A DNA stretch of 64,000 bases from Idiomarina sp. (GTDB taxonomy: Bacteria; Pseudomonadota; Gammaproteobacteria; Enterobacterales; Alteromonadaceae): assembly GCA_020831965.1 (NCBI GenBank), contig JAFIFP010000009.1, forward strand, positions 434,001-498,000, read 5' to 3'. The notes under the pieces were generated by a model. It made no database searches. It was not told the DNA's origin and worked only from the letters and a program-made list of their open reading frames with translations. Every line of letters begins with the position of its first letter. Within the stretch, counting starts at the first letter, position 1. The translations under genes and the position numbers were made by a program. Below are positions 1-64,000 of the stretch, piece by piece.

Positions 1-240
1 TAATTCAAAAGCGCGATCGGCTTTGCGGCGAAACCACGCTTCGTCAATTTCAGCGGCAACTGAAAACAAGCTCCGTCCGCGCACCTGACTCGCCCGTTGA
101 CCGCTGTGGTTGACCATAAAATCATTCCACAGAGATATATTAAATTGTCTATCCACCACCACAATGCCCACGTCGATCGCGCCAAGAATACTCAGCTTCA
201 TATGCAATTCATTGATGTCGTCGGTATTGAGCGCGCTCAT
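1..240 (-). CDS. PAS-domain signalling protein, N-terminal fragment
   Basis: Reading the minus strand from an ATG at 240 gives an open frame that continues off the left edge, so only about 80 residues are visible. The visible part has a PAS-like pattern (LGAIDVGIVVVDRQFNISLWN, then a conserved basic/aromatic stretch), of the kind that often precedes GGDEF or histidine kinase modules; the output domain is outside the window. Its ATG overlaps the stop of the upstream response-regulator gene (ATGA at 237-240), which argues strongly for translational coupling and a shared signalling pathway. Diguanylate cyclase is the likeliest output but this is inference. Confidence 0.7.
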   Translation of the reverse strand, partial: MSALNTDDINELHMKLSILGAIDVGIVVVDRQFNISLWNDFMVNHSGQRASQVRGRSLFSVAAEIDEAWFRRKADRAFEL

Positions 241-1241
241 ACGTCCTCCAATAAATGGGCAAGCTGTTGCTCAAGGAGCGGAAGTGAGGTTCCAGGGAAG
301 AGTAGGAGTAAATCGAACTCAATGGCGAAACCCTCGAGGCGGTAACCAATTTCGATTGCCAGCACCTGTTCCCAGCGATTATGCGCATTTTCTAGGAGCT
401 GCTTCACCGGCACTTGACGACCTAAAATAACCGGGTGAGCTTGATTGAACCGCACGTGCAGCTGCTCTCCCAGCCCTTGCAAGCACGCACCATTCAGCAG
501 GTTACTTACATCTAAGAGGGCTTCCAGTTCGTAGCGCTCATCCTTCGGATCATTCCCGAGGAGTCGACCCATATCGCGGAAACTCGCATCGTTAAAGATC
601 ACCATGGCCTCGCCGTGAATACCATCACCGGAAAAGCCTTGGGTCACTGCTGACACAGATTTAGCTTGGTCGAGTGCTGACAAGACCATGTGGAGTTCAG
701 ATGCCGCAATTTGATTCACAGTGGGAATAGGAAGCTCAACGAATACATTCAACGCACGAGCCAGCAGTTCGCCTGCGCGCCCCATAGCCACGTTCGCGAC
801 TTCTTGATACATATCACGTTGATTAACTTCGATATCCGTATCGCGGTCGCCACGGGCCTCGCGACTCTCTGACGCGCTGAAGAAACCAAAGTTACTAAGC
901 ACTAAGGTCACTGTATCGGCGTCGGTGGGCTTGCGAATAAAGTCGAGAGCACCCAGCTTTAATACTCGCGCTTTGGCTTCAGGTTGCACGTCACCCGACA
1001 CCACAATAACGAGCGCCTGCAGATCATCGCGCCGAATAGCTTCGAGCGTTTCATAGCCGTCCATGACAGGCATATTAAGATCCAGAAAGGTCAGCGCCCC
1101 CTTGCCGGCGCGAATCAGTTCAAGAGCCTCCTGACCGTGCTCCGCAAAATGCAGCTCGATGTCCCAATCGGCGGGCAGAATACGCGCCAATTGCTTACGA
1201 GCAAGAGACGAATCATCGCAAATCAGCACAGGCAGTGTCAT
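237..1241 (-). CDS. Response regulator with CheC/CheX-like phosphatase domain
   Basis: 334 residues. Residues 1-120 form a CheY-like receiver: acidic pair D9/D10, phosphoacceptor D54 in FLDLNMPVMDG and K104 in FIRKP. Residues about 140-334 resemble the CheC/CheX/FliY phosphatase fold, with two E-x-x-N-type helices (YQEVANVAMGRAGELL near 144 and ELEALLDVSNLLNGACL near 236). In that family these helices dephosphorylate CheY-like receivers, so the protein may hydrolyse its own phosphoryl group or that of a partner. It is translationally coupled to the PAS protein downstream. The role, probably tuning of a c-di-GMP or chemotaxis-like output, is inferred. Confidence 0.85.
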   Translation of the reverse strand: MTLPVLICDDSSLARKQLARILPADWDIELHFAEHGQEALELIRAGKGALTFLDLNMPVMDGYETLEAIRRDDLQALVIVVSGDVQPEAKARVLKLGALDFIRKPTDADTVTLVLSNFGFFSASESREARGDRDTDIEVNQRDMYQEVANVAMGRAGELLARALNVFVELPIPTVNQIAASELHMVLSALDQAKSVSAVTQGFSGDGIHGEAMVIFNDASFRDMGRLLGNDPKDERYELEALLDVSNLLNGACLQGLGEQLHVRFNQAHPVILGRQVPVKQLLENAHNRWEQVLAIEIGYRLEGFAIEFDLLLLFPGTSLPLLEQQLAHLLEDV

Positions 1242-1277
1242 AGCACTCCTAATAAACTTAGGTTCTCGCTCGGTATT

Positions 1278-2111
1278 CTAGATGGCAACCGGCGCTTTAA
1301 TGTGAGGATGAGACTGATAGTTTAGCAGTTCAAAATCATCATAGGTGAACGCGAAAATATCTTTTACTGCTGGATTCAAGCGCATTTGCGGCAATGGATG
1401 AGGCTCGCGACTGAGCTGCAGTTCCGCTTGCTCCATGTGATTGCTGTACAAGTGCGCATCGCCCAAGGTATGCACAAAGTCTCCTGGCTCGAGTCCTGTC
1501 ACCTGAGCCACCATCAGCGTGAGTAGCGCATAACTTGCGATATTAAAGGGCACCCCCAAGAAAATATCGGCGCTACGCTGATAAAGCTGACAAGACAACT
1601 TGCCATCGGCGACATAAAACTGGAACAACGTATGACATGGCGGTAATGCTTGGCGCCCCAACTCAGCATTTTCCTGAGGGGACTTTCCACTTACGGGTAA
1701 TACCGCAGGGTTCCAAGCACTGACGAGGAGTCGGCGTGAATCTGGATTTGTTTTAATCTGCTCAATGACTTCGCTAATTTGATCAATCACTTCCCCAGAC
1801 GGTGCAGCCCAACTGCGCCATTGCGCGCCGTAAACTGGGCCCAAGTCACCCTCTGGCGTTGCCCACTCGTCCCAAATACTCACGCCATTCTCTTTGAGAT
1901 AGGCAATGTTTGTGTCCCCTGCCAAAAACCATAAGAGTTCGTGAATAATAGAGCGCAGGTGGCATTTCTTAGTGGTCACCAAGGGAAAGCCCTCGGCAAG
2001 GTTAAAGCGCATTTGATATCCGAACACACTGCGTGTGCCGGTACCTGTACGATCCGTTTTCACTGTGCCATGCGCTTTCACATGGGCCATTAATTCAAGA
2101 TATTGCTTCAT
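1278..2111 (-). CDS. thyA: Thymidylate synthase
   Basis: 277 residues; methylates dUMP to dTMP with 5,10-methylene-THF in the cytoplasm. The catalytic cysteine is C159 in [20 protein letters not shown], followed by the dUMP-binding [18 protein letters not shown] segment and the C-terminal APVAI. It is 13 residues longer than the E. coli enzyme (264); the extra residues fall at about 139-151 ([13 protein letters not shown]), just before the active-site loop. It lies 12 bp downstream of lgt in the usual gammaproteobacterial lgt-thyA order. No other anomaly is seen. Confidence 0.97.
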
Positions 2112-2123
2112 TGCTCCATGCCC

Positions 2124-2966
2124 CTACGCTTTCGCTTTTTTCTTTTTCGTTTTGTTTTTTGTTTCGTCTTTAGGTGCCACGTAAAACTTGCCCTGATAGG
2201 CCCACCAAATAATTAGGGCACCAGCAATAATCATTGGCAACGAGAGCCACTGTCCCATGCTAAAGACACCGAGAATACCTAAGTGCGCATCGGGCTCTCT
2301 AAAGTACTCCACGATAAACCGTGCAACGCCATAGCCAAGGAGGAAGAGTCCACCAATCGCTCCCGTTGGTCGCGGCTTACGGCTAAACCACCACAATACC
2401 AAAAACAGCAGTAAACCTTCACCTGCCGCTTGATATAGTTGGGAAGGATGACGTGGCTCCACACCAGCACCATAAAACACCATCCCCCAAGGAACATCCG
2501 TCACTCTGCCCCAGAGTTCGCCATTAATGAAGTTACCAACGCGCCCCGCACCGAGCCCAATCGGTACGAGAGGCGCGACAAAATCGCCTACTTGCCAGAT
2601 GGTACGGCCCGTTTTCTTGGCAAAAATGAAGAGCGCCAGCAAGACACCGAGCAAACCTCCGTGGAACGACATGCCGCCTTGCGTAACGGAAAACAGTATG
2701 AGTGGGTTATCAAGAAATGCAGGAAACTGATAGAACAGAATGTAGCCAATACGCCCACCGAATACGAGTGCTAGGAAGCCCCAAAACAGTAGATCTTGCC
2801 ATGCATCCCGATTCCAATTGGGGTCGCGATCAGCCTGCCGATTCCCCCACCAGTAAGCAAATGCCGCACCGATAAGATACATCAAGCCATACCAACGCAA
2901 ATCGAAAATGCCCACGCTAAAAATAATGGGGTCAAACTGTGGGTGATAAAGCGGTGTTGAACTCAT
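2124..2966 (-). CDS. lgt: Prolipoprotein diacylglyceryl transferase
   Basis: 280 residues; inner-membrane enzyme that transfers diacylglycerol from phosphatidylglycerol to the lipobox cysteine of prolipoproteins, the first step of lipoprotein maturation. About seven hydrophobic segments are visible. The family signature [16 protein letters not shown] contains R142 (equivalent to E. coli R143), and [10 protein letters not shown] contains H102 (equivalent to H103). The tail is very Lys-rich ([14 protein letters not shown]). It lies between the TSUP permease gene and thyA. It would serve the lipoproteins in this window (FlgO-like pair, RND adaptor). Confidence 0.97.
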
Positions 2967-2969
2967 GAA

Positions 2970-3764
2970 TTACCCTGAAATTAATAAATGGATGGAAACA
3001 ACCACCAAAAACACGGCGAAGCCCCGCTGTAAATAACGCACCGGCACGCGGTTTGCGATCAATGCCCCGACCGGCGCAAAAAGTACAGAAGTCACCACAA
3101 TGGCCAGCCACGCTGGGACATAAATAAAGCCAATCAAACCAAAAAACGCGACATCGTGTGCTGCGGCTCCGAGGCTGGCGTACAGCACTGTGCTTAAGCT
3201 TGCCAAGATAACGCTGCACACTGCGGCAACAGCAACCGCGCGATTCATCAACACTTGATAGTAGTTAAGCAAAGGGACGATAAGTGCGCCCCCGCCAATT
3301 CCCACCAAAGCCGAAATAGTGCCGATCACGCCACCGAATATTCTGATTTTCCAACGCTTAATTGCGCTTTCACGATTGCGTGGCTGGCGTTTGCGAATCA
3401 TGCGATAAGCCAGCAGTAAAAGCATGACCGCAAATACACGCTGCAATATTTCAGGCGGTAAACGCGTGCCCAAATAAGCACCCAACACTCCACCTACGAT
3501 CAACATGGGCGTGATCAACTTGACCCATCGCCACTCAATCGCGCCGTGTCGATGATGCGCATAAGCGCTCGACAAGGTCGTTACCGCAATAGTCGCTAAG
3601 CTGGTTCCAATCGCAGTCGGCACGACAATTTCAGGCGGCAAACCCATCACTGGCAACAGGTAAATCAGCAATGGTACAACCAAAATCCCACCGCCAATGC
3701 CGAGCATGCCGGACAACAGCCCAGCAAATACGCCTGCCACCACGCACAACAAAAATGCCGTCAT
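2970..3764 (-). CDS. TSUP (TauE/SafE, DUF81) family permease
   Basis: 264 residues with about eight hydrophobic helices and the duplicated glycine-rich hairpin motif of the family: GMLGIGGGILVVPLLIYLLP near residue 20 and ALVGIGGGALIVPLLNYY near residue 158. Members export or import small organic or sulfur-containing anions such as sulfite, sulfoacetate or taurine; the substrate cannot be told from sequence. It is separated by 5 bp from ptsP and 3 bp from lgt, so it belongs to the rppH-ptsP-lgt-thyA operon, where a TSUP gene is often inserted in gammaproteobacteria. Confidence 0.9.
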   Translation of the reverse strand: MTAFLLCVVAGVFAGLLSGMLGIGGGILVVPLLIYLLPVMGLPPEIVVPTAIGTSLATIAVTTLSSAYAHHRHGAIEWRWVKLITPMLIVGGVLGAYLGTRLPPEILQRVFAVMLLLLAYRMIRKRQPRNRESAIKRWKIRIFGGVIGTISALVGIGGGALIVPLLNYYQVLMNRAVAVAAVCSVILASLSTVLYASLGAAAHDVAFFGLIGFIYVPAWLAIVVTSVLFAPVGALIANRVPVRYLQRGFAVFLVVVSIHLLISG

Positions 3765-3769
3765 GTAAT

Positions 3770-6040
3770 CTACTTACCTGCCCGAACGAAACCACCTAAG
3801 CCTAAACTTTCCAATTTCATATTTACGACCCGCCGGACTTGATCCGGATGGCGCGCATTGAGCGCCTGACTGAGCAGAACCTGCAACATCGGCGCCTCTA
3901 CATTACGAACGATCCAACGAATTTTATCCAAATTGTGGCCACCCATACTCAGGGTGCGATACCCCATGGCAAGTAATAGCAATGCGCCACCGGGGTCTCC
4001 GGCAAGCTCACCACAAACACTGACCGGTTTTCCTAGCGCCTGACACTCTTCGATAATGCCTTTCAACGCCATCAATAGCGCTGGGTGATAGACCTCATAC
4101 AAACTCGCGACGCGCGCATTGTTACGATCAACGGCGAGCAAATACTGCGTCAAATCATTGGTTCCAACGGAAAAGAAGTCGACCCGTCGCGCCACCGCTT
4201 CGAGCTGATAGAGAATCGCCGGAACTTCAATCATGACACCTAACTGCGGGCGTTTCATATCGAGCCCCGGGTGTTTCTGCACCAGTTCATTGCGCACTTC
4301 GAAATAAGCCTGATTAATTAAGCGTGCAGACTCATCGATTTCATCCACCGAAGTGATCATGGGAAGCAAAATCTTCAGCGTATCGTGACCGACATTTGCC
4401 CGCAGCATCGCCCGTACTTGCACCAGAAAGATCTCTGGATGGTCGAGCGTCATCCGAATACCGCGCCAGCCCAAGAAAGGATTGTCTTCTTGAATCGGAA
4501 AGTAAGGTAAGGGTTTATCTCCGCCCACATCAAGCGTGCGCATGACCACTGGAGCACCCGCATAACTGTCGAGTACCTGGCGATAAAGCTGGAACTGCTC
4601 TTCTTCCGTCGGAAAACGATCGCGCATCATAAACGGAATCTCAGTGCGATACAGGCCAATGCCGTTGTGCTGACCTCGCGTCTCCCCATGCTCCACATTC
4701 AAGCCCGCATTAATTTGTAGCTCAACTTGAATTCCATCCTTGGTTTCTGCGGGAAGATCGCGATGTTGGCGAACAATGTCCGCCAATTCCTGTTCTTCCA
4801 ACAATAACGCTTCATATTCATGCAAGACTTGCGCAGGCGGGTTAACGAACACGTCGCCGCTGTAGCCGTCCACCACCAAAAATTGATCTTCAAGGTAGTT
4901 TAGCGGCACATCTTGAATACCGAATACCGCAGGAATTCCCATACTCCGCGCCATAATGGCCGCATGGGAGTTTGCCGAACCTTTCAGAGAGATAATGCCT
5001 TGGAGTTTGTCTCGAGGGATTGCAGCGAGCATACTCGCCGTCACTTCTTCAGCCACGAGAATACATTCTTCCGGAACTTCTAATTCGATTTTACGATGAT
5101 CTTGCAAGTGAGACAGTACTCGCTGTCCAAGATCACGCACATCGACGGCACGCTCTCGCAAGTAAGAGTCTTCAATTTCTTCAAACTGTGCCACAAAGCC
5201 TTCAACCACGACTTTTACCGCAGTTTGCGCCATCCAGCCTTCCTGAATTTTCGCTTCGACTGAATTTCCAAGGCTAGTCGCGTCTAGCATCCCTTGATAG
5301 ACATCAAAAATTGCGAGTGTGTCTTCGGCCACATGCTCTGCTACTTGGGCTGCCAAGGCTTTCAGCTCTTGGCGAGTTTCTATGACTGCCTTGCGAAACT
5401 TATGAATTTCACGCCAAGGATGTTCAGTTCGCCTTGGAACCACAGCACTGAGTCGCGCCGCAGGCTTGCCGATAAACGCGTGGCCGATGGCAACACCTGG
5501 AGCACCCGGTACCGCGGTGAGATTCCGCAACCAAGGCGAATGATGGCCCGCAACGAGGCCTTTCGCTTCAGCATGCGCAATGACGGCCGCAAGCTGGGCC
5601 GCCAAGGTTACAACAAAGGATTCTTCTTCACCTGAAAAAGCGCGGGCACTGCGTTGTTGCACTGCCAACACACCCAACACCTGACGTTGATGAATAATTG
5701 GTGCTACCAGCATGGCCCGGAAGGACTCTTCCTGAACGGCCTCAACCAGCTTGAAATTGGGATGTTTGGTGGCGTCGGCAACATTGAGGGGCTCCTCACG
5801 CTGCGCCGCCAAACTAATTAAGCCTTCGCCAAACGCCAGGGTGATGCGCTCGCCATCAGGCACATGCAAACCGTCGCTCGCCATCAGCACGAACTCTTTC
5901 GCATCGTGATCGGCGAGATAAACTGAGCACACTTCGCTGCCTAGCGCTTCTTTGACACGGGTCACCATGAGCTTGAGTGCGACCTCAAACTCGGGTGCCT
6001 GATTCACCGCTTCGACAATTCGCTGGAGCGTGCTTAACAT
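3770..6040 (-). CDS. ptsP: PTS-Ntr phosphoenolpyruvate-protein phosphotransferase (EI-Ntr)
   Basis: 756 residues. Domain order: N-terminal GAF domain (about 1-165), EI N-terminal HPr-binding region, swivelling phosphohistidine domain with H359 in KGSANSHAAIMARSMGIPAVFG, and the C-terminal PEP-binding TIM barrel (RTEIPFMMRDRFPTEEEQ, then SVGTNDLTQYLLAVDRNN and GELAGDPGGALLLLAMGYR). It passes phosphate from PEP to NPr and then EIIA-Ntr in the nitrogen PTS, a regulatory chain sensing glutamine/2-oxoglutarate through the GAF domain in E. coli. NPr and EIIA-Ntr genes are not in this window. It lies 5 bp from rppH, the conserved rppH-ptsP pairing. Confidence 0.97.
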   Translation of the reverse strand: MLSTLQRIVEAVNQAPEFEVALKLMVTRVKEALGSEVCSVYLADHDAKEFVLMASDGLHVPDGERITLAFGEGLISLAAQREEPLNVADATKHPNFKLVEAVQEESFRAMLVAPIIHQRQVLGVLAVQQRSARAFSGEEESFVVTLAAQLAAVIAHAEAKGLVAGHHSPWLRNLTAVPGAPGVAIGHAFIGKPAARLSAVVPRRTEHPWREIHKFRKAVIETRQELKALAAQVAEHVAEDTLAIFDVYQGMLDATSLGNSVEAKIQEGWMAQTAVKVVVEGFVAQFEEIEDSYLRERAVDVRDLGQRVLSHLQDHRKIELEVPEECILVAEEVTASMLAAIPRDKLQGIISLKGSANSHAAIMARSMGIPAVFGIQDVPLNYLEDQFLVVDGYSGDVFVNPPAQVLHEYEALLLEEQELADIVRQHRDLPAETKDGIQVELQINAGLNVEHGETRGQHNGIGLYRTEIPFMMRDRFPTEEEQFQLYRQVLDSYAGAPVVMRTLDVGGDKPLPYFPIQEDNPFLGWRGIRMTLDHPEIFLVQVRAMLRANVGHDTLKILLPMITSVDEIDESARLINQAYFEVRNELVQKHPGLDMKRPQLGVMIEVPAILYQLEAVARRVDFFSVGTNDLTQYLLAVDRNNARVASLYEVYHPALLMALKGIIEECQALGKPVSVCGELAGDPGGALLLLAMGYRTLSMGGHNLDKIRWIVRNVEAPMLQVLLSQALNARHPDQVRRVVNMKLESLGLGGFVRAGK

Positions 6041-6045
6041 GGTCG

Positions 6046-6555
6046 TTAGCGCCTACGTTTACGTTTGTTCCGTTTATGCCGGAACGGCATCGCCACGGGA
6101 GCGAACTCTTTCATGACTCGGCGGTACACGTCGCGTTTGAACGCAACAACCTGCCGGACTGGGTACCAATAACTAACCCAGCGCCAACCGTCGAACTCTG
6201 GGTGGCCGGATTGCAACACGTCAACTTCTGACTCTGGACAGGTTAACTTCAGCAGAAACCATTTTTGTTTCTGCCCGATGCACAGAGGCTTTTGGCCCTT
6301 GCGCACCATGCGTTTTGGCAAACGATAACGAAACCAGTTGCGACTGGTATAAATCAGCTCAACTTGCTCGGGCCGCAGCCCCACTTCCTCGAACAGCTCA
6401 CGATACATTGCCTGTTCGGGCGTCTCGCCCTCATCAATTCCACCTTGAGGAAATTGCCAACTCTGCTGCCCAAATCTGCGGGCCCAGAACACCTGACCAT
6501 GCTCGTTGCAAATCACTATGCCGACATTTGACCGATATCCTTCGGCATCTATCAC
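6046..6555 (-). CDS. rppH: RNA 5'-pyrophosphohydrolase
   Basis: 169 residues. It removes pyrophosphate from 5'-triphosphorylated mRNA and so triggers RNase E decay. The Nudix box is [22 protein letters not shown] (about residues 38-59), and the N-terminus [17 protein letters not shown] matches the RppH family. The start is GTG at 6555 with a GAGG ribosome-binding site about 8 bp upstream; GTG is preferred because the residues immediately after it align with the usual start. The C-terminus is strongly basic ([12 protein letters not shown]). It is the first gene of the rppH-ptsP-TSUP-lgt-thyA operon and is divergent from mutH. Confidence 0.96.
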
Positions 6556-6659
6556 GCGAGCATCCTCACTAAATTTCTTCTATGCTTTGATTCTTCCACA
6601 AAGGCGGCCTATGGGCAAACGAAGTTAGTTACTTGAATGACAAATCGGAGGTCGCTACC

Positions 6660-6695
6660 ATGGCGAGTCAAGCATCGCAGCGAACCCAACCATGA
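6660..6695 (+). CDS. Candidate mutH leader ORF (11 residues)
   Basis: An ATG at 6660 is preceded by a consensus ribosome-binding site, GGAGG at 6647-6651, with 8 bp spacing. The ORF encodes [11 protein letters not shown] and its TGA (6693-6695) overlaps the mutH ATG at 6692 as ATGA. The mutH start itself has no good Shine-Dalgarno sequence. What is seen is the site layout; translational coupling of mutH to this short ORF is inference. The alternative is that the GGAGG is fortuitous and mutH has a weak start. Confidence 0.45.
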
Positions 6696-7408
6696 GCTTT
6701 TTCGAACAGTATCCCGTGCCAGCCAAATCACAGCCTGAAAGCGAGCAGGAACTGATGCGTCGCGCTCATGCGCTAGCCGGTTTCACGCTGGGTCAACTCG
6801 CTGGATTTGCCGGTTGGCAGGCGCCGAAAAACTTGCGTAAAGCCAAGGGGTGGGCCGGTCAACTTATCGAGTATTACTTGGGCGCTAGTGCGGGCTCGAA
6901 GCAAGAACAAGACTTCGCGCATTTAGGGATTGAACTCAAAACGATTCCACTCAACGAACACGGCCAACCTGCAGAAACAACTTATGTTTGTATTGCACCC
7001 TTAACTCAACTCAATGGCGTCACCTGGGAACAGAGTAATGTTCGCAATAAGCTGCAGCGAGTACTCTGGATTCCAGTCGATGGCCGCAGAGAAATTGCGC
7101 CAGCCGAGCGTACCGTAGGGCATCCCGTGCTATGGTCGCCTAATCAAGTGGAAGACCGTCTTTTGCGCGCTGATTGGGAAGAGCTCACGGAAATGATCAT
7201 TTTGGGTGCAGTCGACCAAATCACGGCACGCCACGGCGTCGCCATGCAGCTTCGACCAAAAGCCGCGAATAGCCATGCCCTCACGAACGCAATTGGCCCT
7301 GAGGGTGAACTGATCCAAACGCTACCGAGAGGCTATTATTTAAAGAAAGAGTTTACTCACGCAGTGTTACAGCGCGCTTTGGAGGATCCTAATGCGTTCA
7401 ACCGATGA
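6692..7408 (+). CDS. mutH: DNA mismatch repair endonuclease MutH
   Basis: 238 residues. It nicks the unmethylated strand at hemimethylated GATC sites after activation by MutS/MutL. The catalytic D-x6-E-x-K is present as D74, E81 and K83 ([18 protein letters not shown]), matching E. coli D70/E77/K79. MutH is restricted to Dam-methylating gammaproteobacteria, so the host should use Dam-directed repair. It is divergent from rppH, a conserved arrangement. Its start overlaps the stop of a short leader ORF, and its 3' end overlaps the next small gene by 17 bp. Confidence 0.96.
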
Positions 7409-7490
7409 CTGCCCGTTCTGTCGCCGCATGCGTCGTATCGTTATATGGGCACTCATTATGCTAGTGTTTTATCTTTGGTATACCGCGTGA
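7392..7490 (+). CDS. Small one-TM protein with CPxC motif (32 residues)
   Basis: An ATG at 7392 sits 6 bp after a consensus GGAGG (7381-7385) inside the mutH 3' end. The 32-residue product begins with a short polar segment containing [11 protein letters not shown] (C7 and C10), followed by one hydrophobic helix rich in I, L, W and Y to the end. The +charge before the helix suggests N-in topology with the CPFC pair in the cytoplasm. Its TGA overlaps a GTG start of the DUF2982-like gene (GTGA, 7487-7490), giving a mutH-small protein-DUF2982 coupled array. No family is recognised; C-x-x-C could bind metal or form a disulfide. Confidence 0.6.
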
Positions 7491-8167
7491 GTAGACCTGA
7501 GCTCGCTATTCGCCCCAGTGCGAAGCGAAATGGTCTCGCACTGACGGCTATCGGAGCAACGCTTCTTCTTTTTTGTCTATTCCTAAATGCCACCGATGCC
7601 CCCATACCTGGCCCAGTGCTGCTGCTCTTGTCGGTGATTGCACTCGTTATCTTGGCACTGGGAATTGCCAAGCTGTTAGAGCCTGAGTCTTCCTTCAGTA
7701 TCACACCTGAGCATATTTGCTTCCGTCACCGCAAAGGTACTTGGGTACTGCCATGGGAGACTATTCAACGATTTGATGTGCCGCGGGTGCAACGCGGATT
7801 ACACCTCCAAGACATGCCCTTTCTGGGAATCCGATTACGCGAGTATGATACCTTTCTCGAGCATTTGTCGCCTCGCTTAGCGGTGTATTTAATGATGGAG
7901 CAACGCCAAATTTTGCTCACTGCCCTGCGCTCGGAAAAACCCGAGCACCGCGATTATCAGGAGTATTTTGACGTGCCCTTCCGTTGGAAGAGTGAGACTG
8001 GTGTCGTCTATGAAGGCGTACTCGCCTCCTTCGCGCTGCGCATGACACATTTGAGAGAATTGCTGGGTTACGACTTATTTATCTCAGAGAATGCACTTGA
8101 CCGACCGGCGCATGAGTTTCGCGCTTTTCTCCAAGAGCTAGAATCCACGCGAAGTCAGCATCAATAA
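7487..8167 (+). CDS. DUF2982-like membrane protein
   Basis: About 226 residues from the GTG at 7487 ([16 protein letters not shown]); an upstream in-frame start at 7445 is less likely because the GTG overlaps the preceding small gene as GTGA. Two hydrophobic helices lie near the N-terminus (TAIGATLLLFCLFLNA and GPVLLLLSVIALVILALGIAKLL), followed by a soluble domain of about 160 residues that starts with a PH-like SFSITPEHICFRHRKGTWVLPWETIQRFDVP stretch. I recall it as DUF2982, an uncharacterised Alteromonadales family; that label is from memory. Function unknown. It ends 8 bp from the convergent EAL gene. Confidence 0.75.
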   Translation: MSRPELAIRPSAKRNGLALTAIGATLLLFCLFLNATDAPIPGPVLLLLSVIALVILALGIAKLLEPESSFSITPEHICFRHRKGTWVLPWETIQRFDVPRVQRGLHLQDMPFLGIRLREYDTFLEHLSPRLAVYLMMEQRQILLTALRSEKPEHRDYQEYFDVPFRWKSETGVVYEGVLASFALRMTHLRELLGYDLFISENALDRPAHEFRAFLQELESTRSQHQ

Positions 8168-8175
8168 TCCGTGTC

Positions 8176-8913
8176 CTAGTCGAGGTGACGAGCCACCGGT
8201 ACTTTCTCTATTTCCGGTTTTGCAAAGTAGTAACCTTGCATGAGCGTCACGCCCATATCACGCAGCACTTTATATTCTTCCTCGGTTTCAATCCCTTCGG
8301 CAATTGGAATGATATCGAGTTCTCGGGATACGGTAAGTACGCCACGTACAATGGCTTGTTTCACACGATCCGTATGGATATTGCGAATCAAGTTCATATC
8401 GATTTTAAGCAGATCCGGCTGAAAGTCTGACAATAAGTTTAAGCCAGCGTAGCCCTCACCAAAGTCATCAATAGCCGTCAGGAAACCGTTCTTTTTGTAC
8501 GTTGCGAACACGTCTTTCAACAATGCATGATTCTCAATCTTTTCGTGTTCAGTCACTTCGAAAATAATGTTTTCCCGCGGAAAACCGACCCGTTGCGCTG
8601 TATCGAGTGCACGAGCAAGACAAGTTTCCGGCTCGTAGATCGCATTCGGTAGGAAGTTAATACTTACTTTGCCGGGTAGACCTATTTTGGCGGCAGTTTC
8701 AATAGCCGTCATGCGGCAACACTGATCAAAAGAATAGATGTTTTCGTCCGTAACCCAAGAGAGCACTTCACCGGCTCCCTGTCCTTGCTCGCCTCGGACC
8801 AATGCTTCATACGCAAAGATATTTTTGTTCTCAATATCAACGATCGGTTGATAAGCCATTCGAATACCGAAATCCAGTTTCCGATAGCAACCGCATTGAC
8901 CGCATGCTGACAT
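8176..8913 (-). CDS. EAL-domain cyclic-di-GMP phosphodiesterase
   Basis: 245 residues, essentially a single EAL domain. Catalytic and metal residues are present: E36 of EALVRG, N86 (SINFLPN), E119/E122 (FEVTEHE), D149/D150 (AIDDFGEG), K170 (KIDMNL) and E206 (AEGIET), so it is predicted to hydrolyse c-di-GMP to pGpG. The N-terminus has an unusual cysteine cluster, C4-x-x-C7-x-C9 (MSACGQCGCYRK), before the first strand, which could bind metal or respond to redox. No signal peptide or TM. A strong AAAGGAGAAC site precedes the ATG. The gene stands alone, convergent with the DUF2982-like gene. Confidence 0.93.
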   Translation of the reverse strand: MSACGQCGCYRKLDFGIRMAYQPIVDIENKNIFAYEALVRGEQGQGAGEVLSWVTDENIYSFDQCCRMTAIETAAKIGLPGKVSINFLPNAIYEPETCLARALDTAQRVGFPRENIIFEVTEHEKIENHALLKDVFATYKKNGFLTAIDDFGEGYAGLNLLSDFQPDLLKIDMNLIRNIHTDRVKQAIVRGVLTVSRELDIIPIAEGIETEEEYKVLRDMGVTLMQGYYFAKPEIEKVPVARHLD

Positions 8914-8987
8914 CTTGTTCTCCTTTTAGTGATTTTGCGCTAAGGTTAGCAACGTCTCACTTGTTAACCCCAGTTTCAGGCTCACGC

Positions 8988-9785
8988 ATGCTTTACCCCA
9001 TATATGAAATACAATTACTCCCGAAGCAAGGGGTTCAGATCATCTCAGCGCTTCAGGAACTGCATGTTTTTCGTCTTGAACATGAGTGGCGGGTTTTTAT
9101 CTGTGCGGCGGGAACCACCGCAGATAAAGTCCCAGCAGCTGGCGAAGCCCCATTATTTTTCCCAACCGAACAGATTCCAGAGCATTACACAAAGAGTGTC
9201 GTCTGGCTCACTGGCGAGCAGGAAAGCACGTTACGCTGTTATGTTACCATGCCTGATCGGCCAGTCATTGTGAAGCCGACAGAGCCGCTGTTCATCCCAA
9301 AAGACTGTAAACCTCACGTATATTGCAATTTACCGCTGCAACTAGCGCTGCATGTGGGTAATAGCAAAGAGGCGATGCATACTAGCTTCTGCGAGCCCGT
9401 GGCAAAAGCATGGTTCGGTAAGAACACCCGTTCGGGTGAGCTATGTTACGCATTCGAGGAGAGAATTGTTCTCGAACAACCCGAACCGGTGGCAAACTCT
9501 TTTCGCGTGCATGCCGAATTGCGTATCCAGAATCGAGACAATGTCACCATTAAGCTGGAGCGTATTAATATTCCTACTCCTTATTTACCGGTGTACCGAC
9601 TGGATCAACGGGAGTACTGGACGGTGCCCATTACCATTAGCAAGGAACGGGTGCCCGACGAGTTAAGAGTGCACTATGGCAAGTTAGTGAATCGCAAACA
9701 TGAACTCATTGAGAAGGTTGGCGAGGCGCATCATTCCCTCGAGTCTCGTACCTTTATGCGTGCGCTGGAGGCGATCATCGGATGA
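8988..9785 (+). CDS. DUF432-like protein of the MscS-RimK cluster
   Basis: 265 residues from the ATG at 8988; the open frame extends upstream to 8802 but that part lies over the 5' end of the EAL gene. The protein is soluble, without signal peptide or TM, rich in beta-strand, with conserved-looking motifs such as GNSKEAMHTSFCEPVAKAWFG and a C-terminal helical tail. It resembles the DUF432 proteins that I recall next to MscS channels and RimB/RimK genes in marine gammaproteobacteria; the label is from memory. Its TGA overlaps the mscS ATG, implying stoichiometric expression with the channel. Function unknown. Confidence 0.7.
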   Translation: MLYPIYEIQLLPKQGVQIISALQELHVFRLEHEWRVFICAAGTTADKVPAAGEAPLFFPTEQIPEHYTKSVVWLTGEQESTLRCYVTMPDRPVIVKPTEPLFIPKDCKPHVYCNLPLQLALHVGNSKEAMHTSFCEPVAKAWFGKNTRSGELCYAFEERIVLEQPEPVANSFRVHAELRIQNRDNVTIKLERINIPTPYLPVYRLDQREYWTVPITISKERVPDELRVHYGKLVNRKHELIEKVGEAHHSLESRTFMRALEAIIG

Positions 9786-10615
9786 ACCCTATCGAGTTAT
9801 TACAACAGCTTATGCAACCGCTCACTGGCGCAGACGGCTGGGCTTGGATGCGAGCTGCCGGCTACCTAGTGGTCGGCTTCTTATTACGTAATCTGATTAT
9901 GAGTGGCATGCGCAAGTACGTGGATTCGCATACGCACCCACATAAAGCCATTTTATTTAAGCGAGCGGCATCTTACACCGTACTGTTTCTATTTGTGATG
10001 GCCGCCTTAAGTGAGTTGGGCTTCCGCAGTGGCGTGCTGCTCGCGGCAGCGGGTGTGCTCTCTGTGGCAATCGGCTTCGCCTCACAAACATCTACCTCTA
10101 ACTTTATCAGTGGTTTGTTCCTGTTAGGCGAGAAAAGCTTTAAAGTAGGAGATAATATAAGTGTCAATGCAACCCGAGGCGAAGTTGTTAGCGTCGATTG
10201 GCTAGCAATTAAATTGCGTACCTTCGACAATCTTTACGTACGCGTGCCAAACGATGACTTAATAAAAAGCCATGTCATCAACTTTTCGAAATTTCCGATT
10301 CGACGCGTCGACGTCAGTATGCACTTAACCCACGATACCGATGTTCCAGAAGTAGAAAAGCTGCTTCTCGCACTTGTTCGGGAACATGAACGCTTTCTTG
10401 TGGAGCCGGAGCCCAAGCTGTTCAGAAACCAAATTAATCACCTCGGCGTTTCTGTGCAGTTTTCTGTGTGGGTTGAACAAAGCGAGTTTTTTGACAGCCG
10501 CTCGCTCTTAATTGACATGATGTTGTTCACCTTCAAGACGCATGGCATTAAACTCAGCGCCCCAGCAATAGTGGCGCCTGGATTAGACAGCGGCTATAAC
10601 ATGCCGTACCCCTGA
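9782..10615 (+). CDS. MscS-family mechanosensitive ion channel
   Basis: 277 residues. Three hydrophobic helices (about 20-40, 58-80 and 84-112) precede a beta domain. The third is the glycine/alanine-rich pore helix (GVLLAAAGVLSVAIGFASQTSTSNFISGLFLL), followed by the MscS beta-domain signature VGDNISVNATRGEVVSVDWLAIKLRTFDN. It is predicted to open under membrane tension in the inner membrane and release solutes on osmotic downshock. It overlaps the DUF432-like gene by 4 bp and precedes rimB by 45 bp. The DUF432-like partner may modulate gating or be tied to the RimK-type modification; that is inference. Confidence 0.93.
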   Translation: MNPIELLQQLMQPLTGADGWAWMRAAGYLVVGFLLRNLIMSGMRKYVDSHTHPHKAILFKRAASYTVLFLFVMAALSELGFRSGVLLAAAGVLSVAIGFASQTSTSNFISGLFLLGEKSFKVGDNISVNATRGEVVSVDWLAIKLRTFDNLYVRVPNDDLIKSHVINFSKFPIRRVDVSMHLTHDTDVPEVEKLLLALVREHERFLVEPEPKLFRNQINHLGVSVQFSVWVEQSEFFDSRSLLIDMMLFTFKTHGIKLSAPAIVAPGLDSGYNMPYP

Positions 10616-10660
10616 ATACGTTCGGGTGCAAACTGATTTAAATACTTAAGGAAGGCGTTC

Positions 10661-11095
10661 ATGAGTAAGACTTATGACACGACAGGATGGCGCGAATGGA
10701 TTGCGTTACCCGAGTTGGGTATTAAGGCAATTAAGGCAAAAGTCGACACGGGTGCGAAAACTTCGTGCTTGCATGCTTTCCAACTTGAGCCTTTTGAAAA
10801 AGATGGTGCGCCATGGTTACGCATTTGGGTGCATCCGCAACAAGACAGCGATGTAGAACATATTTGTGAAGCCCCCATTCTCGAACAGCGCCAAGTAACA
10901 GATTCCGGAGGCCATCGCGAAATTCGTTATGTCATCATCACAACAGTGGTCGCCGGAACTAAGACCTTTCGTGCTGAGTTCACCCTGACGAATCGAGATA
11001 CCATGAAATTTAGAATGCTCTTGGGTCGTCAAGCACTCAACGGCCGCTTCATCGTTAACCCAGAGGCATCATACCTCCTTGGAGATCCCCAATGA
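10661..11095 (+). CDS. rimB: RimB-type retropepsin-like aspartic protease
   Basis: 144 residues, member of the family annotated as ATP-dependent zinc protease (COG4067), now better described as retropepsin-like. The active-site D29-T-G lies in [16 protein letters not shown] and is followed by the [43 protein letters not shown] domain. In Pseudomonas, RimB works with RimK, trimming or regulating glutamate tails that RimK adds to ribosomal protein S6. Here it overlaps rimK by 4 bp (ATGA). It has an AAGGAAGG ribosome-binding site. The symbol is given by family and context. Confidence 0.88.
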
Positions 11096-11997
11096 AAATT
11101 GCAATTCTGTCACGCAATAAGAACCTCTACTCAACGCGACGCTTAATTGAGGCTGGTGAGGAGCGTGGTCATGAAGTGTCTGTACTCGACCCACTGCGCT
11201 GTTACATGAATATAAACGCCAAGGAGCCGAGCATTCATATGAAGGGGAAAGAGCTTCCTGAATATGATGCGATCATTCCTCGAATTGGCGCATCTATTAC
11301 TTTCTATGGCACAGCTGTACTGCGTCAGTTTGAAATGATGGGGGTTTATCCTCTGAACGAGTCTGTTGCCATTAGCCGTAGCCGCGATAAGCTGCGCTCG
11401 CTGCAACTTTTGTCGCGCAAAGGCATTGGCTTACCTATCACGGGCTTTGCATCAAAGCCCAGCGATATTCCCGATCTCATCGACATGGTAGGTGGCTCAC
11501 CCCTGGTAATTAAGTTACTCGAAGGCACTCAGGGCATTGGCGTAGTGCTCGCTGAAACACGTAAAGCTGCAGAAAGTGTTATCGAAGCATTTATGGGGCT
11601 TAACGCGCACTTTATGGTTCAGGAGTACATCAAGGAAGCAGGTGGTGCCGATATCCGCTGTTTCGTCATCGGTGATCGCGTGATTGCCGCCATGAAGCGT
11701 CAAGCTAAACCGGGCGAGTTCCGCTCGAACCTCCATCGCGGTGGCAGTGCTACCTTAGTGAAACTTACCTCTGCAGAACGGGCTACCGCAGTCAAAGCTG
11801 CGAAAACGATGGGATTGAATGTTGCAGGGGTTGACCTACTGCGCTCGAACCACGGCCCACTAGTAATGGAAGTGAACTCATCTCCCGGCCTCGAGGGTAT
11901 TGAAAACGCAACAGAAAAAGATGTCGCGTCACAGATTATTACCTTTATCGAGAAGAACGCACGTGCTCATAAAACTCGGACGAAAGGAAAAGGTTAA
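11092..11997 (+). CDS. rimK: RimK, ATP-grasp alpha-L-glutamate ligase
   Basis: 301 residues; ATP-dependent ligase that adds glutamate residues to the C-terminus of ribosomal protein S6 and can synthesise poly-alpha-glutamate. Domain order is N-terminal Rossmann-like preATP-grasp, then ATP-grasp with [19 protein letters not shown] (nucleotide loop), [21 protein letters not shown] and the Mg-binding [14 protein letters not shown]. It is translationally coupled to rimB and followed after 2 bp by the aspartoacylase-family gene. Substrate S6 is by homology; the MscS/DUF432 neighbours suggest there could be other targets. Confidence 0.95.
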
Positions 11998-11999
11998 TT

Positions 12000-13031
12000 A
12001 TGGCTCGTCGTCGTCCCCAACCTTTCGTTATGGGGGATGTCACCATCGCCCCAGGTGAGAGTGCAACGGTGCAATTGCCCGCTGCACGCTTATACAACGA
12101 CACGCCCCTCGATCTCCATGTGGAAGTTTTCCATGGCGCGCGTCGCGGCCCTGTACTGTTAGTTTGTGCGGCCATTCATGGTGATGAGTTGAATGGCATT
12201 GAGATTTGTCGACGCTTAATTACCAGCGTCAATCCTGCAGAACTTTCAGGTACTTTGCTCGTTGTACCGGTCGTCAACATGTTTGGATTTATCCAACAGT
12301 CTCGCTACTTACCCGATCGGCGCGATTTGAATCGTTGTTTCCCCGGTTCGGAGCGCGGCGCCCTTGGCAGTCGTTTAGCTTATTTGTTCCATCACGTGTT
12401 AGTGCAGCGCGCGACCCACATTATCGATCTGCACACAGGTGCGATTCACCGCAGTAACCTGCCACAGATCCGCGTGAATCTCGATAATGAGCAAGCAACT
12501 GCAATGGCTGAGGCCTTTAACTGCCCGGTCATTATGAATGCAAAAGATCGCGATGGCTCACTACGTTCGCTCGCCAGTGAGCTCGGGATCCCACTAATTC
12601 TTTATGAAGCCGGCGAAGCGCTGCGATTCGATTATTCGGCCATTCGCGCTGGTTTCAACGGCGTCACCAATGTCATGAAAATGCTAAGAATGATGAAAGG
12701 CCGACGCACTCGCAAGAAAGTAGTGCCGGTGTTCGCCCAAAAGTCACTCTGGGTTCGCAGTGAACGTGATGGATTAATTCTAGGCAAAGTCGACTTGGGT
12801 CAAACCGTCACTCGGGGTCAATTGTTGGCGGAAATTGTCTCACCTCATGGGGGTGAAACCATTACCATTCACTCGCCTGTCCACGGGATTATTATCGGGC
12901 TATCGAACATTCCGGTCACTAATGAGGGGGAAGCACTCTTTCATATCGCCTGTTTTGACAAAGAAGAAATCCCGACTGCTACCGAAATGGTTGATACCTT
13001 TGTTGAGGCGTATCCCGACCGACCGATTTGA
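12000..13031 (+). CDS. Succinylglutamate desuccinylase/aspartoacylase family hydrolase
   Basis: 343 residues, zinc carboxypeptidase-like (M14 AspA/AstE) fold. Zinc ligands are H60 and E63 (AAIHGDELNG) and H145 (IIDLHTGAIH); the substrate-binding PDRRDLNRCFPG motif is at about 105-116. The last 90 residues form a barrel-like extension of the kind seen in this family. It probably hydrolyses an N-acylated amino acid or a glutamyl conjugate; the exact substrate is unknown. It begins 2 bp after rimK, and a DUF432/MscS/RimB/RimK/AspA order suggests a shared pathway that adds and removes acyl or glutamyl groups. Confidence 0.88.
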   Translation: MARRRPQPFVMGDVTIAPGESATVQLPAARLYNDTPLDLHVEVFHGARRGPVLLVCAAIHGDELNGIEICRRLITSVNPAELSGTLLVVPVVNMFGFIQQSRYLPDRRDLNRCFPGSERGALGSRLAYLFHHVLVQRATHIIDLHTGAIHRSNLPQIRVNLDNEQATAMAEAFNCPVIMNAKDRDGSLRSLASELGIPLILYEAGEALRFDYSAIRAGFNGVTNVMKMLRMMKGRRTRKKVVPVFAQKSLWVRSERDGLILGKVDLGQTVTRGQLLAEIVSPHGGETITIHSPVHGIIIGLSNIPVTNEGEALFHIACFDKEEIPTATEMVDTFVEAYPDRPI

Positions 13032-13049
13032 GTATCAAGACTTTGACAT

Positions 13050-13089
13050 TCACGCCGATAAGGAGAGACATCCATTCAGATCGGCGTGA
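13050..13089 (+). promoter_or_regulatory. Intercistronic hairpin enclosing a Shine-Dalgarno sequence
   Basis: A perfect 10-bp inverted repeat (TCACGCCGAT at 13050-13059, ATCGGCGTGA at 13080-13089) with a 20-nt loop lies between the aspartoacylase gene and the first FlgO-like gene. The loop holds AAGGAGAG (13060-13067), the best ribosome-binding site of the junction, and the right arm contains the GTG at 13086. There is no U-tract after it, so it is not a classical terminator. It may control translation of the lipoprotein gene or act as an mRNA stability element. Confidence 0.5.
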
Positions 13090-13685
13090 GGTTTATTGTG
13101 CGACATCTTCATTTCAACAGCCTATTGGCTCTCTTCTGTGTTTTGCAGATTACCGCCTGCAGTTCCACACAGATTGCGGAGCCTCAGACCCGTGTGCCAA
13201 TTCAGCACCACACGCAAGCGCTCGCTGAACAGCTTTTCACCAACATGCCAGCCGCCACTCGCTTGGCCATTGGCAGCTTGCTGCCTGCTGAGACACTTAC
13301 GCCGTCTACGAGTGCCTCTTACCGAGCTACTATGCAACAAGTTCAAGAGGGACTTTTTAGCGAAGCCTTACGCCATCAGTTTCAAGTGCAAGAGTATCGC
13401 TTAACCACTCAAATCCATCTTGCTGAACATTCCGAAGGCATGCTAAGTCGGAACCCTGAATACTTGCGTAATCGACTCGCCATGGACTACTTCCTGACTG
13501 GCACATACACTGAGGTGGAAGGTGGACTGTTGGTCAACGCGCGGGTCATTCGCCTGGCGGACCAAACTGTAACTCATGCAGCAACGCACTTTTTCCCACA
13601 TTATGCGGATGCCTCATTGGCACCAGGAACTGCATGGCGTCATGGTGGGTTATGGCGTGACGGAACAACAGGAGAACAACCATGA
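13086..13685 (+). CDS. FlgO-like outer-membrane lipoprotein (first copy)
   Basis: 199 residues from GTG at 13086; GTG at 13098 (VRHLHFNSLL) is an alternative with an AGG 6 bp upstream. The N-terminus is a lipoprotein signal (LLALFCVLQITACSS, lipobox cysteine). The rest fits the FlgO domain: helix with ALAEQLFTNM, strand TRLAIGSLLP, long helix with SEALRHQFQVQEYRL, and DYFLTGTYTEVEGGLLVNARVIRLADQTV. FlgO in Vibrio is an outer-membrane lipoprotein tied to flagellar stability. It is translationally coupled (ATGA) to a second copy. No flagellar genes are nearby, so a flagellar role is not assured. Confidence 0.85.
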   Translation: MRFIVRHLHFNSLLALFCVLQITACSSTQIAEPQTRVPIQHHTQALAEQLFTNMPAATRLAIGSLLPAETLTPSTSASYRATMQQVQEGLFSEALRHQFQVQEYRLTTQIHLAEHSEGMLSRNPEYLRNRLAMDYFLTGTYTEVEGGLLVNARVIRLADQTVTHAATHFFPHYADASLAPGTAWRHGGLWRDGTTGEQP

Positions 13686-14293
13686 AACGTGGACTGCAAT
13701 TCATAGCAACGCTCAGTCTCGCTGCAGCGCTGAGTGCTTGTGCTTATGGTCCGAATTTAGCGGGTCAAGAATACGATTCACGCGAGCGGCGCACTGAGGT
13801 CACTCGGCATGAAGTCAACGGCCTGAACGCCAGCACGGCTGAGTTCTCACGTTTGATTGCCCAATCACTGTATGACAGCGCCCGCGGCATTGAATCGGGT
13901 CAGCGTGTCGCCATTACAAGCTTGACGTGGCTCGACTCGGGGTTAAATCAAACTTCCATTCTTGGCCATCAATTGCAAGAAGAACTCGCGGTCGAATTGC
14001 ATCGGCTCGACCTCACGGTCGTGGAATATAAATTGACTGGCGCCATTCGAGTCACACCAGACGGTGATTTTGCCCTGTCTCGCAACTACTTAGAGCTACC
14101 GGAGCTTCAGCATGTGGACTTCATTCTCGCCGGAACTTTGCTGCAACACGACGATGGTGTCGTCGTTAACGCACGGCTGATTGACACCCAAAGCCGAGCA
14201 ATAGCGGCAACGGCTCGCATTCATGTGCCTGCGGATGTGGCCGGACGATATCGCGGTGCAACCGGTGTTGAATTGGTGCGTGGAGCGCGTTAA
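13682..14293 (+). CDS. FlgO-like outer-membrane lipoprotein (second copy)
   Basis: 203 residues. Signal peptide with lipobox LSAC near residue 19 (MKRGLQFIATLSLAAALSACAYG). The FlgO-type core is clear: RLIAQSLYDSARGIESGQRVAITSLTWLDSGLNQTSILGHQLQEELAVELHRLDLTVVEYKLTGAI, then HVDFILAGTLLQHDDGVVVNARLIDTQSRAIAATA. It is paralogous to the preceding gene, with which it overlaps by 4 bp, so the two may form a heteromeric outer-membrane assembly. Its stop abuts the start of an Hpt-like gene. Confidence 0.87.
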   Translation: MKRGLQFIATLSLAAALSACAYGPNLAGQEYDSRERRTEVTRHEVNGLNASTAEFSRLIAQSLYDSARGIESGQRVAITSLTWLDSGLNQTSILGHQLQEELAVELHRLDLTVVEYKLTGAIRVTPDGDFALSRNYLELPELQHVDFILAGTLLQHDDGVVVNARLIDTQSRAIAATARIHVPADVAGRYRGATGVELVRGAR

Positions 14294-14788
14294 ATGCCTC
14301 CCATAGAGCAACGCCTGAAGGCGTTCTATTGGCAGCATAAGGACTCTCCTAAAACGCTCGAGAGCGCTCTTGCACAATCTGATCAAGCTGCCTTATTTGC
14401 TCTTTTGCACGCACTAAAGGGGGCGGCAGCTATCTTGCCTCACCCGCGTTTGCATGAGGCGTGCAGTAAAGCCATTGAAAGCATCGACTGCATAGAGTTA
14501 GAAAACGTGCCAGATGTCATAGTGACACTGAGGCTGCTTTTAGAGGATACTCGCCGCCAATATGCTGAGCTCAATGAAGAACAGCTGCTCAGCCGCCTCG
14601 CTCGGCTTATCCAACAACACAATTTAGAAGCTTTGCAGCTTTCCGCGACCATGATGAAACAAGACCAAAGCCCACTATCGGCGAACGAGGCCGAAACAAT
14701 ACATAGTTGTCTGAAACGTTTCGACTTTAGTCAAGCGGCACGATATCTTGAGGAAGTAATGACCTCTTCAAGCCGCAAGAGAACCTGA
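14294..14788 (+). CDS. Hpt-like phosphotransfer protein
   Basis: 164 residues, all-helical, without TM or signal. The segment LLHALKGAAAILPHPRLHEACSKAIE resembles the Hpt signature H-x-x-K-G, with H39 as candidate phosphohistidine. A second helical half (about 90-164) has no recognised domain. The ATG follows immediately after the stop of the second FlgO-like gene and the next gene (FapA) begins 7 bp downstream, so it is expressed in the same operon. It could relay phosphate from the nearby histidine kinase, but no receiver partner is adjacent. Family assignment rests on one motif. Confidence 0.62.
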   Translation: MPPIEQRLKAFYWQHKDSPKTLESALAQSDQAALFALLHALKGAAAILPHPRLHEACSKAIESIDCIELENVPDVIVTLRLLLEDTRRQYAELNEEQLLSRLARLIQQHNLEALQLSATMMKQDQSPLSANEAETIHSCLKRFDFSQAARYLEEVMTSSSRKRT

Positions 14789-14795
14789 GGTTGCA

Positions 14796-16463
14796 ATGAT
14801 TCGATTTTCTCTCGACAAAAACACGCTCTATTTGCACATTCGTGCGGACGTGCATTCGTCGCGCCTTACTGCAAGTGCGTTAGAGAAAGCTTTTCGTGCC
14901 TCAGAATTCAACCAATGTAAGCTCGACGACGATGTGTGGGCTGGTGTGCCTCAGCGGTTCGACCAAGAAGCAGGTAACAACCCCCCGGATGAGTTCGTTG
15001 CCATTTCAGTTGGCCAAAAGAAAGATGCGGAGCTCGAGTTCCGCATTAGTGACGACAAAATGGAAGCCGATGTGACCGTGCATGCTCCATGCGGCGGACA
15101 AACGCTGTCAACTGAACAAGTGCTCAATAAACTCCGAAATGCAGGCATTACCAATGGCATTAAGAAAGAGGCCATACAGCAAATCGTAGCGCACTCGCGA
15201 GAAGCGCCACCCGGTTCTGATTTCACCACAGTAATCGCGAGGGGTCGTCAACCTCGAAATGGTAAGAACACCTCATTCAAGCCTTTAGTGGAAGACGCAC
15301 GGACTCGGATTCTGAGACCGCAAGCCAAAGACGAACACCGCGTCGATATGCGTGATCTGGGTCAGGTGATTTCCGTCGGCATTGGTACGCCAGTACTAAA
15401 GCGTGTACCACTCACCATGGGGCGCCCAGGTTTCAACGTCTTAGGTGAAGAAATCCCAGCGCAAGACGGCGAAGATAAAGAGCTAAAAGTCGGCGACGGT
15501 ACCGAAATTTCACCATCTGATAGCAACATCCTGATTGCGACTCGCACGGGTTTACCGTCCTTTACTGATAACTCTGCCACCATTGATGAAGTCCTCACTA
15601 TGCAGGGAGTCGACGTAAGCACAGGTCATGTGGATTTCGATGGCTCTGTGATTGTCGAAGGTAATGTGACTCCGGGCATGCGCGTGACCGCGCGCGGCGA
15701 TATCACTATAAACGGTTACGTGGACTCCGCTACAGTCCGTGCTGGCGGGAATATTACAGTGACCAAAGGAGTTATCGGTCAACAACGCGATCCCGAAGAA
15801 TTGGAAGCGGACGGTGCGTATCCGGGCCACTCCACACGAATCATTGCAGATAGCACCATCTGGGTTGCCTATTGCCAGTACGCTACTCTCATTGCCCGAG
15901 ACAGCGTGTTCGTTGAGAAGCAAATTACTCACTGCCAAATCATTACCCCAGGCACTTCGCACATCGGTGGTGAAGCTAAAGCAGCCATGGGCAAGGTCAT
16001 TGGTGGCGAGCTTGAACTCGGTGGCGATCTCTTTGTTGGTCAGCTTGGAGCGCCGGCAGGAACGCGAACTCGGATTATTTTTAGCGTGCCTGCGACCAGT
16101 GATGAGCAAGAAGAAGAGATTCGCAAGCAAACCAGTATTTTGTCCGAACTAGTCATTGTGAAACGCAAACTCATGAAGGCAAAAGAGCGCTTTTTAGAAA
16201 ACCCGAAGAATTTCAAAGCGGGCTATCGTCAGGCATTACAGCGTGAAATTCAGCGCATCCAACATGAAATGATTATTGCGCGTAACAAGGTCGTTATGGT
16301 GCGAGAGCAGAAGCCACAGCAAAAACCGATTCGAATACACGTAAACAAAGTAATTCATTCTGGGGCGGAGTTCCGTTTTCATGATAAAATCCGCCGCATG
16401 ACTGAAAACAGAGGGCCCACTGTGGTAGCCCTCATTGATGGGCAAATTGTATTTGAAACCTAA
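14796..16463 (+). CDS. FapA (DUF342) family protein
   Basis: 555 residues. N-terminal alpha/beta region to about 190, then the DUF342 polar-barrel repeats: VISVGIGTPVLKRVPLTMGRPGFNVLGEEIPAQDG, GHVDFDGSVIVEGNVTPGMRVTARGDITINGYVDSATVRAGGNITVTKGVIG, then GGEAKAAMGKVIGGELELGGDLFVG, and a C-terminal coiled coil (about 435-510) before a short final strand. The family (Vibrio FapA, Bacillus YlxR-neighbour proteins) has been linked to glucose-responsive flagellar assembly and to cell-surface functions, with no known catalytic activity. Presence beside FlgO-like lipoproteins supports an envelope or motility role. Its end overlaps rsmC. Confidence 0.88.
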   Translation: MIRFSLDKNTLYLHIRADVHSSRLTASALEKAFRASEFNQCKLDDDVWAGVPQRFDQEAGNNPPDEFVAISVGQKKDAELEFRISDDKMEADVTVHAPCGGQTLSTEQVLNKLRNAGITNGIKKEAIQQIVAHSREAPPGSDFTTVIARGRQPRNGKNTSFKPLVEDARTRILRPQAKDEHRVDMRDLGQVISVGIGTPVLKRVPLTMGRPGFNVLGEEIPAQDGEDKELKVGDGTEISPSDSNILIATRTGLPSFTDNSATIDEVLTMQGVDVSTGHVDFDGSVIVEGNVTPGMRVTARGDITINGYVDSATVRAGGNITVTKGVIGQQRDPEELEADGAYPGHSTRIIADSTIWVAYCQYATLIARDSVFVEKQITHCQIITPGTSHIGGEAKAAMGKVIGGELELGGDLFVGQLGAPAGTRTRIIFSVPATSDEQEEEIRKQTSILSELVIVKRKLMKAKERFLENPKNFKAGYRQALQREIQRIQHEMIIARNKVVMVREQKPQQKPIRIHVNKVIHSGAEFRFHDKIRRMTENRGPTVVALIDGQIVFET

Positions 16464-17457
16464 CAATCTCTCAGCGCTGATTGAGCGCTTCGATTTATTC
16501 TCTGAACATTCTTCATTTCTTTGTGTGAACCCACCCGCTGGCACAGTACTTCCCGAGCACTGTGCCGCATGGTCGATCTATGCCCATCATGATCACCCTC
16601 GAGGTGAGTTAGATCAGTTGAGTGCCACCTTAGAGCTTGCCAAAAACTCGACCAACAAGCCCGAAGCCGTCGTCGTTTTTCTCACGAAAGAAAAGGCACT
16701 TCTGCTGTTCCTTTTTGCACAGCTCGCGGCCACTCTAGAGGTTGGCACACCCATTTATTTGGTCGGTGAGAACGACGCCGGAATTAAATCTTGGGTGAAG
16801 AAAGCCATACCGCAATTTGCGCCTTTCGTGAAACTCACAAGTGGTAATCACTGCCAACTACTCAGCACGTCACTTGAAGCGCCAGCGACCTTTAGCATTG
16901 AAGACTATCTGACTCGGGAAACCCTTGTATGCCCAGAGGGTGACATTGAGAGCCAGTTCCTACCCGGTGTTTTTGGGCATGGGCGGCTAGACAAGGGCAC
17001 TGAGCTGCTATTGGCGCACATGCCTGCATCGGTTCGAGGTGACATTCTAGATTTCGGTTGTGGCAGTGGTGTCATTTCCCATTGGCTGAGCCGTCATCGC
17101 CAGCCACGCTCCCTGACCGCGGTCGATATTAGTACATTGGCGAAAATCGCGACCGAGCGCAGCCTTGCTGAACTCACGGTGCCCCATAAAGTTGTACTTA
17201 GCGACGGTTTACAGCAAGTGACTGGAAGTTACGATTGGCTCATTACTAATCCACCCTTTCATCAGGGTAAACAACACAACTATGAAATGACCCGCCGCTT
17301 TATTGTTGAAGCAAAAGGTTATTTAAAGCCAAGAGGGCGCTTGCTAATGGTTGCCAACTCTTTCTTGCCATGGCCAGAGTTTTTAAAGGAGCACTTTCGA
17401 AATACCGAAGTGCTTGTTGAAACCCGTCAATACCGGGTCACGCTATCAAGCGTTTGA
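16438..17457 (+). CDS. rsmC: 16S rRNA (guanine(1207)-N2)-methyltransferase
   Basis: About 339 residues from ATG at 16438 (a TTG one codon earlier is also open). It methylates G1207 of 16S rRNA in the 30S subunit using SAM. It has the N-terminal pseudo-methyltransferase half typical of RsmC/RlmG and the catalytic half with DILDFGCGSGVISHWLSRH (SAM loop) and DWLITNPPFHQG (NPPF motif for N2-guanine). The start overlaps the fapA 3' end by about 26 bp. No anomaly is seen. Confidence 0.93.
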   Translation: MGKLYLKPNNLSALIERFDLFSEHSSFLCVNPPAGTVLPEHCAAWSIYAHHDHPRGELDQLSATLELAKNSTNKPEAVVVFLTKEKALLLFLFAQLAATLEVGTPIYLVGENDAGIKSWVKKAIPQFAPFVKLTSGNHCQLLSTSLEAPATFSIEDYLTRETLVCPEGDIESQFLPGVFGHGRLDKGTELLLAHMPASVRGDILDFGCGSGVISHWLSRHRQPRSLTAVDISTLAKIATERSLAELTVPHKVVLSDGLQQVTGSYDWLITNPPFHQGKQHNYEMTRRFIVEAKGYLKPRGRLLMVANSFLPWPEFLKEHFRNTEVLVETRQYRVTLSSV

Positions 17458-17543
17458 CATGAAAGAGAGTACTTGAGCCTTTACAGTATTCCGCATACCA
17501 TAAACATTCTATTAACAGGCATATAACATAACCTGGGTACTGA

Positions 17544-19148
17544 GTGGCTATTCTTCGGGCGTCATCGATCAAGCACAGCCTTTTACTTGTCATATTGATT
17601 GTGACGGGGCTTGCTTTGGTATTATCGTTCACGCTCAATACCTACTCGCAAGTCCGCTCGTATCAAAGTGCGCTCATTGAGCGTACCGAAATGAATGCCG
17701 ACTTAGTTGCTTCCTCGATACAGCCGCAATTGCGTGACCAGCGCCTTGAGCAGATCACCGAGACACTTGCTGAGCTCAAGCATTCCTCGTTTATTACCCA
17801 TGTGCACATTTATCGCTATGAACCAATCAGCGATCAAATCGTCTTTTACACCAGTTACAACCGCACTGATTTGCCACCATTACCAGCTCGAATTGGTCGC
17901 CTGAATCACTACATGCTGCCGCAAGTGTCTGATGACAGTATTGAGTTAGTGCGCACCATTCGCTCAGCAGAAGGCGCTACTCTCGGATATGTCTATGTGC
18001 GCACCACCTTACATGAGTTAACTGTCTACACATGGCGAACGATTGGGCTCGCTGCAATCAGTATTTTAGTGAGCTTACTCGTTGCTGCTTTATTAGCGAA
18101 CTGGATGCGCTCACGCATTACTCGCCCACTCCGCGATATTAATGACACTGTGCGCACCATCGCTCGCAATAAAAATTACGACTTACGCCTACCACCGTCT
18201 GAACTCGCGGAAATCGATGAATTCAGTACCAGCATGAACAGTATGTTAGATAAGTTGCAGCGGCAGATGCAGCAGAGTGAGCGTGCGCGCGCACAGCATG
18301 CTCAGATCACCGATGAACTAGAACAGCAGATAGCCCAACGTACGAAATCATTGAAAGAAGCTAACGAAGAGCTGATTCGGGTGGTTGAAGAACTGCATAC
18401 GCATCAGCACCGACGCCTTGAGAATGAGCGACTCGCTTCCATGACGGATTTAGTTGCAGGTATCGCTCACGAACTCAACACACCAATCGGCTTGAGCATT
18501 ACGGCAGCGAGTTTACTTGAGCAAAAATGTAGCCTGTTATTTCCAGAACTTGCCAAGAGCGAACTGGTCAGCACACAGCAATTGAGCGAACTGAAAGAAA
18601 ACGTTGATATTGTGCAACGCAACCTCAGACGCGCCGGGGAGCTGGTGGGAAGCTTCCGACGGGTTGCTTTTGAACATGCCAAAGACGCTCCAAAATCCGT
18701 GAATCTGAATGACTTAGCGGATAATGTCATCAATCGCTTAAGCCCCATGCTAGCCAATCGTGAGCACTACCAGATTCTCGTAGAAGCGCCAGAAGAAGTA
18801 CTCAATATACGTGTGCGCCCGTTAGAATCCATTTTAACTGAGTTGCTGGAGAATGCGGTTTATCACGGCTTCCATGGCCGCGATGAAGGCATCGTCAATC
18901 TTCACTTGCACCTAAAGAACAATGCGCTTGAAATTCGCTGTGCAGATAATGGTGTTGGTATGTCTGAGGAAATGACCCAACGCATTTTTGAACCCTTTAT
19001 GACCAGTTGCCGCGGTAGTGGGCATCCTGGGCTCGGAATGCACTTCGTCTATAATCTAGTTACCCATGTTTTTGATGGAACTATTGAGTGCCAAAGTTAC
19101 TCGGAACAAGGAACGACAATTGTGATAAATCTCCCCATTCGGGACTAA
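17544..19148 (+). CDS. Membrane sensor histidine kinase
   Basis: 534 residues from GTG at 17544. TM1 about 12-32, periplasmic sensor domain about 33-163 with no recognised fold, TM2 about 165-188, HAMP about 188-240, coiled coil 240-300, HisKA with H309 in GIAHELNTPIGLSITA, and an ATPase domain with N-box LTELLENAVYHGF, G1 CADNGVGMSEE and G2 GHPGLGMHF. There is no receiver or Hpt domain. It lies 102 bp upstream of arcA in the same direction, so it is a candidate input for ArcA, with the downstream Hpt as relay. Its own receiver-less structure would need an intermediate; see findings. Confidence 0.92.
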   Translation: MAILRASSIKHSLLLVILIVTGLALVLSFTLNTYSQVRSYQSALIERTEMNADLVASSIQPQLRDQRLEQITETLAELKHSSFITHVHIYRYEPISDQIVFYTSYNRTDLPPLPARIGRLNHYMLPQVSDDSIELVRTIRSAEGATLGYVYVRTTLHELTVYTWRTIGLAAISILVSLLVAALLANWMRSRITRPLRDINDTVRTIARNKNYDLRLPPSELAEIDEFSTSMNSMLDKLQRQMQQSERARAQHAQITDELEQQIAQRTKSLKEANEELIRVVEELHTHQHRRLENERLASMTDLVAGIAHELNTPIGLSITAASLLEQKCSLLFPELAKSELVSTQQLSELKENVDIVQRNLRRAGELVGSFRRVAFEHAKDAPKSVNLNDLADNVINRLSPMLANREHYQILVEAPEEVLNIRVRPLESILTELLENAVYHGFHGRDEGIVNLHLHLKNNALEIRCADNGVGMSEEMTQRIFEPFMTSCRGSGHPGLGMHFVYNLVTHVFDGTIECQSYSEQGTTIVINLPIRD

Positions 19149-19250
19149 AAACATAAAAAACGCCTGTTTTCCTTGCATTATTCAGGCCTAAAATCATATT
19201 CTTATAGGTTAAATAACTCTGAATAACAGAGCCCCCGCTAGCGAGCTGAA

Positions 19251-19994
19251 ATGATGGAACCGACTATGAAAGTGAAACTTCTAATTGTTGAAGATGAGGT
19301 TGTTACCCGCCATACACTCTCACGCCTGTTTCAGCAGGAAGGCTACGAGGTTTTCGATGCAGCCGACGGGCGCCAAATGGAACACATTATGGCGCAGCAG
19401 GAAATTGACATCATTATTATGGATGTGAATTTACCTGGGCAAAGCGGTTTAGAATTGGCCGAGTCGCTACGCGAGCAAAAGAATATTGGTTTAGTGTTCC
19501 TGACCGGTCGTGATAGCGAAGACGATCGTCTACTCGCCCTAGAACTCGGTGCGGATGATTATTTAATTAAGCCTTACAATCCGCGAGAGTTGACCATTCG
19601 CGTGCGCAACCTCGCACGCCGGATTGAGCAAATTAAAGTGCCTCAAGATTTTGCTGTTGAAGGGAGTCGTCAATATCACTTCAGCAAATGGGTACTCGAT
19701 TGCGACAGCCGTTGCTTGTATTCACCAGACAGCAAGGTATTTCGTCTACCGAAAAGTGAGTTCCGAGCATTGGAGTTGTTTCTCACACAGCCAGGCAAAA
19801 TTCATGACCGCGAAACGCTCGTTCGGAAAATGCTTGATCGCGAGCTGCGCCCGAATGACCGAACGGTGGATGTTGCGATTCGTCGGATCCGCAGACATTT
19901 TGAATCACATCCAGACACACCGAACTTGATTACGACCATTCATGGTGAAGGCTATCGCTTTATCGGTGACGTAGAAATTAAAGTTGCGTCTTAA
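19251..19994 (+). CDS. arcA: ArcA-type aerobic respiration response regulator
   Basis: 247 residues; OmpR family. Receiver with D58 (IIMDVNLPGQSGLELA) and K107 (DDYLIKPYNPRELTIRVRNL), winged helix ending in NDRTVDVAIRRIRRHFESHPDTPNLITTIHGEGYRFIGDVE. Both segments match E. coli ArcA closely (GRD-x-E-x-D, PNELTIR-like, HFES-PDTP, IHGEGYRF) and TorR less well. It should repress aerobic respiration genes and adjust redox metabolism at low oxygen. The start could be either of two ATGs at 19251 and 19254, or ATG 19266. It ends overlapping the convergent hptA gene by 4 bp. No arcB is present in the window. Confidence 0.9.
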   Translation: MMEPTMKVKLLIVEDEVVTRHTLSRLFQQEGYEVFDAADGRQMEHIMAQQEIDIIIMDVNLPGQSGLELAESLREQKNIGLVFLTGRDSEDDRLLALELGADDYLIKPYNPRELTIRVRNLARRIEQIKVPQDFAVEGSRQYHFSKWVLDCDSRCLYSPDSKVFRLPKSEFRALELFLTQPGKIHDRETLVRKMLDRELRPNDRTVDVAIRRIRRHFESHPDTPNLITTIHGEGYRFIGDVEIKVAS

Positions 19995-20326
19995 GATTTA
20001 AGCCACGCTTCAACATCTTCTAGATCGGCCGCCAACTGAGGCGGCCATTCTTTAAGCACCTGCTCAGCATCGCCCCAAACCCAATCACTCTTTTCCAGCA
20101 TTTCCATGGTATTTGCGAGTCGGATAAAACCCAGGGAACGGCAGGCGCCTTTCATCTTGTGACCTTGACGCCGAACACCGGTCTCATCTCGAGCAGCAAT
20201 CAAAGTCTCTAATTCAGCCACATAACTTGGTACAAGTTCGCGAAACGTCAGCACACTTTCCTCAAGTCCATTCGGGCCGAGCATTTCCTTATATTGGTCC
20301 AATAATGACGTATCGATGTGTTTCAT
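19991..20326 (-). CDS. hptA: Free-standing Hpt phosphotransfer protein (HptA-like)
   Basis: 111 residues forming a single Hpt domain; H56 in RRQGHKMKGACRSLGFIRLANTMEMLEKS is the phosphoacceptor. It resembles the Hpt of ArcB and Shewanella HptA, which phosphorylates ArcA in the absence of an ArcB with its own Hpt. It is convergent to arcA, overlapping it by 4 bp, strong context for a role in ArcA phosphorylation. The symbol follows the Shewanella precedent and is inferred from position. Confidence 0.82.
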   Translation of the reverse strand: MKHIDTSLLDQYKEMLGPNGLEESVLTFRELVPSYVAELETLIAARDETGVRRQGHKMKGACRSLGFIRLANTMEMLEKSDWVWGDAEQVLKEWPPQLAADLEDVEAWLKS

Positions 20327-20485
20327 GAATTGCGCACTCTATCTATTTTCTCGATTGGGTGAATCCAAAGGGCCATACTACCCGTAACAGGGCTAGTTAT
20401 GATACTCTGTCTGGCCTAAATTGATACCAGACTGGGAAAATATACGCGGTTTTATTGAACCGCCAAACCAGGGGTGATAGAGGTT

Positions 20486-21451
20486 ATGTTTAAAGATCCC
20501 GATAACCACGGTGGAGTAGCGCAACGCATGCCGACCACAATGCCGGACATTGCTAGCAATGTGAAGAACCAGAACCATGGCACCCTTGACTGGGTTGGCA
20601 TGAGTGAAATCGAAATGCCACTTGTGCTTGTCGATGAGCAGGGTCAACAACATACCGTTGGTGCGCGCATTGACGCGTTCGTGAACCTGACCGATGCGCA
20701 AGCGAAAGGCATTCATATGTCTCGTTTGTACTTAGCTATTGAAGAACTTTCCGCTGCGGGCGAAATTACCGTGGCCGCATTGCGAGGATTACTCGACCGC
20801 TTCGTGGAAACTCACGAAGATCTGAGTACCGCAGCAAAGATTAGTCTACGCTTCGACTATCATGTGCGTCGCCCCTCATTGATTTCCGGTAAGTTAGGCT
20901 GGAAGGCCTATCCGATCACTATCGATGCGGAACTCAACGAAGGTCACTTCAATTGCGACCTAAAAGTCGATGTAACCTACTCTTCAACCTGCCCGTGTTC
21001 AGCCGCACTGGCTCGGCAATTGATTCAAGAAGCTTTCCGCGCGCGCTTTAATGGCGGTGAAATCTCCAGCCAAGAAGTTGCAGAATGGCTTGGCACGACT
21101 GACGGTATTGTAGCAACACCACACAGCCAACGGTCTATTGCAGAAGTGCAAGTTCGGCTTGGTGGGAGCGACGACACCCTGCCGATTCTGGGCCTCATCA
21201 ATGCGATTGAGGGCAGCCTGAAAACTCCGGTACAGGCAGCAGTAAAGCGCGAAGACGAGCAAGAGTTTGCCCGTTTAAATGGCCAGAATCTCATGTTCTG
21301 CGAAGACGCTGCGCGCATTCTGCAACAAGAGCTCAATAGTCACGAACACATTGTCGACTATCGAATTCGAATCAATCATTATGAATCACTGCATGCTCAC
21401 GATGCCGTTTCCATTACGACCAAAGGCATTCCAAACGGATTTCGAGCCTAA
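20486..21451 (+). CDS. folE2: GTP cyclohydrolase FolE2 (type IB)
   Basis: About 321 residues from ATG 20486 (GTG at 20474 is an in-frame alternative giving 325). Catalyses GTP to 7,8-dihydroneopterin triphosphate, the first step of folate and queuosine precursor synthesis. Motifs VKNQNHGTLDWVGMSEIEMPL, MSRLYLAIEEL, and TYSSTCPCSAALARQL (catalytic cysteine) followed by TPHSQRSIAEVQVRL are those of FolE2. The enzyme is metal-flexible and in several bacteria replaces zinc-dependent FolE under zinc limitation; no Zur site was recognised here. A hairpin lies just downstream. Confidence 0.95.
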   Translation: MFKDPDNHGGVAQRMPTTMPDIASNVKNQNHGTLDWVGMSEIEMPLVLVDEQGQQHTVGARIDAFVNLTDAQAKGIHMSRLYLAIEELSAAGEITVAALRGLLDRFVETHEDLSTAAKISLRFDYHVRRPSLISGKLGWKAYPITIDAELNEGHFNCDLKVDVTYSSTCPCSAALARQLIQEAFRARFNGGEISSQEVAEWLGTTDGIVATPHSQRSIAEVQVRLGGSDDTLPILGLINAIEGSLKTPVQAAVKREDEQEFARLNGQNLMFCEDAARILQQELNSHEHIVDYRIRINHYESLHAHDAVSITTKGIPNGFRA

Positions 21452-21492
21452 CCCATAAAACTGGCAAGAACATTGCATCAGTTAGAAAGCTT

Positions 21493-21515
21493 GGCGCATT
21501 CACGGTGAATGCGCC
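21493..21515 (+). repeat. Perfect hairpin downstream of folE2
   Basis: GGCGCATTCA (21493-21502), loop CGG, TGAATGCGCC (21506-21515): a perfect 10-bp stem. It is followed by GAAATTT rather than a U-tract, so a strong intrinsic terminator is doubtful. It is 41 bp after the folE2 stop and 27 bp before the next ATG (21542), so it may stop or stabilise the folE2 mRNA. Confidence 0.5.
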
Positions 21516-21541
21516 GAAATTTCGACACTGAGGTATCTATT

Positions 21542-22099
21542 ATGGAATTCTTGCTGATTCTTTTTGTCATTGCCCTGATTGCGGTTGCCATTCTGGCGGC
21601 ACGCGTGTCTGAGAGCTATGCGCCCTACCCTTACAAGAAGCGTCAGGAAAGCTTTTTCTCCGCCACTGAGGATTCCTTCCTGAATTTACTTGAGCGTGCA
21701 TGCGGCAGCGACTATCGCATTTTCACCAAGGTCCGCCTCGGTGACGTAGTTTCCGTCCGCGAGCAAGGCTTATCTATGAATGCGCGTCGCGATGCACAGC
21801 AGAAGATTAACACCCGCTTACTCGATTTCGTGCTGTGTGACCGGAATACAATGCGTGTTGTTGCTGTCGTCGAGCTCGAGCCAGAACAACCCAATAACGG
21901 TCAGACTAAACGCAACTGGTTCCTCAAGAACTCATTGTCGGCTGCCGGTATTCCGTTCTTGCGCTTCAAAGCACGACCAGGCTACCGCGCTGAAGAGCTT
22001 GGCGACTTTATCCAAGCCAAGATCCGTCAAGCAGACTACGTTCGTGCCGCCGGACCCAAAGTGCGCCCAACAAGCAGTGACGCGCCAATTTTGACCTGA
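21542..22099 (+). CDS. DUF2726-domain membrane-anchored protein
   Basis: 185 residues from ATG at 21542 (GAGG 8 bp upstream); an upstream frame start at 21509 adds 11 residues with no Shine-Dalgarno. One TM helix at 1-22 (MEFLLILFVIALIAVAILAA), then a soluble domain with the DUF2726 pattern RIFTKVRLGDVV, LLDFVLCDRNTMRVVAVVELE and GIPFLRFKARPGYRAEEL. DUF2726 is distantly related to restriction-endonuclease-like folds and its role is unknown. No neighbour explains it. Confidence 0.8.
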   Translation: MEFLLILFVIALIAVAILAARVSESYAPYPYKKRQESFFSATEDSFLNLLERACGSDYRIFTKVRLGDVVSVREQGLSMNARRDAQQKINTRLLDFVLCDRNTMRVVAVVELEPEQPNNGQTKRNWFLKNSLSAAGIPFLRFKARPGYRAEELGDFIQAKIRQADYVRAAGPKVRPTSSDAPILT

Positions 22100-22135
22100 T
22101 ATGCTGCGTTCAGTTGTGGCTGAACGGGTCAACCT

Positions 22136-23104
22136 GTGATCGATACCTTCGGGCCCGCACTAGCGGGCCTTTTGCCTTTCTTACTTTTTGTCTTCGTGCT
22201 GCTTGGCGAGCGTTTCTTGCCTATACCACAGCGCATGCATCCGCTATGGATTTTCCGCCGCACGGCGGCGCAACTTGCGCGGAAAGTCCATCCCACAACC
22301 ATGCGCGCCCGCTCCCAACAGCGCATTTCTGGACTCATGGCAACACTGTTGCTGCTGTTTCTCTGGGTGGGTATTCCGGCGATCTTCTATGCGCTCGCAG
22401 AGCTTAAAGAGTGGTTTGCAGCAGTTTTATTATGGCTCGCTCTTGGTTCTCAACCGTTTTTGCGCGAGTCCTCATGGGTTGATATGGCCATCACAAAAGG
22501 CCATAAACGTTTAGCACGCAGTCGCCTGGCGCGCTGGTTAAGTCGCGACTGCGGGGCGTTATCTCCGTTGGGATTACGGAAAGCAACTATTGAGTACTTA
22601 GGCCGTTTGCAAACGCAGGCCTGGGTCGGGGTTATTTTTTGGTTTATTCTTGCCGGTCCGATAGCGGCAATGATTTACCGCCTGCTCTTCGAATTGAGTC
22701 GCTGTTGGAATCCACTCGCGCCACACTGGCGAGATTTTGGCGCAGTCCCCGATGCTTTCTTTCGACTTCTGCATTGGCCTCCACACTTTATTTCACTCTT
22801 ACTTATACATGCATGGAGTATTGTGCTGAAGTGCAAACCGGCCAACATCCCTACGCAGCTGTCGCAATCAACAACTCTTTCACGCCAAGAACAACAATGG
22901 TTTAAGGCCATTGCTCACCTCACTCAAACTCATCAGGGTGGCCCAGTCATGTACAGTGGAGTCAAAGTTCAGCGCCCGAGATATAGCGAGGGCCATGAAC
23001 CCAATGAAGGCAGTATTCGACAAGCGCGACTCACATTTTCTCTACACCAACTTACTGTGGGCATTCTAGCGGCTGCCATAGTGTTCGGCTTAATGCGTTT
23101 CTAA
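22136..23104 (+). CDS. CbiB/CobD-like membrane protein
   Basis: 322 residues from GTG at 22136. Four or more hydrophobic helices, and the segment SRDCGALSPLGLRKATIEYLGRLQTQAWVGVIFWFILAGPIAAMIYRLLFELSRCW resembles the CbiB (adenosylcobinamide-phosphate synthase) core RDT-x-L-x-x-x-G-I-x-x-A-x-x-E, ...FW-x-x-x-GGP-x-A-x-x-Y-R. Key Gly/Pro and Arg-Asp residues are kept, but the canonical substrate motifs diverge (RDC for RDT). No other cobalamin gene is visible, so this may be a paralogue with another aminoalcohol-type substrate. Assignment by pattern only. Confidence 0.65.
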   Translation: MIDTFGPALAGLLPFLLFVFVLLGERFLPIPQRMHPLWIFRRTAAQLARKVHPTTMRARSQQRISGLMATLLLLFLWVGIPAIFYALAELKEWFAAVLLWLALGSQPFLRESSWVDMAITKGHKRLARSRLARWLSRDCGALSPLGLRKATIEYLGRLQTQAWVGVIFWFILAGPIAAMIYRLLFELSRCWNPLAPHWRDFGAVPDAFFRLLHWPPHFISLLLIHAWSIVLKCKPANIPTQLSQSTTLSRQEQQWFKAIAHLTQTHQGGPVMYSGVKVQRPRYSEGHEPNEGSIRQARLTFSLHQLTVGILAAAIVFGLMRF

Positions 23105-23116
23105 ACCACGATCCAG

Positions 23117-23146
23117 TTCGATCCTGTGGGGTGGTTAGGGTATAAT
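23117..23146 (+). promoter_or_regulatory. Candidate promoter for adenosine kinase-ahcY
   Basis: A perfect -10 hexamer TATAAT (23141-23146) is preceded by TTCGAT at 23117-23122 with 18-bp spacing. The -35 match is weak. Transcription would begin about 30 bp before the adenosine kinase ATG (23184). No SAH riboswitch fold was recognised in this leader. Confidence 0.45.
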
Positions 23147-23183
23147 CGCCCTCTTGTCTTTAGCTATTTTAAGAATGCATTTC

Positions 23184-24209
23184 ATGAAAAAGTACCATGT
23201 TGTGGGCTTGGGTAACGCGCTCGTGGATCGCGAATTCCAAGTAACCGATGAGTTTTTGGCGACTCATCAAATTGAAAAAAGCATTATGACTTTACTCGAC
23301 GAAGCTCAGCAGCAGTTACTGCTCACTGAGCTTGGAAAGCAATTTAAGCTCGAGAAAATGGTGGGCGGAGGCTCGGCCGCCAACAGTCTCGTCGGCTTAA
23401 GTCAATTTGGTGGTAAAGCATTTTACTGCTGTAAAGTCGCCAATGACGAAGATGGTGCATTCTACCGCCAAGATCTTGAGCGCGCAGGCGTTGCAACTCG
23501 CTTACATACGCAAGACAACGATGGTCATACTGGCAAATGCGTCGTAATGGTTACGCCTGATGCAGAACGCACCATGGCGACTTTTTTGGGCATTACCATC
23601 GACTTTTCCACCGAGGAATTGCAGGCCGACGCCGTTCGTGACAGCGAGTACCTGTACATTGAAGGGTACCTCGCAACTTCTGAAATTGCTCGCCATGCCG
23701 TACAAGAAGCTCGAGCGATTGCTGAAGAAGCCAAGACTAAAATTGCACTGACCTTCTCAGACTCTTCGATGGTGAAATATTTTAAAGAAGGGCTAGATGA
23801 GTTCCTTACACCGGGTGTTGATATTCTCTTCTGCAATCGTGAAGAAGCAGAACTGTATACCGGCACCAACTCACTCGAAGCGGCAATGGATAAACTTTTG
23901 AACTATGCTCGGGAAGTTGTCGTGACTCGTGGAAAAGAAGGTGCAGTGATCGGCACGCGTGAAAAACGCGTACAAGTGCCAGGCTTTAAAGTAAAAGCTA
24001 TCGATACCAACGGTGCCGGTGACATGTTTGCCGGAGCATATTTATATGGTGTCACTCAAGGCTGGCCCACCGCAGCGGCGGGAACGCTCGCAAGTCGTGC
24101 AGCGGCAGAAGTGGTTAGCCATTATGGTCCCCGCTTACCGGCAGAAACACAACGTGAGCTGCTTGCAGCCCATGAAGCCGAATTTGTCGCCGAAACGTCC
24201 GACCTATAA
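23184..24209 (+). CDS. Adenosine kinase (PfkB family)
   Basis: 341 residues from ATG at 23184 ([20 protein letters not shown]); in-frame ATGs at 23154 and 23175 are less likely. Ribokinase-fold signatures are [25 protein letters not shown] near residue 60 and the catalytic [17 protein letters not shown] near 265, with D as base. It phosphorylates adenosine to AMP. It is followed after 26 bp by ahcY, whose product adenosine it would consume, pulling the SAH hydrolase reaction forward. The pair forms the SAH-recycling arm of the activated methyl cycle. Adenosine specificity is inferred from the ahcY context and overall similarity. Confidence 0.88.
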
Positions 24210-24235
24210 TCAACGCATTAAAGAGAACCGAAATT

Positions 24236-25636
24236 ATGAGTACACAACCTGAAATGAACGTAGTCAGCGCTTTCGACGACTTCAAAGTCGCCGATATTTC
24301 ACTTGCCGATTACGGCCGCAAAGAAATCAATATCGCTGAATCTGAAATGCCCGCGTTGATGGCTATTCGTAACAAGTACAAAGCCAGCCAGCCGCTCAAA
24401 GGTGCACGCATCATTGGTTGTATCCACATGACCATTCAAACCGCCGTGTTGATCGAAACACTGATCGATCTGGGTGCGGAAGTACGTTGGTCATCGTGCA
24501 ATATTTTCTCAACTCAAGACCACGCTGCCGCCGCTATTGCTGCTGCAGGCATTCCTGTTTTCGCATGGAAAGGTGAAACCGAAGAAGAATACGAGTGGTG
24601 TTTAGAGCAAACTTGTTTGAAAGACGGTCAACCGTGGAATGCCAACATGATTCTTGACGATGGTGGTGATGTCACCATTCTGATTCATGAAAAATATCCG
24701 CAGATGCTTGAGAGTATTCATGGCATCACGGAAGAAACCACGACCGGTGTTCACCGTTTGCTTGAGATGTTGAAGAAAGGCACCCTGAAAGTTCCTGCGA
24801 TCAACGTGAACGACTCAGTAACCAAGTCGAAGAACGACAACAAATACGGCTGCCGCCATTCATTGAATGATGCGATTAAGCGCGCTACCGATCACCTGTT
24901 ATCAGGTAAGAAAGCTCTGGTTGTGGGTTATGGCGACGTGGGTAAAGGTTCTGCTGCCTCTTTACGCCAAGAAGGCATGATTGTGAAGGTCACTGAAGTC
25001 GATCCAATCTGTGCGATGCAAGCTTGTATGGACGGTTACGAAGTCGTTTCTCCGTATATTAACGGCATTAATACTGGCGACGAAAAAGGCATCGATACCG
25101 ACCTACTCGGCCAAACAGACTTAATTGTAACCACCACAGGTAACGTGAATGTCTGTGATAGCTACATGCTCGCAGCACTGAAGAAAGGCGCCGTTGTCTG
25201 TAATATCGGTCACTTCGACAATGAGATCGATACCGCATACATGCGTAAGAACTGGCGCTGGGAGCAAGTGAAGCCGCAGGTTCACACTGTGTTCCGTTCA
25301 GACTCAACTGACGATTACCTGATTCTATTGTCAGAGGGTCGCTTAGTGAACTTGGGCAATGCCACGGGCCACCCAAGCCGGATTATGGATGGTTCATTTG
25401 CGAACCAGGTACTCGCGCAAATCCACTTGTTCGAACAGAAGTTCGCTGCCATGTCTGACGCGGACAAGCAGAAGCATCTCAATGTTCAAGTGCTGCCGAA
25501 GCAACTCGACGAAGAAGTGGCGCGTTACATGGTGGAAGGTTTTGGTGGTGTGATTACGCAAATGACTGGCCAACAAGCCGACTACATCGGCGTGACTGTT
25601 GAAGGGCCATTCAAGCCTGACAGCTACCGCTACTAA
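24236..25636 (+). CDS. ahcY: Adenosylhomocysteinase
   Basis: 466 residues; hydrolyses S-adenosylhomocysteine to adenosine and homocysteine. N-terminal substrate domain with [19 protein letters not shown] and [19 protein letters not shown], the loop with [29 protein letters not shown] domain with [31 protein letters not shown] and [10 protein letters not shown], and C-terminal DSYRY. Intact. It is expressed with adenosine kinase. Many gammaproteobacteria instead use Pfs/LuxS; this host would not make AI-2 by this route. Confidence 0.97.
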
Positions 25637-25660
25637 GCAACACCTGCGAGGAACGCAACT

Positions 25661-26254
25661 TTGAGTTCACTCCTCTTTAGACCCATGACGGCAGCCGATG
25701 AGGCTGCCGTCATTGCATTAGCAAACCGCGTGCATGGGGACAACTATCTTAATTCTGAAAGCTTCCATGACTATTTAGAGCGTGGCATCACAGCAGATGG
25801 TCGCAATCTAAATTGGCTAGCTCAAGCAGATGACAAAGTCGTCGGTTTAAGACTCACCTTTGCGGCTGGTCAGTGGCCCATCGACACTTGGTGCACCCCT
25901 TCAGCTTGGCCCACTCAACCTGAGCAAATGTGTTATTTCAAATGCGCTGCTGTTGATGCTGATTTTCAAGGTGGCGGCGTAGGCAAAGGCCTGTTATTTC
26001 ATTCGATTATTGAAGCGCTGGGATCTGGGTGTGTCGCCGGGCTTGCACATATTTGGCGACAGAGCCCAAACAATAGCGCCTTTGAATATTTCACCCGCTG
26101 TGGTGGTGAACTGGTGGCTGACCATCCCGATCGTTGGTATGAGGCCTCTATCAATGACGGGTACTACTGCCCTGTGTGCGATGGTGTCTGTCATTGCACT
26201 GCCGCAGAAATGGTTTTACCCTTTTCAAATATTCGCCTTCTCAGCGAACTATGA
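25661..26254 (+). CDS. GNAT-family acetyltransferase with Cys-rich C-terminus
   Basis: 197 residues from TTG at 25661 (GAGG 8 bp upstream). GNAT motif A is FKCAAVDADFQGGGVGKGLLFHSI (near residue 90, with Q/R-x-x-G-x-G/A acetyl-CoA loop). The C-terminal third holds a cysteine cluster, YYCPVCDGVCHC (around residues 168-179), that looks like a metal-binding knuckle and is not usual for plain GNATs. Its stop overlaps the start of the FAD oxidoreductase (ATGA), so the two probably act on the same amine metabolite. Substrate unknown. Confidence 0.85.
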   Translation: MSSLLFRPMTAADEAAVIALANRVHGDNYLNSESFHDYLERGITADGRNLNWLAQADDKVVGLRLTFAAGQWPIDTWCTPSAWPTQPEQMCYFKCAAVDADFQGGGVGKGLLFHSIIEALGSGCVAGLAHIWRQSPNNSAFEYFTRCGGELVADHPDRWYEASINDGYYCPVCDGVCHCTAAEMVLPFSNIRLLSEL

Positions 26255-27582
26255 GCTACTACGATCCCCTTCGAGCGCAGACCATTCCGCGTTTCCATGA
26301 GCGGGACATCCGCAGTTATTGGGCTGCAATCACACCTCCCGCAACAAGCCTCAACGCGCCGCTACCGCAACGTGCTGACTATGTAGTGATAGGCGCTGGT
26401 TATACCGGGTTAAATGCCGCCACGGCGCTGGCAGAGCGAGGAAAGGACGTGGTTGTCCTCGACGCCGGCGCAATTGGTGCTGGATGCTCAAGCCGTAACG
26501 CCGGATTCGTACTGCCCGGCACCGGTCGTCTTGGCTTTCAGGATTACGAGCAGCGATTCGGTGAAGACGTTGCTGTCGCGGTCCAAAATGAATTTGCAGC
26601 GAGTATTCACCACCTACAAAACATTGCGAAAGGCGTGGAAGCTGAGCTTCAGTTTCATCCTGCTCAGTATTTACGCTTAGCCCATACTCGCCAACATGTT
26701 GCTGCATTAGCCGCACAGCAACCTCTTTATGAGCCAACACTTCTTAATCCCGAATGGCTTGATCGTGATGCATTAATCGCTCGTCATCCGGGCTTGGCCT
26801 ATGCCCACGGAGGGCTCTCTGTCACTCCCGCCTATTCGGTGAACCCTGCCGCACTAGTTCAGCACACGGCGAACTTGGCGGAGCAAGCCGGTGTTGTCAT
26901 TCACTCAGGCGTGGCCGTCATCGGGTGCACTCAAGTTGGCGCGCACTGGAATTTGTCCACCAGTGCGGGGGACGTTATCGCGGACCATGTGCTCTTCTGT
27001 ACCAACGGTTACTTACCGAAGCCACTGTTTCCAGAACTCAGCCAACGGCATCTGCCGGTTCTATCATCGGTGATGGTCACCGCTCCCTTGTCATCGACAC
27101 AACGCCAAGCACTAGGCTTGAGCGCGCAGCAATTGGTCATGGATACGCGGATATTGAAGTACTACTACCGATTACTACCCGATGGGCGTTTACTCTTTGG
27201 TGGGAGAGGTGCGATTCAAGGAAAAAATGCGCAGCACCCGCGCTATCAACGCGACTTGTATCATGCGCTGACAACCACGCTGCCGATGCTCGCTGGGATT
27301 CAAATAGAGTTCTACTGGCAGGGCTGGATCAGCGTGGCCCTCGACTCCATGCCACGAGTCTTTAGCCCAGCACCGAACACTTATGCCGCACTCGGTTATT
27401 GTGGTGCAGGCGTCGCCTTTTCAGCTTTGGCCGGTCGGCGACTCGCAAGCTTAGCGCTGAACGAACCGCTACCGCCCTTACCCTTCTATCAAAGCGAACT
27501 GCCACGCTTCCCTTTCGCGCAGTTCCGCCGGCTTGGTCAATGGGGTTTCTATCAATACGGTCGCTTGCGCGACCGCATGTGA
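26251..27582 (+). CDS. FAD-dependent amine/D-amino-acid oxidase family protein
   Basis: 443 residues from ATG at 26251, chosen because it overlaps the GNAT stop as ATGA; the longer frame from 26176 is less likely. DAO-type fold: RADYVVIGAGYTGLNAATALAERGKDVVVLDAG is the FAD-binding GxGxxG motif, followed by CSSRNAGFV and a C-terminal ALGYCGAGVAFSALAGRRLASL. It resembles gamma-glutamylputrescine oxidase (PuuB) and related cytoplasmic enzymes, which oxidise an acylated amine. Coupling with an acetyltransferase suggests acetylation then oxidation of a polyamine or amino acid. Substrate is inferred. Confidence 0.88.
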   Translation: MSYYDPLRAQTIPRFHERDIRSYWAAITPPATSLNAPLPQRADYVVIGAGYTGLNAATALAERGKDVVVLDAGAIGAGCSSRNAGFVLPGTGRLGFQDYEQRFGEDVAVAVQNEFAASIHHLQNIAKGVEAELQFHPAQYLRLAHTRQHVAALAAQQPLYEPTLLNPEWLDRDALIARHPGLAYAHGGLSVTPAYSVNPAALVQHTANLAEQAGVVIHSGVAVIGCTQVGAHWNLSTSAGDVIADHVLFCTNGYLPKPLFPELSQRHLPVLSSVMVTAPLSSTQRQALGLSAQQLVMDTRILKYYYRLLPDGRLLFGGRGAIQGKNAQHPRYQRDLYHALTTTLPMLAGIQIEFYWQGWISVALDSMPRVFSPAPNTYAALGYCGAGVAFSALAGRRLASLALNEPLPPLPFYQSELPRFPFAQFRRLGQWGFYQYGRLRDRM

Positions 27583-28722
27583 TCAGAGTCCAAACACCGC
27601 TTTTTCACTCCGTAACTTGTAACTCACGCCCAGCATTAATAGTCCCGCTAACACAAGCGTTGTGACCGCGCCCACTGCCACAGCTAGGACACTAATAGTC
27701 TCGCCTGACAGTGAGGACAGCAACACTTGGTGTTGCGAGGTAATGGGCAAATAAGCTAGCGCCGGATGAGAATAGCGCGTGAATTCAAGCACGAACACCA
27801 CTGTCATCGGGACAAACATGACGAAGGTAATGTAGGTTTGCGCCTCTTTGAAACTCTTTGCCATGAAAGATACGAGCAACTGCAAGAAGCTCGCTAACAA
27901 GGCGACTGGGATCAGTACAAGAGCCATAGCGGCTTGTGTCCACATGCTAAATGACGCATCAACACCTAACTTCTCAAGTGGCACAAAAGTGAACACGAAG
28001 GGAATCATGATGAGGGTCAGAACCGCTCCAAGTACGGCAAAGGTCGCCGCTGCAAAGCCTTTACCTGCAACCAATGCCACCCGTGAAATCGGTTGCGATA
28101 AGAGAAACTCGAGAGAATTCCGCTCACGCTCACCGGCACTGGTATCAATAGCGACGTTCATGCCAGCAAAAAACACTGACATCAGCACGAACACCATGAC
28201 AGTACCTAAGATAAGCACTGCACGAGACTCGCGGGTGGCGGTATCTTGGCGCTCTGCAATCACCGCTTGCATAACTTCTGGACTGATACCGCGCATCATC
28301 AAGCGTGCACTTGCCACCGCCTGATTGTATTCCGTGAGCGCCCGTTCAACCCGCTGACGCTGGCTACTTCCGCTTCGTTCAGAATAGTCCGCACGCACAA
28401 TCACACGAATGCTCTGCGCAGACTCTAGCCGCGACTGATAATCCTCAGGAATGGTCATCACGATAGAACGTGCTTCATCTTCATCGCTTTTTACAATGCC
28501 CCGTTGATTGAGGAAGCTCACCAGCTCTGGCGCATAATCAGCGCCATGAATGGTAACCGATACATCACGTTCAGATGTAGCTTCGGTTACTAACGCAAAG
28601 AAAGCCACGGCCATAATCATTGGCCCAAAAAACGCATAAGACATAGCAGCCATGAGTGAACGACGATCACGAATGGCATCTTTAAGCTCTTTTAACCACA
28701 CAATCATGAATGGGTATTTCAT
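27583..28722 (-). CDS. ABC-2 type transporter permease (NatB-like)
   Basis: 379 residues. One TM near the N-terminus (about 22-45), a long periplasmic-like region (50-165) and five more TMs to the end, including the ABC-2 motif SAGERERNSLEFLLSQPISRVALVAGKG before the second. NatB in Bacillus is the Na+ efflux permease; many homologues have other or unknown substrates. It overlaps the ATPase gene by 4 bp and its stop abuts the stop of the convergent oxidoreductase gene with no gap. Confidence 0.88.
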   Translation of the reverse strand: MKYPFMIVWLKELKDAIRDRRSLMAAMSYAFFGPMIMAVAFFALVTEATSERDVSVTIHGADYAPELVSFLNQRGIVKSDEDEARSIVMTIPEDYQSRLESAQSIRVIVRADYSERSGSSQRQRVERALTEYNQAVASARLMMRGISPEVMQAVIAERQDTATRESRAVLILGTVMVFVLMSVFFAGMNVAIDTSAGERERNSLEFLLSQPISRVALVAGKGFAAATFAVLGAVLTLIMIPFVFTFVPLEKLGVDASFSMWTQAAMALVLIPVALLASFLQLLVSFMAKSFKEAQTYITFVMFVPMTVVFVLEFTRYSHPALAYLPITSQHQVLLSSLSGETISVLAVAVGAVTTLVLAGLLMLGVSYKLRSEKAVFGL

Positions 28723-29453
28723 GCCATGATCCCCTCGTCGGTTCCAATCAATTGCACAAAGGCATCCTCAAAGCTGGCTTGTTGTGTGAGTTCACACAAT
28801 GCCTGTGGTGTATCGTCAGCAACCACTTGGCCTTTCACCATAATCACCACACGGTCACAGAGTGCTGCCACTTCTTGCATGACATGGCTAGAAAATAAAA
28901 TGCATCGTCCTTGCTCGCGCAATCCGAACATAAGTTCACGCAGAATCCGTGTACTCATCACGTCGAGCCCGCGACTCGGTTCGTCAAGAATCAAGTTCTT
29001 CGGTTGATGCACAATGGCCTGCGCCAAAGCAACTTTCATCCGTTGCCCCTGAGAAAAGCCTTGAGTGCGACGATCGGCAATGTCTGCCATTCCCAAGTCT
29101 TGAATGGTTTTCTCAACCGCTTCGTCACGGGTTGCGCCCTTGAAACCGTGCAGCTCTGCAATATAGGCGATATGCTCACGCGGAGTTAAGCGTTCATACA
29201 AGCCAAACTTATCGGGAAAAATGCCAATATGACGACGCACATTCAAAGGATCGTCCGTCGCTGAGGTGCCATCAATGGTGGCTTCACCACTATCTGGCTT
29301 AATGAGGCCATAGAGGCTTCGCAAGCAGGTGGTTTTGCCTGCACCGTTTGGCCCCAAAAGGCCAGTAATTTGGCCATTTTCCGCATGAAATGAAAGCCCA
29401 TTGAGCGCTTGCACGTCGTTGTAGGACTTCTTTAAGTCATTCACAATAATCAT
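28719..29453 (-). CDS. ABC transporter ATP-binding protein (NatA-like)
   Basis: 244 residues; Walker A GLLGPNGAGKTTCLRSL, Q-loop, signature GFSQGQRMKVALAQAIV (variant of LSGGQ) and Walker B LILDEPSRGLDVMSTRILREL, H-loop SSHVMQEVAALCDR. It would energise the downstream ABC-2 permease. The operon is hydrolase-ATPase-permease; the hydrolase precedes it by 9 bp. Confidence 0.95.
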   Translation of the reverse strand: MIIVNDLKKSYNDVQALNGLSFHAENGQITGLLGPNGAGKTTCLRSLYGLIKPDSGEATIDGTSATDDPLNVRRHIGIFPDKFGLYERLTPREHIAYIAELHGFKGATRDEAVEKTIQDLGMADIADRRTQGFSQGQRMKVALAQAIVHQPKNLILDEPSRGLDVMSTRILRELMFGLREQGRCILFSSHVMQEVAALCDRVVIMVKGQVVADDTPQALCELTQQASFEDAFVQLIGTDEGIMA

Positions 29454-29462
29454 GATCAGCTC

Positions 29463-30914
29463 CTACATGCCGCGAGCGTTGACGTTCAATAAAAACGGCA
29501 ACACTTTAGTTTGTTCCAAACAACTTCCGTCCACTTCGGCCGAAGGCTGATCAATAAAGCGCGACGCAATGCGGTTCGCGCAAGTATGGCCAATAATTGT
29601 ATGACCGCCGTGCTCGGCGACCAAATGGGTCGACTGTGACAGTGTTTCAGCCGCAAGGTCAGCCCATGCCGCCGGAGTGACCGGGTCTTGGCCACCCGAT
29701 AGTAGTAAGGTTGGGATATCGCTACGTACCGGCTCTCGCCAGCTTGCTTGGCCCTGCTCAACAGGCCAACCCGCACAGAAGTTTTGGAAATTCTGCAGCA
29801 TGTTGATACCCATATACTGCAACTGGGATTCCGCAGCTTCATTCTCTGCCGTCACGTAAGGCAAGTCCTCTTGGCACAGCACCGACAGCATCAAACCCAT
29901 ATAAAGTGGCGAGCGCCCCTCAAAGGTACCGTTCAAACCAATCAGCGGTGCATAGTTGCCTTGTGCAGCTTCATGAATCACATAGGGCATCATCTGGCGC
30001 GTGCGCGGAGTATAGAGCGGTGCAAACAGCATTTGCTGCAGACGCGTGTCTGTCAGTAAAAAGTCCGTTTGGCGATGGCTCCGTGGGTCTGGTTGACGCA
30101 GCAACTGCGGTTCTGCACGAAGTTGCTCGCGAAGGCTCAGATAATCATTCGCCAAATCAGGGAAGGCTGCCGCACAGGCTTCTTGCGCCTGACAGTCACT
30201 CAACATACGGCTGAAAGCAACCTCAGAAGTTTGACCAAATAGCCCAACAGTCACTTGCGGTGGCGCTAAACCATCGAGCACTGCAGCACGAATACGCTCG
30301 GGAAATTCCCGCATATATGCGAGCCCTGAACGCGTACCGTAAGAACCACCGTAGAGGTTTACTTGGTTGTAGCCTAGCGCTGCTCGCACCGCATCAAAAT
30401 CCCGGACGGCATTCAAGGTATGGTAGTGCTGAAATTCAGCGTCATACTGCGCTGCGCATTTGCGTGTTTCCGCCGTCAGGTCGATGTCACGGTCGTGCAC
30501 AATCAGTGCTTCAAACACCTCTTCCAGATCGTCACTCTCACATTGCAGTGGATTTGACTTGCCAGTACCCCGTTGGTCGATAAACAGTAGGTCACGCTGC
30601 TGCCGAGCGTCTCGCAATATCTGCGCGACACCAGCAACGAGCTCAGTCGCCGCTTGCCCAGGGCCACCCGCAAGAAACAATAGCGGATCAGGCTGGCTTG
30701 TACTGGCGACAGCCCGCAAACGCACAACATGGATGTCGATGGTACGGCCATTCGGTTGGTCATAGTTTTCGGGGACGGTAAGAAAACCACATTCTACCTG
30801 CTCAGCAAAACCACGCACATGGCAGGGCTCGAGTTCTAATGAGGCCGCAGCTTGCGCATTCGACGCGAAAAAAGCGCCCACAACACAAGCCGCAGCAAGA
30901 AAATAAGTCTGCAT
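29463..30914 (-). CDS. Exported alpha/beta-hydrolase peptidase (TAP/proline iminopeptidase-like)
   Basis: 483 residues. Sec signal peptide at 1-22 (MQTYFLAAACVVGAFFASNAQA). The alpha/beta fold has PLLFLAGGPGQAATEL and FIDQRGTGKS, nucleophile GGSYGTR, acid in GGQDPVTP and histidine in AEHGGHTIIGH; the TAP-like C-terminal domain is present. It is a periplasmic aminopeptidase or esterase acting on peptides in this family. It is upstream of and probably co-transcribed with the NatAB-type transporter. Substrate not evident. Confidence 0.9.
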   Translation of the reverse strand: MQTYFLAAACVVGAFFASNAQAAASLELEPCHVRGFAEQVECGFLTVPENYDQPNGRTIDIHVVRLRAVASTSQPDPLLFLAGGPGQAATELVAGVAQILRDARQQRDLLFIDQRGTGKSNPLQCESDDLEEVFEALIVHDRDIDLTAETRKCAAQYDAEFQHYHTLNAVRDFDAVRAALGYNQVNLYGGSYGTRSGLAYMREFPERIRAAVLDGLAPPQVTVGLFGQTSEVAFSRMLSDCQAQEACAAAFPDLANDYLSLREQLRAEPQLLRQPDPRSHRQTDFLLTDTRLQQMLFAPLYTPRTRQMMPYVIHEAAQGNYAPLIGLNGTFEGRSPLYMGLMLSVLCQEDLPYVTAENEAAESQLQYMGINMLQNFQNFCAGWPVEQGQASWREPVRSDIPTLLLSGGQDPVTPAAWADLAAETLSQSTHLVAEHGGHTIIGHTCANRIASRFIDQPSAEVDGSCLEQTKVLPFLLNVNARGM

Positions 30915-31053
30915 AAATGAGATTCCAAGGAAAACGTCTGCAATTTGTATCCATTTGGTTTACAAATAGCAAGGGCAGCACATGTTCTGTAACAATTTCG
31001 TTAATTAGCTAAACGCTTGTATGAAGGCGTTCAAAGAGAAACGGCGGGCACAA

Positions 31054-31077
31054 AAAAGCCGCTCGAAAGCGGCTTTT
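31054..31077 (-). terminator. Terminator of DUF3718-like gene
   Basis: AAAAGCCGCT (31054-31063), loop CGAA, AGCGGCTTTT (31068-31077), perfect 10-bp stem with A6 on the plus side, i.e. a U-tract on the minus transcript (which reads a UUCG loop). It lies 21 bp after the DUF3718-like stop and is a classic intrinsic terminator. Confidence 0.9.
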
Positions 31078-31097
31078 GATATTCTTTGATACTGAAC

Positions 31098-31487
31098 TTA
31101 GCTGCCGATACGCTCGCGAATTGCTTGTGCAATTGCTGAGTCACCGTGACCGTTCGCTTCTGCCCACTCAAGGTCACCCGCGCGGGTGATAATTGAGCCA
31201 GGCAACTGGCTGACGATGAACTCGCCGATATCATCTGAGCCACTATCCATTGCAAACTGTAGCATTGTCATGCCGTTGCAGAGAATGCCTTCGTACAATT
31301 GACGCAATTGACGGCGGTCTTGGCGGAGCTGTTGACGCATCCGTAACCGATCATCACCAGCAACGTAAGTGCACAAGTTTTGTGCGAGCTCCATGCCCTG
31401 TGCCGAACCACTCACTGAAAGGTTCGCCACGCCGGCGCCTACAGTGATCATTCCGGCACTCAACGCGGAAATTACCAACTTCTTCAT
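31098..31487 (-). CDS. DUF3718-like small exported protein
   Basis: 129 residues. Signal peptide (MKKLVISALSAGMITVGAGVANLSVSGSAQG). The mature part has LCTYVAGDDRLRMRQQLRQDRRQLRQLYEGILCNGMTMLQFAMDSGSDDIGEFIVSQLP, with two conserved-looking cysteines likely to form a disulfide. I recall this as DUF3718, an Alteromonadales family; label from memory. Function unknown. It is a monocistronic unit with its own terminator. Confidence 0.75.
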   Translation of the reverse strand: MKKLVISALSAGMITVGAGVANLSVSGSAQGMELAQNLCTYVAGDDRLRMRQQLRQDRRQLRQLYEGILCNGMTMLQFAMDSGSDDIGEFIVSQLPGSIITRAGDLEWAEANGHGDSAIAQAIRERIGS

Positions 31488-31596
31488 ACCTGCCCCCTTT
31501 CGGTACGTATGTGTTCAAAATAACACCACTATTTTACCGTTTCGAATCCACCAAAACAATTAAGACAAATGTCAGTAATTCGATGTTTTGTATATT

Positions 31597-32088
31597 TTAT
31601 GTTGATTTTTCATAAAGATAGGCTGCGTATGCTGGGCTTTGTGTACTCTTTTCAGGTACTTCGCGCAATAACTTACGCTGCCAAACAACTCCACTCCAAT
31701 CTGGGAAAGTTGTATCACCGTCAACGCTTAACTCGATATGCGTCAGATACATACGAGTCGCTAACGGCAAAAACTCCCGATAGATCTGCCCACCGCCAAT
31801 CACCATGACTTCCTCCGCATCTTGGCACAATGCCAAAGCTGCGGCAGGACTCTCTGCATGCTCAACGCCCTCGGGCAAGTTAGCTGCGGAGCGACTCACA
31901 ACAATGTTGCGGCGCCCCGGTAATGGTCGACCAATGGATTCAAAGGTTGTTCGGCCCATAATCATGGGCTTTCCCATGGTGATTTCTTTGAAATACTGCA
32001 ACTCATCTGGCAAATGCCAAGGCATTCCACCCTCGCGACCAATCACGCGATCATTTGCCATCGCGGCAACCAGAGAAATATGCTGCAT
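31597..32088 (-). CDS. folA: Dihydrofolate reductase
   Basis: 163 residues; reduces dihydrofolate to tetrahydrofolate. Motifs AMANDRVIGREGGMPWHLP, MGRTTFESIGRPLPGR, VMVIGGGQIYREFLP. The catalytic acid aligning with E. coli D27 is E29 (MPWHLPDELQYFK): Glu is usual in vertebrate and not in enterobacterial enzymes. It sits 8 bp downstream of obgE in the same direction and is probably co-transcribed. Product would complement thyA, which consumes the folate pool. Confidence 0.96.
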   Translation of the reverse strand: MQHISLVAAMANDRVIGREGGMPWHLPDELQYFKEITMGKPMIMGRTTFESIGRPLPGRRNIVVSRSAANLPEGVEHAESPAAALALCQDAEEVMVIGGGQIYREFLPLATRMYLTHIELSVDGDTTFPDWSGVVWQRKLLREVPEKSTQSPAYAAYLYEKST

Positions 32089-32096
32089 AAGGAATC

Positions 32097-33332
<1,236 letters not shown>

Positions 33333-33373
33333 TCATGTGCTGCAACCTGCAAACAAGGCTAACAGAATACTAC

Positions 33374-33403
33374 AAAAAAACCCCGCGCGAAGGCGGGGTT
33401 TTT
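33374..33403 (-). terminator. Terminator of rplU-rpmA
   Basis: CCCCGC/GCGGGG stem (33381-33398) bounded by A7 and T5 runs, reading as a GC-rich hairpin with U-tract on the minus transcript. It lies 17 bp after the rpmA stop. Its position before obgE suggests partial read-through or a separate obgE promoter. Confidence 0.88.
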
Positions 33404-33419
33404 CAAAAGCGTGAAGCTC

Positions 33420-33677
33420 TTATTCAGCGACGATGCTGATGAACTTACGATTTTGTGGTCCACGCTGGCTGAAGGTCACTTTACCATCAACTTTTGCGAA
33501 CAAGGTGTGGTCACGACCAACACCAACGTTATCCCCGGCGTGGAAACGAGTACCACGCTGACGAACTAAGATATTACCAGCAAGGACTGACTCGCCGCCG
33601 TAGCGCTTTACACCAAGGCGTTTGGATTCTGAGTCACGACCGTTACGGGTAGAACCACCAGCTTTTTTATGTGCCAT
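33420..33677 (-). CDS. rpmA: 50S ribosomal protein L27
   Basis: 85 residues; N-terminal [22 protein letters not shown] and the [20 protein letters not shown] core are typical. L27 reaches the peptidyl transferase centre. It is cotranscribed with rplU upstream, 18 bp apart, in the universal order. Confidence 0.98.
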
Positions 33678-33695
33678 TTGTCGTTACTCCTCTAA

Positions 33696-34007
33696 TTACG
33701 CGCCGATACCAGTGATTTTCACTTCAGTGAACCACTGACGGTGACCCATTTGCTTACGTGAGTGCTTCCGACGACGGAATTTCACGACCTTGATTTTATC
33801 ACCACGGCCATGACCCACGATCTCAGCGGTAATTTTACCGCCAGAAACGAAAGGGGTACCAATAGTTACTTTATCACCATCAGAGAGCATGAGCACGTGC
33901 TCAAACTCAACGGTATCACCGGTAGCTGCTTCTAGCTTTTCCAGGCGAACGGTCTGGCCCTCGGTGACACGGTGTTGCTTACCGCCACTTTGAAATACCG
34001 CGTACAT
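33696..34007 (-). CDS. rplU: 50S ribosomal protein L21
   Basis: 103 residues from ATG at 34007 ([22 protein letters not shown]); the open frame upstream to 34043 is not needed. Core [28 protein letters not shown]. First gene of the rplU-rpmA operon, divergent from ispB as in other gammaproteobacteria. Confidence 0.98.
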
Positions 34008-34133
34008 AGTTATTCTCCAAATTGCCCAAGCAGGGCGCTTCAAACATAATTCAGGCCGCGCATTTTACGCAAAAGCCACCTTTAAGGCAAGGAGGATGTA
34101 CGAAAAAAACACGAATTCATGACTTAAGGAGAC

Positions 34134-34139
34134 ATTATA
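34134..34139 (-). promoter_or_regulatory. -10 element of probable rplU-rpmA promoter
   Basis: A perfect TATAAT on the minus strand at 34139-34134, about 130 bp before the rplU start. No good -35 was found at 17 bp (CAGCCC), but the gene is highly expressed and this is the only clean -10 in the intergenic region. Confidence 0.4.
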
Positions 34140-34182
34140 CGCTAAGTCGGGCTGAAGGGCTGGAACAAATTCATGATTCGGG

Positions 34183-34188
34183 TAAAAT
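34183..34188 (+). promoter_or_regulatory. -10 element of probable ispB promoter
   Basis: TAAAAT at 34183-34188 on the plus strand, about 40 bp before the ispB ATG (34230), 5 of 6 to consensus. The -35 (CTGGAA, 34160-34165) is poor. Confidence 0.35.
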
Positions 34189-34229
34189 CACCGCTCAATG
34201 TAAGGAACCTGAAAAGGCAAGCATTCGTT

Positions 34230-35201
34230 ATGGACTTACCGGCGATCCGGTCACTCACTGCTGACGACATGGCCGCAGTTGATTCGCTTATCAGTGAGCA
34301 GTTGCGCTCTGATGTGGTGCTCATTAATCAACTCGGGTTCTACATCATTAATAGTGGTGGCAAGCGCTTGCGTCCGCTACTCGCCGTGCTGGCTGCCCGT
34401 GCGCTTGGCTATGAAGGCACCAAACACCATACCCTCGCAGCGATTGTCGAGTTTATTCACACAGCAACCTTGTTGCATGACGATGTTGTGGATGACTCCC
34501 ATCTACGGCGCGGCCGGGAAACAGCCAATGCACGCTTTGGCAACGAAGCCAGCGTGCTAGTCGGCGACTTTCTCTACACCCGAGCGTTTCAGCTGATGGT
34601 CACTATGGAGTCCATGCGGGTCATGGAAATCATGGCTGACTCCACCAATGTCATCGCCGAGGGTGAAGTGATGCAGTTGATGAACTGCAATGATCCCAAC
34701 ACAACCGAAGCGAGCTACTTCGACGTTATTTACAGCAAAACAGCGCGCTTATTCGAGGCCGCAACCCAGCTCGGCGCAGTGATGACCAAGCAGTCTCCAG
34801 CCATTGAACAAGCGGCTGCCGATTATGGTCGGTATTTGGGTACCGCGTTCCAGTTGGTAGATGACTTACTCGATTACACCGCCGATAGCGAAACCATGGG
34901 CAAAGATGCGGGCGATGATTTGGCTGAAGGAAAGCCCACCTTGCCGCTGCTGTACGCTATGTGGCAAAGCGAAGGTGAGGATGCTGAGTTGATTCGCTCG
35001 GCGATAGAGCAAGGTGGTGAGCGCGACAAGCTCGAAGCCATTCTCAGAATTATGGAGCGCACTCAGGCGCTGGACTACACTCGCAACAAAGCTCTAGAAC
35101 AGCGGGATTTAGCGATTGCTGCGTTAGCCCCGTTTCCTGAGTCTGACTTTAAAGAAGCCTTGAAAACTCTCGCTCATCTTGCTGTCGAACGCGTTGCTTA
35201 A
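34230..35201 (+). CDS. ispB: Octaprenyl diphosphate synthase
   Basis: 323 residues from ATG at 34230 (the frame opens upstream at 34173 but no RBS supports it). Trans-prenyltransferase with FARM DDVVDD (HDDVVDDSHLRRGRETANARFG) and SARM FQLVDDLLDYTADSETMGKDAGDDLAEGKPTLPLLYA. It makes the C40 chain of ubiquinone and menaquinone. Length is normal. Confidence 0.95.
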   Translation: MDLPAIRSLTADDMAAVDSLISEQLRSDVVLINQLGFYIINSGGKRLRPLLAVLAARALGYEGTKHHTLAAIVEFIHTATLLHDDVVDDSHLRRGRETANARFGNEASVLVGDFLYTRAFQLMVTMESMRVMEIMADSTNVIAEGEVMQLMNCNDPNTTEASYFDVIYSKTARLFEAATQLGAVMTKQSPAIEQAAADYGRYLGTAFQLVDDLLDYTADSETMGKDAGDDLAEGKPTLPLLYAMWQSEGEDAELIRSAIEQGGERDKLEAILRIMERTQALDYTRNKALEQRDLAIAALAPFPESDFKEALKTLAHLAVERVA

Positions 35202-35220
35202 TCTCTTTGTCGTGCCACCG

Positions 35221-35646
35221 CTAACCTTCATTTGAGGGTTTGCGGCGAGCCGACTTCACATCGGCTCGCTTCTTCTTACTAGCAACGCGACGTAATTGAC
35301 TGGCGCGCGTCGGGCGTGTTGCGATACGGCGCTTGCGAACAATATTCACGCTGCTCACCAAGGCAATAAAATCCGCCAAAGCTTTCTCGCGATTGGCTAA
35401 CTGGCTGCGACTGTCTTGGCATTTAATAATAATTTTGCCGCTTTGCGTAATCCGGTGATCTGCCTTCTGCAGCAACCGTTCTTTATAGAAATCTGGCAGC
35501 GACGACGCGCCAATGTCGAAAATCAGCTGTGCCGCTGTGGCGACTTTATTCACATTCTGCCCACCCGCTCCACTCGAACGGATGAACTGCCACTCCACTT
35601 CACTTTCAGGAATGCTTACGCGTGCTGAGATTTGGATGTCCGCCAT
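35221..35646 (-). CDS. arfB: Alternative ribosome-rescue factor B (peptidyl-tRNA hydrolase YaeJ)
   Basis: 141 residues. GGQ motif at G28-Q30 (RSSGAGGQNVNKVAT) and basic C-terminal tail (VRKRRIATRPTRASQLRRVASKKKRADVKSARRKPSNEG) that inserts into the mRNA channel. It hydrolyses peptidyl-tRNA on stalled, stop-codon-less ribosomes. Strong GGAGG 5 bp before ATG. Located beyond the mdh terminator. Confidence 0.95.
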   Translation of the reverse strand: MADIQISARVSIPESEVEWQFIRSSGAGGQNVNKVATAAQLIFDIGASSLPDFYKERLLQKADHRITQSGKIIIKCQDSRSQLANREKALADFIALVSSVNIVRKRRIATRPTRASQLRRVASKKKRADVKSARRKPSNEG

Positions 35647-35689
35647 ACATTCCTCCGATTCATAAAGTGAAGACTCAAAGCCCTAACAA

Positions 35690-35715
35690 AAAACGCCAAG
35701 CAAGCTTGGCGTTTT
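35690..35715 (-). terminator. Terminator of mdh
   Basis: AAAACGCCAAG (35690-35700), loop CAAG, CTTGGCGTTTT (35705-35715): an 11-bp perfect stem with an A run on the plus side that is a U-tract on the minus transcript. It is 22 bp after the mdh stop. Confidence 0.9.
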
Positions 35716-35736
35716 CATTGGGTAGTTCGAGTCGGC

Positions 35737-36672
35737 TTAGCCGTGTACGAAGTCTACACCCATTTGAATGTCTTTCTTCAAGCCATCCAACATATCCGCT
35801 TTTGACTTTGCTTCGTACGCGCTGAGTTCACCGTAAGACAGAATTTCTTTCACGCCGTCTTTACCGATACGAACCGCTTGTGCAAAGTAGTCTGCATCGC
35901 CACCGTCATTCTCAACGTAGGCGTATTCAACAACGTCTTCGCCCTGCACCGCTTTCGCCAGTGAGAAACAGAAACGTGCAGCTGCTTGCCCCATAGACAG
36001 GGTTGCAGAACCGCCGCCAGCCTTAGCTTCTACCACCTCAGTACCTGCATTCTGGATGCGGTGCGTCAGTGACTCGATTTCGTCTTGGCTAAACTGTACG
36101 CCTTCAACCTGAGACAACAAAGGCAGAATAGTAGTGCCGCTATGGCCGCCGATCACTGGAACATGCAGGTCCGCTGGGTTTAAACCTTTCAGCTCAGCCA
36201 CAAAAGTTTCTGCGCGAATAACGTCGAGGGTGGTTACACCGAACAAACGATTCTTGTCGTACACACCTTTTTTCTTCAGCACTTCAGCGGCAATTGCCAC
36301 AGTGGTGTTGACTGGGTTCGTGATGATACCCACCAGCGCTTTCGGACAGTTATCCGCAATGGCTTCAACCAAGTTGCGGATGATGCCAGCATTCATGTTG
36401 AACAAGTCAGAGCGGTCCATACCAGGTTTGCGTGGAACACCTGCTGGGATTAACACAATATCTGCACCGATTAGTGCGTCATTCAAGCCGTCCTGGCCAT
36501 AGCCTTTCACAGTTACAGCGGTCGGGATGTGGCTTAGGTCAACGGCAACACCCGGAGTAACCGGCGCGATATCAAATAACGCGAGGTCCGATCCAGCCGG
36601 AAGTTGAGTTTTCAAAAGAAGGGATAACGCCTGACCAATACCACCAGCGGCGCCTAAAACTGCTACTTTCAT
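35737..36672 (-). CDS. mdh: Malate dehydrogenase
   Basis: 311 residues from ATG at 36672 with GGAG 7 bp upstream (four more residues are open). NAD-binding [19 protein letters not shown], catalytic loop [37 protein letters not shown] (catalytic His in the GGHSG). TCA-cycle enzyme. Divergent from argR, the usual gammaproteobacterial arrangement. Confidence 0.97.
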
Positions 36673-36817
36673 ATCGCACTCCATTCAGTCAGTTGCGGGG
36701 GCTAAACATTAATGGATCGGGGCCAAAAATACAACTTCATCACCCTTGGGAGGCTAGGTGAACGCCATGTATTCCGCTACAATAACCCGACAATCATAAT
36801 GAAGATTCGTAAACCTT

Positions 36818-37282
36818 ATGAGCACATCCCATCAAGACGCACTGACAGAAGCATTTCGCGCGCTCCTCAAAGAGGAACGTTACGCCTCACAAGCTGAAAT
36901 TGTAGAGGCATTACAAGACCAAGGCTTCGCGACGATGAATCAGTCGAAAGCATCGCGCATGCTGGGCAAGCTCGGTGCCGTACGCGCACGTAATGGTAAA
37001 GAGGAAATGGTGTATTGTCTGCCGCCAGAACTCGCCATGCCCTCGGCCCGTAGCTCGTTAAAACAGCTCGTTTTGGACGTTGAACACAACGATGTCATGG
37101 TGATTATTCGCACTACTCCCGGCGCTGCTCAGCTGATCGCGCGGCTGCTGGATTCGGTGGGTAAGAAAGAAGGCGTACTAGGAACTATTGCCGGTGACGA
37201 CACGATTTTTATCGCCCCTGTGGATATAACCAAGATTGACTATACGTTGGATAAAGTACGGGAGCTGTTCGACAACAACTAA
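36818..37282 (+). CDS. argR: Arginine repressor
   Basis: 154 residues; N-terminal winged helix ([38 protein letters not shown]), C-terminal arginine-binding hexamerisation domain ([34 protein letters not shown]). Represses arginine biosynthesis with L-arginine as corepressor. Divergent from mdh; its end overlaps the convergent DyP gene by 4 bp. No clear ARG box was recognised upstream. Confidence 0.96.
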
Positions 37283-38202
37283 TCTATGTGCAATTGCTCC
37301 AGCCAGGTTCGAGATGGCGCAAAAAACACGCCATTGCGGCTGACTGTCGCGTAATCGAGGAGCGGATCAGCAAAGCCATCCTCGTCAGCAACGAAGCGCT
37401 GTGTCATAAAGCGCGTTAAATCCTGTAACGAACGACTCCAGTGCAAGCCAAGCTCACCGCTATGCTGCATGCTTGCTTCCGGCATTTGCACTCGCCAGAG
37501 CGCGAGTGCGTCATCTGAGAATAACGGAATACTTGTTTTATCCGCGTGAGTTGGGCGATCGACAGGCCAACGCTTACCGCTGACTTTCTCACGCCCCATA
37601 ATGTCCCGCTGCGCCTCAACAGAAAGCTTCTCCCAACGGCGAAGATCCACCTGATAGCGCTGCAACCACAGGTAGCTGCCACCGGCAAAATCTGTGTCGT
37701 CCCCCGCATCGATCCAAGCCATTTCGCGACGTTTCGTGCCATGCGGCATTTCTGGGTCCAAACGAAAACCAAATAGATCGCGACCATCTAAATAACGAAA
37801 ACCATGAATCTCTTCGTTTAAGCTGACCAACTCGCCAAGCCATTCGAGCATCACCCGGCCAGCAAAGTAATTTGCATCCATGCGATCGGCTCGGAAAATC
37901 AGAGCAATGTCTGCTGGCTTATCGGGGAAGCTGTATTCAGAGTGCGGCAGCGAAGGCATCGGCTGCAACTCACGCGGACGTTGACTGGCAAGAATATCCC
38001 AGTAAGGCTCGCCAATAGCGACCACACAGCTCAGTTGTGACTCGGAAAAACGACCGGCAAGCCCATCGGTAAACTGGGGAAAACGGCTGAGCCGCTCGCG
38101 GAGCGTCTCAACATCGTCAGACACCACATCCAAGAGTAGCACCCATGCGTGAATGCTGGGCTCGGCGCAAATGCCTTCTTGTGGGCGCTGTGGGCGATTC
38201 AT
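37279..38202 (-). CDS. DyP-type heme peroxidase
   Basis: 307 residues. The DyP family signature G-x-x-D-G is [13 protein letters not shown] with the catalytic aspartate, and [36 protein letters not shown] is the typical C-terminal stretch. The proximal heme histidine is probably in [13 protein letters not shown]. Cytoplasmic (no signal peptide); oxidises dyes or porphyrinogens in the family; true substrate unknown. It follows the glycosyltransferase gene after 1 bp, so they are an operon. Confidence 0.85.
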
Positions 38203-38203
38203 G

Positions 38204-39148
38204 TTAACGGTCCCGCCACCAAGTTTGTACGCGGCGAATGACGCTACGCAATTGATTACTGGTTTCAGAGCCGGTGTAACGGCCTTTAAAAATGTGGCGA
38301 ATTCGATAGACGCCGGGCACGTTGAGCGGTTGCCCAGGCGTCTTCAATAGCCAGCGAAAGGCACGATCTTCCATGCACTTCTGCCATGTTGGAGCAGGCG
38401 TAAGATAAACAGGTAATGCGTCACAATACCCCATCTCGCGAGCCGTTTCGCCATGCGTAATCTGCATAGGGCCAGTGGCTTTGCTGAGCTCTTTCACGAT
38501 GAAGTCGGTGCCATCGAGGGACACAACTTGTGGCTTCGCAGCGTGCTGTAATAAAGGATCGTCTTCTGCGAGTAGCGAAGTGACACGCTCTTCGCTTGGG
38601 AAAACCAAGGTGTCTGTGCGACCTTGCAGAGCCTGAGCCAAGGTATCGAGGCAGCCTTCATGAAACACTACGTCGCAATCTGTAAACCAGACCCAGTCAG
38701 CTGTGGTATTCAGTGCCGCGTGATTACGGCCGATGCCCCGGCGGAACAATTGTTCCTTGGGTAGAGCACGCCAATTCCAAGTTACTCCAGATACCGATTG
38801 CTCAGCAAAGAAGTTAAGGAGCTCGACCGTGGCGGTGTCTTCTTCACAATAATAAACCGTCATGATTACATCGAGCGCTTGCGGCGCATGAGTAACCAAC
38901 GAGCTGAGTTGATAGGCTTGAAGATGAGCGTAGTTCCAGCAATGGCTAACAATTTCCAGCGTTAAACGCCCAGTTTTCGCCGTGCTGGGTTGACTGGGTG
39001 TTGGGTAGAGAAAACGTGTGGGAATCAAGCCACTGACGGCATGACGTACAAGTTGACCTTCCAACGCACGATACCAGCGAGCCGGTGCAGTCTTCACCGG
39101 CGCGCTTTCCGCCGGCGCATCAACCAAAGAAATAGTCATAGAATTCAT
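38204..39148 (-). CDS. Glycosyltransferase family 2-like protein
   Basis: About 314 residues from ATG 39148 (TTG 39154 and ATG 39139 are also open). GT-A fold: LTLEIVSHCWNYAHLQAYQLSSL, then WVWFTDCDVVFHEGCLDTL with the D-x-D metal motif, and a C-terminal TWQKCMEDRAFRWLLKTPGQPLNVPGVYRIRH segment. No signal or TM. Substrate unknown. It is upstream of and coupled to the DyP gene. A repeat element lies 70 bp upstream of its start. Confidence 0.8.
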   Translation of the reverse strand: MNSMTISLVDAPAESAPVKTAPARWYRALEGQLVRHAVSGLIPTRFLYPTPSQPSTAKTGRLTLEIVSHCWNYAHLQAYQLSSLVTHAPQALDVIMTVYYCEEDTATVELLNFFAEQSVSGVTWNWRALPKEQLFRRGIGRNHAALNTTADWVWFTDCDVVFHEGCLDTLAQALQGRTDTLVFPSEERVTSLLAEDDPLLQHAAKPQVVSLDGTDFIVKELSKATGPMQITHGETAREMGYCDALPVYLTPAPTWQKCMEDRAFRWLLKTPGQPLNVPGVYRIRHIFKGRYTGSETSNQLRSVIRRVQTWWRDR

Positions 39149-39217
39149 ATTCAAAGTAGCAATAGCCCATCATACCCCAAGCCACAACCCGAATGCATCC
39201 CCACCCCCAGGTGAACG

Positions 39218-39435
39218 CCCAGATTGGGGTCAGATGAATAAATAAGGCACTAAACCTATGAAAAATATAGAAATGCCTAGTTTGGGGTCAGACCCTAAAC
39301 TTTGGGGTCAGATCAACTAAATTTAGTAACCCGTTGATTTAACGTGATTTCGAAAATTGGCAGTACGCTCTAGGCCGCATTTCTCCGTTTGTTCTGACCC
39401 CTGTGGATAACTTGAAATTCGACTCTGACCCCAGT
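39218..39435. repeat. MITE-like element, copy A
   Basis: Begins at 39218 with a conserved terminus (CCCAGATTGGGGTCAGATGAA minus the last base: key core GGGGTCAGATGAA, 39226-39238), followed by two more direct cores (39284-39292 and 39304-39312), and inverted cores TCTGACCCC at 39393-39401 and 39424-39432. The inner sequence aligns with copy B (ATGAAA...AGAAATGCC, GGGGTCAGATCAAC). It has no ORF. The right end is degraded compared with copy B. Likely a small non-autonomous transposable element or REP-like repeat. Confidence 0.65.
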
Positions 39436-39696
39436 TTATTGAGCTTCATTAGAAGTGCTTTTGAATTACGATTGATGTTGGATAAAGTTATATTTGAGTG
39501 AAATTAGATGTAAAACATAATTGCTGAAGAGCTCTGGATTACGTATAGCTGAAGTGATCTTTCAGTCATTAATAGCTGGCGGTTTAGGTAAAGTTGAAAT
39601 GCGATATACGTGTTAATTAACTCAACCGCGAGTCACTTAATTGCGTAAATTTCGCGCCTAAGTGACTCGTTCGAGTATGGTTAGCAAGTCAGAGCA
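39436..39696. other. Non-coding interval downstream of ggt
   Basis: No ORF or RNA gene seen. It is AT-rich. The only structure is a perfect 11-bp inverted repeat CGAGTCACTTA (39629-39639)/TAAGTGACTCG (39659-39669) with a 19-nt loop, next to the 3' end of ggt. It lacks a U-tract, so termination is uncertain. Confidence 0.5.
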
Positions 39697-41400
39697 TCAG
39701 TAACCCGCAGCATATCCGTCCTTACGGCTCTCTGAGGCTCCATAGTAAACGCCCTGCTCTGCATCTAACCAGATTGCTTGATAACCGCCATAAGGCCCTA
39801 CCGCTTCTTGTAAGCGGTGCCCCATTTTGATCAGCTCACGACGCGTGTAATCTGAGAAGCCATTCTCAAGACTCAGAATGCCACCGTCCGTCATAGTCTC
39901 GCCTGTAGGCTGACTCGAACCTGAATGTAAAATGCGCGGCGCATCGCCGGCTTCTTGTAGGTTCATACCAAAGTCGATCATGTTAATTAGAATCTGGGCA
40001 TGCATTTGTGGCTGAGTGCCACCGCCCATGACGCCATAGCTCATCAGTGGCTTTCCGTCTTTGGTCACAAATGCGGGAATGATGGTATTGAAAGGACGTT
40101 TACCCGGTTCAAATACATTCATATGGTTTGGATCCAAGGCAAATAGCTCACCACGATTCTGCATCACAAACCCCAGGCCCGTCGGCGTGATGCCTGATCC
40201 CATGCCGCGATAATTACTTTGAATTAAAGACACCATATTGCCGTACTTATCAGCAGTGGTCAGATAGATGGTGTCTCCGGTCATGGGCGGGTTGCCGGGC
40301 TCATAAGAGCGTCCCGCGCGCTCCGAGTTAATTAACTGCGCACGTTCACGTGCATATTCCTTAGAAATCAGCCAATCGACAGGAATATCGTTAAAGTCCG
40401 TATCTGAATAGAACTTTGCGCGGTCTTCAAAGGCTAACTTCTTCGCTTCGACAAAGTGATGAATGTATTCGGGACTGTCAAAACCCATACCCGCAATATC
40501 ATACTGCTCAAGAATATTGAGAATCTGAAGTGCGGCAATCCCTTGTGTATTCGGCGGCAATTCCCACAAGTCATAACCACGATAATTCGTAGAGACCGGT
40601 TGTACCCATTCTGACTGATGCGCAGCCATGTCGTCATAGCTCAAGAAGCCGCCATGCTCCTGCACAAAAGCACCGATCGTGCGTGCAATTGCACCACGAT
40701 AGAATACGTCACGCCCCTCTTCGCCGAGTTGACGATAGGTGTTCGCTAGATCGGGGTTACGAAACATTTCTCCTTTTCGTGGTGTCCGTCCTTCTTTCAT
40801 AAAAACTTCTCGGAAACCAGGAAAGCCTTGCAGCACTTCTGCGTTGCGCTCGAAGTAGTAAGCGATTACTTCCGTGACTGGAAAGCCGTTTTCAGCATAG
40901 TGAATTGAAGGCGCGAGAATGTCCTTCATAGGCATCTGGCCAAACCGCTCATGCATTTCGAACCAGCCATCGACTGCTCCGGGCACCGAGATCGGTAATA
41001 CACCGCGCTGCGGAATGCTTTCGTAGCCATTCTCAACAAACCACTCCCGCGACAAACTTTGCGGCGAACGACCTGACGCATTTAAACCATACAACTGTCC
41101 CGATTCTGCGTGCCAAATAATGGCGTAGAGGTCTCCACCGATGCCGTTGCCCGTAGGCTCCACTAGGCCCAGCATCGCATTCGCTGCAATTGCGGCATCA
41201 ATCGCGTTACCGCCAGCCCGCATAATTTCAAGCGCCGCTTGAGTTGCCAAACCCTGACTGGTCGCTGCCATTGCTTCCGGCGCCATCACCTCTGAGCGAG
41301 ATGCAAAATGATGTCCCGTAATGCGGTCATACGCTTGCGCCACTCCCATCAGAGCGAGAGCACCAGCCACCGCAAGTATGATCGTTCTTGTCGCTGTCAT
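39697..41400 (-). CDS. ggt: Gamma-glutamyltransferase (exported Ntn hydrolase)
   Basis: 567 residues with an N-terminal signal (MTATRTIILAVAGALALMGVAQA). The Ntn nucleophile aligning with E. coli T391 is T377 in GDTIYLTTADKYGNMVS; autocleavage before T377 gives the two subunits. Other motifs are ANAMLGLVEPTGNGIGGDLYAIIW and GVMGGGTQPQMHAQI. Hydrolyses glutathione or transfers gamma-glutamyl groups in the periplasm. AGGA precedes the ATG; the element copies flank it on both sides. Confidence 0.95.
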   Translation of the reverse strand: MTATRTIILAVAGALALMGVAQAYDRITGHHFASRSEVMAPEAMAATSQGLATQAALEIMRAGGNAIDAAIAANAMLGLVEPTGNGIGGDLYAIIWHAESGQLYGLNASGRSPQSLSREWFVENGYESIPQRGVLPISVPGAVDGWFEMHERFGQMPMKDILAPSIHYAENGFPVTEVIAYYFERNAEVLQGFPGFREVFMKEGRTPRKGEMFRNPDLANTYRQLGEEGRDVFYRGAIARTIGAFVQEHGGFLSYDDMAAHQSEWVQPVSTNYRGYDLWELPPNTQGIAALQILNILEQYDIAGMGFDSPEYIHHFVEAKKLAFEDRAKFYSDTDFNDIPVDWLISKEYARERAQLINSERAGRSYEPGNPPMTGDTIYLTTADKYGNMVSLIQSNYRGMGSGITPTGLGFVMQNRGELFALDPNHMNVFEPGKRPFNTIIPAFVTKDGKPLMSYGVMGGGTQPQMHAQILINMIDFGMNLQEAGDAPRILHSGSSQPTGETMTDGGILSLENGFSDYTRRELIKMGHRLQEAVGPYGGYQAIWLDAEQGVYYGASESRKDGYAAGY

Positions 41401-41430
41401 TCGAAGAGTCCTGTTTTGATTGAAGTTATG

Positions 41431-41459
41431 ACTATAAGCAACTTACGCCCCCTGCACAA
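41431..41459 (-). promoter_or_regulatory. Candidate ggt promoter
   Basis: On the minus strand TTGTGC (41459-41454), 17-bp spacer, TATAGT (41436-41431), 30 bp before the ggt start. The -10 is 5 of 6. It lies between ggt and the MITE-like copy B. Confidence 0.4.
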
Positions 41460-41479
41460 AAATCGACCACCCCATTCAC

Positions 41480-41670
41480 CCCAGAATGGGGTCAGATGAA
41501 CTTAAATTGACCTAACCCCATGAAATGTAAAGAAATGCCAAATTAGGGTCAGAACAACATTTATGGGGTCAGATCAACTTAACAAAATTAAATCACTGAT
41601 AAATAAAAACTTTAGTAATTGCGTAGCGCTGGAGGCCACGTAAAAAATGTTCATCTGACCCCAATCTGGG
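41480..41670. repeat. MITE-like element, copy B
   Basis: 191 bp bounded by 21-bp inverted ends (41480-41500 and 41650-41670) that match at 20 of 21 positions; the core is GGGGTCAGATGAA. The left end of copy A (39218-39238) is identical to the complement of the right end of copy B. Two more direct cores (GGGTCAGAACA at 41546, GGGGTCAGATCA at 41565) lie inside. No ORF. The right end stops 12 bp before the -35 region of a candidate ECF promoter (41683). Confidence 0.7.
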
Positions 41671-41681
41671 TTCCTATCTTG

Positions 41682-41711
41682 GGGAATAGTTGTGGGGGGT
41701 GGGGCGTTGTC
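41682..41711 (+). promoter_or_regulatory. Candidate ECF-sigma promoter of the Ala-rich exported protein gene
   Basis: GGGAATA at 41682-41688 and CGTTGTC at 41705-41711. Both boxes are identical to those of the sigma-factor operon promoter (44699-44705, 44721-44727); the spacer is one base longer. It is about 50 bp before the ATG at 41760. Confidence 0.6.
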
Positions 41712-41759
41712 CTTATGTCCCGTGGGACAGATGTTTACAACCAGATGAAGGAGGCTATG

Positions 41760-42188
41760 ATGAGCCTATTCAAGAAAACTACAGTTGCTGCGATTGCAGG
41801 CATGTTTAGCTTAAGCTCTTTTGCGCTCTTGGCGGACACCAATGAAGCTGATACGGAGGCAAATGCCAACGCGCGTGTTGGATTGAATGTATCTAGTGCT
41901 GTCCGAGAAGCTCGTGAAAATGGTGAGTCGGTAAGCGAAGCCGCATTATCCATCACCAGCGATCTTGCAGCGGAAGCACGTGAACAAGGAGAAGCACGCG
42001 GTGAAGATGCTCGCGCTGCAGCACGGGAGTTGCGTGAAACCATTCGTGATCTTACACGCAGTGAAGCACGTGCCGAAGCTAACGCATCCGTTGGTCGCGA
42101 GATCTCTGCTGAGGCCAGTGCATCAGCTCGCCTTGATGTTCGCCAATCGGTAAGAGATCGCGTTCGCCGTCCAGGCCGTGGTGACTAA
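41760..42188 (+). CDS. Exported Ala/Glu/Arg-rich coiled-coil protein
   Basis: 142 residues from ATG at 41760, 5 bp after GGAGG (41750-41754); ATG 41757 is too close. Signal peptide MSLFKKTTVAAIAGMFSLSSFALLA, then a low-complexity, highly helical chain with repeated AREARE/ARAEA patterns (SVSEAALSITSDLAAEAREQGEARGEDARAAARELRETIRD) and a basic end (VRDRVRRPGRGD). It has no recognised family and no cysteine. A U-rich terminator follows. Probably periplasmic; could act as a chaperone-like or envelope-binding amphipathic helix, by inference only. Confidence 0.7.
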   Translation: MSLFKKTTVAAIAGMFSLSSFALLADTNEADTEANANARVGLNVSSAVREARENGESVSEAALSITSDLAAEAREQGEARGEDARAAARELRETIRDLTRSEARAEANASVGREISAEASASARLDVRQSVRDRVRRPGRGD

Positions 42189-42222
42189 TCCAGTGCTATC
42201 ATTGAGCACCAGTAAGAAAGAT

Positions 42223-42248
42223 AGGAGCGGCAACGCCGCTCCTTTTTC
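42223..42248 (+). terminator. Terminator of the Ala-rich protein gene
   Basis: AGGAGCGGC (42223-42231), short AAC loop, GCCGCTCCT (42235-42243) followed by TTTTT. A classic intrinsic terminator. Confidence 0.9.
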
Positions 42249-42287
42249 CATACATTCGCAATAGCATCACTTTCCTTGGAGCACGTT

Positions 42288-43199
42288 ATGGCAACGCTAC
42301 ATCGACTTCCTTCGGCCCCCACCTTGGGCCTCTCACTTGCCGCGCTCGCTGTCCACACCCTGTTTATCGCTCCCGTGGCGGCTGATGAAATCAAATCTAA
42401 CTGGCAAGGCGACTTCGCGGCTGGTATCGAACACAACAGTAATGTCAGCATTGAAGATCTCGACACGGCTACGGAACAAAGCGACTCGGCTTTTAGTTAT
42501 GAATTGAATCTATCAGCGGACTGGCTATTCCCTTCTGGCTGGCGACTTGAGGCGGGTTACCACCTCAGCGCACTCAAGTATCAAGAGCTTGATGCCTTTG
42601 ACCTGCAACTACAACTTATACACGGTGATCTAAGTTATGCATGGGATGATTGGACGTTAGGACTCAACACCTTTCTCGGCGACGTCAAACTCGCCAACGA
42701 GAAATTCATGGATCTACAACATGTGATGCTATATGCCGGGCGCTTATTTCTGGAGCGCGGCTACGCTAACTTTTGGGTTCGAAGCGTAGATAAAGACTTC
42801 GCGATATTCTCAGGACGTTCTGGTAAGCAGGATGGGCTTGGTGTCGACGTTTACTGGTTCTCTCCCAGTACACAACAAAATCTTATGGTTGGTCTGAGTC
42901 AACTTAAAGAATCCACGGATGATCCGCAATTTAGTTACGATGCTACCACTATTCGTGTGCGCTACAGCGCGACATCTGAACGTGTCGACTGGCGCATTGG
43001 CGTAAGATGGCAGTCGCGCGACTACCAATTCACGAATCGAGATGACCGTCTGCTCAATGCTGAACTGGGCGCAGACTGGCACTTAACATCGCGTTTAAGC
43101 CTGCTGACTCAACTGGAATGGGGCGACTTTGACTCTACTTTTGCGCCAGCAGATTACCAAGAAACACGCGGCTCGATTCTGCTCAGAGTGAATTTCTAA
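42288..43199 (+). CDS. Outer-membrane beta-barrel protein
   Basis: 303 residues from ATG at 42288 (GGAG 8 bp before). Signal peptide to about residue 32 (HTLFIAPVAADE). The mature part is a run of amphipathic strands with alternating hydrophobics and aromatics (e.g. WQGDFAAGIEHNSNVSI, WRLEAGYHLSALKYQ, WTLGLNTFLGD), and the chain ends in RVNF with terminal Phe, the signal for BAM-mediated insertion. It has no recognised family; length and strand count suggest about 12-14 strands. Its 3' end overlaps the protease gene by 17 bp. May be an envelope partner of the S8 protease. Confidence 0.8.
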   Translation: MATLHRLPSAPTLGLSLAALAVHTLFIAPVAADEIKSNWQGDFAAGIEHNSNVSIEDLDTATEQSDSAFSYELNLSADWLFPSGWRLEAGYHLSALKYQELDAFDLQLQLIHGDLSYAWDDWTLGLNTFLGDVKLANEKFMDLQHVMLYAGRLFLERGYANFWVRSVDKDFAIFSGRSGKQDGLGVDVYWFSPSTQQNLMVGLSQLKESTDDPQFSYDATTIRVRYSATSERVDWRIGVRWQSRDYQFTNRDDRLLNAELGADWHLTSRLSLLTQLEWGDFDSTFAPADYQETRGSILLRVNF

Positions 43200-44610
43200 G
43201 CAAAGGAGTCACTAAACCAAACCCAAACACAGGATCGACACCGGGCGCGCCCAAATCATAAGCATTTTCCCGTAAATAGGAACGAGCCGAGGCGATGGAA
43301 TGCCCTTGCGCAAGCTGACATGCAAGTAATGCAGCCACTACCGGTGCAGCCATTGAAGTGCCGCTCTCAAGGCCGACCCGGCCCCCGGCTATGGCCGTCG
43401 GTACATCCACACCCCAAGCACTAAACTCAATATAGTCACCATGGTTAGCCCATCGGTAGCTTTCACCATGACGATCGGTCGCAGTCACCGCGATCACTGC
43501 AGGATAGGCCGCAGGAAAAGCGGGTGCCGCACTCGGTCCACCATTTCCAGCCGCAGCGATAATTAACACCTCTTGTTCCGCAAGCTGATTAACTGCCCGC
43601 GCGAGCACGCGATTGTCAGGCCCGGTAAGGCTCATATTGATTACTTGCACACCCTCTGCCGCCATCCAATTTAACGCGGACAATAGCTGATTTAACGCAG
43701 CTCCCTCTAAGCCCTCATCTTGCGCATAAAAGACAGACGCATTAAGCAGCTGCCCCACAGGTAAAAGGGGAGAAACATTAGGTCCCTCTCCCAGTAATAC
43801 CCCTGCAACTGCAGTGCCGTGACGCAATGGCTCGGCCAGGTTAGCGGTTGTAAAACTCCGTTGCACAATGCGAGCAGCGCTCGATTCTAGCAACGGGTGT
43901 TGTGTATCAATAGCTGTATCAATCACTCCCATAACCACGGGCTCCGAACACACAGCGCTATGACGCAAGGGAAAAGGCGACGCTAGCCTAGCATCGCCAC
44001 CCAGCTGTGTTGAGTACACATAATTAGGCTCTAATACTTCCCACAATGCCTCTGGCAAAACCTGTTGCAACGCATCACGGGAGTTGAGCTGCGCTGGCAC
44101 ACGAAGCCGCACAAGCTCCAAGTCAAGTGCGCCGAGCGTCTCGGTCTCTTGCACATATTCGAGCACAGCTCTTAATTGAGAACGTTCGGCGGGGCTAATC
44201 ATTAGCACCCACTCGCGCTCAATCACCCGCACCCCTGGGCGCACCTCGATGTCGCGAAATAGCTCCCTGCCCGCTTGGTCACGCACAATGATTTCAGCTG
44301 GCAACTCTCGGAAACCGGCAGGTCCCAAGTTAGGGATTCGTTCTAGTCGCTGGTTCGCAATAGCAGCCGGACCACCACGTAGCAATGCCGCCATTGCGGC
44401 TCGCTCAGCCGCTTGTTCTGCTCGATCTTGCGCGCGCTCAACTTGACGAGTCGCGCGTTCTGCCTGGCGTTCAATCACATGTTCAGGAATCCGATCGACA
44501 GGTCGAGGAAGAGGAGGGACGCGCGGGCCTTCTTGACTCAGAGCCACAGGCGCAACGCTGCACAGCAAAGTACAGAGTATCAAGGTGCTACAAAACGTTT
44601 TTCCTGTCAT
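43183..44610 (-). CDS. Exported subtilisin-like (S8) serine protease
   Basis: 475 residues. Signal peptide at about 1-25, then an Ala/Glu/Arg coiled coil (ERQAERATRQVERAQDRAEQAAERAAMAALL, about 47-77), an N-terminal propeptide-like domain to about 215, and a subtilase domain with D231 (GVIDTAID), H264 (RHGTAVAGV), oxyanion N356 (AAAGNGG) and S419 (GTSMAAP). Predicted to be exported and to process envelope proteins. It is divergent from the ECF sigma/anti-sigma operon; its own upstream region carries the same sigma-type boxes. Confidence 0.92.
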   Translation of the reverse strand: MTGKTFCSTLILCTLLCSVAPVALSQEGPRVPPLPRPVDRIPEHVIERQAERATRQVERAQDRAEQAAERAAMAALLRGGPAAIANQRLERIPNLGPAGFRELPAEIIVRDQAGRELFRDIEVRPGVRVIEREWVLMISPAERSQLRAVLEYVQETETLGALDLELVRLRVPAQLNSRDALQQVLPEALWEVLEPNYVYSTQLGGDARLASPFPLRHSAVCSEPVVMGVIDTAIDTQHPLLESSAARIVQRSFTTANLAEPLRHGTAVAGVLLGEGPNVSPLLPVGQLLNASVFYAQDEGLEGAALNQLLSALNWMAAEGVQVINMSLTGPDNRVLARAVNQLAEQEVLIIAAAGNGGPSAAPAFPAAYPAVIAVTATDRHGESYRWANHGDYIEFSAWGVDVPTAIAGGRVGLESGTSMAAPVVAALLACQLAQGHSIASARSYLRENAYDLGAPGVDPVFGFGLVTPLLRNSL

Positions 44611-44666
44611 AGTCGCAAAGCTGCCCTGAGTGGTACAAAGTTATAGAATGGAAGTTATAAAATAAT

Positions 44667-44691
44667 AACGGATCAGCGTTAAAAAAATTCC
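44667..44691 (-). promoter_or_regulatory. Candidate ECF-sigma promoter of the S8 protease gene
   Basis: On the minus strand GGAAT (44691-44687), 16-bp spacer, CGTT (44670-44667). The spacing equals that of the divergent sigma operon promoter; the two -35 boxes face away with an 8-bp gap. Confidence 0.6.
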
Positions 44692-44698
44692 GCGGTGT

Positions 44699-44727
44699 GG
44701 GAATAAAGTCCAAATCCAGTCGTTGTC
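44699..44727 (+). promoter_or_regulatory. Candidate autoregulatory ECF promoter of the sigma operon
   Basis: GGGAATA (44699-44705), 15-bp spacer, CGTTGTC (44721-44727); measured from GGAAT to CGTT the spacer is 16 bp, as in the protease promoter. It is 27 bp before the sigma ATG at 44754. It is not a sigma-70 type promoter, and autoregulation is the rule for ECF operons. Confidence 0.6.
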
Positions 44728-44753
44728 ATATTAAAACACATAGGAATGCCTCG

Positions 44754-45239
44754 ATGCATGAGCAATTGACTGAATTGATTTCGCCCTTGCGGCGCTTCGC
44801 CTACTCGCTAACAAGTTCAATGGCAGACGCCGATGATCTTGTGCAGATGACTGTAGAGCGGCTATTGACTCGGGATATTCCTGATGATGCCACCTTGTCT
44901 CAATGGGCCTTTCGTATTTGTCGCAACCTCTGGATTGACGAGCATCGCGCTCGTCAGGTGCGCCTTCGCGCCGCACAAAACCCCGATTTACAAGGTAACA
45001 GCACCGTCACTCAAAGCACTGAGCATGAAATCGAGCTCACGCAAACGCAAGCGGCGATGGCTGAACTGCCACCCGCCTACCGAATGGTTCTATCAATGGT
45101 GGCTATCCAAGGGCTTTCCTATCAGGAAGTCGCAGACGCATTAGATATTCCTGCAGGAACCGTGATGAGTCGTGTGGCCCGAGCACGAATAAAACTTGTC
45201 GAACTACTGAACCCACCTCAACGAGGAGCCCAAGCATGA
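44754..45239 (+). CDS. ECF-type RNA polymerase sigma factor
   Basis: 161 residues from ATG at 44754 (AGGA 8 bp before); the frame opens at 44697 but that includes the promoter. Region 2 LISPLRRFAYSLTSSMADADDLVQMTVERLL, region 4 LPPAYRMVLSMVAIQGLSYQEVADALDIPAGTVMSRVARARIKL. It overlaps the anti-sigma gene by 4 bp. Predicted to direct RNA polymerase to the GGAAT/CGTT promoters nearby. The inducing signal is unknown; context suggests envelope stress. Confidence 0.9.
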   Translation: MHEQLTELISPLRRFAYSLTSSMADADDLVQMTVERLLTRDIPDDATLSQWAFRICRNLWIDEHRARQVRLRAAQNPDLQGNSTVTQSTEHEIELTQTQAAMAELPPAYRMVLSMVAIQGLSYQEVADALDIPAGTVMSRVARARIKLVELLNPPQRGAQA

Positions 45240-45961
45240 ATATTTCCGATCAAGATCTCAGCGCCTTCCTCGATGGTGAACTTAAACCAGCAGACATGAC
45301 GCGTGTGCGCGATGCCATTGCCGAAGACGAAAGCCTAGCCGATCGACTCGCAGCCATTGCGATGGCTGACCAAGCGTTTCGTTCAAGTGCTGCCAACATT
45401 GACGATGCCCCGCTTTCACCGAGACTGGAAGCACTCGTCGCAAGTGCTCAGCAAGCACAAAGCTCACCGCAGGATAATCTTGTCCAGTTTAAGCCGAAAC
45501 AGCGCAGGTCTTCGTGGCAGGTCATGCAAGTGGCTCAAGCAGCAAGTTTCGCCGCTATCATGCTCATTGCAGGTTTCTCTCTGGGCAATCTGTCGGGCAC
45601 TTCCGACACTCAGTCCTGGCATGAAGTAGCACAGATTCTCGAAACTCGCGCAAGTGGCCGTGAGTACTCACTGAGCCAAGGCAGCATCCGCCCACAACTT
45701 ACATTTCAAACGCAAGAAGGTGTTCTGTGTCGGCAATTTCAACAGACCACACAGTATCAAACCGAGAACCGCATTGCCTGTCGCCAAGCAGATGAGTGGA
45801 CTCTGATGGCCAGCGTACCAACCGCACGAACTTCGGACGCAGTCTATCAAGTGGCCTCTGGCAATCAATTGTTGGATACACTGATTGATCGCATCATTGT
45901 TGGCGCCCCACTGACCCATCAGGACGAGGCGCAACTCTTGCGCCAACAATGGCAGCCATAA
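45236..45961 (+). CDS. Transmembrane anti-sigma factor
   Basis: 241 residues. N-terminal anti-sigma domain (MNISDQDLSAFLDGELKPADMTRVRDAI), one TM about 99-117 (QAASFAAIMLIAGFSLGNL), and a periplasmic domain of about 120 residues with two cysteines (VLCRQF and RIACRQA) that could form a disulfide. Coupled to the sigma by ATGA. The stop codon is within a 15-bp tandem duplication (ATGGCAGCCATAAAA at 45949-45963 and 45964-45978). Confidence 0.88.
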   Translation: MNISDQDLSAFLDGELKPADMTRVRDAIAEDESLADRLAAIAMADQAFRSSAANIDDAPLSPRLEALVASAQQAQSSPQDNLVQFKPKQRRSSWQVMQVAQAASFAAIMLIAGFSLGNLSGTSDTQSWHEVAQILETRASGREYSLSQGSIRPQLTFQTQEGVLCRQFQQTTQYQTENRIACRQADEWTLMASVPTARTSDAVYQVASGNQLLDTLIDRIIVGAPLTHQDEAQLLRQQWQP

Positions 45962-45978
45962 AAATGGCAGCCATAAAA
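45949..45978 (+). repeat. 15-bp tandem duplication at the anti-sigma stop codon
   Basis: Two exact copies of ATGGCAGCCATAAAA (45949-45963, 45964-45978), the first containing the last codons and the TAA. The second copy is non-coding. Suggests recent slippage. Confidence 0.8.
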
Positions 45979-46000
45979 AAGCCCCGCTCGAGAGCGGGGC
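45974..46000 (-). terminator. Terminator of acnB
   Basis: GCCCCGCT (45981-45988), loop CGAG, AGCGGGGC (45993-46000), with A6 before it on the plus strand that is a U-tract on the minus transcript. It can also serve the convergent anti-sigma transcript, though the plus-side T run is poor. Confidence 0.85.
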
Positions 46001-46036
46001 TTCTACTTTCATCTCAAACCTCAATCAAACAAACGC

Positions 46037-48625
46037 TTACGCCACGTTGATTGTAGGAATGATGGTGTCTTTCGCTTTCTGCTCTGCAGCACGGAAGTCC
46101 GCCATTTGGTCGAAGTTCAAGTACTTGTAGACTTCGCCAGCCATCGCATCGATGTTCTGCGCATATTCCATGTACTCAGCACGCGTCGGGATTCTGCCCA
46201 AAATCGCACCAACCGCAGACAGCTCCGCAGAAGCCAAGTATACATTCGCGCCATCACCCAAGCGGTTCGGGAAGTTACGCGTTGAAGTCGACAATACAGT
46301 CGCACCTGCTTTCACCCGTGCTTGGTTACCCATACACAGTGAACAGCCAGGCATTTCAGTACGCACACCATTGCGGCCGTAGATGTTGTAGTAACCTTCT
46401 TCCATCAACTGCGCTTCGTCCATTTTGGTCGGTGGCGCAATCCACAGTTGTGTATTCAACGGCTTGGTATTTTGCTCGAGCAATTTACCCGCTGCACGGA
46501 AGTGACCAATGTTGGTCATGCACGAACCGATGAAGACTTCGTCAACTTTGTCGCCGGCCACGTCAGACAGCGTTTTGGCATCGTCTGGGTCGTTCGGGCA
46601 ACACAAGATTGGCTCGACGATTTCATTCAAGTCGATTTCAACAACTTCCGCGTACTCCGCGTCTTTGTCAGCTTCCATCAGCTCTGGGTTTGCCAACCAC
46701 TCTTCCATCTTCTGTGCACGACGCTCAAGGGTACGCACATCGCCATAACCTTCCGCGATCATCCAACGCAACATGGTCACGTTCGAACGCAAGTACTCAG
46801 CAATCGACTCTTCAGACAGCTTGATGGTACAACCCGCAGCAGAACGCTCCGCTGACGCGTCAGACAATTCGAAGGCTTGCTCAACAGTCAGGTTGTCCAG
46901 ACCTTCAATTTCCAAGATCCGGCCAGAGAAGGCATTCTTCTTGCCGCGTTTCTCAACAGTCAGCAGACCTTGCTTAATCGCGTACAAAGGAATTGCGTGT
47001 ACTAAGTCACGTAAGGTCACACCAGGCTGCATTTTGCCTTTAAAGCGCACCAATACTGACTCGGGCATATCCAACGGCATAACACCTGTGGCGGCCGCGA
47101 AGGCTACCAGGCCAGAGCCTGCTGGGAACGAAATACCCAGCGGGAATCGGGTGTGCGAGTCACCGCCAGTACCGACCGTGTCAGGCATTAGCATACGGTT
47201 CAACCAGCTATGGATAATACCGTCGCCCGGGCGCAAAGAAACGCCACCACGGTTCATAATGAAGTCAGGCAGGGTATGCTGGGTGTCGATATCGACAGGC
47301 TTCGGATAAGCAGCCGTGTGACAGAACGACTGCATCACGAGATCCGCATTAAAGCCCAAACAGGCCAAGTCTTTCAGTTCATCACGGGTCATTGGGCCAG
47401 TCGTGTCTTGTGACCCGACAGTCGTCATACGCGGCTCACAGTATGTACCCGGACGGACACCGTCGACACCACAAGCTTTACCCACCATTTTCTGAGCAAG
47501 CGTAAAACCTTTACCGCTATCAGAAGGCTGCACTGGCGAACGGAATAAATCAGAATGCCCTAAGCCTAATGATTCACGCGCTTTAGTGGTTAAGCCACGG
47601 CCGATAATCAAGTTAATCCGGCCACCCGCACGCACTTCATCAATGATCACGTCAGACGCATACTGATACTCAGCAATAACTTCGCCCGCTTCATTCTCAA
47701 TCTTACCCGCCAACGGATAAATATGAATCACGTCGCCCATGTTCATCTTGTCGACGTCAGCTTCAAAGACCAAGGTTCCAGTGTCTTTCATGGTGTTAAA
47801 GAAGATTGGCGCAACTTTACCGCCAATACAGATCCCGCCAGAACGTTTGTTCGGGGTACCTGGCATATCGTCACCAATAAACCACAAGACCGAGTTAGTC
47901 GCAGATTTACGTGAAGAGCCGGTACCAACAACATCACCCACGAACGCAACTGGATTGCCTTTTTCTTTCAATTCAGCAATTTGCTCTGCCGCATTGGTGA
48001 TGCCTTCACGGGGCATTTTGTACATGGCCTTCGCGTGCAAAGGAATATCAGGACGTGACCACGCGTCTGGTGCAGGCGACAAGTCATCCGTATTCGTTTC
48101 GCCCGTGACTTTAAAGACAGTGGCAATGATTTTTTCTGGCATTTCCGGACGGCTTGTAAACCACTCCGCATTCGCCCACGACTCCACCACAGCTTTTGCC
48201 ACGGCGTTGCCTTTCTTCATGCGCTCTTCCACGTCGTGGAACGCATCGAACATAAGAATAGTGTGCTTGAGTTCTTCACCCGCAGCTTCTGCTAATTCAG
48301 CATCATCCAACAGCGAGACCAAGGTTTCGATGTTGTATCCGCCATGCATGTTACCCAGCATTTTCACAGCAAGTTTCTTATCAATCACAGGCGAGCTCAC
48401 TTCACCCTTCGTGATTGCAGCAAGAAAACCGGCTTTTACATAGGCAGCTTCGTCCACACCCGGTGGTACGCGCTCGCTAATCAAATCAAGAAGAAAAGCC
48501 TCTTCCCCTGCTGGTGGGTTCTTCAATAACTCAACCAGTTCTGAGACTTGCTCTGGGTTCAATGGCTTCGGTGGAATTCCTTCGGCGGCCCGCTCGGCCA
48601 CATGTGCGCGATACTGTTCTAACAC
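46037..48625 (-). CDS. acnB: Bifunctional aconitate hydratase B / 2-methylisocitrate dehydratase
   Basis: 862 residues. N-terminal HEAT-like domain ([22 protein letters not shown]), the AcnB-type [16 protein letters not shown] swivel segment, and Fe-S ligands in [17 protein letters not shown] and [15 protein letters not shown]-cycle enzyme with a 4Fe-4S cluster. Intact. A plausible sigma-70 promoter lies upstream. Confidence 0.97.
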
Positions 48626-48701
48626 AAATGATTCCTCTTGGTTACGGCCCCATGCAGTGCTCTGCTTGGCAGGGGCAATAGGGTATTGGAAAAACGGGCG
48701 A

Positions 48702-48730
48702 ATTATACGTGATTTTGGAGGGAAATTGAA
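48702..48730 (-). promoter_or_regulatory. Candidate acnB promoter
   Basis: On the minus strand TTCAAT (48730-48725), 17-bp spacer, TATAAT (48707-48702). The -10 is perfect, the -35 weak. About 80 bp before the acnB start. Confidence 0.45.
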
Positions 48731-48833
48731 TTGAGACAGACCATCGCAATAACATCACCACTATTCATGGCGCTTATACCTATATACAGATTCATAGCCT
48801 GAACACTCAGACCCGAATCCAACATCGTGGAAC

Positions 48834-48896
48834 GGCATGCCGTGCATGCCCTGCGCAAATTCTACAAACATCGCGGTAGGCGATGCACCGCATCGC
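48834..48896. repeat. Tandem pair of short hairpins between acnB and the GDPD gene
   Basis: Two 7-bp perfect stems with 3-nt loops: GGCATGC-CGT-GCATGCC (48834-48850) and GCGATGC-ACC-GCATCGC (48880-48896), 29 bp apart. They lie just after the GDPD stop (48915, minus strand) and resemble a REP/BIME pair. No U-tract. The remaining 48626-48833 has only the acnB leader. Confidence 0.5.
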
Positions 48897-48914
48897 GCAC
48901 AGCCAAACCCCGAA

Positions 48915-50720
48915 TCACCACAACCAGTGACGCATCCTCAACAGCAAGCGTTCCGTTGGTGTTAATGCCTGACGCTCCGCTAGAACCTCACTCAGCACTG
49001 CAGGGACGTCTGTGATAATGCCATCAACCCCCATATCCAGATAACGATGCATCGCACGGGCATCGTTCACTGTCCAAACATGTAGGTCATAATCGTTGCG
49101 ATGGGCACGTCGCAATTCGCCTGGCGTTAAAGTCGCAGCCCGTAACGCCAAATAATCATAGCGATGCAAATCCGTGCGTCCAATGGAGGTATGCACCAAC
49201 AAGCTGGTTCGCACATTGGGCTCGAGGTCACGAACTTCATCTAACACCGAAGGAGATAATGCCGCAATCACAGTGGGTTCAATAAAATCCAAACGCTGCA
49301 GCTCTCGGATTGTGTCCGCCACCAAGGTGGGCATAGTCGCCGCAGTTTTAATCTCGAGATACAAGTTCGCACGCCCGCGAATCAACTCCACGGCCTCTGC
49401 CAAGGTCGGAACACGTTCACCGGCAAACTCAGGAGCAAACCAACTACCTGCGTCCAGCGCACGTAATTCGTCAAATGTAATGCTCCATATAGCTCGGTGC
49501 TCTCCGGCTACGCGCAATAGGTCTCGGTCATGCAGCAATACCAGCGCACCGTCTGCTGTTTGTTGCACATCGAGTTCAATATAATCGGCGCCCTGCTGAA
49601 TCGCTGCTTCGATGGCTGCTAGGCTGTTCTCTGGCGCGTCCCAAGACGCCCCGCGATGAGCAATATTGAGCGCTTCATCACGACTGTCAAAACTCTGTGC
49701 TACATAAGTCAGCTGCGCAATCGCAAACACCACGAGCAGCGCCTCAAAAGTCCACGCAAAAGCCGCCGTATGTCGAGGCTCAAGCTCTTTGAAACATTGT
49801 GGTTCGCGGCCTATACAACGCTGATAAAGCTTCAATAGCAAAAGACTGTTAGATGTCACCGCAATAAATGACAAGGTAATCACCAACACCAGATAGGTTA
49901 AAATTAGGATCGCCATAGTCGCGACTTGCAAAGCCGCGGGCCCTGGCAAGCCATACCAAACAGCCGCCCCAAGCGCGTCGAAAAGCCAATGAAAGAGGAT
50001 GGGCAATACCGAAACTGTCAAGGCTACGAAGACAATCACTCGCCCTAAGGAAATGTCGGATTGTTTCACCAGCTGCCAGCTACGTTTAAGCGCCGCGTGC
50101 GGCCGCAGCCCTTCCACTAACATAACCGGAAGCGCCAGGGACCAGGCCACATACAAGCTGCCATTCAGCAGGAGTACCACCCCAGCTAACACCGCGACAA
50201 TCGCAACAAAGTAATAAAACTCTAGCGGATAGGCGTTAATCACAAAGTAGATATCGTATCCGCCAAGTAACCACTGAAAACTAAAGGCGAGAATCGCCAA
50301 CACCGGCGCCAGCAACAGGATATGACAAGCCACTTGAACTGCCGCGAGCTTAAATAAGAGTGGGAACCGACGAAGCACGCTCCACAGTGCATTATTCGCG
50401 GTATGGAATTCATCATCTTCTTTGCGCGCAGCAATAAGAATATTGCCAGCGGCTTGGAAAAATACCACAAAAGCAAACAGCGAAGCGGACACGAGAAGCC
50501 AAAGCACACCTAAGGGAGACAAGATAAAACTTACAAGATCGTCGTTACCGATCATCGGCACGCCACTCAAGCGCACCAGGCCAGCCAATAGCCAACCCAC
50601 CAAAGGGCTTAGCGCGAATAATGCCAGTAACGAGAAGTACAGGTGATACGCCACTAAGGGGCGTTTATGATAAGCAACGGCGCGCCAGACCTGACTCACC
50701 ATTTCACGTGTTCGTAGCAT
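48915..50720 (-). CDS. Membrane-anchored glycerophosphodiester phosphodiesterase
   Basis: 601 residues. N-terminal membrane domain of seven or eight hydrophobic helices to about 345, then a GDPD TIM barrel: LNIAHRGASWDAPENSLAAIEAA, ADYIELDVQQTADGALVLLHDRDLLR and DLHVWTVNDARAMHRYLDMGVDGIITD. Hydrolyses glycerophosphodiesters to glycerol-3-phosphate and an alcohol. The GDPD-with-membrane domain architecture is known in several phyla. Last gene of the operon that starts with the DUF1538 gene. Confidence 0.92.
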   Translation of the reverse strand: MLRTREMVSQVWRAVAYHKRPLVAYHLYFSLLALFALSPLVGWLLAGLVRLSGVPMIGNDDLVSFILSPLGVLWLLVSASLFAFVVFFQAAGNILIAARKEDDEFHTANNALWSVLRRFPLLFKLAAVQVACHILLLAPVLAILAFSFQWLLGGYDIYFVINAYPLEFYYFVAIVAVLAGVVLLLNGSLYVAWSLALPVMLVEGLRPHAALKRSWQLVKQSDISLGRVIVFVALTVSVLPILFHWLFDALGAAVWYGLPGPAALQVATMAILILTYLVLVITLSFIAVTSNSLLLLKLYQRCIGREPQCFKELEPRHTAAFAWTFEALLVVFAIAQLTYVAQSFDSRDEALNIAHRGASWDAPENSLAAIEAAIQQGADYIELDVQQTADGALVLLHDRDLLRVAGEHRAIWSITFDELRALDAGSWFAPEFAGERVPTLAEAVELIRGRANLYLEIKTAATMPTLVADTIRELQRLDFIEPTVIAALSPSVLDEVRDLEPNVRTSLLVHTSIGRTDLHRYDYLALRAATLTPGELRRAHRNDYDLHVWTVNDARAMHRYLDMGVDGIITDVPAVLSEVLAERQALTPTERLLLRMRHWLW

Positions 50721-50765
50721 GGTGCCAATGCTCCTATTGACCGGATATAAGCCTTTACTGAGCAG

Positions 50766-51311
50766 TTATTCGCTGCTGCGTAGTAACTGTTCTAGCACAA
50801 AGGTTTCGCGATAGATCGATTGCCCCATAGTCGCCGGCTTACGATCCAACACGCGTTGGTTGTGGGTCAGCGCTTCTTCGAGCCCCACCCAACAGACTCG
50901 CATGCCATTGGCATCCTCATAATGCTCGAGTTGTTGCTGTCCGAGCTCTTCAGCGATATCACAGTGATACCACGCCGAGGTTTGGAACATCAGTTCGTAC
51001 CCTTGCTTCCAAGTCGGTACATACTCTGTGACTTTACCAAAAGGCGACAATACCTGAATAGCTTGCGCGCCAGTTTCCTCGGTGAGTTCACGCACCAAAG
51101 CCACCTCGGGCGCTTCCCCCGGGTCCACACCACCGCCCGGAAAGCTAAAGTCGTCGTAACGCTCGGTATAAAGCAAGAGCAGTTTGTCTTCACGACGCAC
51201 AATGCCACGCGCACCCATGCGTTCAAGAACCTTGGTGAAGGAATGATTGCCAGGTTGCTGTAACTTCGGGTCGGAGAGCGTTGGAAATACTAAATGGCCT
51301 AAATGCTTCAT
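50766..51311 (-). CDS. Nudix hydrolase
   Basis: 181 residues. Nudix box GGGVDPGEAPEVALVRELTEETGA near residues 59-82, with full G-x5-E-x7-REUXEEXGU. Substrate not determinable. Start overlaps the preceding hydrolase gene stop by 4 bp. Confidence 0.9.
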   Translation of the reverse strand: MKHLGHLVFPTLSDPKLQQPGNHSFTKVLERMGARGIVRREDKLLLLYTERYDDFSFPGGGVDPGEAPEVALVRELTEETGAQAIQVLSPFGKVTEYVPTWKQGYELMFQTSAWYHCDIAEELGQQQLEHYEDANGMRVCWVGLEEALTHNQRVLDRKPATMGQSIYRETFVLEQLLRSSE

Positions 51312-51802
51312 GAGGCAGCCAATACCTCGCGTACTGCCTGAACAATCGCGTCTTGAGACGCCGATTCAGCCAAACGATGACCATCTTCCACAGTCATCAG
51401 AGGTAAGTCAAAGCGACGACAGAACGCGGCAACGCGCTCATGCGGCACGACATCGTCTGCCTGCCCTTGAATCACTCGCACATACTGAGCATCGGGCATC
51501 CGCGCGATGCGATCGCCTTCTTCGGTGTGAACCGCCGGTGCTAATAACACCAAGCCTTTAAAGCGTTCGGGATAAGCAGAATAGAGCCGCGCGGCAACAA
51601 GCCCGCCAAAAGACGAACCAATGACCACCAGATTCTGTGTGCCACGTGTATTGGCCTCTGCGTGCAGTAATCGTGTTTCGAGATCCATGCCTTGAAAGTC
51701 AGGTGACCGCAGCTGGGCATACTCTGCTTTTAAAAGCTGATACTTTTGGCCGTGAGGCCCGCTTTCTAAGCCATGAAAGAAATACAACACAGGGTTACCC
51801 AA
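51308..51802 (-). CDS. YqiA-like alpha/beta-fold esterase
   Basis: 164 residues; small alpha/beta hydrolase with VLYFFHGLESGPHGQKYQ, nucleophile elbow VVIGSSFGGLVAARLY, acid in QGQADDVVPHERV and histidine in VEDGHRLAE. Resembles YqiA/YcfP-type esterases. Cytoplasmic. Overlaps the CBS gene by 8 bp and the Nudix gene by 4 bp. Confidence 0.82.
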   Translation of the reverse strand: MGNPVLYFFHGLESGPHGQKYQLLKAEYAQLRSPDFQGMDLETRLLHAEANTRGTQNLVVIGSSFGGLVAARLYSAYPERFKGLVLLAPAVHTEEGDRIARMPDAQYVRVIQGQADDVVPHERVAAFCRRFDLPLMTVEDGHRLAESASQDAIVQAVREVLAAS

Positions 51803-52184
51803 CGTCCTTCATTAACTCATCCACGATGTCGTTCATGGTAATAAAGCCAACAAGGTTGTTGTCATTCAACACCAATAAGCGTTTCACGTGATGATTCACC
51901 ATAATGTTTGCCACATGGCGCACGGCAAGACCTTCGCCGACGCCCAAGGCTGGCTTGATGCAAACATCGAAGACGTTCAGCAGGTCAATGTCACCGTCTT
52001 CCGCAATCACCGTCTTGAGAATATTGGTGTAAGTAATCAGGCCGTAGGCGTCGTGCTCGCTCTGCTTTTCTACCACGAGTGACTTCACACCCTTGTCGCG
52101 CATCACGGACAACGCTTCTCGTAGTTTCGCGAAAGGTGAAATACAGACCACGTCTGCTTTCATCACGTCTTTTGCCAATTTCAT
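51795..52184 (-). CDS. CBS-domain protein
   Basis: 129 residues made of two CBS motifs: KLAKDVMKADVVCISPFAKLREALSVMRDKGVKSLVV and GEGLAVRHVANIMVNHHVKRLLVLNDNNLVGFITMNDIVDEL. CBS pairs bind adenine nucleotides; this one may sense energy state. It lies 10 bp from the P-II-like gene. Confidence 0.92.
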   Translation of the reverse strand: MKLAKDVMKADVVCISPFAKLREALSVMRDKGVKSLVVEKQSEHDAYGLITYTNILKTVIAEDGDIDLLNVFDVCIKPALGVGEGLAVRHVANIMVNHHVKRLLVLNDNNLVGFITMNDIVDELMKDVG

Positions 52185-52194
52185 GGCGAACTCC

Positions 52195-52545
52195 TTATAG
52201 TGAGTCTTTTAAATGCTGTTCAAATTTCTCTAACTGCGACATATCAATGCCGCCCAGATGTTCGAGTCCGAACGTGAAAACCAACCCTTTCGAGTCGTTG
52301 CCGTCCGGGTTTAGAATTTCTTGAATCGCCTTGAGCACTTGTAATGACAGCCCCTTTTCCAGCACCATCATCAGCACATTCTGACAACCGTCATAGGACA
52401 AACCAAAGAACGACTTTTTTGCCTCATTGGCAATACCGCGCCCAGAGAGCACGGTAATTCCACCCGCACCACACTCCCGCGCGGCATCGATGGAAGCTTG
52501 CTCAAGCTCCTCAGGAACTATGGCAACCAAAACGGAAAACTTCAT
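52195..52545 (-). CDS. P-II-like regulatory protein
   Basis: 116 residues, ferredoxin-like P-II fold by pattern (MKFSVLVAIVPEELEQASIDAARECGAGGITVLSGRGI...FFGLSYDGCQNVLMMVLEKGLSLQVLKAI...KGLVFTFGLEHLGGI). The classical GlnB T-loop uridylylation tyrosine is not evident. Overlaps the DUF1538 gene by 4 bp, so probably regulates the transporter directly. Confidence 0.85.
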   Translation of the reverse strand: MKFSVLVAIVPEELEQASIDAARECGAGGITVLSGRGIANEAKKSFFGLSYDGCQNVLMMVLEKGLSLQVLKAIQEILNPDGNDSKGLVFTFGLEHLGGIDMSQLEKFEQHLKDSL

Positions 52546-54029
52546 GCGAATGACCTCTCTCTCATGCGTTTGATCATCTCAATTAAAATGGCGTAGGACA
52601 ACACAGTGACAATGGGGAAAATTGATGCAAAGGCGATCAAGCCGAAGCCATCAATCATGACATTTCGTCCCTCAATTTGTGTTGCTAAACCAATACCCAA
52701 TGCAGTGACGAGGGGAACTGTGACTTCCGATGTAGTGACGCCCCCTAAATCATACGCCAAAGCGACAATATATTTCGGTGCGAGGAAGGTGAGGAAAATC
52801 ACCACGGCATAACCACCCATCACATAATAATGCATGGAATCACCCACAATGATGCGGTGTACGCCGATGGTGATGCCAATGGCCACGCCGAAGGCAACCA
52901 GTAAACGAATCACACTGCCATTTAACTGGCCTTGCGCAGCCTCTTCCGCTTGTTTGCCCACGGCAATTAATGCTGGCTCAGCCATAGTCGTCGCGAAACC
53001 AATACAGAATGCAAACAGATAAACATAGACAAAAGTGTCCATGCCAATCAGCTGCTCGGCCATGCTCGTTCCAATGGGGAATAAACCCATTTTTAAGCCC
53101 ACGACAAAGGCATAAAGCCCTAAAATTACCAGCAAAAACCCAAAGGCCACTTTGCGTGGATTGCTGAGCGGTCGTTTGAGAATGAGGTATTGGAAGAACA
53201 GCACCGTCAGAATAATCGGCAACACATCGCGGAACATAGTGAACAGTTCCAAGACCATCGTCAGCCAACCACTGGGTAGCGCTTCGTCGCCACTGGCAAG
53301 AGCAATATCACTCGGGTCCGCAGGGTTGGCAAACACCACAATACCGTAAAGCTGGACGCTGATCATCGGCACCATGACAGCTAACGCCACGAGGCCAAAG
53401 CCATCCATCAGTGGGCTGCGGCCACGAATCGATGCCGCAAGTCCAATACCCAATGCAGCAATCAACGGGACGGTGACAATGTTGGTGGTCACTCCCCCTG
53501 AGTCATAGGCTAAACCAACAATTTCTTCTGGTGCAAAATAGGTCACCAGCACCACCAAAATATAGCCGACAATCATGAACCACTTCAGCGCGTAGCCCAT
53601 GATGGTGCGGAATACCCCAAGGGCAACCACGAAGCCGACCGAAGTTGCAACGAGCAAGCGCAAGGTCAAGGCCTCAATCTGGCCTTCACTGATCGCTTCA
53701 GCCTGTTCGGCAACGGCAATAAGTGCCGGCTCTGCCACAACAGCTGAGAAACCGATGGCAAAACCAAAAGTAACCAAGATGGGAATGGAACCACGCTTAG
53801 CAAACTGATTCGAGAGGCTCTTGCCAACCGGGAAAATACTTAAATCGAGACCTTGCAAGAAAAGCGCAACACCAATAGCAACAATACCCAAACCGACGAT
53901 CATCGCCACACTGTCATCGGGTATTTGTTGTAAGAGTCCTAGCTGGAATACCAACACCACCACAACAATCGGCATGAGATTGCGTAGTGCATGCATAAGT
54001 TGACTGGCGAACTCGCGAAAAAATGCCAC
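52542..54029 (-). CDS. DUF1538 membrane transporter (duplicated)
   Basis: 495 residues with about 12-14 hydrophobic helices in two homologous halves (roughly 1-247 and 260-495). Each half has FxIGFxxxVAEPALIAVxxQAE and GGVTTxxVTVPLIxALGIGLAxxIxGRxxxxDGFGLxAxA. DUF1538 members are uncharacterised and occur next to P-II and CBS genes. First gene of a six-gene minus-strand operon. Confidence 0.88.
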   Translation of the reverse strand: MAFFREFASQLMHALRNLMPIVVVVLVFQLGLLQQIPDDSVAMIVGLGIVAIGVALFLQGLDLSIFPVGKSLSNQFAKRGSIPILVTFGFAIGFSAVVAEPALIAVAEQAEAISEGQIEALTLRLLVATSVGFVVALGVFRTIMGYALKWFMIVGYILVVLVTYFAPEEIVGLAYDSGGVTTNIVTVPLIAALGIGLAASIRGRSPLMDGFGLVALAVMVPMISVQLYGIVVFANPADPSDIALASGDEALPSGWLTMVLELFTMFRDVLPIILTVLFFQYLILKRPLSNPRKVAFGFLLVILGLYAFVVGLKMGLFPIGTSMAEQLIGMDTFVYVYLFAFCIGFATTMAEPALIAVGKQAEEAAQGQLNGSVIRLLVAFGVAIGITIGVHRIIVGDSMHYYVMGGYAVVIFLTFLAPKYIVALAYDLGGVTTSEVTVPLVTALGIGLATQIEGRNVMIDGFGLIAFASIFPIVTVLSYAILIEMIKRMRERSFA

Positions 54030-54087
54030 CTGAAATCCGTTTACCTTTGGGGAATTGTGAAGAACTTATGTTAAGCCGTTCGGAGTT

Positions 54088-55380
54088 TTAGAACAACTGA
54101 ATCAGCACGCCACCGAGCGCCATCACTCCCAGTAATCGAAACACGCCCCACTTAAAAACCAAAGTAATCAACAGGGCCAGTGCCGTGAGCAGCACCGCCA
54201 ACCAAGAAACACTGGTGATATCCGGCAGTAACAGTGAGATTGCTGGTAATTCGATACGCTGCTGTTCCACAAACAGATAATTCAACGCGAACCACAGCGC
54301 AAGATTTGCGATTACTCCGACCACTGCAGCTGTAACAGCACTTAAAGCTGCGGCGAGACGACGCTGCCCCCGCAGTTTTTCTACATAAGGTGCGCCCGCG
54401 AAGATCCATACGAAACAAGGCAGAAACGTAATCCAAGTGGTCAGCAACGCCGCGAATGTCGCCGTCAACAGGGGAGATAAGGCTCCCGCTTCTCGGAAAC
54501 CAGCGAGGAAACCAACAAATTGCGTCACCAGAATCAAAGGACCCGGCGTTGTTTCAGCGAGGCCAAGCCCGTCTAACATTTCTCCCGGTTGCATCCAGCC
54601 ATAAACTTCTACCGCTTGCTGCGCCACATAGGCCAACACGGCATATGCGCCACCGAAGGTCACCACAGCCAACTTCGAAAAGAATAAGGAGATTTGCGTC
54701 CACACCGAGTCGCCACCAAAGAGCATGAACAACACCGCAATAGTCCCAAGCCAGAGACCTGCACAGATCAAGGCGGCGCGTTTGGTGCCGGGGCGAACCA
54801 CCACTTCTGGGATAACTTCGTTCGCATTGTGCTTCGCGTTAAACACGTCAGCAAACAGCCAACCAATGAGTCCCGCACCCAGCACGACCAAAGGAAAAGG
54901 CACCGAGAACACGAAGAGCGCAAGAAAGCCGCCGAGCGCAAGTAACCCCGCAGCCACCGACTTGAGTGCCTTTTGACTGAGTCGCACCAAAGCTTGGGCA
55001 ACGATAGCCAGTACTGCGGCCTTTAAACCAAAGAGTAAACCTTCAACGAGCGTCACATCACCGAGCAGCACATAGGCGTAGGACAAGGCCAGAATCATTG
55101 CCGCGCCGGGCAGGATAAAAAGAACTCCCGCTACGAGTCCGCCTTTCACACCGTGTAGTAGCCAGCCCACATAAGTGGCAAGTTGCTGGGCTTCGGGACC
55201 GGGCAGCAACATACAATAATTGAGGGCATGCAGAAATCGCGACTCGTCGAGCCACTTTTTCTCTTCCACAATAAGTCGGTGCATCAAGGCAATTTGACCG
55301 GCGGGACCACCGAAACTCAGCACGCCAATTCGCCACCAAATGGCGAGTGCTTCACGAAAGGGAATAGCGGAAGTGGACAT
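54088..55380 (-). CDS. chrA: Chromate transporter ChrA
   Basis: 430 residues, long-chain CHR protein with two CHR domains: FREALAIWWRIGVLSFGGPAGQIALMHRLIVEEKKWLDESRFLHALNYCMLLPGPEAQQLATYVGW (N) and LFFSKLAVVTFGGAYAVLAYVAQQAVE...GLGLAETTPGPLILVTQFVGFLAGF (C). Exports chromate by a proton-driven mechanism in the family. An upstream hypothetical gene lies 25 bp before its start. Confidence 0.94.
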   Translation of the reverse strand: MSTSAIPFREALAIWWRIGVLSFGGPAGQIALMHRLIVEEKKWLDESRFLHALNYCMLLPGPEAQQLATYVGWLLHGVKGGLVAGVLFILPGAAMILALSYAYVLLGDVTLVEGLLFGLKAAVLAIVAQALVRLSQKALKSVAAGLLALGGFLALFVFSVPFPLVVLGAGLIGWLFADVFNAKHNANEVIPEVVVRPGTKRAALICAGLWLGTIAVLFMLFGGDSVWTQISLFFSKLAVVTFGGAYAVLAYVAQQAVEVYGWMQPGEMLDGLGLAETTPGPLILVTQFVGFLAGFREAGALSPLLTATFAALLTTWITFLPCFVWIFAGAPYVEKLRGQRRLAAALSAVTAAVVGVIANLALWFALNYLFVEQQRIELPAISLLLPDITSVSWLAVLLTALALLITLVFKWGVFRLLGVMALGGVLIQLF

Positions 55381-55405
55381 GTCGCACCTTCAACTGGAGT
55401 GAAGG

Positions 55406-55771
55406 TCAGAGCCTATCAATTTGCTGGTATAAAGTCATGGCTCTTTGAAGTTGGGTGTAGCCATTCACTTGCGCACTGAGTTGAGACCAGTTTGGCGCAC
55501 GACTCTCACTATTTCTGCGAGTTGCAGGACTGCTCTCGGCCGACGTGCGAATTTCTGAGGCTTTCATTGTGGCTGACGTACTTTTGACGGCTTCGGCTGG
55601 ATCGCCCGCTTTCTGACGCGACAATTCCGCCAGTAATTTCTCTTCTTTCAGCAACTCTGGCGATTGCGCATCGGCGTTTGACTCTTGCTGACGGTCTTTC
55701 AGGAGGCCGCCCCCCGCAGTTGTTAGCGGGCGCGTGAGAGCAACATCTGGCGCAGCAAGGGTTGTATCCAT
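55406..55771 (-). CDS. Hypothetical protein upstream of chrA
   Basis: 121 residues, hydrophilic, with a central helical, Lys/Glu/Ala-rich segment (SPELLKEEKLLAELSRQKAGDPAEAVKSTSATMKASEIR) and Ser-rich linker. No signal, TM or known domain and no strong Shine-Dalgarno sequence. It lies 25 bp upstream of chrA on the same strand and may be cotranscribed. Real coding status is moderately supported by length only. Confidence 0.5.
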   Translation of the reverse strand: MDTTLAAPDVALTRPLTTAGGGLLKDRQQESNADAQSPELLKEEKLLAELSRQKAGDPAEAVKSTSATMKASEIRTSAESSPATRRNSESRAPNWSQLSAQVNGYTQLQRAMTLYQQIDRL

Positions 55772-55843
55772 AGTTCGGCGTCATTCCACAACTTCACATG
55801 ATCGTTGCGTTGATAAAGCAAGTGGCGTGCCAGTTTATGGTTC

Positions 55844-56746
55844 TTAAGGATGAACTTGCTCGCGCGCGATGAAATGTTGCCATAGCATCATCCCTGCCGG
55901 CCCCAGTTGTCGACTCGCCATTTTAACCAGATGAATTTCTGCCTGCATATGATCGAGAAAACCCGGCACGTTTAGCTCCACCAATTTCCCCTTCTTTAAA
56001 TGGGCGGCAATCAATTGCCGCGGTAGTACGCCCCACCCCATGCCACCCAGCACAAACTCCACCATGCTGCGTACATCATTGACACGAATCTGTGAACGCC
56101 CCGGCATGCGGAAGATTTGGTCTGGGTTAATGCCCATATTGAGCTCTTGAGGCATGATATAAGGGAGATTACTAAGCCCTTCACGGTCGGATGGCATACC
56201 CACTTTATCCACAAGCAATTGCGCGACCACGGCAACCAGTTCAAAGCGTGACACTCGTAAACTCTCGAAGTCGGCCATTTGCTGAAAAGTCGGCAACCAA
56301 GGCGTGATTGCGAAGTCCTCATCACCGTTAATGATGTGTTGCAGTGACGAAAGCTGAGAGTAACTACTCACTCTGATTTGCGTTGCCGGATAGGTGTCTT
56401 GCAGCTCAAGAATGATTTCTTGCAACATGAGGCCACTAATTCCAGCGTCGAGACCAATTTTCAATTCAGGTTCCGCCCCCTGCTGAAGTTGCTGCACCAC
56501 CGACTCTAAGCGCTCATGCTGACGCAAAATCTCGCGCGCATGGCGCATAAAGAGTTTGCCGTGGGGAGTTAGCTGCAATCGGTATCCGGTTCGATCCAAC
56601 AGGGGAACGCCCACGTCCTGCTCTAGCTTGGTCAAGGTCATACTCAGCGCTGGGGAAGTGCGATGAAGCTGATTCGCCGCAGCTTGTAAGCTACCCGTTT
56701 CAATGACGGTATGAAGCACCTGTAAGGCCCAATGATTGGCAATCAC
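55844..56746 (-). CDS. LysR-family transcriptional regulator
   Basis: 300 residues from GTG at 56746 with AAGGA 8 bp upstream. N-terminal HTH (WALQVLHTVIETGSLQAAANQLHRTSPALSMTLTKLEQDVGVPLLDRTGYRLQLTPHG), effector domain ending at 300. Divergent from the RND efflux operon, with about 97 bp between starts, so it probably regulates it. Inducer unknown. Confidence 0.93.
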   Translation of the reverse strand: MIANHWALQVLHTVIETGSLQAAANQLHRTSPALSMTLTKLEQDVGVPLLDRTGYRLQLTPHGKLFMRHAREILRQHERLESVVQQLQQGAEPELKIGLDAGISGLMLQEIILELQDTYPATQIRVSSYSQLSSLQHIINGDEDFAITPWLPTFQQMADFESLRVSRFELVAVVAQLLVDKVGMPSDREGLSNLPYIMPQELNMGINPDQIFRMPGRSQIRVNDVRSMVEFVLGGMGWGVLPRQLIAAHLKKGKLVELNVPGFLDHMQAEIHLVKMASRQLGPAGMMLWQHFIAREQVHP

Positions 56747-56843
56747 TTAAGTATTCCTTAATGAGATTTGAAATTACATTCAATATATCTTTATTTTGAT
56801 TGGGCGTAAAATCGCCGCATGTTCATTCCCTGGAGTTACTGAC

Positions 56844-57944
56844 ATGATCACGCGCCGCTCTATTGCCTTGCTCTCTCTGCTAGGAGCTTTCGGGCTTGCC
56901 AGCTGTTCTGGCGAACCCGCCGTAGACGAGTCTTCCGCACTTCGCCCCGTGAAACTGGCCACCGCCCATGTAAGCAACGAAGGCAACGTTCGCCGCTTCC
57001 CCGGCACGGTAGAAGCCACTCAGTCGGCTGACTTAACCTTTCGGATTGGCGGCGAACTCACCACCTTAAATGTACGCCCCGGCCATACTGTAGAAAAAGG
57101 TCAACTCATCGCCGCGTTGGATGCCACAGATTATGAACTCGCAGTGGAACAAGCCAGTGCGCGTGCAGAACTGGCCGACGCACAATTCTCCCGCGCGGAG
57201 CGGCTCTTAGCCGATGGCCTCATTTCACCTGCCGGTTTCGATGAAGCCAAAGCAGAACGGCGCATGGCGCGCGCTAATCTCAACACGGCGCAAGCGAATC
57301 TCAGCTACACCCAACTGCATGCACCTTTTGCTGGTATTGTCGCAAGCCTCCATGTGGAGCTCTACGAGAACATTGCACCGCAACGCGCCATTATTACCTT
57401 ACAAACTGACAGCATGATCGATGTGGCGATACAGGTCCCCGAGCGCCTCTTTGCGCGGGTACGCCGCGAGCTGGGCTACCAACCGGAAGTACGTTTCGAT
57501 AGCATGCCGGGCGAAGTGTTTCACGCCAGTATTCGGGAATGGGATCGCATCGCCGACCCGGCCACGAATACCTATCGTGTGGTGTTTTCACTTCCCAAGC
57601 CGGACCATATCAACCTGCTCCCCGGCATGACTGCGCAAGTTTCTATTGATAGTGGGCGCTTACTCTCTGGTTTGGACGGCGCAGTGCGTGTGCCTGTCGC
57701 TGCCGTGTTTACTGCCCCGGATGACGCCTTGGCTGCAGGTCAGCGTTATGTGTGGGTGTATGAACCTCAAGATAATCACCAAGGTAAAGTGATTCGTCGC
57801 TCTGTTGTAATTGGTCCCGCTTCGTCGCAAGACGTGGTTATCGTTGAGGGACTCGAGGTCGGTGAGCGCATCGTCATTGCCGGCGTGCACCAGTTGAAAA
57901 ACAAACAGCAGGTTCGCCCTTGGACTCGTGAGCGAGGTCTATAA
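56844..57944 (+). CDS. RND efflux periplasmic adaptor lipoprotein
   Basis: 366 residues from ATG at 56844 (GGAG 9 bp before). Lipoprotein signal LLGAFGLASCSGEP. HlyD/AcrA family: RPGHTVEKGQLIAALDATDYELAVEQASARAELADAQFSRAERLLADGLISPAGFDEAKAERRMARANLNTAQANLSYTQLHAPFAGIVA. Bridges the inner-membrane pump to an outer-membrane channel. Overlapping operon with the pump (2-bp gap). Confidence 0.93.
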   Translation: MITRRSIALLSLLGAFGLASCSGEPAVDESSALRPVKLATAHVSNEGNVRRFPGTVEATQSADLTFRIGGELTTLNVRPGHTVEKGQLIAALDATDYELAVEQASARAELADAQFSRAERLLADGLISPAGFDEAKAERRMARANLNTAQANLSYTQLHAPFAGIVASLHVELYENIAPQRAIITLQTDSMIDVAIQVPERLFARVRRELGYQPEVRFDSMPGEVFHASIREWDRIADPATNTYRVVFSLPKPDHINLLPGMTAQVSIDSGRLLSGLDGAVRVPVAAVFTAPDDALAAGQRYVWVYEPQDNHQGKVIRRSVVIGPASSQDVVIVEGLEVGERIVIAGVHQLKNKQQVRPWTRERGL

Positions 57945-57946
57945 CT

Positions 57947-60900
57947 ATGGATATCGCTCGTTACAGCATTGAACGCCCCACCTCTAGTTGGTTAGTTCTA
58001 CTCATTCTATTCATCGGTGGTTTAATCGCATTGAACCAATTGGGCCGGCTTGAAGATCCTGAGTTCACTATTAAGCAAGCCATGGTGATCACCCCTTATC
58101 CAGGGGCATCCGCAGAGCAAGTAGAGGAAGAAGTCACCTTCCGGCTTGAAAATGCGATTCAAGAATTGCCTTATGTGCGCCACATTACATCCACGTCTAT
58201 GCCCGGTTTCTCGCAAATTATGGTGGAGATGAAAGACACCTATCGGGCCGATGATCTTGCGCAGATTTGGGATGAACTTCGTCGCAAGGTGAACGATACG
58301 GCACGGGATCTGCCGCCGGGCGCCGGTCCAGTCACAGTAAAAGACGACTTTGCCGACGTGTTCGGCGTGTTACTCGCGCTAACCGGTGACGGCTACAGCC
58401 TACCCGCGTTGCGCGATCACGCGAAGTTCTTGCAGCGTGAGCTTTCGCTCATTCCTGGTGTGGCGAAAGTGGTACTCAGCGGTGAGCAGCAAGAACAAGT
58501 TACTGTGGAAGTGTCGCGAGCGCGCTTGGCTAATTTGGGCATTCCACCCCACCGTATTTATGACCTACTAGCGACGCAGAATACGGTGTCGCATGCCGGT
58601 CGTGTCCGGCTCGGCGACGATGCCGTGCGCTTTGCTACAAGCGGCGAGTTCACCACGGTCGAGCAGCTAGAGTCGCTGATTATTAGTAATCCCGGTGCCC
58701 GTGAGCAATTGTTCTTGGGTGATGTCGCCGAGATCCGGCGCCAGCTTGCGCCAATTCCATCACACCTAACTCGCTTCAACGGGGTACCATCCATGTGGAT
58801 TGGTGTTTCCTTCGCGGCGAACGTGAACGTGGTGGAAGTAGGCGCACAAGTGCAAGAAGCGCTCGATCAATTAACCTATGCCACGCCCATTGGCATGGAT
58901 TTACACCCGATTTATAACCAACCCGAAGAAGTCGAAAAGTCCGTCAGCGGATTCCTGTGGAATCTGGTTCAGGCTGTGGTGATTGTTATGATTGCCTTGC
59001 TGCTGACCATGGGCATGCGCAGCGGCTTTCTGATTGGCTTCGTGTTGCTCCTGACAGTGCTCGGCACCTTTATCTTCATGCTCATTGGCGGTATTAATCT
59101 GCACCGCGTATCCCTCGGTGCCTTAATTATTGCCCTCGGCATGCTGGTAGACAACGCCATCGTCATCACCGAAGGTATGCTCGTGGGCGTGCAACGCGGT
59201 AAAACTCGCTTGCAAGCCGCGCAAGATGTCTTGAAACAAAACCAGTGGCCGCTTCTGGGCGCCACACTGATTGCCATTATCGCCTTCGCACCCATTGGAC
59301 TGTCGTCTGATGCCACCGGTGAGTTTGCGGGCTCCTTATTCTGGGTTCTGCTGATTAGTTTAGGACTAAGTTGGGTTACCGCCTTGTTACTGATTCCATT
59401 TTTGGGAGATCGGCTATTCCGTCGGGGTGTCACTGTCGCAGCCAGTGAAGACGCGCTTTACGACAAGCCGATTTATCGGGGCTATCAACGGTTATTACAG
59501 AAAGCGCTCAGCTATCGGGTCATGACTATCGGGCTGATGGTTGTCTTGCTCCTCGCCGCACTGGCAGGTTTTGGTGCTGTCCGGCAGAGTTTCTTCCCGA
59601 GCTCAAATACACCGGTGTACTTCGCTGATTTTTGGTACCCCCAAGGGACTGATATTCGCGCGACAGCGGATGATATGGAGCGAGCCGAGCAGTACTTGCT
59701 AGCTCAACCGGAGGTCGTGAGCGTTGCCACCACCATCGGCCAAGGCGCTCCGCGTTTTACCTTGCCCTACTTGGTCGAAATGTCCCACGAGAATTATGGC
59801 CAGCTAATTGTCCGGGTTGCCGATCATCATGACTTACCAGAGCTTATGCAACGGACGCGCGACTATCTTGCGATGGACCATCCTACGCCGCGAGTGAAAC
59901 TCAGCCGGATGGAAATCGGGCCACCAGTGAAAGCCGCAATTGAAGTGCGTTTCTCCGGAGCTGATCCGGATCAGCTCCGTCAACTGTCCTTGCAGGCACA
60001 ACGTATTCTCACCGCAGATCCTGGCCTCGACAGCATTCACGACAATTGGCGTGAGCGTGCCAAAGTGCTGCGTCCGCAATTTAACGAAGGCAACGCCCGT
60101 CGTGCTGGTATTTCCAAGCAAGACGTCGATGACCTCTTGCTCGCGAACTTCCGCGGCCGTCGTGTCGGTGTTTACCGTGATGGCACGGATTTACTACCAA
60201 TAGTAGTGCGCGCCCCAGACGAAGAGCGTGTGTTCTTGGAGCAGTGGCAAGACATTCTCGTCTTTAGCCCAGCGTTAAACACTTACGTGCCTCTGACCCA
60301 AGTGGTGGATGATATGCCGCTAGATTGGGAAGATGCAGTTATTCAACGACGCGATCGTAAACGTACCCTCACGGTGATGGCAGACCCAAGTCCACTGCAT
60401 CATGAAACCCCGGCACAAATTCTGGCGCGAGTGAAAGCCGATATTGAAGCGATTCCATTACCACCAGGTTATACCCAGTCCTGGGGTGGTGAATACGAAG
60501 CCAGCGGCGATGCCAAAGCGGCAGTATTCCAGTCGTTACCTTTGGGCTACTTCGCGATGTTTATTATCACTGTCCTCTTGTTCAGTTCAGCGCGCAAAGC
60601 GTTGATTATTTGGACCACCGTGCCCTTGTCGATTATCGGCGTCACGCTAGGCTTAGTGATCACGCAGCAGGCCTTTAGTTTCATGGCACTGCTCGGTATC
60701 TTGAGCCTCACGGGAATGCTGATTAAGAACGGTATCGTGTTGCTCGAGCAAATTCGTACCGAGGAAGATTCAGGCAAGCCGGCGCATCAGGCACTCGTCG
60801 ACGCCGCCGTGTCGCGTGTGCGTCCTGTGTCAATGGCCGCACTGACCACCATACTCGGCATGATTCCGCTGCTATTTGACGCGTTCTTTGCCAGTATGGC

Positions 60901-61009
60901 GGTCACCATTATGTTCGGTCTCGGCTTTGCGACTCTGCTAACGCTGATCGTCATTCCAGTGATGTACAGCCTTGTAATGCATTCCGGCAACCTAGCCACA
61001 GTGAAGTGA
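57947..61009 (+). CDS. RND family inner-membrane multidrug efflux pump
   Basis: 1020 residues; two repeats of TM bundle and large periplasmic loops. Motifs GRLEDPEFTIKQAMVITPYPGASAEQVEEEVTFRLENAIQEL, ALGMLVDNAIVITEGMLV and GMLIKNGIVLLEQIRTE. HAE-1 type, proton-driven drug efflux. No outer-membrane TolC component is present locally. Downstream TetR and upstream LysR are likely regulators. Confidence 0.95.
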   Translation: MDIARYSIERPTSSWLVLLILFIGGLIALNQLGRLEDPEFTIKQAMVITPYPGASAEQVEEEVTFRLENAIQELPYVRHITSTSMPGFSQIMVEMKDTYRADDLAQIWDELRRKVNDTARDLPPGAGPVTVKDDFADVFGVLLALTGDGYSLPALRDHAKFLQRELSLIPGVAKVVLSGEQQEQVTVEVSRARLANLGIPPHRIYDLLATQNTVSHAGRVRLGDDAVRFATSGEFTTVEQLESLIISNPGAREQLFLGDVAEIRRQLAPIPSHLTRFNGVPSMWIGVSFAANVNVVEVGAQVQEALDQLTYATPIGMDLHPIYNQPEEVEKSVSGFLWNLVQAVVIVMIALLLTMGMRSGFLIGFVLLLTVLGTFIFMLIGGINLHRVSLGALIIALGMLVDNAIVITEGMLVGVQRGKTRLQAAQDVLKQNQWPLLGATLIAIIAFAPIGLSSDATGEFAGSLFWVLLISLGLSWVTALLLIPFLGDRLFRRGVTVAASEDALYDKPIYRGYQRLLQKALSYRVMTIGLMVVLLLAALAGFGAVRQSFFPSSNTPVYFADFWYPQGTDIRATADDMERAEQYLLAQPEVVSVATTIGQGAPRFTLPYLVEMSHENYGQLIVRVADHHDLPELMQRTRDYLAMDHPTPRVKLSRMEIGPPVKAAIEVRFSGADPDQLRQLSLQAQRILTADPGLDSIHDNWRERAKVLRPQFNEGNARRAGISKQDVDDLLLANFRGRRVGVYRDGTDLLPIVVRAPDEERVFLEQWQDILVFSPALNTYVPLTQVVDDMPLDWEDAVIQRRDRKRTLTVMADPSPLHHETPAQILARVKADIEAIPLPPGYTQSWGGEYEASGDAKAAVFQSLPLGYFAMFIITVLLFSSARKALIIWTTVPLSIIGVTLGLVITQQAFSFMALLGILSLTGMLIKNGIVLLEQIRTEEDSGKPAHQALVDAAVSRVRPVSMAALTTILGMIPLLFDAFFASMAVTIMFGLGFATLLTLIVIPVMYSLVMHSGNLATVK

Positions 61010-61037
61010 TTGCTATACTGAATCTATTGGACTGCTG

Positions 61038-61051
61038 CTTTCGTATGAAAG
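61038..61051 (+). promoter_or_regulatory. Candidate TetR operator
   Basis: CTTTC-GTAT-GAAAG (61038-61051), a small palindrome between the RND pump and the TetR-family gene. Low specificity; proposed only by position. Confidence 0.25.
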
Positions 61052-61071
61052 TAAGATCATAAGGAGAACCT

Positions 61072-61641
61072 ATGGCAACGCGCGATGAGATTCTTGATGC
61101 GGCTCTGCGACTTGGAGCCGCATGTGGCTGGGAGAAATTGACTCTCGACGCAGTTGCGCGGGACTTACAAATCTCCTTAGCCGGAATCTATATCCATTTT
61201 CCGCAAAAGGATGATCTGGTGGATGCATGGTTTGATCGTGCTGATCAGGCCATGCTTGCGCACTTTCCCAAACCTCTCGACAGTGATGGCAATGCCTCAG
61301 GCGCTGAGCGCCTTGAAGTTGTCATACGCACTTGGCTGCATGCACTCGCGCCCTATCATAAGCTTACGGGTGAAATGCTGCTCTACAAGCTGGAGCCCGG
61401 TCATGTTCACTTGCAAGCGGCCGGTATTTTACGCATTAGCCGAACGGTGCAGTGGTTTCGTGAAGCTGCCGGTTTAGAGGCTTCTCATCTAAAACGTATA
61501 GGGCAGGAACTGGCGCTGACCAGTCTATTTCTCACCATCTTCGTCGCTTGGCTCAATGACCGCTCTGAAGAACAGCACAAGAGCATGGACCGACTTAAAC
61601 AGCTCCTGCACAAAGGGGAAGGCATTCAACTCTGGCTCTAA
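61072..61641 (+). CDS. TetR-family transcriptional regulator
   Basis: 189 residues; N-terminal HTH (EILDAALRLGAACGWEKLTLDAVARDLQISLAGIYIHFPQKDDLVDAWFDRA). C-terminal domain with no recognised ligand. AAGGAG precedes ATG by 6 bp. Lies 62 bp downstream of the RND pump, same strand, likely part of its operon. Confidence 0.9.
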   Translation: MATRDEILDAALRLGAACGWEKLTLDAVARDLQISLAGIYIHFPQKDDLVDAWFDRADQAMLAHFPKPLDSDGNASGAERLEVVIRTWLHALAPYHKLTGEMLLYKLEPGHVHLQAAGILRISRTVQWFREAAGLEASHLKRIGQELALTSLFLTIFVAWLNDRSEEQHKSMDRLKQLLHKGEGIQLWL

Positions 61642-61671
61642 GCATTTCCGAAACCATTACTTCTGAAAGAC

Positions 61672-62184
61672 TTAGGCCCGGGACCAGCCTTCGAGTTGCA
61701 GTAGTTGCTTCTTAATCGACAACCCACCGCTATAACCTCCGAGTCCGCCGTCTGCTGATATCACTCGGTGACAAGGAATGATAATGGGAATTGGATTACG
61801 CCCGTTCGCCTGTCCCACTGCCTGATAACCTTTCTCACACTGCGCAGCCTGCGCCAATTCACGATATGAACACGTGACACCATAAGGTATTTGCACTAAC
61901 GCATCCCACACCCGGCGCTGAAATTCAGTACCAGAGGGTGCGAGTGGTACCTTAAATTCCTTGAGGTCACCCGCAAAATAGGCGGCCAGTTCTGCTTTGC
62001 AGAGGTCACTCACCCGATTCGCCATGGTTACACATTCGTGCCGCAATGCGTCAGCCAACCGTGACGCCTGTGCCAAAGGCTCCACACCACGACCAAATAA
62101 CAGCATTACAACTGCGTCCTCGTTAGTGACTAGCGTCAAGGGCCCGAGAGGACTCGCCCACTCGTCAATAAATACGCGACTCAT
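61672..62184 (-). CDS. ogt: Methylated-DNA-[protein]-cysteine S-methyltransferase
   Basis: 170 residues. Catalytic C138 in IPIIIPCHRVISADGGLGGYSGG; helix-turn-helix GVTCSYRELAQAAQCEKGYQAVGQANGRN. Suicidally repairs O6-alkylguanine. Single domain, no AdaA part. Confidence 0.95.
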   Translation of the reverse strand: MSRVFIDEWASPLGPLTLVTNEDAVVMLLFGRGVEPLAQASRLADALRHECVTMANRVSDLCKAELAAYFAGDLKEFKVPLAPSGTEFQRRVWDALVQIPYGVTCSYRELAQAAQCEKGYQAVGQANGRNPIPIIIPCHRVISADGGLGGYSGGLSIKKQLLQLEGWSRA

Positions 62185-62285
62185 AAAAATCTTCCCATAA
62201 CAGGTTAGGAATTAGTATGGCTCAGCTCCCTATGAGGCTCAACTAAACCCATATAAGGAGCCAACCACAACATCAGTCGCGACCA

Positions 62286-62780
62286 TCAATGGTGATGATC
62301 ATGCCCTTCACCTGTGACTTCGGGTAACGACTGAACTCCCAAGCCATAGCGGTAAACCAGCTCCGCACCATGCCAACTCGCAAGCAGCAGCAAAATGAAT
62401 GATGCCAGCATTAAACCATGACAGACAGCGCGCGCCAGCCGCTGACGCTCCTCTGCAAACTGCGGTAACCGCAACCACAACACCACGGCAGTAATAAACA
62501 CCACACTCAGGTATAGCGCCCAATCACGATGCACCGCCATTGCTACATGGGATGGTCCATCATGAGGAACAGTGAAGTATGCCCAGATGCCCGTCACCAG
62601 CGTCAGCAAGACGGCGAGCACAGCGGTACCATAAAGCCACGGCTGGATCCTCACCAGCTCTTCACGCTGTTGCACTCGCGAGGATAATTGAAGCGCGCCA
62701 TATAGAATGCAACTCAAAAATACCAAAGCCACGGAGAACTTAACGTAAATTGGATGCATATTCGGAATAATTTCAATCAT
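62286..62780 (-). CDS. DUF2231-like membrane protein
   Basis: 164 residues, four hydrophobic helices (12-28, 50-70, 88-108, 122-145) and a histidine-rich tail (EGHDHHH). The N-terminal IPNMHPIYVKFSVALVFLSCILYG resembles DUF2231 (HPLHPxLVHFPIAL). Its ATG overlaps the CusA-type gene by 4 bp, suggesting a metal-related role; histidines could bind metal. Confidence 0.8.
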   Translation of the reverse strand: MIEIIPNMHPIYVKFSVALVFLSCILYGALQLSSRVQQREELVRIQPWLYGTAVLAVLLTLVTGIWAYFTVPHDGPSHVAMAVHRDWALYLSVVFITAVVLWLRLPQFAEERQRLARAVCHGLMLASFILLLLASWHGAELVYRYGLGVQSLPEVTGEGHDHHH

Positions 62781-64000
62781 GCTGTCACTCCTTTAGTGTG
62801 TTTCTGCAACGCTCGTTCTTCGCGCCAACTCCACAATACTGGAACGATAAACATACTTAGCACCACGAAGGTCAGGCCCCCCACCGTGGGAATTGCCATC
62901 GGAATCATCAGATCCGCACCACGCCCCGTCGCCGTCAATACCGGAAACAACGCCAGAATTGTCGTTGCACTTGTCATCAAACAGGGGCGCACACGCTGTA
63001 AGCCGGCCTCGACCACACGCTGACGAATCTCGGCAATAGAATTTGTCGCCCCCTCTGCAAAGCGTTGCTTTAAGTAGGTTGCCATAACCACGCCATCGTC
63101 CACTGCAATGCCAAAGAGTGCCAAGAAGCCAACCCAAACGGCGATACTCAGATGGGTGACATCAAACTGGAAGATCTCGCGTAGCGTCACACCCTGGGTT
63201 AATCCGGGTAGGCTGAAGTTTGCAAACCAAGCTTGGCCATAGAGATACAGCATAATAAAGCCACCGGCCCAAGCGACCGCAATCCCCGAGAAGATCATCA
63301 GTGCACTCGATAGCCGCTTAAACTGCATATACAGCAAAGCGAGAATAAGCAACAAAGACAGGGGGATCACCCAACTCAAGGTTTGCATCGCCCGTTGCTG
63401 GTGTTGATAGCTGCCAGCAAAGCTGTAGGTCGCCCCAGGGTCTAGCCGCAAACGGCCTGAATCCAGCGCTGCTTGTAAATGTGCTTGTGCCGACTCCACG
63501 GCATTCACTTCCGCAACACCGCGCACGGGGCCAAAAGTGACATAGGCCGTAAGAAAGGTATTCTCAGAACGAATCATTTCCGGGCCGCGCACATATTGAA
63601 TATCGGTGACGTCTCCCAGCAAAATTTGCTGACCCGACGCCCCCGTCACCAATACTCGCTGCATTGCCTCAAGATCATGACGAAGTTCACGCTGATAGCG
63701 CACGCGCACTGGATAACGCTCACGCCCCTCCACTGTGCGTGTCACTTCCATACCACCAATAGCCGTGGCGATGGTGTTCTGCACTTGGCTCACCGATAAG
63801 CCATATCGTGCCATACGCTCACGATCCAGATGGATCTCTAAGTAGGGTTTACCCACTACACGTTCAGCGTTCACCGACCCACTATTAATCAACGGTGCCT
63901 CGCGCAACTCGCGCTCAAAGGCGATGGCCATACGCTCCAAACTCGCCAAATCACGGGCCTGAATTTTCACGCCCATGGCCGCCCGCATTCCGGTTTGTAG
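62777..64000 (-). CDS. CusA-type heavy-metal RND efflux pump, C-terminal part
   Basis: Reads off the right edge; about 407 residues visible, starting in LQTGMRAAMGVKIQARDLASLERMA. It includes the docking region, TM helices 7-12 and the C-terminal TM motif VGFLALFGIAVDDGVVMATYLKQRF. HME-RND type; exports Cu+/Ag+ or Zn2+/Co2+ depending on residues upstream that are not visible. Coupled to the DUF2231-like gene. Confidence 0.92.
   Translation of the reverse strand, partial: LQTGMRAAMGVKIQARDLASLERMAIAFERELREAPLINSGSVNAERVVGKPYLEIHLDRERMARYGLSVSQVQNTIATAIGGMEVTRTVEGRERYPVRVRYQRELRHDLEAMQRVLVTGASGQQILLGDVTDIQYVRGPEMIRSENTFLTAYVTFGPVRGVAEVNAVESAQAHLQAALDSGRLRLDPGATYSFAGSYQHQQRAMQTLSWVIPLSLLLILALLYMQFKRLSSALMIFSGIAVAWAGGFIMLYLYGQAWFANFSLPGLTQGVTLREIFQFDVTHLSIAVWVGFLALFGIAVDDGVVMATYLKQRFAEGATNSIAEIRQRVVEAGLQRVRPCLMTSATTILALFPVLTATGRGADLMIPMAIPTVGGLTFVVLSMFIVPVLWSWREERALQKHTKGVTA

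Follow-up and report, generated by a model that had tools for sequence, protein, structure and literature searches.

A probable envelope-response module under an ECF26-type sigma factor links a divergent S8 protease to an exported repeat protein and an outer-membrane barrel in Idiomarina

The closest described counterparts of the locus considered here are found among the ECF26 sigma factors. Members of this group have been termed poorly characterized, with sulfite oxidation as their best-known output in the part of the source consulted (PMC3511301), and the features reported for the group include, in the RpoE6 branch, a divergent serine protease gene, and a promoter consensus of GGAATA at -35 and GT at -10 (PMC6180224). 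In Sinorhizobium meliloti, induction of the divergent protease, for which the promoter is given as GGAATA...CGTT, depends on RpoE6. There is overlap between the regulons of RpoE6 and of RpoE2, an ECF15 member; a functional role for RpoE6 was not found (PMC6180224).

The window analyzed here, a 64,000-nucleotide stretch of an Idiomarina sp. contig (JAFIFP010000009.1), carries an ECF26-like sigma factor gene on the plus strand (44754..45239; Pfam Sigma70_r2/r4_2), the product of which matches RpoE6 at 40.6% over 155 positions (E 1e-26) and, in a tree, falls on the RpoE6 side against 20 other ECF sigma factors, with a support (89/86) that is not decisive. On the opposite strand lies the gene for a secreted S8 (subtilisin-type) protease (43183..44610, minus strand; Pfam Peptidase_S8, E 3.6e-32), which has a tail at its N terminus and a propeptide-like region that is conserved. 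The protease is homologous to S. meliloti SMa0142 (37% over 350 positions, E 4e-49), and its Asp-His-Ser triad (D231, H264, and S419), invariant across the 16 S8 sequences aligned, places it among the subtilases. Kinship with RpoE6, the divergent serine protease gene, and a promoter of the GGAATA/GT type together mark the sigma factor as ECF26-like. For comparison across genomes, we used the best 80 of 156 loci, picked by sigma factor similarity, of which 66 are non-redundant; a divergent S8 gene is present in 52 of these 66, as it is in the window.

Downstream of the sigma factor gene, and overlapping it, is the gene for a putative membrane anti-sigma factor (45236..45961, plus strand). The initial annotation had placed such a factor beside the sigma factor; the adjacency stands, and the identity of the product is assigned because of its position and conservation, its Pfam hits (RseA_N and zf-HC2) being sub-threshold and an NCBIfam anti-sigma hit falling below cutoff. 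One hydrophobic stretch near residue 105 was read by eye as a transmembrane segment, and two periplasmic cysteines (Cys165 and Cys182) recur as a pair in 57 of 58 aligned anti-sigma factors, including S. meliloti EcfR6.

The window shares with the RpoE6–EcfR6–SMa0142 system a homologous sigma factor (41%), a homologous S8 protease, a downstream putative anti-sigma factor with the same cysteine pair, and the S8 promoter type (GGAATA...CGTT). At E 0.001, neither the exported repeat protein nor the barrel of the window has a match in the 25-kb RpoE6 stretch, and beside the S8 promoter of that stretch no strict motif faces the sigma factor gene, so that the strict motif gives no back-to-back pair there. 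The window anti-sigma factor has no match to EcfR6 in that stretch at E 0.001 and does match the S. fredii counterpart. Another comparison is offered by EcfG/ECF15 systems, which use NepR/PhyR instead of a membrane anti-sigma factor such as that in the window. Their promoters share the -10 CGTT, according to the part of the source consulted (PMC8103513), but have a -35 element of AAC type where the sites described here have GGAAT.

Three sites of the form GGAAT-N16/17-CGTT are present where the initial annotation had seen them. The predicted ECF-type promoter of the S8 gene is GGAATTTTTTTAACGCTGATCCGTT on the minus strand (44667..44691; -35 at 44687-44691, N16, -10 at 44667-44670), which reads GGAATT like most S8 sites, and that of the sigma/anti-sigma operon is GGAATAAAGTCCAAATCCAGTCGTT on the plus strand (44700..44724; -35 at 44700-44704, N16, -10 at 44721-44724). 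The -35 boxes of this divergent pair are, as claimed, 8 bp apart (44692..44699). The third site, GGAATAGTTGTGGGGGGTGGGGCGTT, precedes the exported-protein gene on the plus strand (41683..41708; -35 GGAAT at 41683-41687, -10 CGTT at 41705-41708), and its N17 spacer contains the extra base that had been pointed out. Just upstream of it sits a REP/MITE-like element (41480..41670) with 22-nt inverted ends (arms 41480-41501 and 41649-41670, 95% complementary), the core word of which has 11 copies in the genome and none in the reversed control; this element is probably not part of the regulon.

The significance of the three sites comes from their conservation across loci, a single genome not being significant: with spacers of 15-18, the window holds 6 matches versus 2.26 expected (2 of 100 shuffles reach 6), and the whole genome holds 50 matches versus 50 in the reversed control. 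Genome-wide prediction of the regulon by motif alone was dropped, there being no enrichment over that control.

A search of relatives for the motif before the same three genes, suggested by the initial annotation, turned out in its favor. Where the S8 gene is divergent (52 non-redundant loci), the motif is found upstream of the sigma factor gene in 47 and upstream of the S8 gene in 33 (absent in 19); in loci lacking the divergent S8 gene, it precedes the sigma factor gene in 5 of 14. The exported-protein gene has the motif upstream in 31 of 35 non-redundant loci (27/31, plus 4/4 for L031, L032, L035, and L037, which were counted through duplicate loci and all have the motif, the hairpin, and a significant repeat run), counts that omit L036, where the repeat protein was not found, and L038, which has a DUF5666 protein. 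By chance one would expect 0.46 loci for the sigma factor gene, 0.50 for the S8 gene, and 0.24 for the exported-protein gene, the last figure covering 31 of the 35 regions. The gap between -35 boxes is 8-10 bp in 27 of the 31 loci carrying both divergent motifs. Searches started from the first possible start codons, and some sites consequently lie inside overlong frames. Within the 23 loci of the family, the motif is missing before the S8 gene in 11 and before the sigma factor gene in 3.

The exported Ala-rich protein (41760..42188, plus strand; about 142 aa) has a signal-peptide-like start and a C-terminal four-residue repeat. Its hydrophobic residues fall at exact four-residue spacing, beyond shuffles in all 35 non-redundant loci (in the window, a four-spaced run of 9, p 0.008), and a low-confidence structural model (mean pLDDT 68) predicts helices at H30-54, H58-80, and H82-136. 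At E 0.001, the window protein has no hit in Pfam or NCBIfam, and none of the 34 members scanned shares a family of these databases with another at that threshold. Between this gene and the barrel gene downstream lies a terminator-like hairpin with a T-run (42223..42247, plus strand; z -4.0); 22 of 35 loci (18/31 plus 4/4) have a comparable hairpin here, with 0.70 expected in the 30 shuffled regions covered. In a few lineages, the slot is filled by a DUF5666 lipoprotein, unrelated in domain to the helical repeat protein, with the same barrel and sigma factor adjacent. In L038, L109, and L110 this protein is Pfam-confirmed and its gene has the ECF motif upstream; in L111 the slot protein is DUF5666-like by eye, and no upstream match to the strict motif was seen for its gene. 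Because the repeat protein is absent or replaced in 7 of 23 family loci, and also in at least one Idiomarina genome (G010), we do not regard it as core.

The barrel gene (42288..43199, plus strand), which has no promoter motif of its own within the window, encodes a predicted 14-stranded outer-membrane beta-barrel (AlphaFold mean pLDDT 93.2, 14 strands). Its match to Pfam BBP2_2 (PF10082; 26.4 bits, cut-off 23.7) covers the C-terminal third only; with this match, the barrel, S8 protease, and ECF sigma identities proposed earlier are all confirmed by Pfam. A fold search returned matches including the monomeric porins OmpG and CymA (8-12% identity, TM about 0.5-0.6), with which the modeled protein would share 14 strands and the overall barrel fold, the resemblance at such identity being one of fold and not of sequence homology. 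Hits of similar rank include other porins, FadL, and an autotransporter barrel, and this generic porin fold assigns no function.

In a set of 118 family genomes, chosen independently of the module genes and searched with profiles built from module members, strong matches to the sigma factor, to the S8 protease, and to the barrel all pick out the same 23. The three genes lie within about 5 kb in 22 of the 23, and near contig ends in the 23rd. Cuts for a strong match were chosen at 1e-30 (sigma factor) and 1e-40 (S8), and for the barrel at a gap from 6e-61 to 2e-16 seen afterwards; some barrel match at 0.001 is present in 49 of 118 genomes, the weaker ones falling on longer frames and apparently representing other barrels. 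In 16 of the 23 family loci, a low-complexity exported protein is encoded beside the barrel gene on the same strand, and for all 16 of these the motif lies no more than 110 nt from the first possible start. The full order including barrel, S8 protease, and anti-sigma factor is seen in 36 of the 66 non-redundant loci, some of the contigs breaking off too soon, and the rearranged loci L070, L073, L098, L101, and L112 keep the barrel near the sigma factor in 5/5 and the S8 gene in 4/5 (not seen in L070, a short contig). The grouping is seen in many gammaproteobacteria, among them Marinobacter, Alteromonas, Microbulbifer, Kangiella, Pseudohongiella, and Cellvibrio. At the level of sequence comparison, promoter conservation and co-occurrence strongly support the view of the initial annotation that the locus is a self-contained envelope regulon under one ECF factor; the comparison supports the regulon well, and the roles proposed for its products are inferred.

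A coiled coil in the protease resembling that of the exported protein had also been claimed, and is weak in the window (longest four-spaced run 5, p 0.27). Four-spaced runs reach p<=0.05 in 10 of 53 S8 tails, and runs of 23 or more, in L038, L068, L098, L101, and L103, are not general. Covariation between S8 tail and exported protein (0.335, 0/5000 permutations) is not specific: the S8 catalytic domain scores 0.321 and covaries equally, so most of the signal reflects lineage composition, a residual of 0.256 being left after regression on three components. Repeat-run lengths show no significant correlation (rho 0.20, p 0.30).

We consider it likely that these genes form a self-amplifying envelope-response module run by the ECF26-type sigma factor. 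At rest, the sigma factor would be held by the membrane anti-sigma factor, whose conserved C-terminal domain, with its cysteine pair, is the probable sensor of a periplasmic signal. That signal would free the sigma factor to transcribe its own operon and the secreted S8 protease from the back-to-back promoters. The sigma factor would also transcribe the exported helical repeat protein, with the barrel expressed by read-through past the hairpin. Most likely, the repeat protein would serve as a protective polymer, abundant at the surface or in the periplasm; the barrel would be its partner or exit in the outer membrane, and the protease would mature or clear it.

The sites might instead be chance matches, or be used by another sigma factor, the genes merely traveling together. 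The genome-wide motif count equals its control, and other ECF factors are encoded in the genome, one with a similar upstream site (G000:C9:127227); against this, conservation exceeds chance by about two orders of magnitude, the -35 spacing is fixed, and RpoE6 provides a precedent, making such an explanation very improbable. A different objection concerns what the products do: the S8 protease, barrel, and exported protein could be mainly signaling parts of a positive-feedback sensor and not a coat or export system. In that case, the protease would cleave either the exported protein or, as a site-1 protease, the anti-sigma factor, and the barrel with its partner would report on the state of the outer membrane. 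The joint occurrence of S8 protease, sigma factor, and barrel in 23 of 118 genomes fits this idea, as do the divergent position, common promoter type, and conserved active site of the protease. However, it would be unusual for a site-1 protease to be a secreted subtilisin that carries a propeptide-like region. The repeat-protein gene, moreover, has a separate promoter and is followed by a terminator-like hairpin, an arrangement that we infer suits a bulk product; on balance, we judge the sensor role unlikely.

Compatible with an envelope-response module, and concerning its signal only, is the suggestion that the anti-sigma cysteine pair is a redox switch, in which reduction or sulfitolysis of a disulfide would free the sigma factor in response to reductive or sulfite stress. 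Both cysteines are kept in 57 of 58 anti-sigma factors, EcfR6 among them, and the ECF26 members RpoE1 and RpoE4 respond to sulfite-generating compounds, according to the part of the source consulted (PMC3511301). The pair may, however, be purely structural, and our literature search found no such anti-sigma redox sensor in print; we hold this reading to be rather improbable. Only tentatively, and with more doubt than belief, do we put forward an elaboration of the preferred envelope-response module: an undescribed surface-assembly pathway of barrel, repeat protein, and S8 protease whose cargo slot can take either the repeat protein or a DUF5666 lipoprotein, with an ECF26 switch, disulfide sensing by the anti-sigma factor, and mutually exclusive back-to-back promoters balancing switch against protease.

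The initial annotation did not recognize the combination as a described system. For the sigma factor, anti-sigma factor, divergent protease, and promoter consensus, that view gives way to the described ECF26 arrangement (PMC6180224); it holds for the exported protein and barrel, which our literature searches, covering some of the papers, did not find as ECF26 targets, nor did they find a description of a unit combining an exported four-residue-repeat protein with a 14-stranded barrel. The sigma/anti-sigma/protease half of the module is already known, and the pore and repetitive exported protein are apparently new. Being compact and having a clear promoter code, the module would name likely targets for the poorly characterized ECF26 factors, which may include a class of exported proteins with a strict four-residue repeat.

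All three GGAAT...CGTT sites that the initial annotation placed in the window are present, lying upstream of the Ala-rich exported protein (41683-41708 (+)), the S8 protease (44667-44691 (-)) and the ECF sigma factor (44700-44724 (+)). Taken alone, without comparison, these sites prove little, since the window holds 6 motif matches where 2.26 are expected, and the 2.67-Mb genome containing it holds 50 where the reversed control also holds 50. It is by comparison with other loci that the regulon is well supported. We compared the window with the best 80 of 156 sigma-related loci plus 10 loci from relatives, which a cut at 85% sigma identity reduced to 66 non-redundant loci, and searched these for GGAAT-N15-18-CGT[TC]. 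Of the 66, 56 contain an anti-sigma match, 52 a divergent S8 gene, 37 a same-strand upstream barrel gene, and 36 all three together, with some contigs ending too early. The recurrence of the motif in relatives, on which the proposed regulon depended, is borne out at each gene: the motif precedes the sigma gene in 47 and the S8 gene in 33 of the 52 loci having a divergent S8, and the exported-protein gene in 31 of 35 non-redundant loci (27/31, plus four representatives added on recount), where first-order shuffles predict 0.46, 0.50 and 0.24 loci, respectively (the last for the 31 counted first). Among loci without a divergent S8, it precedes sigma in 5 of 14. In 27 of the 31 loci having both motifs, 8-10 bp separate the back-to-back -35 boxes of the sigma and S8 promoters (the remaining gaps being 4, 22, 25 and 37 bp). 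In spacer-16 S8 sites (n = 21), each of the spacer's first six positions is T in 15-21 of the sequences. This puts an A-tract close to where an UP element of the sigma promoter would lie, and it may act as one.

Gene co-occurrence was assessed across the family in an even sample of 118 genomes, using profiles of the barrel, sigma and S8 proteins. Each profile sets 23 genomes apart as its top class, the same 23 every time; for the barrel, top-class matches reach E <= 6.3e-61 and the next best is 1.9e-16, while some match at 0.001 exists in 49 of the 118. The three genes lie within about 5 kb in 22 of the 23; in genome G123 the barrel and sigma genes sit close to the ends of two separate contigs. 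The motif is found at sigma in 20 and at S8 in 12 of the 23 genomes. A same-strand exported low-complexity protein adjoins the barrel in 16, the motif accompanying all 16, and another genome (G018) has a DUF5666 lipoprotein with an upstream motif. No partner was identified beside the barrel in six. At two partnerless loci (L171 and L174, in G144 and G068) a motif some 82 nt from the barrel points the other way, toward long divergent, exported-looking frames (921 and 677 aa) that may be partners of a third kind; two others (L172 and L175) have two motifs, one oriented toward the barrel and the other toward a divergent DNA-polymerase-like frame. Within the window's genus, sigma is found at E < 1e-40 in 8 of 17 genomes, so that the module is patchy, and one of these eight (G010) lacks the repeat protein.

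The sigma-protease half resembles known ECF26 systems. In a tree with 20 other ECF factors, Sinorhizobium meliloti RpoE6 groups with the window's sigma (44754-45239 (+)) and its relatives (support 89/86, short of decisive); RpoE6 and the window sigma are 41% identical, and the S8 protease of the window aligns with the SMa0142 frame on pSymA over 350 positions at 37% (E 4e-49). In PMC6180224, a serine protease gene running divergently, as beside rpoE6, is described as widely conserved among ECF26 sigmas, with GGAATA/GT as the cross-species promoter consensus and SMa0142 induced on RpoE6 overexpression. A GGAATAAC...CGTT site lies near the end of rpoE6, before ecfR6 (9455-9479 of the pSymA locus), as that paper also notes, and another is found in S. 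fredii (position 6469 of locus L122). Both of our trees place the window sigma beside Pseudohongiella and not with its own genus (support 83/86 and 88/49), a weakly supported position that may mean horizontal transfer. The window's genome also contains a second ECF/anti-sigma-like pair (G000:C9:123500-131500, ORFs 3802-4329 and 4326-4781 of that interval), with GGAATAAA...CGTT about 50 nt upstream (G000:C9:127227); next to the pair are a lipoprotein-like frame of 811 aa and a further exported frame.

The putative anti-sigma (45236-45961 (+)) gives only sub-threshold family matches. Both cysteines of its presumed periplasmic part (165 and 182) are kept in 57 of 58 sequences, a Phaeobacter homologue being the sole exception, and S. 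meliloti EcfR6, taken by position, has both. RpoE1 and RpoE4 are reported to answer sulfite-generating compounds (PMC3511301). The anti-sigma could possibly be a redox or sulfite sensor; equally possibly, the cysteines would form a structural disulfide. The S8 protein (43183-44610 (-)) matches its protease family at E 3.6e-32, and the triad D231, H264 and S419 is invariant in 16 sequences. At five loci (L068, L098, L103, L038 and L101) the S8 N-terminal tails carry very long hydrophobic or acidic four-residue repeats (runs of 23-38), reminiscent of those in the exported protein.

The exported proteins (41760-42188 (+) in the window) range from about 140 to 430 aa across the loci compared, with signal-peptide-like N-termini. 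Runs of V/I/L/A at an exact spacing of four exceed composition shuffles in 35 of 35 non-redundant loci (p <= 0.05), with a run of 9 in the window (p 0.008) and a longest of 37; the AlphaFold model is helical (mean pLDDT 68). No Pfam or NCBIfam family is common to any two of 34 such proteins at E 0.001, with single weak matches to Apolipoprotein, OprF and sll1863_fam. A DUF5666 protein, with the ECF motif upstream of its gene, fills the same slot in L109 and L110 (Oceanospirillaceae; 5 copies matched each) and L038 (10 copies). In L111 the slot protein resembles these by eye alone, and the strict motif is absent before its gene. Directly upstream of the window's exported-protein promoter is a REP/MITE-like element with 22-nt inverted ends (41480-41670; also at 39226-39317), whose core word, GGGGTCAGATGAAC, has 11 copies in the genome and 0 in the control.

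The barrel (42288-43199 (+)) matches BBP2_2 at 26.4 bits (cut-off 23.7) and is modeled with 14 strands (mean pLDDT 93.2); OmpG and CymA are among its best solved folds, at 8%-12% identity. A terminator-like hairpin follows the exported-protein gene in 22 of 35 loci (0.70 expected in 30; z -4.0 for the window's own), which suggests that more exported protein than barrel is made.

The initial annotation knew of no described system with the whole combination. The open-licence papers that we consulted gave no description of the exported protein or barrel as ECF26 targets. That view appears to hold for the exported-protein/barrel half of the regulon, which would be new, and to fail for the sigma-protease half, which is of the known ECF26 kind.
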